A stretch of 10,697 bases of DNA. It comes from an uncultured Enterorhabdus sp. (GTDB taxonomy: Bacteria; Actinomycetota; Coriobacteriia; Coriobacteriales; Eggerthellaceae). How positions within the stretch are numbered: position 1 is the stretch's first letter; each line of letters opens with the position of its first letter. The notes under the pieces were generated by a model. That model did not search any database. It worked only from the letters and a program-made list of their open reading frames with translations, and was not told the DNA's origin. This document shows positions 1 to 10,697 of this stretch, in pieces. Where the stretch lies: assembly GCA_947645965.1 (NCBI GenBank), contig CANSES010000035.1, positions 1 to 10,697 on the forward strand, in the 5' to 3' direction. A program made the translations under genes and the position numbers.

Positions 1-16
1 GCCGGGCCGGCGCCTC

Positions 17-109
17 CGGGGGGGGTTAGGGGGGGGCCCCCTCCCCCCAACCCCCGGCCCCCGGGGCCATGGGGGTCCCTTCCCCACCGCGGGGCGGGGG
101 GGGGGGGGG
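17..109. repeat. G/C homopolymer tracts with imperfect palindrome
   Basis: Bases 17-57 form an imperfect palindrome: G runs separated by TTA are followed by C runs separated by T and AA. A run of 14 consecutive G occupies 96-109. Together these are several closely spaced G runs on the plus strand and C runs next to them, so either strand could form a G-quadruplex or a long hairpin. The stretch lies beyond the end of argG and holds no credible gene. Such tracts are also prone to sequencing and assembly error, so the exact run lengths should be treated with caution. Confidence 0.6.
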
Positions 110-203
110 TCTGGCGCGGGGCTTCGCTCGACGCGTCGCGCCGGCGAGCCAAGGTCTCGCCGGCGCTTTGGCTTAACCTCGCTGCGCCCTGCGCCAGACC
201 CCC
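105..203. repeat. Nested inverted repeats downstream of argG
   Basis: An outer 13-bp perfect inverted repeat (105-117, GGGGGTCTGGCGC, and 191-203) encloses a second, perfect 11-bp hairpin (138-148 GCGCCGGCGAG, loop 149-155, 156-166). The structure starts 19 bases past the argG stop codon, so it is the natural place for transcription to end. The inner hairpin has no U-run on the argG (minus) side; read on the plus strand it is followed by TTTGGCTT. It could be a terminator for a rightward transcript from outside the window, a two-way terminator, or an mRNA-stabilising 3' structure. The arms are certain, the function is inferred. Confidence 0.5.
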
Positions 204-221
204 TCTTCGCTTCCTGAGATT

Positions 222-1559
<1,338 letters not shown>

Positions 1560-1794
1560 GATTCGTGCCCTTTCGCTTGTTCTGCTTGACTTCGTGCCCG
1601 GGTCTGCGGAACGCGGAGGCGGCTTGACGCGAACAGGGCAAGCCCTTGCGGGCGCCCCAGAAGCTTCGGCGGGATGCTGCTGCGTACCACGGCTTTTCAT
1701 CGAGGGCGGGCGCCGGGCGGCGCCTGCGGGCCCCGCCTTCACGCGAAGGCGAGTGGGGAAGGGAGAAAAGCGGCCCTTGGGAGAATGCGGACGA
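1560..1794 (-). promoter_or_regulatory. argG leader RNA, candidate attenuator
   Basis: 235 untranslated bases lie between the arginine-rich leader frame and argG. Read on the minus strand they begin with a hairpin that overlaps the leader stop codon (arms 1800-1808 and 1786-1795, one bulged base, loop of four). This is followed by a pyrimidine-rich, C-rich stretch (about 1754-1783), then a 9-bp hairpin (1745-1753 with 1732-1740, loop of four, one G-U pair) and a GGCGCC hairpin (1719-1724 with 1709-1714). No hairpin is followed by a U-run, so a classical intrinsic attenuator is not evident. C-rich, structure-poor RNA straight after the leader stop would suit Rho loading, so Rho-dependent attenuation, or control of access to the argG ribosome binding site, are the better guesses. 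The arms are seen; the regulatory role is inferred. Confidence 0.45.
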
Positions 1795-1923
1795 CTAACG
1801 TCGTCGCAGACGGGTCGTCACCTCGACGCGTCGGCGTCGGGTGACCGTGGAGAGAACGTCGGAGCGCACGGCAGCATCGCCAGCGAGGGCGATGTCGGTT
1901 GCTATGAGACCGGAGGTCTGCAC
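1795..1923 (-). CDS. Putative arginine leader peptide (42 aa) upstream of argG
   Basis: A 42-codon frame starts at a GTG (1923-1921) with GAAAGGA eight bases upstream, and ends at a TAG at 1797-1795. It contains nine arginines: R20, four in a row at 29-32, R38, and three in a row at 40-42 just before the stop. The arginine codons are CGC, CGA and CGT, with CGA used four times, a codon usually avoided in GC-rich genomes. Arrangement and position, 235 bases ahead of argG on the same strand, match ribosome-mediated attenuation leaders, in which scarcity of the end product stalls the ribosome on its own codons. The four-arginine run lies in the loop of a 6-bp stem (1840-1845 with 1817-1822), and the last three in a hairpin overlapping the stop codon. 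The frame is also part of a longer open frame reaching 2388, but that has no good start. Function is inferred; a chance arginine-rich frame in GC-rich DNA is the alternative. Confidence 0.6.
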   Translation of the reverse strand: MQTSGLIATDIALAGDAAVRSDVLSTVTRRRRVEVTTRLRRR

Positions 1924-1997
1924 GCCGTGGTTCCTTTCAGACGGTTCTTCCTGCGCGGCCAAACGATGACCGCGAAGCAGCTCATTGCTTGCAGGGG

Positions 1998-2003
1998 ATG
2001 ATA
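1998..2003 (-). promoter_or_regulatory. Possible -10 element for the leader-argG transcript
   Basis: Read on the minus strand, TATCAT (five of six matches to TATAAT) lies about 75 bases upstream of the leader GTG, in a locally AT-richer patch containing TTTTT and CACGTG. No convincing -35 hexamer is present at 16-18 bases. It is the best candidate seen between the leader and the hairpins at 2062-2103, but remains a weak call. Confidence 0.25.
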
Positions 2004-2061
2004 ACGCAGGTTTCGGAAAAACACGTGAGAAATTTGCGAAACGGAAACATTGAGGGCGCGA

Positions 2062-2103
2062 GGAGTCCGCATCGGACTCCGGAATCAGGGAGAAACCCCT
2101 GAT
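2062..2103. other. Two tandem perfect hairpins
   Basis: GGAGTCCG at 2062-2069 pairs with 2073-2080 across a three-base loop. Directly after it ATCAGGG at 2084-2090 pairs with CCCTGAT at 2097-2103 across a six-base loop. Two perfect stems in 42 bases, on the upstream side of the leader promoter candidate, point to a structured RNA or to a palindromic intergenic repeat. Neither is followed by a U-run. Confidence 0.5.
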
Positions 2104-2121
2104 GAGAAGGGCGCTTTCTTT

Positions 2122-2172
2122 GGCGCGAGGCCCCCAGCGGCGCGAGGCCCCCAGCGGCGAGACGCCCCCAAG
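2122..2172. repeat. 17-bp tandem repeat, three units
   Basis: The unit GGCGCGAGGCCCCCAGC occurs at 2122-2138 and again without change at 2139-2155; a third, diverged copy (GGCGAGACGCCCCCAAG) follows at 2156-2172. The array is exactly contiguous, outside any gene, and adjoins the hairpin pair at 2062-2103. Copy number at such arrays often differs between strains. Confidence 0.75.
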
Positions 2173-2349
2173 GCGCAATGCCGCACGTGCGGAATAGCTC
2201 GCTCGCACGGGTTGGCTGCCGCTTATTTCTTCGGGAACGAGAACTGGGAAGTTCTGTACCCGAGGATCGAGGGATTGCCCAGAACGCATCCGGAAGGAGC
2301 ACCCGCATAGACGGCGGAACAGCCGAGCGGGTATTCGGCACAGCTTGCG

Positions 2350-2385
2350 AAAAAGGGAGTGAGCCCGCCTTGAAAGCCCCCTCCC
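2350..2385 (-). terminator. Weak U-tailed hairpin
   Basis: On the minus strand GGGAG (2385-2381) can pair with CTCCC (2359-2355), followed by five T (2354-2350). The stem is only five pairs with a long loop, so this is a weak second candidate for ending the Fe-S subunit operon, about 280 bases past its stop codon. Confidence 0.25.
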
Positions 2386-2446
2386 CAAGAAAACCTAGAC
2401 AGATGCGCCATCCGCCGGAGCAGGAGAAGGCGTCGGGCTAAACCGA

Positions 2447-2481
2447 GGGGGCTGACCCCGAGAAGTTCCGGGATCAGCCCC
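2447..2481 (-). terminator. Strong hairpin downstream of the Fe-S subunit gene
   Basis: GGGGCTGA at 2448-2455 pairs with TCAGCCCC at 2474-2481; after one mismatch the stem continues with CCCG (2457-2460) and CGGG (2469-2472), leaving an eight-base loop. It lies about 180 bases downstream of the Fe-S subunit stop codon. On the minus strand it is followed by CTCGGTTTAG, a poor U-run. It may be a terminator of the dehydroxylase-like operon or a 3' stabilising structure. Confidence 0.4.
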
Positions 2482-2652
2482 TAGCGGCTTGACGTATTAT
2501 TCGCACCCGAGTTTTACTCGCTACGATGCCGATGGACGAGGAAACTCCACTAGGCCTCTCGCCTTAAGAAGGCGATTGCCACCACCCTGTTTGCAGGCGA
2601 AATGCAAAGACTTTCGGGGGCAGTCCAGTGGCGAACTCAGCGCTAAGCCATC

Positions 2653-2672
2653 AGCCGAATACTTATTCGGCT
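2653..2672. other. Hairpin overlapping the stop codon of the Fe-S subunit gene
   Basis: AGCCGAAT at 2653-2660 pairs perfectly with 2665-2672 across a four-base loop, so the last codons and the TAA stop (2665-2663) of the upstream gene are inside the stem. No U-run follows. It may protect the mRNA 3' end; as a terminator it is doubtful. Confidence 0.4.
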
Positions 2673-3013
2673 ACCGTCAGCAATGCCCAGCGGGTCTTGC
2701 CGTCCATCTTCTTGACAAGCTCCTCAGCCTCGCCGTAGTACATGCACCACGCCTGGCAGTGCTGGACGCACATGGGCATCTTGCCCTCGGCGGTGCGGCT
2801 GGCGCACATGTCGCAGGCCTGGGTGATGACGGGCAGGTAGGTCCACTCCCACGTGCCCTCGAGGCCGGGGCGGTTGGCGTACTGGAACGGGCCAACCTCC
2901 TCCACCTTGATGCCGAACTCGCCCTTGGGCAGATCGAGCTCCTTCTTGCAGGCCACCTCACAAGAATGGCAGCCAGTGCAGTAGTCATAATTGACTAGGA
3001 TTCCCTTTGTCAT
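2663..3013 (-). CDS. Small dicluster 4Fe-4S ferredoxin-like electron-transfer subunit
   Basis: Predicted 116-residue cytosolic protein that should carry electrons to the molybdopterin enzyme encoded just upstream. It has nine cysteines: C12, C15, C18 and C22 in a CxxCxxCxxxC motif, and C67, C70, C82 and C86 in a CxxC-x11-CxxxC motif, plus C90. This is the ligand pattern for two [4Fe-4S] clusters. DmsB/PhsB-type partners usually have four clusters and about 200 residues, so this is a short, two-cluster version of the kind found next to Eggerthella catechol dehydroxylases. The ATG at 3013 is preferred over the open frame to 3061 because AAAGGAGA lies six bases upstream and because the translation then opens directly into the first cluster motif. 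The gene follows the Mo-subunit by 22 bases on the same strand, so the two are surely one operon. There is no signal peptide or membrane segment. The electron donor to this subunit is not in the window. Confidence 0.88.
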   Translation of the reverse strand: MTKGILVNYDYCTGCHSCEVACKKELDLPKGEFGIKVEEVGPFQYANRPGLEGTWEWTYLPVITQACDMCASRTAEGKMPMCVQHCQAWCMYYGEAEELVKKMDGKTRWALLTVAE

Positions 3014-3035
3014 TATCAGTCTCCTTTTCCCTGCG

Positions 3036-5555
3036 CTACTGCTGCATCTCGGCTTTGCCATCGGCCATGGCTTTCTTCAACGCCTCCCGGCCTTGCATGT
3101 TTGCATCCTCAACCTTTTGCTGAACAGCACGTTTAACCTCATCTTGAATGAAGTCCGTTTGCCCCTCACGCTCCTTCATGGATGCAATATCGCCTGCCCA
3201 GGCGCCAGGGACGTAGTCTCCGAATCCGCCTTCTCTCGTCACCACCTCGCCCGGCATCTGATCCCCTTCCTCGTATTTATAGATTCTCGCGAGGAAGCTC
3301 TTGATGTCCGAGCCGATGCCGCCCTGGCCTGTCTCAAAAATCTTCGTCATGTTATTAATATTGGAATCAAACACGCCGTAGAGGCTGGGCTCGGCGGCCT
3401 CCTCCTCCGGGAACCACCACGCATGCTCCATATGGATGGTGTTAGGCTTGATGCCCGGGAACAGGAAGGCCTTCTGGCGGCAGCGACCATGCGGACTCTC
3501 GATCCACACCCAATCGCCGTCCTCGATGCCATGAGCAGCGGCGGTCTGGGGATTGATGGTCACGAGCGGATAGGGATGGAACTCGCGCATAGTCTCCAGC
3601 TGACGGTGCTCGCTGTGGAAGAACTCGTAGGATCGGCCGCCGGACGTGGCGATGAGCGGGTACTCCTTGAGCAGATCCGGCGTGGAGACCGGAGAGTTCT
3701 TCGGCTCGATGTGGTACGGCATCGGGTCGACGCCCCAGTGGTTGTAGCCCCAGCTCCAGAACTCGAAGCGGCCGGTGGCGGTGTCGAAGCCCGGCTGGCC
3801 GTCGGGACGGCACATGCCCTTCTCGTACTTGTAGTACTCGCTGTTCCAAGGATCGTACTTGTAGCCGCCGCGGGCCTGCAGCTCCTCGAAGTCGCCCTCG
3901 TAAGACGTGCCGCCCTCGGCGTACTGGTCGCACAGGTACCAGGTGGAGAGCTCCTTGTCGTCCTTCCACGGCCAGTTCTCGGGCTTGAGGCGCTTGCCCA
4001 GGTCGAGGATGATATCCTCGTCGGACTTGGCCTCGTAGTAGCTCGTGCACTTGGAGATGGAGCGCGCCGGCGTCCACCAGGTGCGCACGGCGTTGCGCTC
4101 GCAGCTCATGGCCACGGGCAGCACGATGTCGGCGTGGGCCACGGCGGTGGGGGTCATGAACGGGTCGGCGACGACGATAAAGGGAATGTTGTTCATGGCG
4201 TTATAGGCACGTGGCGCATCCATGCTGGAGCAGGCGATAGGGTTGCCCGACTCAATCCAGAGCATCTGGATCTTGAAGGGCTCCTCAGCCTCAGAGGCGT
4301 GAATAAACGAGTCTGCGGACGCGCAGGCCACGATGTCTGACTCCTCGATGCCAGCCGAGGTAGTAAGCTTATGCTTATAGTTCTCACGCGGGATCTTGAA
4401 GTCGCCCAGGCCGTAGCGCTTCTCGATGTCAAAGGCGCACTTCATCAAAAGGTTGCCACCAGGCCTATCGATATTGCCGGTAACGCCCATAAGGTCCAAG
4501 GCTGCCGCCGACACGCCCAATGCAGAAAGCTGCTGCTCGAAAGCGAGGCCCCACTGGATGGAGGCGGACTCGGCGGTTGCGTAAATGCGCGCAGCCTTGC
4601 GGATATCTTCAGCAGGCACATCGCAGATCTCGGCCGCCCAGTCGGCGTCCTTGCCCTGCACCGACTCGACGAGCTGCTCGTAGCCGTAGCACCACTTGTC
4701 GATGAAGTCGTGGTCGACGAGGTCCTCGTTGATGATGGTGTTGAGCATGCCGATGCCAAGGGCGCCGTCGGTGCCGGGACGCACCTGCAGCCACACCTCG
4801 GCCTTGGCGCCGAGCCAGGTCAGGCGCGGGTCGATGGAGATGATCTTGGTGCCCATCTGCATGCACTCGACGATCCAGTGGCCCAGGAAGCCGTCAGCGT
4901 TGGACTTGAGCGGCTCGTTGCCCCACACCATGATGACGTCGGGGCGGCGGAAGGTGGGATCCGCATACCTCAGCTCATGCGTCTCGGACACGTCGATGAT
5001 GTTCATCTCGCCCATCTTTGCCGATGAGGCAATCATGCGGGGCAGGTAACATGCAAAGCCGGAGAAGCCGAAGTTGCTAACATTAGGCGTCTCAAGCGCA
5101 GTCGACGCGAAGAGAGGAAGCTGCCAGCCGATGTTACGGCCGGTGCCATGATCGAAGAGGATGGTGTGGGACCCGTAGTTCTCCTTGATGTAATTAACCT
5201 TCTCCACAATGATGTCGTAGGCCTCGTCCCAGCTGATGCGCTCCCACTTGTTCTCGCCGCGCTCGCCAGCGCGCTTGAGGGGCCACTTCAGGCGGTCGGG
5301 ATGGTTGACGGCCTCCACCATATCCAGGCAGCGCATGCACAGCTTGCCGCCGTTGAACGGGGCCAGCGGGTCGCCCTCGATGCGGGCGAGCTTGCCCTCC
5401 TTGTCCACAAAGAGCAGCACGCCGCAGCCGTTGTGGCAGCCCGGGGGCGACCAGTGGTTGGTACGGGTGACGGTGAAGTCACCCTCCTGCCAACGCCACT
5501 CGCCCTCGTGATAGGCCTTACGATCTACTGAGTCCAGATACTCTTGGTAATCCAT
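3036..5555 (-). CDS. Molybdopterin oxidoreductase, catechol-dehydroxylase-like
   Basis: Predicted 839-residue catalytic subunit of the DMSO reductase superfamily, binding bis-MGD molybdenum. Visible parts: N-terminal Fe-S region with C40, C44, C73 and C76; ISWDEAYDIIVEK at about 107-119; MGD-binding segments around VWGNEP (210-215) and IDPRLTWLGAKAEVW (241-255) with RPGTDGAL; ADIVLP and ESGNP motifs in the second half; and a C-terminal molydop-binding domain ending in a Lys/Gln/Glu-rich helical tail. C169 (in FACYLP after TPNV) is at the place where the Mo ligand usually lies, an inference. There is no Tat signal, so the enzyme should be cytosolic. The ATG at 5555 has AGAAAAGGAG upstream; the frame open to 5654 adds residues unlike the family. 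Absence of Tat, a two-cluster partner and a divergent LuxR-type gene resemble the cytosolic catechol dehydroxylases of Eggerthella and Gordonibacter; acetylene hydratase and transhydroxylases are more distant relatives. The substrate is unknown. Third-position GC is patchy (see findings). Confidence 0.88.
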   Translation of the reverse strand: MDYQEYLDSVDRKAYHEGEWRWQEGDFTVTRTNHWSPPGCHNGCGVLLFVDKEGKLARIEGDPLAPFNGGKLCMRCLDMVEAVNHPDRLKWPLKRAGERGENKWERISWDEAYDIIVEKVNYIKENYGSHTILFDHGTGRNIGWQLPLFASTALETPNVSNFGFSGFACYLPRMIASSAKMGEMNIIDVSETHELRYADPTFRRPDVIMVWGNEPLKSNADGFLGHWIVECMQMGTKIISIDPRLTWLGAKAEVWLQVRPGTDGALGIGMLNTIINEDLVDHDFIDKWCYGYEQLVESVQGKDADWAAEICDVPAEDIRKAARIYATAESASIQWGLAFEQQLSALGVSAAALDLMGVTGNIDRPGGNLLMKCAFDIEKRYGLGDFKIPRENYKHKLTTSAGIEESDIVACASADSFIHASEAEEPFKIQMLWIESGNPIACSSMDAPRAYNAMNNIPFIVVADPFMTPTAVAHADIVLPVAMSCERNAVRTWWTPARSISKCTSYYEAKSDEDIILDLGKRLKPENWPWKDDKELSTWYLCDQYAEGGTSYEGDFEELQARGGYKYDPWNSEYYKYEKGMCRPDGQPGFDTATGRFEFWSWGYNHWGVDPMPYHIEPKNSPVSTPDLLKEYPLIATSGGRSYEFFHSEHRQLETMREFHPYPLVTINPQTAAAHGIEDGDWVWIESPHGRCRQKAFLFPGIKPNTIHMEHAWWFPEEEAAEPSLYGVFDSNINNMTKIFETGQGGIGSDIKSFLARIYKYEEGDQMPGEVVTREGGFGDYVPGAWAGDIASMKEREGQTDFIQDEVKRAVQQKVEDANMQGREALKKAMADGKAEMQQ

Positions 5556-5600
5556 TCCTTCTCCTTTTCTGACAGGCGCACAAAGGACACGTAGGTATGG

Positions 5601-5613
5601 TGAAGTCACTTCA
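5601..5613. promoter_or_regulatory. 13-bp palindrome, candidate operator
   Basis: TGAAGTCACTTCA is palindromic around its central base, with 6-bp arms. It lies 46-58 bases upstream of the oxidoreductase start codon. A protein dimer bound here could block or aid transcription of that operon. The palindrome is certain; the binding protein is unknown. Confidence 0.4.
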
Positions 5614-5635
5614 AATGGAACAGCGATTCGAACCC

Positions 5636-5656
5636 CGATGCCAACCTCAGGCATCG
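5636..5656. other. Hairpin in the oxidoreductase leader
   Basis: CGATGCC (5636-5642) pairs perfectly with GGCATCG (5650-5656) across a seven-base loop. A competing pairing, AGCGAT (5622-5627) with ATCGCT (5653-5658), uses part of the same right arm, so two alternative folds are possible. It lies 80-100 bases before the start codon on the minus strand. Confidence 0.4.
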
Positions 5657-5789
5657 CTCTGCAGTGCTTCTAAAATAATCAAATTGTTATGATTGGTTTT
5701 GCCTAAAAGCTATCTTATTTGAGAATAAATTATGAGGCTGAATGGCGTATAGACACCAACGTTATGCCTGAACACAGACGTATTTTCGA

Positions 5790-5831
5790 ATCAAGCGAAT
5801 AATTACCGCTCTTGATATGTAGTAGATATCA
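5790..5831. promoter_or_regulatory. Overlapping dyads upstream of the LuxR-type gene
   Basis: ATCAAG (5790-5795) is mirrored by CTTGAT (5811-5816), and TGATAT (5813-5818) by ATATCA (5826-5831) with a seven-base spacer. The second dyad is centred at 5822, about 60 bases before the transcription start expected from the TATAAT at 5869. That is a usual place for an activator site, for instance for autoregulation by the LuxR-type product. Inference from position and symmetry only. Confidence 0.4.
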
Positions 5832-5868
5832 GCGAAAGATACTAAAAGTCTGCCCAGTCGCCCCATAC

Positions 5869-5874
5869 TATAAT
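5869..5874 (+). promoter_or_regulatory. -10 element of the LuxR-type gene
   Basis: TATAAT matches the sigma-70 consensus fully and would start transcription near 5881, about 34 bases before the start codon. At 16-18 bases upstream there is no recognisable TTGACA, which suggests dependence on an activator. Confidence 0.55.
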
Positions 5875-5914
5875 TACGAGAGCCGCTTATATGCAGCAAG
5901 GAAAAGGAGTCATC

Positions 5915-6337
5915 ATGGAGCCTGATGAATTATTGGCCTTGGAGGCATCGGCAAAGCTTTACCAAACCATTCCTGATTATCTTTTGGAAAAAAAGAAGAA
6001 ATCGAGCTTGGAGCTCGCATTGCTTGAGCTAATTGACGCCCTGGATGTTGTCGAATACAGGCGCTCTAAGGAGTCCTTTCTGCAGTCTATCCAATACGAA
6101 ATCCCCTATCACCGCAAACGCATGGTGCTGAAAATAGTGGAAAAATACGGCTTAACCACTCAGGAAGGTCACGTTCTGCGTTATCTCGCGAATGGGAGAG
6201 ATGTGCCTTACATCGCAGACAAGCTTGTTGTATCGACCAACACTGTTAAGACGCATAAGTATTCTATCTATCGGAAGCTAGGCATCCATTCAAGCCAGCA
6301 GCTTGAAGAGCTACTTTCCAGGAAAGACCTCGTCTAA
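5915..6337 (+). CDS. LuxR-type (GerE-fold) DNA-binding regulator, small
   Basis: Predicted 140-residue protein. The last half is a LuxR C-terminal helix-turn-helix, about residues 79-134: LTTQEGHVLRYLANGRDVPYIA, then the recognition helix in VSTNTVKTHKYSIYRKLGIHS. The first 78 residues are helical and charged, with a KKKK cluster near 26-29, and resemble no receiver, PAS or autoinducer domain I know. There is no membrane segment, unlike the large membrane-bound LuxR regulators common in Eggerthella. The ATG at 5915 is chosen over that at 5891 because AAAAGGAG lies just upstream of it. It is divergent from the dehydroxylase-like operon and is the likely regulator of that operon and perhaps itself; what it senses cannot be told. 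GC is roughly 45-50 percent by hand count, far below the arginine genes, which suggests acquisition from elsewhere. Confidence 0.85.
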   Translation: MEPDELLALEASAKLYQTIPDYLLEKKKKSSLELALLELIDALDVVEYRRSKESFLQSIQYEIPYHRKRMVLKIVEKYGLTTQEGHVLRYLANGRDVPYIADKLVVSTNTVKTHKYSIYRKLGIHSSQQLEELLSRKDLV

Positions 6338-6763
6338 GGCGCATTTATAGCCCGAAGGGCATGCTTTCAATCCATCCCCCATGGCTCTTGAAACCACTAT
6401 GCTCAGAAGCTGGCTCAGGCATAATGACTTCAAAAGAAGTGATCGTAGGCCGCAATTCGAAACCTAGAGCTACGGTAAATCATCGGCAGGCATGTTGGGT
6501 TCAGGGCAAATAACGTCAATCCTGCCGAACCCCACACAACGTGGGTGCCACCCCCTTCACGGTCTGCTCATCAACGCTCGCACCACAGAGGCATCACCCA
6601 ATTCAGCACCATGCGCAGACGCTTCCCTGCAACGTGGCGGTACTGGAGAGACAGGATCCCAAACAAGCGGACGGATGGCGCAGAGGAGCAAGCGGTAAGG
6701 GACGGCAGATGCCACTACCGTCCCCCAACTAAGCCCCTGCGCCGCCCGCTCCGACTTTTAAGG
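6338..6763. other. Gene-free region after the LuxR-type gene
   Basis: No credible coding frame is present; short open frames on the plus strand lack ribosome binding sites. Features seen are a short GCCC/GGGC hairpin right after the regulator gene (6350-6360), an inverted repeat ACTTC-AAAA-GAAGT (6427-6440), a bulged 10-bp hairpin (6497-6508 with 6523-6532), and a 7-bp hairpin (6699-6705 with 6718-6724). None has a U-run. The end of the regulator transcript is therefore not located. Confidence 0.45.
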
Positions 6764-6808
6764 AAAAAGCGGGGCTCGCCGGTACTTGCGGCATAGCACA
6801 CGCCCCGC
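6764..6808 (-). terminator. Intrinsic terminator for leftward transcripts (argJBD)
   Basis: Read on the minus strand, GCGGGGC (6808-6802) pairs with GCCCCGC (6775-6769) and is followed directly by TTTTT (6768-6764) and CC-TT. A smaller GCCG/CGGC stem lies inside the loop. This is the best terminator in the window. It lies about 430 bases past the argD stop codon, so the arginine operon would have a long 3' untranslated region that includes the inverted-repeat element at 6908-7069. Confidence 0.6.
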
Positions 6809-6907
6809 GCTGAATGGGAGCAGCGGGCGCCTTCGCCGTTTCCCCCTGCGCATCGCGCTCATGCATGGGGTGCCGAGCGCGCCCGCATGCGACCCTGGCG
6901 TGTAAAG

Positions 6908-7069
6908 TGGCCAAAAATGACGACCTGACGACAGAATTTCGCGCCGGGGACGCGTCACCGAAGGCGGCGACACGCAAAAGCCCAGGTCGCGCTCTAGGCC
7001 TTAGGGGGATTCGCGTCGCGGGGCGTGCTTTCGTGCCCCGCTTTGTCGTCAGGTCGTCGTTTTTGGCCA
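6908..7069. repeat. 162-bp element bounded by 26-bp inverted repeats
   Basis: The left arm, 6908-6933 (beginning TGGCCAAAAATGACG), is the reverse complement of the right arm, 7044-7069, with one mismatch in 26. The 110-base interior is GC-rich and holds a 7-bp hairpin, GCGGGGC (7018-7024) with GCCCCGC (7035-7041), that abuts the right arm. There is no transposase and no credible gene inside; the frame that starts with the ATG in the right arm lacks a ribosome binding site. No clear target duplication is visible at the flanks. It fits a MITE-like or other dispersed intergenic repeat, and in RNA it would fold into a long stem in the 3' region of the argJBD transcript. Confidence 0.75.
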
Positions 7070-7197
7070 TTTTTGGGGCCGGCGGCTGCGCGGATGCGCA
7101 GGAAACGGGGGCAGGAGCGCAGGGGGGGGGTGGCGCAAGACGGGGAGCCCCACCCCCACGCCCGAGCCCCGCTTGGCAGCACCCTCCCCCCCATTGT

Positions 7198-7217
7198 CCC
7201 GCCTCCCGAGAGGCGGG
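7198..7217 (-). terminator. Perfect hairpin just past argD
   Basis: CCCGCCTC (7198-7205) pairs with GAGGCGGG (7210-7217) across a four-base loop, 17 bases past the argD stop codon. On the minus strand it is followed by ACAATGGGGG, not a U-run. It may stabilise the 3' end or terminate weakly before the better terminator at 6764-6808. Confidence 0.4.
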
Positions 7218-7233
7218 GGGCTGCCGACGCGGG

Positions 7234-8469
7234 CTAGACGATGGCGGCGAGGGCCTCGACGAGGGCGTCTACGTGGGCGCGCTCGCAGATGAGGGGCGGG
7301 AGGAAGCGGAGGGTGCGCGGGCCGGTGGCGTTGAGGACGAAGCCGCGCTCGAGGGCGGCGGACACCACCTCGGGGGCGCTGGGGGCGTCCTCGGCCAGGT
7401 CGCAGCCCACCATGAGGCCCAGGCCGCGCACGTCGTGCACGCGCGGGAGGGCGGCCAGGCGCTCGCGCAGGTAGGCGCCGACCTCGGCGACGCGCTGCTC
7501 GTAGCCGCCGGCGTCCAGCTCGTCGAGCACGGCCTGGGCCGCGGCCACGGCCAGGCAGCTGCCGCCGAAGGTGGTGCCGTGGTCGCCGGGGGCGAACAGG
7601 TCGGCCACCTCGGCGCGGGCCGCGCAGGCACCGGCCGGGAAGCCGCCCGCTATCCCCTTGGCCATCGACACCACGTCGGGCACGATGCCGAAGTGCTGGA
7701 ACCCGAAGGGGCGTCCCGTGCGGAAGATGCCGCACTGGACCTCGTCGCAGATGAGAAGCGCGCCATGCTCGCGCGTGAGGCGGCGGGCGGCAGCCAGGAA
7801 CTCGGGCGTCAGGGGATGCACGCCGCTCTCGCCCTGGACGCACTCCAGCATGACCGCGCAGATCTCAGGCCCGTGGGCGGCGAAGAGCGCCTCCAGGGCG
7901 GCCACGTCGTTGCGCGGCACGTCGAGGAAGCCGTCGGGCATGGGCGCGAAGTCCACGTGGAACTTGGCCTGGGCGGTGGCGGCGAGCGTCATCATAGTGC
8001 GGCCGTGGAAGCTCGCGTCCACCGTCACCACATGATAGGGCGCGGGCACGTCAGGACCGCCCTCGGCCTGGGCGCGCCGACGCGCGTGGAGGCGCGCCAG
8101 CTTGAGGGCGCACTCGTTGGACTCGGCGCCCGAATTGGTGAAGAACGTCTTCCACGGGCCGTCCTCGCCTTCCGGCGCGTAGCGGCTGAGCAGGTCGGAC
8201 AGGTGGCGCGCCACCTCGCCGCGGTGCTCGATGTAGAAGTAGTTGCTCACGTGAATGAGGCGACCGGCCTGGGCGTCCAAGGCGCCTACCAGGGCCGGCG
8301 GGCAGTGGCCGAGACAGTCGCAGCCGATGCCGGAGAGGAAGTCGAGGTACTCACGGCCCTCGGCGTCGACGAGGGTCATGCCGCGGCCGGAGGCGAACTC
8401 GACCGGCTTGCGGGCGAAGGTGCCCATGACGTAGGCGGATTCGAGGGACTGCTGCTCGGGGAGGGACAT
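7234..8469 (-). CDS. argD: Acetylornithine aminotransferase
   Basis: Predicted 411-residue PLP enzyme, class III aminotransferase, that converts N-acetylglutamate semialdehyde to N-acetylornithine with glutamate as amino donor; cytosolic. Motifs: NSGAESNE at 112-119 (phosphate-binding), FHGRT at 154-158, ECVQGESG at 209-216, DEVQCG at 242-247 with the PLP-nitrogen aspartate D242, and the Schiff-base lysine K271 in SMAKGIAGGFPAG. Length is normal for the family. The ATG at 8469 has AGAAAGGA upstream. It follows argB by 44 bases and is the last gene of the argJ-argB-argD unit. Because of the arginine context ArgD is preferred over related omega-aminotransferases (succinylornithine, GABA, ornithine); it may also act on succinyldiaminopimelate, as some ArgD do. 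Confidence 0.95.
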   Translation of the reverse strand: MSLPEQQSLESAYVMGTFARKPVEFASGRGMTLVDAEGREYLDFLSGIGCDCLGHCPPALVGALDAQAGRLIHVSNYFYIEHRGEVARHLSDLLSRYAPEGEDGPWKTFFTNSGAESNECALKLARLHARRRAQAEGGPDVPAPYHVVTVDASFHGRTMMTLAATAQAKFHVDFAPMPDGFLDVPRNDVAALEALFAAHGPEICAVMLECVQGESGVHPLTPEFLAAARRLTREHGALLICDEVQCGIFRTGRPFGFQHFGIVPDVVSMAKGIAGGFPAGACAARAEVADLFAPGDHGTTFGGSCLAVAAAQAVLDELDAGGYEQRVAEVGAYLRERLAALPRVHDVRGLGLMVGCDLAEDAPSAPEVVSAALERGFVLNATGPRTLRFLPPLICERAHVDALVEALAAIV

Positions 8470-8513
8470 GGGGGTGATCCTTTCTGCGGGGGGCCTTCGG
8501 CAGCGCCGCGGGG

Positions 8514-9461
8514 CTACGCCTCGCGGTTTTCGATGAGCTTGGCGGCGAAGTTGCCGAGGGGCGCGGCGGCCTCGGAGTCGCCGTCGCCGGTGACCATGGT
8601 GCCGATGCCCTTGTCGGTGAGAATCTCCAGCAGCAGGGCGTGGGGCGTGGTGCCGTTGATGATGTGGCCCTTCTTCACGCCGGCGTCCATGGCGTAGACG
8701 CAGGACCGCAGCTTGGGGATCATGCCGGTGGAGATGGCGCCGTCCTCCACCATCTGGCGCGCCTCCTCCAGGCTCATGGCCGAGATGAGCGTGTCGCGGT
8801 TGGGGTAGTCCTCGTAGAGGCCGTCCACGTCGGTGAGGAAGAACACCTTGTGGGCACCGATGGCCGCGGCGATGTGCCCGGCGGCCACGTCGGCGTTGAC
8901 GTTGTAGCAGCCGCCGTCCTCGCCGATGGCGATGGTGGCGATGACGGGGATGTAGTCGGCGGCCACGAGGTCTTCGATGAGCAGGTTGTTGATGCGGGTG
9001 ATGGCGCCCACGCGGCCCAGGCGCGGGTCGGCCTGCTCGGCCACGATGACGCCGGCGTCCGTGCCGCTGATGCCCACGGCCATGTTGCCGTGCTCGTTCA
9101 TGGCCTCCACGAGCTCCTGGTTCACCCGGCCGGTGAGCACCATACGCACCACGTCCATGGCCTCGGGGCTGGTGACGCGCTGGCCGTCGACGAACTCAAC
9201 CGGCAGGTCGAAGCGCTTCATGGCCGCGGATATGGCCTTGCCGCCGCCGTGGACGATGACCGGGTTCACGCCGATGATCTTGAGCAGGATGATGTCGGCC
9301 ATCACCTCGGCGCGCAGGGCCGGATCCTCCATGGCCGAGCCGCCGTACTTGATGACGATGGTCTCGCCGGTGATCTTCTTGATCCAGGGCATCGCCTCGG
9401 TAAGGACGTCGCCGGTGATGCTGGAAACGCCGTGGGGGCGCGTCTCGGTGTCGTATTTCAT
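8514..9461 (-). CDS. argB: Acetylglutamate kinase
   Basis: Predicted 315-residue kinase of the amino acid kinase family that phosphorylates N-acetylglutamate with ATP, the usual control step of the cyclic arginine pathway. Motifs: IKYGGSAM at 37-44, IVHGGGK at 69-75, NVNAD at 187-191, and STGMIPK at 244-250. It has the N-terminal helix (around TEAMPWIKK, 21-29) and the C-terminal INGTTPHALLLEI region found in hexameric, arginine-inhibited forms, so feedback inhibition by arginine is likely; this is from family knowledge, not shown here. Its ATG overlaps the argJ TGA by four bases (ATGA), so it is translationally coupled to argJ; ACGGAGA lies upstream as ribosome binding site. Ends are normal and no key residue is missing. 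Confidence 0.96.
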   Translation of the reverse strand: MKYDTETRPHGVSSITGDVLTEAMPWIKKITGETIVIKYGGSAMEDPALRAEVMADIILLKIIGVNPVIVHGGGKAISAAMKRFDLPVEFVDGQRVTSPEAMDVVRMVLTGRVNQELVEAMNEHGNMAVGISGTDAGVIVAEQADPRLGRVGAITRINNLLIEDLVAADYIPVIATIAIGEDGGCYNVNADVAAGHIAAAIGAHKVFFLTDVDGLYEDYPNRDTLISAMSLEEARQMVEDGAISTGMIPKLRSCVYAMDAGVKKGHIINGTTPHALLLEILTDKGIGTMVTGDGDSEAAAPLGNFAAKLIENREA

Positions 9462-10697
9462 GAGCGATAGTCTCCGTTGATCGAAACGTATTCATGCGAG
9501 AAGTCGCAGGTCCAGACCGTGGCCTCGGATTCGCCGGCGCCCAGGTCGGCCACGATGGCCACCTCCGGGCCCTCGAAGCGCCGCAGCGCCTCATCCTCAT
9601 CGAAGGGAACGGTGAGGCCGCCGCGGCAGACGGGCAGGCCGAGGATGTCGATGGCCACGTCCTCCTGGCGGAAGGCCGCGCCCGAGCGTCCGAGCGCCGC
9701 GGCGATGCGCCCCCAGTTGGCGTCGTGGCCGTAGACGGCCGTCTTCACCAGGGGCGAGTTGGCCACCGTGCGCGCCGCCGCCTGGGCGTCGGCGGGGCTG
9801 GCGGCCCCGCGAACCGTGACGGTGATGAGGCGCGTGGCGCCCTCCCCGTCGGCCGCCATGGCGCGGGCGAGCGTGGCGCACACCTGGTCGAGCGCCTGCT
9901 GGAAGCGGGCGAAGGCGGGAGTGCCCGGGGCCAGCGGCGCAGCGCCGGGAGCCGCGGCTCCGCTGGCCAGCAGGAAGCAGGAGTCGTTGGTGGAGGTGTC
10001 CGAGTCCACGGTCACCCGGTTGAAGCTGGCGTCGACGGCAGCGCGCAGGGCCGGGGCCAGGTCGCACGCGAGCACAGGCGCATCGGTGGTGACGACGGCG
10101 ATCATGGTGGCCATGTCGGGCATGATCATACCCGAGCCCTTGGCCATGGCGCCCACGGTGAAACGCGCGCCGGGGTAGCCCACGTCATCGCCATCGAAGG
10201 CGACGGCGCACTCCTTGGGATGCGTGTCGGTGGTCATGATGGCACGGGCCGCGGCGGCGCCGCCCTCCCGGGAGGCCGCGGCCGCAGCCGCCGGGGCGCC
10301 TGAGCGGAAGGGGCCAAGCGGCAGGTGCACGCCGATGACCCCGGTGGAAGCCACGAGCACCTCCTCGGCCGGGCAGCCCACGGCCTCGGCGGTGATGGCG
10401 GCCATGGCCCGAGCGGCCTCGCGGCCGCGCTCGCCGGTGGCGGCATTGGCCACGCCGGAGTTCACCACCACGGCGCGAGCGGTGCCGTAGCTCGGCGCGC
10501 CGGAGCCGCCCTCGTCCAACCGCTCGCGGTTGACCTGCACCGGGGCGGCGCAAAACACGTTGCGGGTGAACACGGCCGCGGCGGCGCAGGGCTCGTCGGC
10601 CACGACGAGGGCCAGATCCAGGCGGTCGGGGTCGTCGCGGAAGCCCGCGTGCACGCCGGCGGCGCGGAAGCCGAGGGCCGCCGCGACGCCGCCGGGA
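9458..10697 (-). CDS. argJ: Glutamate N-acetyltransferase / ornithine acetyltransferase, 5' end beyond window
   Basis: Predicted enzyme that moves the acetyl group from N-acetylornithine to glutamate and, in bifunctional members, also acetylates glutamate from acetyl-CoA; it makes the pathway cyclic. 412 codons are visible and the frame runs off the right edge, with the typical opening GGVAAALGFRAAGV near the edge, so only a few N-terminal residues are missing. The self-cleavage site lies in KGSGMIMPDMATM, with the nucleophile threonine in the second half of MATM (codon 10108-10106): cleavage between Ala and Thr gives alpha and beta chains. The conserved VNSGNANACTG is VNSGVANAATG here. The stop TGA overlaps the argB start. 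Whether it is mono- or bifunctional cannot be told from the sequence. No ATG is visible at the usual place, so the start must lie to the right of the window. Confidence 0.95.
   Translation of the reverse strand, partial: PGGVAAALGFRAAGVHAGFRDDPDRLDLALVVADEPCAAAAVFTRNVFCAAPVQVNRERLDEGGSGAPSYGTARAVVVNSGVANAATGERGREAARAMAAITAEAVGCPAEEVLVASTGVIGVHLPLGPFRSGAPAAAAAASREGGAAAARAIMTTDTHPKECAVAFDGDDVGYPGARFTVGAMAKGSGMIMPDMATMIAVVTTDAPVLACDLAPALRAAVDASFNRVTVDSDTSTNDSCFLLASGAAAPGAAPLAPGTPAFARFQQALDQVCATLARAMAADGEGATRLITVTVRGAASPADAQAAARTVANSPLVKTAVYGHDANWGRIAAALGRSGAAFRQEDVAIDILGLPVCRGGLTVPFDEDEALRRFEGPEVAIVADLGAGESEATVWTCDFSHEYVSINGDYRS

Follow-up and report, generated by a model that had tools for sequence, protein, structure and literature searches.

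An arginine-codon leader ORF conserved before argG in Eggerthellaceae: a probable ribosome-mediated attenuator with a likely link to the 3' end of argR

For bacterial arginine synthesis, control by ArgR is the textbook case, and attenuators that rely on amino-acid leader peptides are known for the trp, his, leu and ilv biosynthetic operons. Amino-acid leader-peptide attenuators have been described for Actinobacteria in a 2005 survey, which also states that it observed no conserved RNA structure before arginine operons in the Actinobacteria studied (PMC1262725). The nearest known cases are orf34-speF of Salmonella and rbfL of S. aureus. The orf34 leader harbors consecutive arginine codons, and ribosome pausing at low arginine refolds the mRNA, which is thereby kept stable and translated (PMC6386406). 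The rbfL leader senses arginine by means of rare arginine codons (PMC13009471).

The leader described here, which precedes argG, has consecutive arginine codons in a leader ORF, like orf34, and rare arginine codons, like rbfL. In contrast, orf34 serves a polyamine gene and not arginine synthesis, with Rho and RNase G taking part (PMC6386406), whereas rbfL has 8 codons and its stalled ribosome covers the next ribosome site, which lowers the expression of a biofilm regulator (PMC13009471). In Pseudomonas aeruginosa, carA also has a leader peptide before a gene that serves arginine synthesis, but its control by arginine is transcriptional, attenuation is possibly exerted by pyrimidines, and nothing on arginine codons is seen in the available part of the source (PMC4997734). 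The His leader attenuators of Firmicutes without HisR and T-box control are similar in being RNA attenuators present where a repressor is missing; they differ in the amino acid, histidine, and nothing in the part of the source at hand connects them with the 3' end of a repressor gene (PMC9413887). With amino-acid attenuators in general, the argG leader shares a short ORF with its ribosome site, a run of end-product codons, a pathway gene downstream and a predicted ribosome-dependent RNA pairing. It differs from them by its use of arginine, by the lack of a classical terminator in the window (the whole stretch of 10,697 nucleotides that was analysed) and by the coincidence of part of it with the 3' end of argR in relatives. 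Among the matches listed by a literature search that most subscription papers lie outside, there was no arginine leader before argG or in Eggerthellaceae.

The gene and its leader comprise the following features.

222..1559, minus strand: argG, argininosuccinate synthase (PF00764 and PF20979)
1568..1575, minus strand: argG ribosome binding site, CGAAAGGG (from the sequence)
1795..1923, minus strand: leader ORF, 42 codons, GTG start, ending in TRRRRVEVTTRLRRR and the stop (from translation; type conserved in 25 genomes)
1932..1938, minus strand: leader ribosome binding site, GAAAGGA (from the sequence)
1828..1839, minus strand: first arginine run, CGA CGC CGA CGC (from the sequence and codon counts)
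1798..1812, minus strand: second arginine run, RLRRR, as CGT CTG CGA CGA CGT, adjoining the stop (same ending on the ArgR of relatives)

The original prediction had called a 42-codon frame with a GTG start and a ribosome binding site, with eight arginines in its last 14 codons, and all of this is confirmed in the sequence, as are the 235 bases that separate the leader stop (ending at 1795) from the argG ATG (1559) on the same minus strand. The full translation of 1923..1795 is VQTSGLIATDIALAGDAAVRSDVLSTVTRRRRVEVTTRLRRR followed by the stop, and the C-terminal end is also written STVTRRRRVEVTTRLRRR. At least eight arginines in the 14 codons directly before a stop were found in 4 of 21306 stretches in the six frames of the window, the leader being one of the four, and the mean of the same count in 100 single-base shuffles of the window was 0.13. 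Arginine-richness alone is nevertheless weak evidence, since the window is GC-rich and its six frames hold three other such stretches. In these sequences, it is through its conservation and its codon choice that the leader frame stands above chance, with the covarying pairing of 13 leaders, described below, as a third mark.

Other genes of the pathway lie at a distance. Matches to PF00202, PF00696 and PF01960 elsewhere in the window are read as argD, argB and argJ, names that are interpretations, and a molybdopterin oxidoreductase and a 4Fe-4S protein separate them from argG. Between argD and the argG leader, positions 2663-6337 hold these two and a divergent LuxR-type regulator, the arginine cluster being broken up. 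Downstream of argD there is an inverted repeat of 30 bases, 93% complementary, with its arms 110 bases apart (6904-6933 and 7044-7073). Within 1400-2700, a simple consensus scan for promoters and terminators returned no promoter-like site and two terminator-like ones, where 1.0 was expected; the two precede the leader, and the scan found no terminator between leader and argG. The nearest named relative is Adlercreutzia faecimuris, whose ArgG is 94% identical, which fits the family assignment. G001, the genome closest to the window, has the same sequence over the stretch that begins 135 bases ahead of the leader stop end and runs to the argG start, and is for this reason no independent witness.

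Conservation was assessed in 138 genomes of the family (genomes, loci and genera are cited by G, L and g numbers), with an argG match in 125 and the upstream region read at 119 argG loci. An arginine leader of the window type was found at 25 of the 119, in 25 genomes and ten genera; the 25 were picked by arginine content and inspection, and a weaker RRR ORF before argG in G060 (L006) was left out. A. faecimuris, A. hattorii, A. mucosicola and A. caecimuris are the named records among or like the carriers. The check put forward with the original prediction, that frame, start and arginine run be kept in relatives, turned out in its favor, as frame, start and arginine runs are kept while the N-terminus diverges. 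Across the nine g5 genomes, a single synonymous change is all that differs in the codons for RRRR and LRRR, while the linker and N-terminus vary. By a lenient motif list, the start codon has an SD-like motif in 25 of 25 leaders. The locus carries these marks of a leader attenuator: by sequence, a short ORF that has a ribosome site and precedes the gene on the same strand; a CGA-biased run of end-product codons, eight arginines in 14; and regulatory codons that are kept while the rest of the peptide drifts.

A separate scan of the 119 loci for SD-led ORFs of 10-60 aa with at least three CGA codons matched 42 loci on the argG strand; on the opposite strand, over a longer stretch, it matched 7. 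Among the 42 are 23 counted leaders (all but L021 and L160), 10 loci of g47, one of G011 and eight with argR nearby, at which the scan mostly picked up the end of argR, entered at an inner start. The scan covered 15 loci of the ArgR-less genus g44 and showed no leader there, and likewise none in ArgR-less g46. In an ArgG tree of 48 rows, from which g36 and g47 were absent, one clade (98/97) unites 21 of 22 leader rows with two rows for which no leader was counted; L021 (g26) lies outside it, with an unresolved placement.

The codon choice of the leaders is markedly different from that of the gene they precede. Over the last 18 codons of each of the 25 leaders, CGA accounts for 89 of 173 arginine codons, vs 0 of 315 in argG at the same loci, and, with one leader per genus, for 35 of 64 vs 0 of 126 (Fisher 7e-21, codons being treated as independent). 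In six genes of the window it makes up 1 of 122. As the relatives are not independent, these Fisher values, like the permutation values below, overstate certainty.

ArgR, detected by PF01316 and PF02863, is present in 71 of the 138 genomes. No match to either domain turned up in G001 (97% complete) or, G176 excepted, in any of the 25 leader genomes; of the latter 24, 7 are less than 90% complete. Membership in an ArgR regulon, which presupposes an ArgR encoded in the genome, was found neither for G001 nor for the 24. Where ArgR is encoded directly before argG, it ends in LRRR at 40 of 45 loci. CGA makes up 106 of 150 arginine codons in the last six codons of those 40 argR genes vs 17 of 428 in the argR body, and 1 of 328 in the argG stretches of the 45 loci. 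Of 26 loci that have argR elsewhere, or no argG behind it in the stretch that was read, 25 were parsed, and the LRRR ending was found at 1 of these; CGA makes up 4 of 31 arginine codons in their argR tails and 31 of 285 in the bodies. In other families of the order, LRRR was found at none of 29 parsed ArgR loci (a 30th was unparsed), 20 of which adjoin argG. Being rare on ArgR encoded elsewhere and absent from those 29 loci, the ending is not needed by ArgR and does not result from the neighborhood alone; on these genomes, it is a feature of Eggerthellaceae.

In the place of the RLRRR ending with its stop, and of the RNA that follows, relatives have the 3' end of argR, from which the leader is probably descended in part. 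The g36 leaders, in whose genomes no ArgR was found, still resemble the ArgR tail (SPQAAVDAARATNRLRRR vs SPEAAVEVERAIDRLRRR; p 0.0005 and 0.001), and among the other 23 leaders such likeness outside RLRRR reached p <0.05 in L103 and L104 only. As a plain argR remnant by sequence, the leader is clear only in g36, and this description was rejected for the group. A strict replacement of ArgR by the leader was likewise rejected as a rule: the two coexist in G176 and in genus g47, and both are missing from g44, g46 and others. G176 (L117, L180) is the sole leader genome with ArgR, and has a free leader before its argG; the ArgG tree places this argG, whose branch is long, inside the leader clade, and three congeneric genomes have argR before argG. 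Leader and argG were perhaps acquired together by horizontal transfer.

Between leader and argG lies an RNA with several conserved elements.

1790..1805, minus strand: hairpin H0 around the stop codon, GACGAC-gtta-GTCGTC (seen in many relatives)
1759..1778, minus strand: hairpin H1, with GCTTTTC (1765-1771) in its loop (covariation in alignment A1)
1709..1724, minus strand: hairpin H2, GGCGCC-GCCC-GGCGCC (covariation in alignment A1)
1692..1698, minus strand: GAAAAGC, complement of the H1 loop, as a pseudoknot or kissing pair (kept in 20-21 of 21 sequences per pair, with one compensatory change)
1606..1614, minus strand: downstream strand of helix P4 (strong in relatives with argR, weak in the window type)
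1595..1604, minus strand: GACCCGGGCA, conserved just before argG, its GGGC complementing the H2 loop GCCC (from the alignment; pairing by inspection)

In alignment A1, which comprises 21 sequences, 91.7% of cells pair, and 14 pairs changed on both sides against a shuffled mean of 7.9, a number reached in 1 of 500 shuffles. The covariation score is 0.214 vs 0.133 in shuffles and at most 0.088 when slid, and the count of further pair types, 31 vs 29.2, is not above shuffles. P4 is a helix between a strand that follows GAAAAGC and one that precedes GACCCGGGCA; it covaries, its own pairs exceed all 500 permutations over 21 loci, and it is weak in g1. Stability is uninformative by itself, because the folding energy of the whole region has a z of -1.35 and 12 of 100 shuffles are equally stable. 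This structured RNA is found behind H0 in the ArgR-type relatives and in g1 (the window), g22 and g36, and R1, a model of it, matches 43 of the 138 genomes once each, always just before argG, 21 of the 43 having built the model and thus matching by construction. R1 was not found in g5, g16, g17, g30 or g34, its filters being apt to lose weak matches. Rfam covariance models gave no match at gathering score in the window, and below that score chance-level matches only, both in the window stretch and in L011, L020, L004 and L159; a T-box or other known riboswitch was rejected on this absence of a match at gathering score.

A compact hairpin lies over the stop in 36 of the 40 argR ends of the LRRR type. 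In several relatives H0 is followed by a U-run, like an intrinsic terminator, and L199, L022 and L198 look like plain intrinsic terminators. The H0 of the window has no clear U-run, and a GACGAC further upstream can pair equally well. Locus by locus, H0 gave p from 0.0 to >0.8 against shuffled 3' sides, mostly 0.02 to 0.2, and with values this modest it is not decisive singly.

A second pairing, P1, links the leader ORF itself to the RNA downstream.

1844..1850, minus strand: upstream arm of P1, CCACGGT, with 4 bases between it and the first arginine codon (partner strand 1687-1693; relatives show compensatory changes)
1687..1693, minus strand: downstream arm of P1, the 'switch strand', GCCGTGG (pairs with 1844-1850)

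P1 joins CCAYGGY-like bases just before the arginine codons to a GTGG-containing strand some 110-155 bases downstream. In an unguided choice of the best helix between leader and downstream region, it came out in 13 of the 25 leaders (9 of 9 in g5, one in g16, two in g22 and one in g1), with per-locus p of 0.005 to 0.15 in 12 of the 13 and of 0.935 in L040. Another helix scores best in the other 12, including L001 and L002 of the window type, in which P1 is short. Both sides changed together in the pairs CACCACGGCT/AGCTGTGGTG, GCCACGGCCT/AGGCCGTGGC, TCCACGGC/GCCGTGGA and CCACGACT/AGTCGTGG, and own partners beat permuted ones in 499 of 500 draws over 15 loci chosen for having the switch strand. 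In g1, g5, g16 and g22, 4 to 10 bases separate the end of the upstream arm from an arginine codon (in g22 a single arginine, no run). Given what is generally known of the ribosome footprint, this distance implies that the arm would lie under a ribosome whose A site holds that codon. In the ArgR-type relatives the partner of this downstream strand is a local one (H3) or the one in P4, which suggests that in the leader clade the competing arm has moved into the ORF. A second CCACGGC lies over the leader ribosome site (1924-1931) and could pair with the switch strand at 1693-1686; it is present in L001 and L002 and absent in L040.

From these sequence comparisons we consider it probable, with good confidence, that a translated arginine leader peptide controls argG by ribosome-mediated attenuation. 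The attenuation role put forward in the original prediction thus gains support from the rare-codon bias, the covarying leader pairing, the conserved RNA before argG and the lack of a detected ArgR. The ORF, its codon choice, the conserved RNA and, in relatives, the P1 pairing are read directly from aligned sequences, and from these we infer translation of the leader, stalling, the direction of control and its output. When arginyl-tRNA is plentiful, the ribosome would pass the CGA-rich codons, and the arm at 1850-1844 would be free to pair with the switch strand at 1693-1687, keeping argG low. When arginyl-tRNA is short, the ribosome would stall at the first arginine codons and cover the upstream arm of P1, and the switch strand would be available for another fold, with the result that argG is expressed. 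The output might be a terminator in the transcript, H0 or another, or access to the argG ribosome binding site. With the ribosome masked as if stalled at the first run, predicted access to that site goes up in L009, L112, L117, L107, L106 and L003, goes down in L114 and L104 and is unchanged in the window type. A hairpin that sequesters it is seen only in Adlercreutzia-type relatives, at p <=0.01 in 6 of 10 g5 and g16 leaders and in none of the 15 others. As for alternative folds tied to ribosome position, a competitor of P1 (H3, P4) is clear only in the ArgR-type relatives.

The same reasoning may extend to argR. Beside argG, the last codons of argR (RLRRR and the stop, CGA-rich) might themselves act as a leader peptide whose translation gauges arginyl-tRNA and, through the stop-codon hairpin and the RNA behind it, sets argG transcription or translation, the loss of argR in the Adlercreutzia clade having left this end as a free-standing leader. 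To this proposal, which is tentative, we give slightly less than an even chance.

Further leaders bear on these questions. In all five g1 and g22 genomes examined (L246, L242, L238, L232, L234), a second leader ORF precedes argC, with CGACGACG(T or C) near its end (VEFRNAFITAGAAAGPRLRRRS and the stop in G001) and, by eye, RRR near the stop, a GTG start and an SD-like CGAAAACGAGG or similar. None was seen on inspection of the other 21 of 26 argC loci, G003 and G119 being left out. Genus g47, which encodes ArgR elsewhere, has another type of leader before argG at 10 of 11 loci (L163-L166 and L213-L218), e.g. MTATAQQFSFRRQDRRTTLRCTRVFLAVHTR and the stop, with CGA at 38 of 75 arginine codons; in the argC and the g47 leaders alike, arginines come in CGA-rich pairs or triplets. 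A possible third is seen in G011. When 22 genomes were searched for leaders ending in RRR and a stop (pattern CGACGACGNTAR), only argG leaders and one argR end were leader-like among the 30 matches inspected, and the reversed control of the pattern matched about equally often in many genomes. By eye, a palindrome TTTGTGC..GCACAAA or a variant of it precedes argC at 5 of 8 argC loci of ArgR genomes (L236, L241, L239, L229, L244), and a degenerate form, TTTGTGCATGCGCTCAA, is seen in ArgR-less g5; the palindrome is possibly an operator.

Could the arginine codons be a by-product of a hairpin, with GACGACG retained because it forms the 5' arm of a terminator (H0) that came from argR, and with no sensing of arginine? 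The stop-codon hairpin common to most LRRR argR ends is typically GACGAC-gtta-GTCGTC and often has a U-run, the terminator-like hairpins of L199, L022 and L198 fit this origin, and L026 keeps the hairpin though its codons are no longer CGA (CGG CGC CGG). Yet the hairpin changes in g5 and g17 while the arginine codons stay, and the four LRRR argR ends without a compact hairpin (L023, L168, L197 and L200) all keep CGACGA, which common descent could explain. The upstream RRRR run, moreover, lies outside H0, and the argC and g47 leaders have CGA-rich arginine codons too. We regard a mere hairpin origin of the codons as unlikely.

Still less probable is that the RNA between ORF and argG, as an orphan riboswitch or a protein-binding element, is the real sensor and the leader secondary. 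Such an element would agree with an RNA that is complex and covarying, has complementary loops and no Rfam family, and is matched once per genome and always before argG; the absence of R1 matches in the strong-leader genera, for all that its filters can lose weak ones, argues against it, and it leaves the CGA bias and the argC leader unexplained. That the leader is a decaying remnant of argR without function we hold to be very improbable, as all 25 genomes have retained the arginine codons and a start with SD support in an otherwise diverging leader, and likeness to the ArgR tail outside RLRRR, though clear in g36, reaches p <0.05 in only two of the other leaders. A real, conserved arginine leader ORF that most likely works by ribosome-mediated attenuation, and that has an unusual likely origin in the 3' end of a repressor gene, is the reading we prefer.

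Beyond the original prediction, the analysis adds the link to argR, the second leader before argC and, downstream of the argG leader, a structured RNA without an Rfam match. If the end of argR did survive as a free leader after the loss of argR, an RNA attenuator would have been born from the gene of a protein repressor. The evolutionary path is visible in that the same rare codons are found on the end of argR where it is kept beside argG and on the free leader where it is lost, and it makes testable how an RNA switch can replace a regulatory protein. In the Eggerthellaceae, a family of gut bacteria, leader peptides probably make arginine genes respond to arginyl-tRNA.
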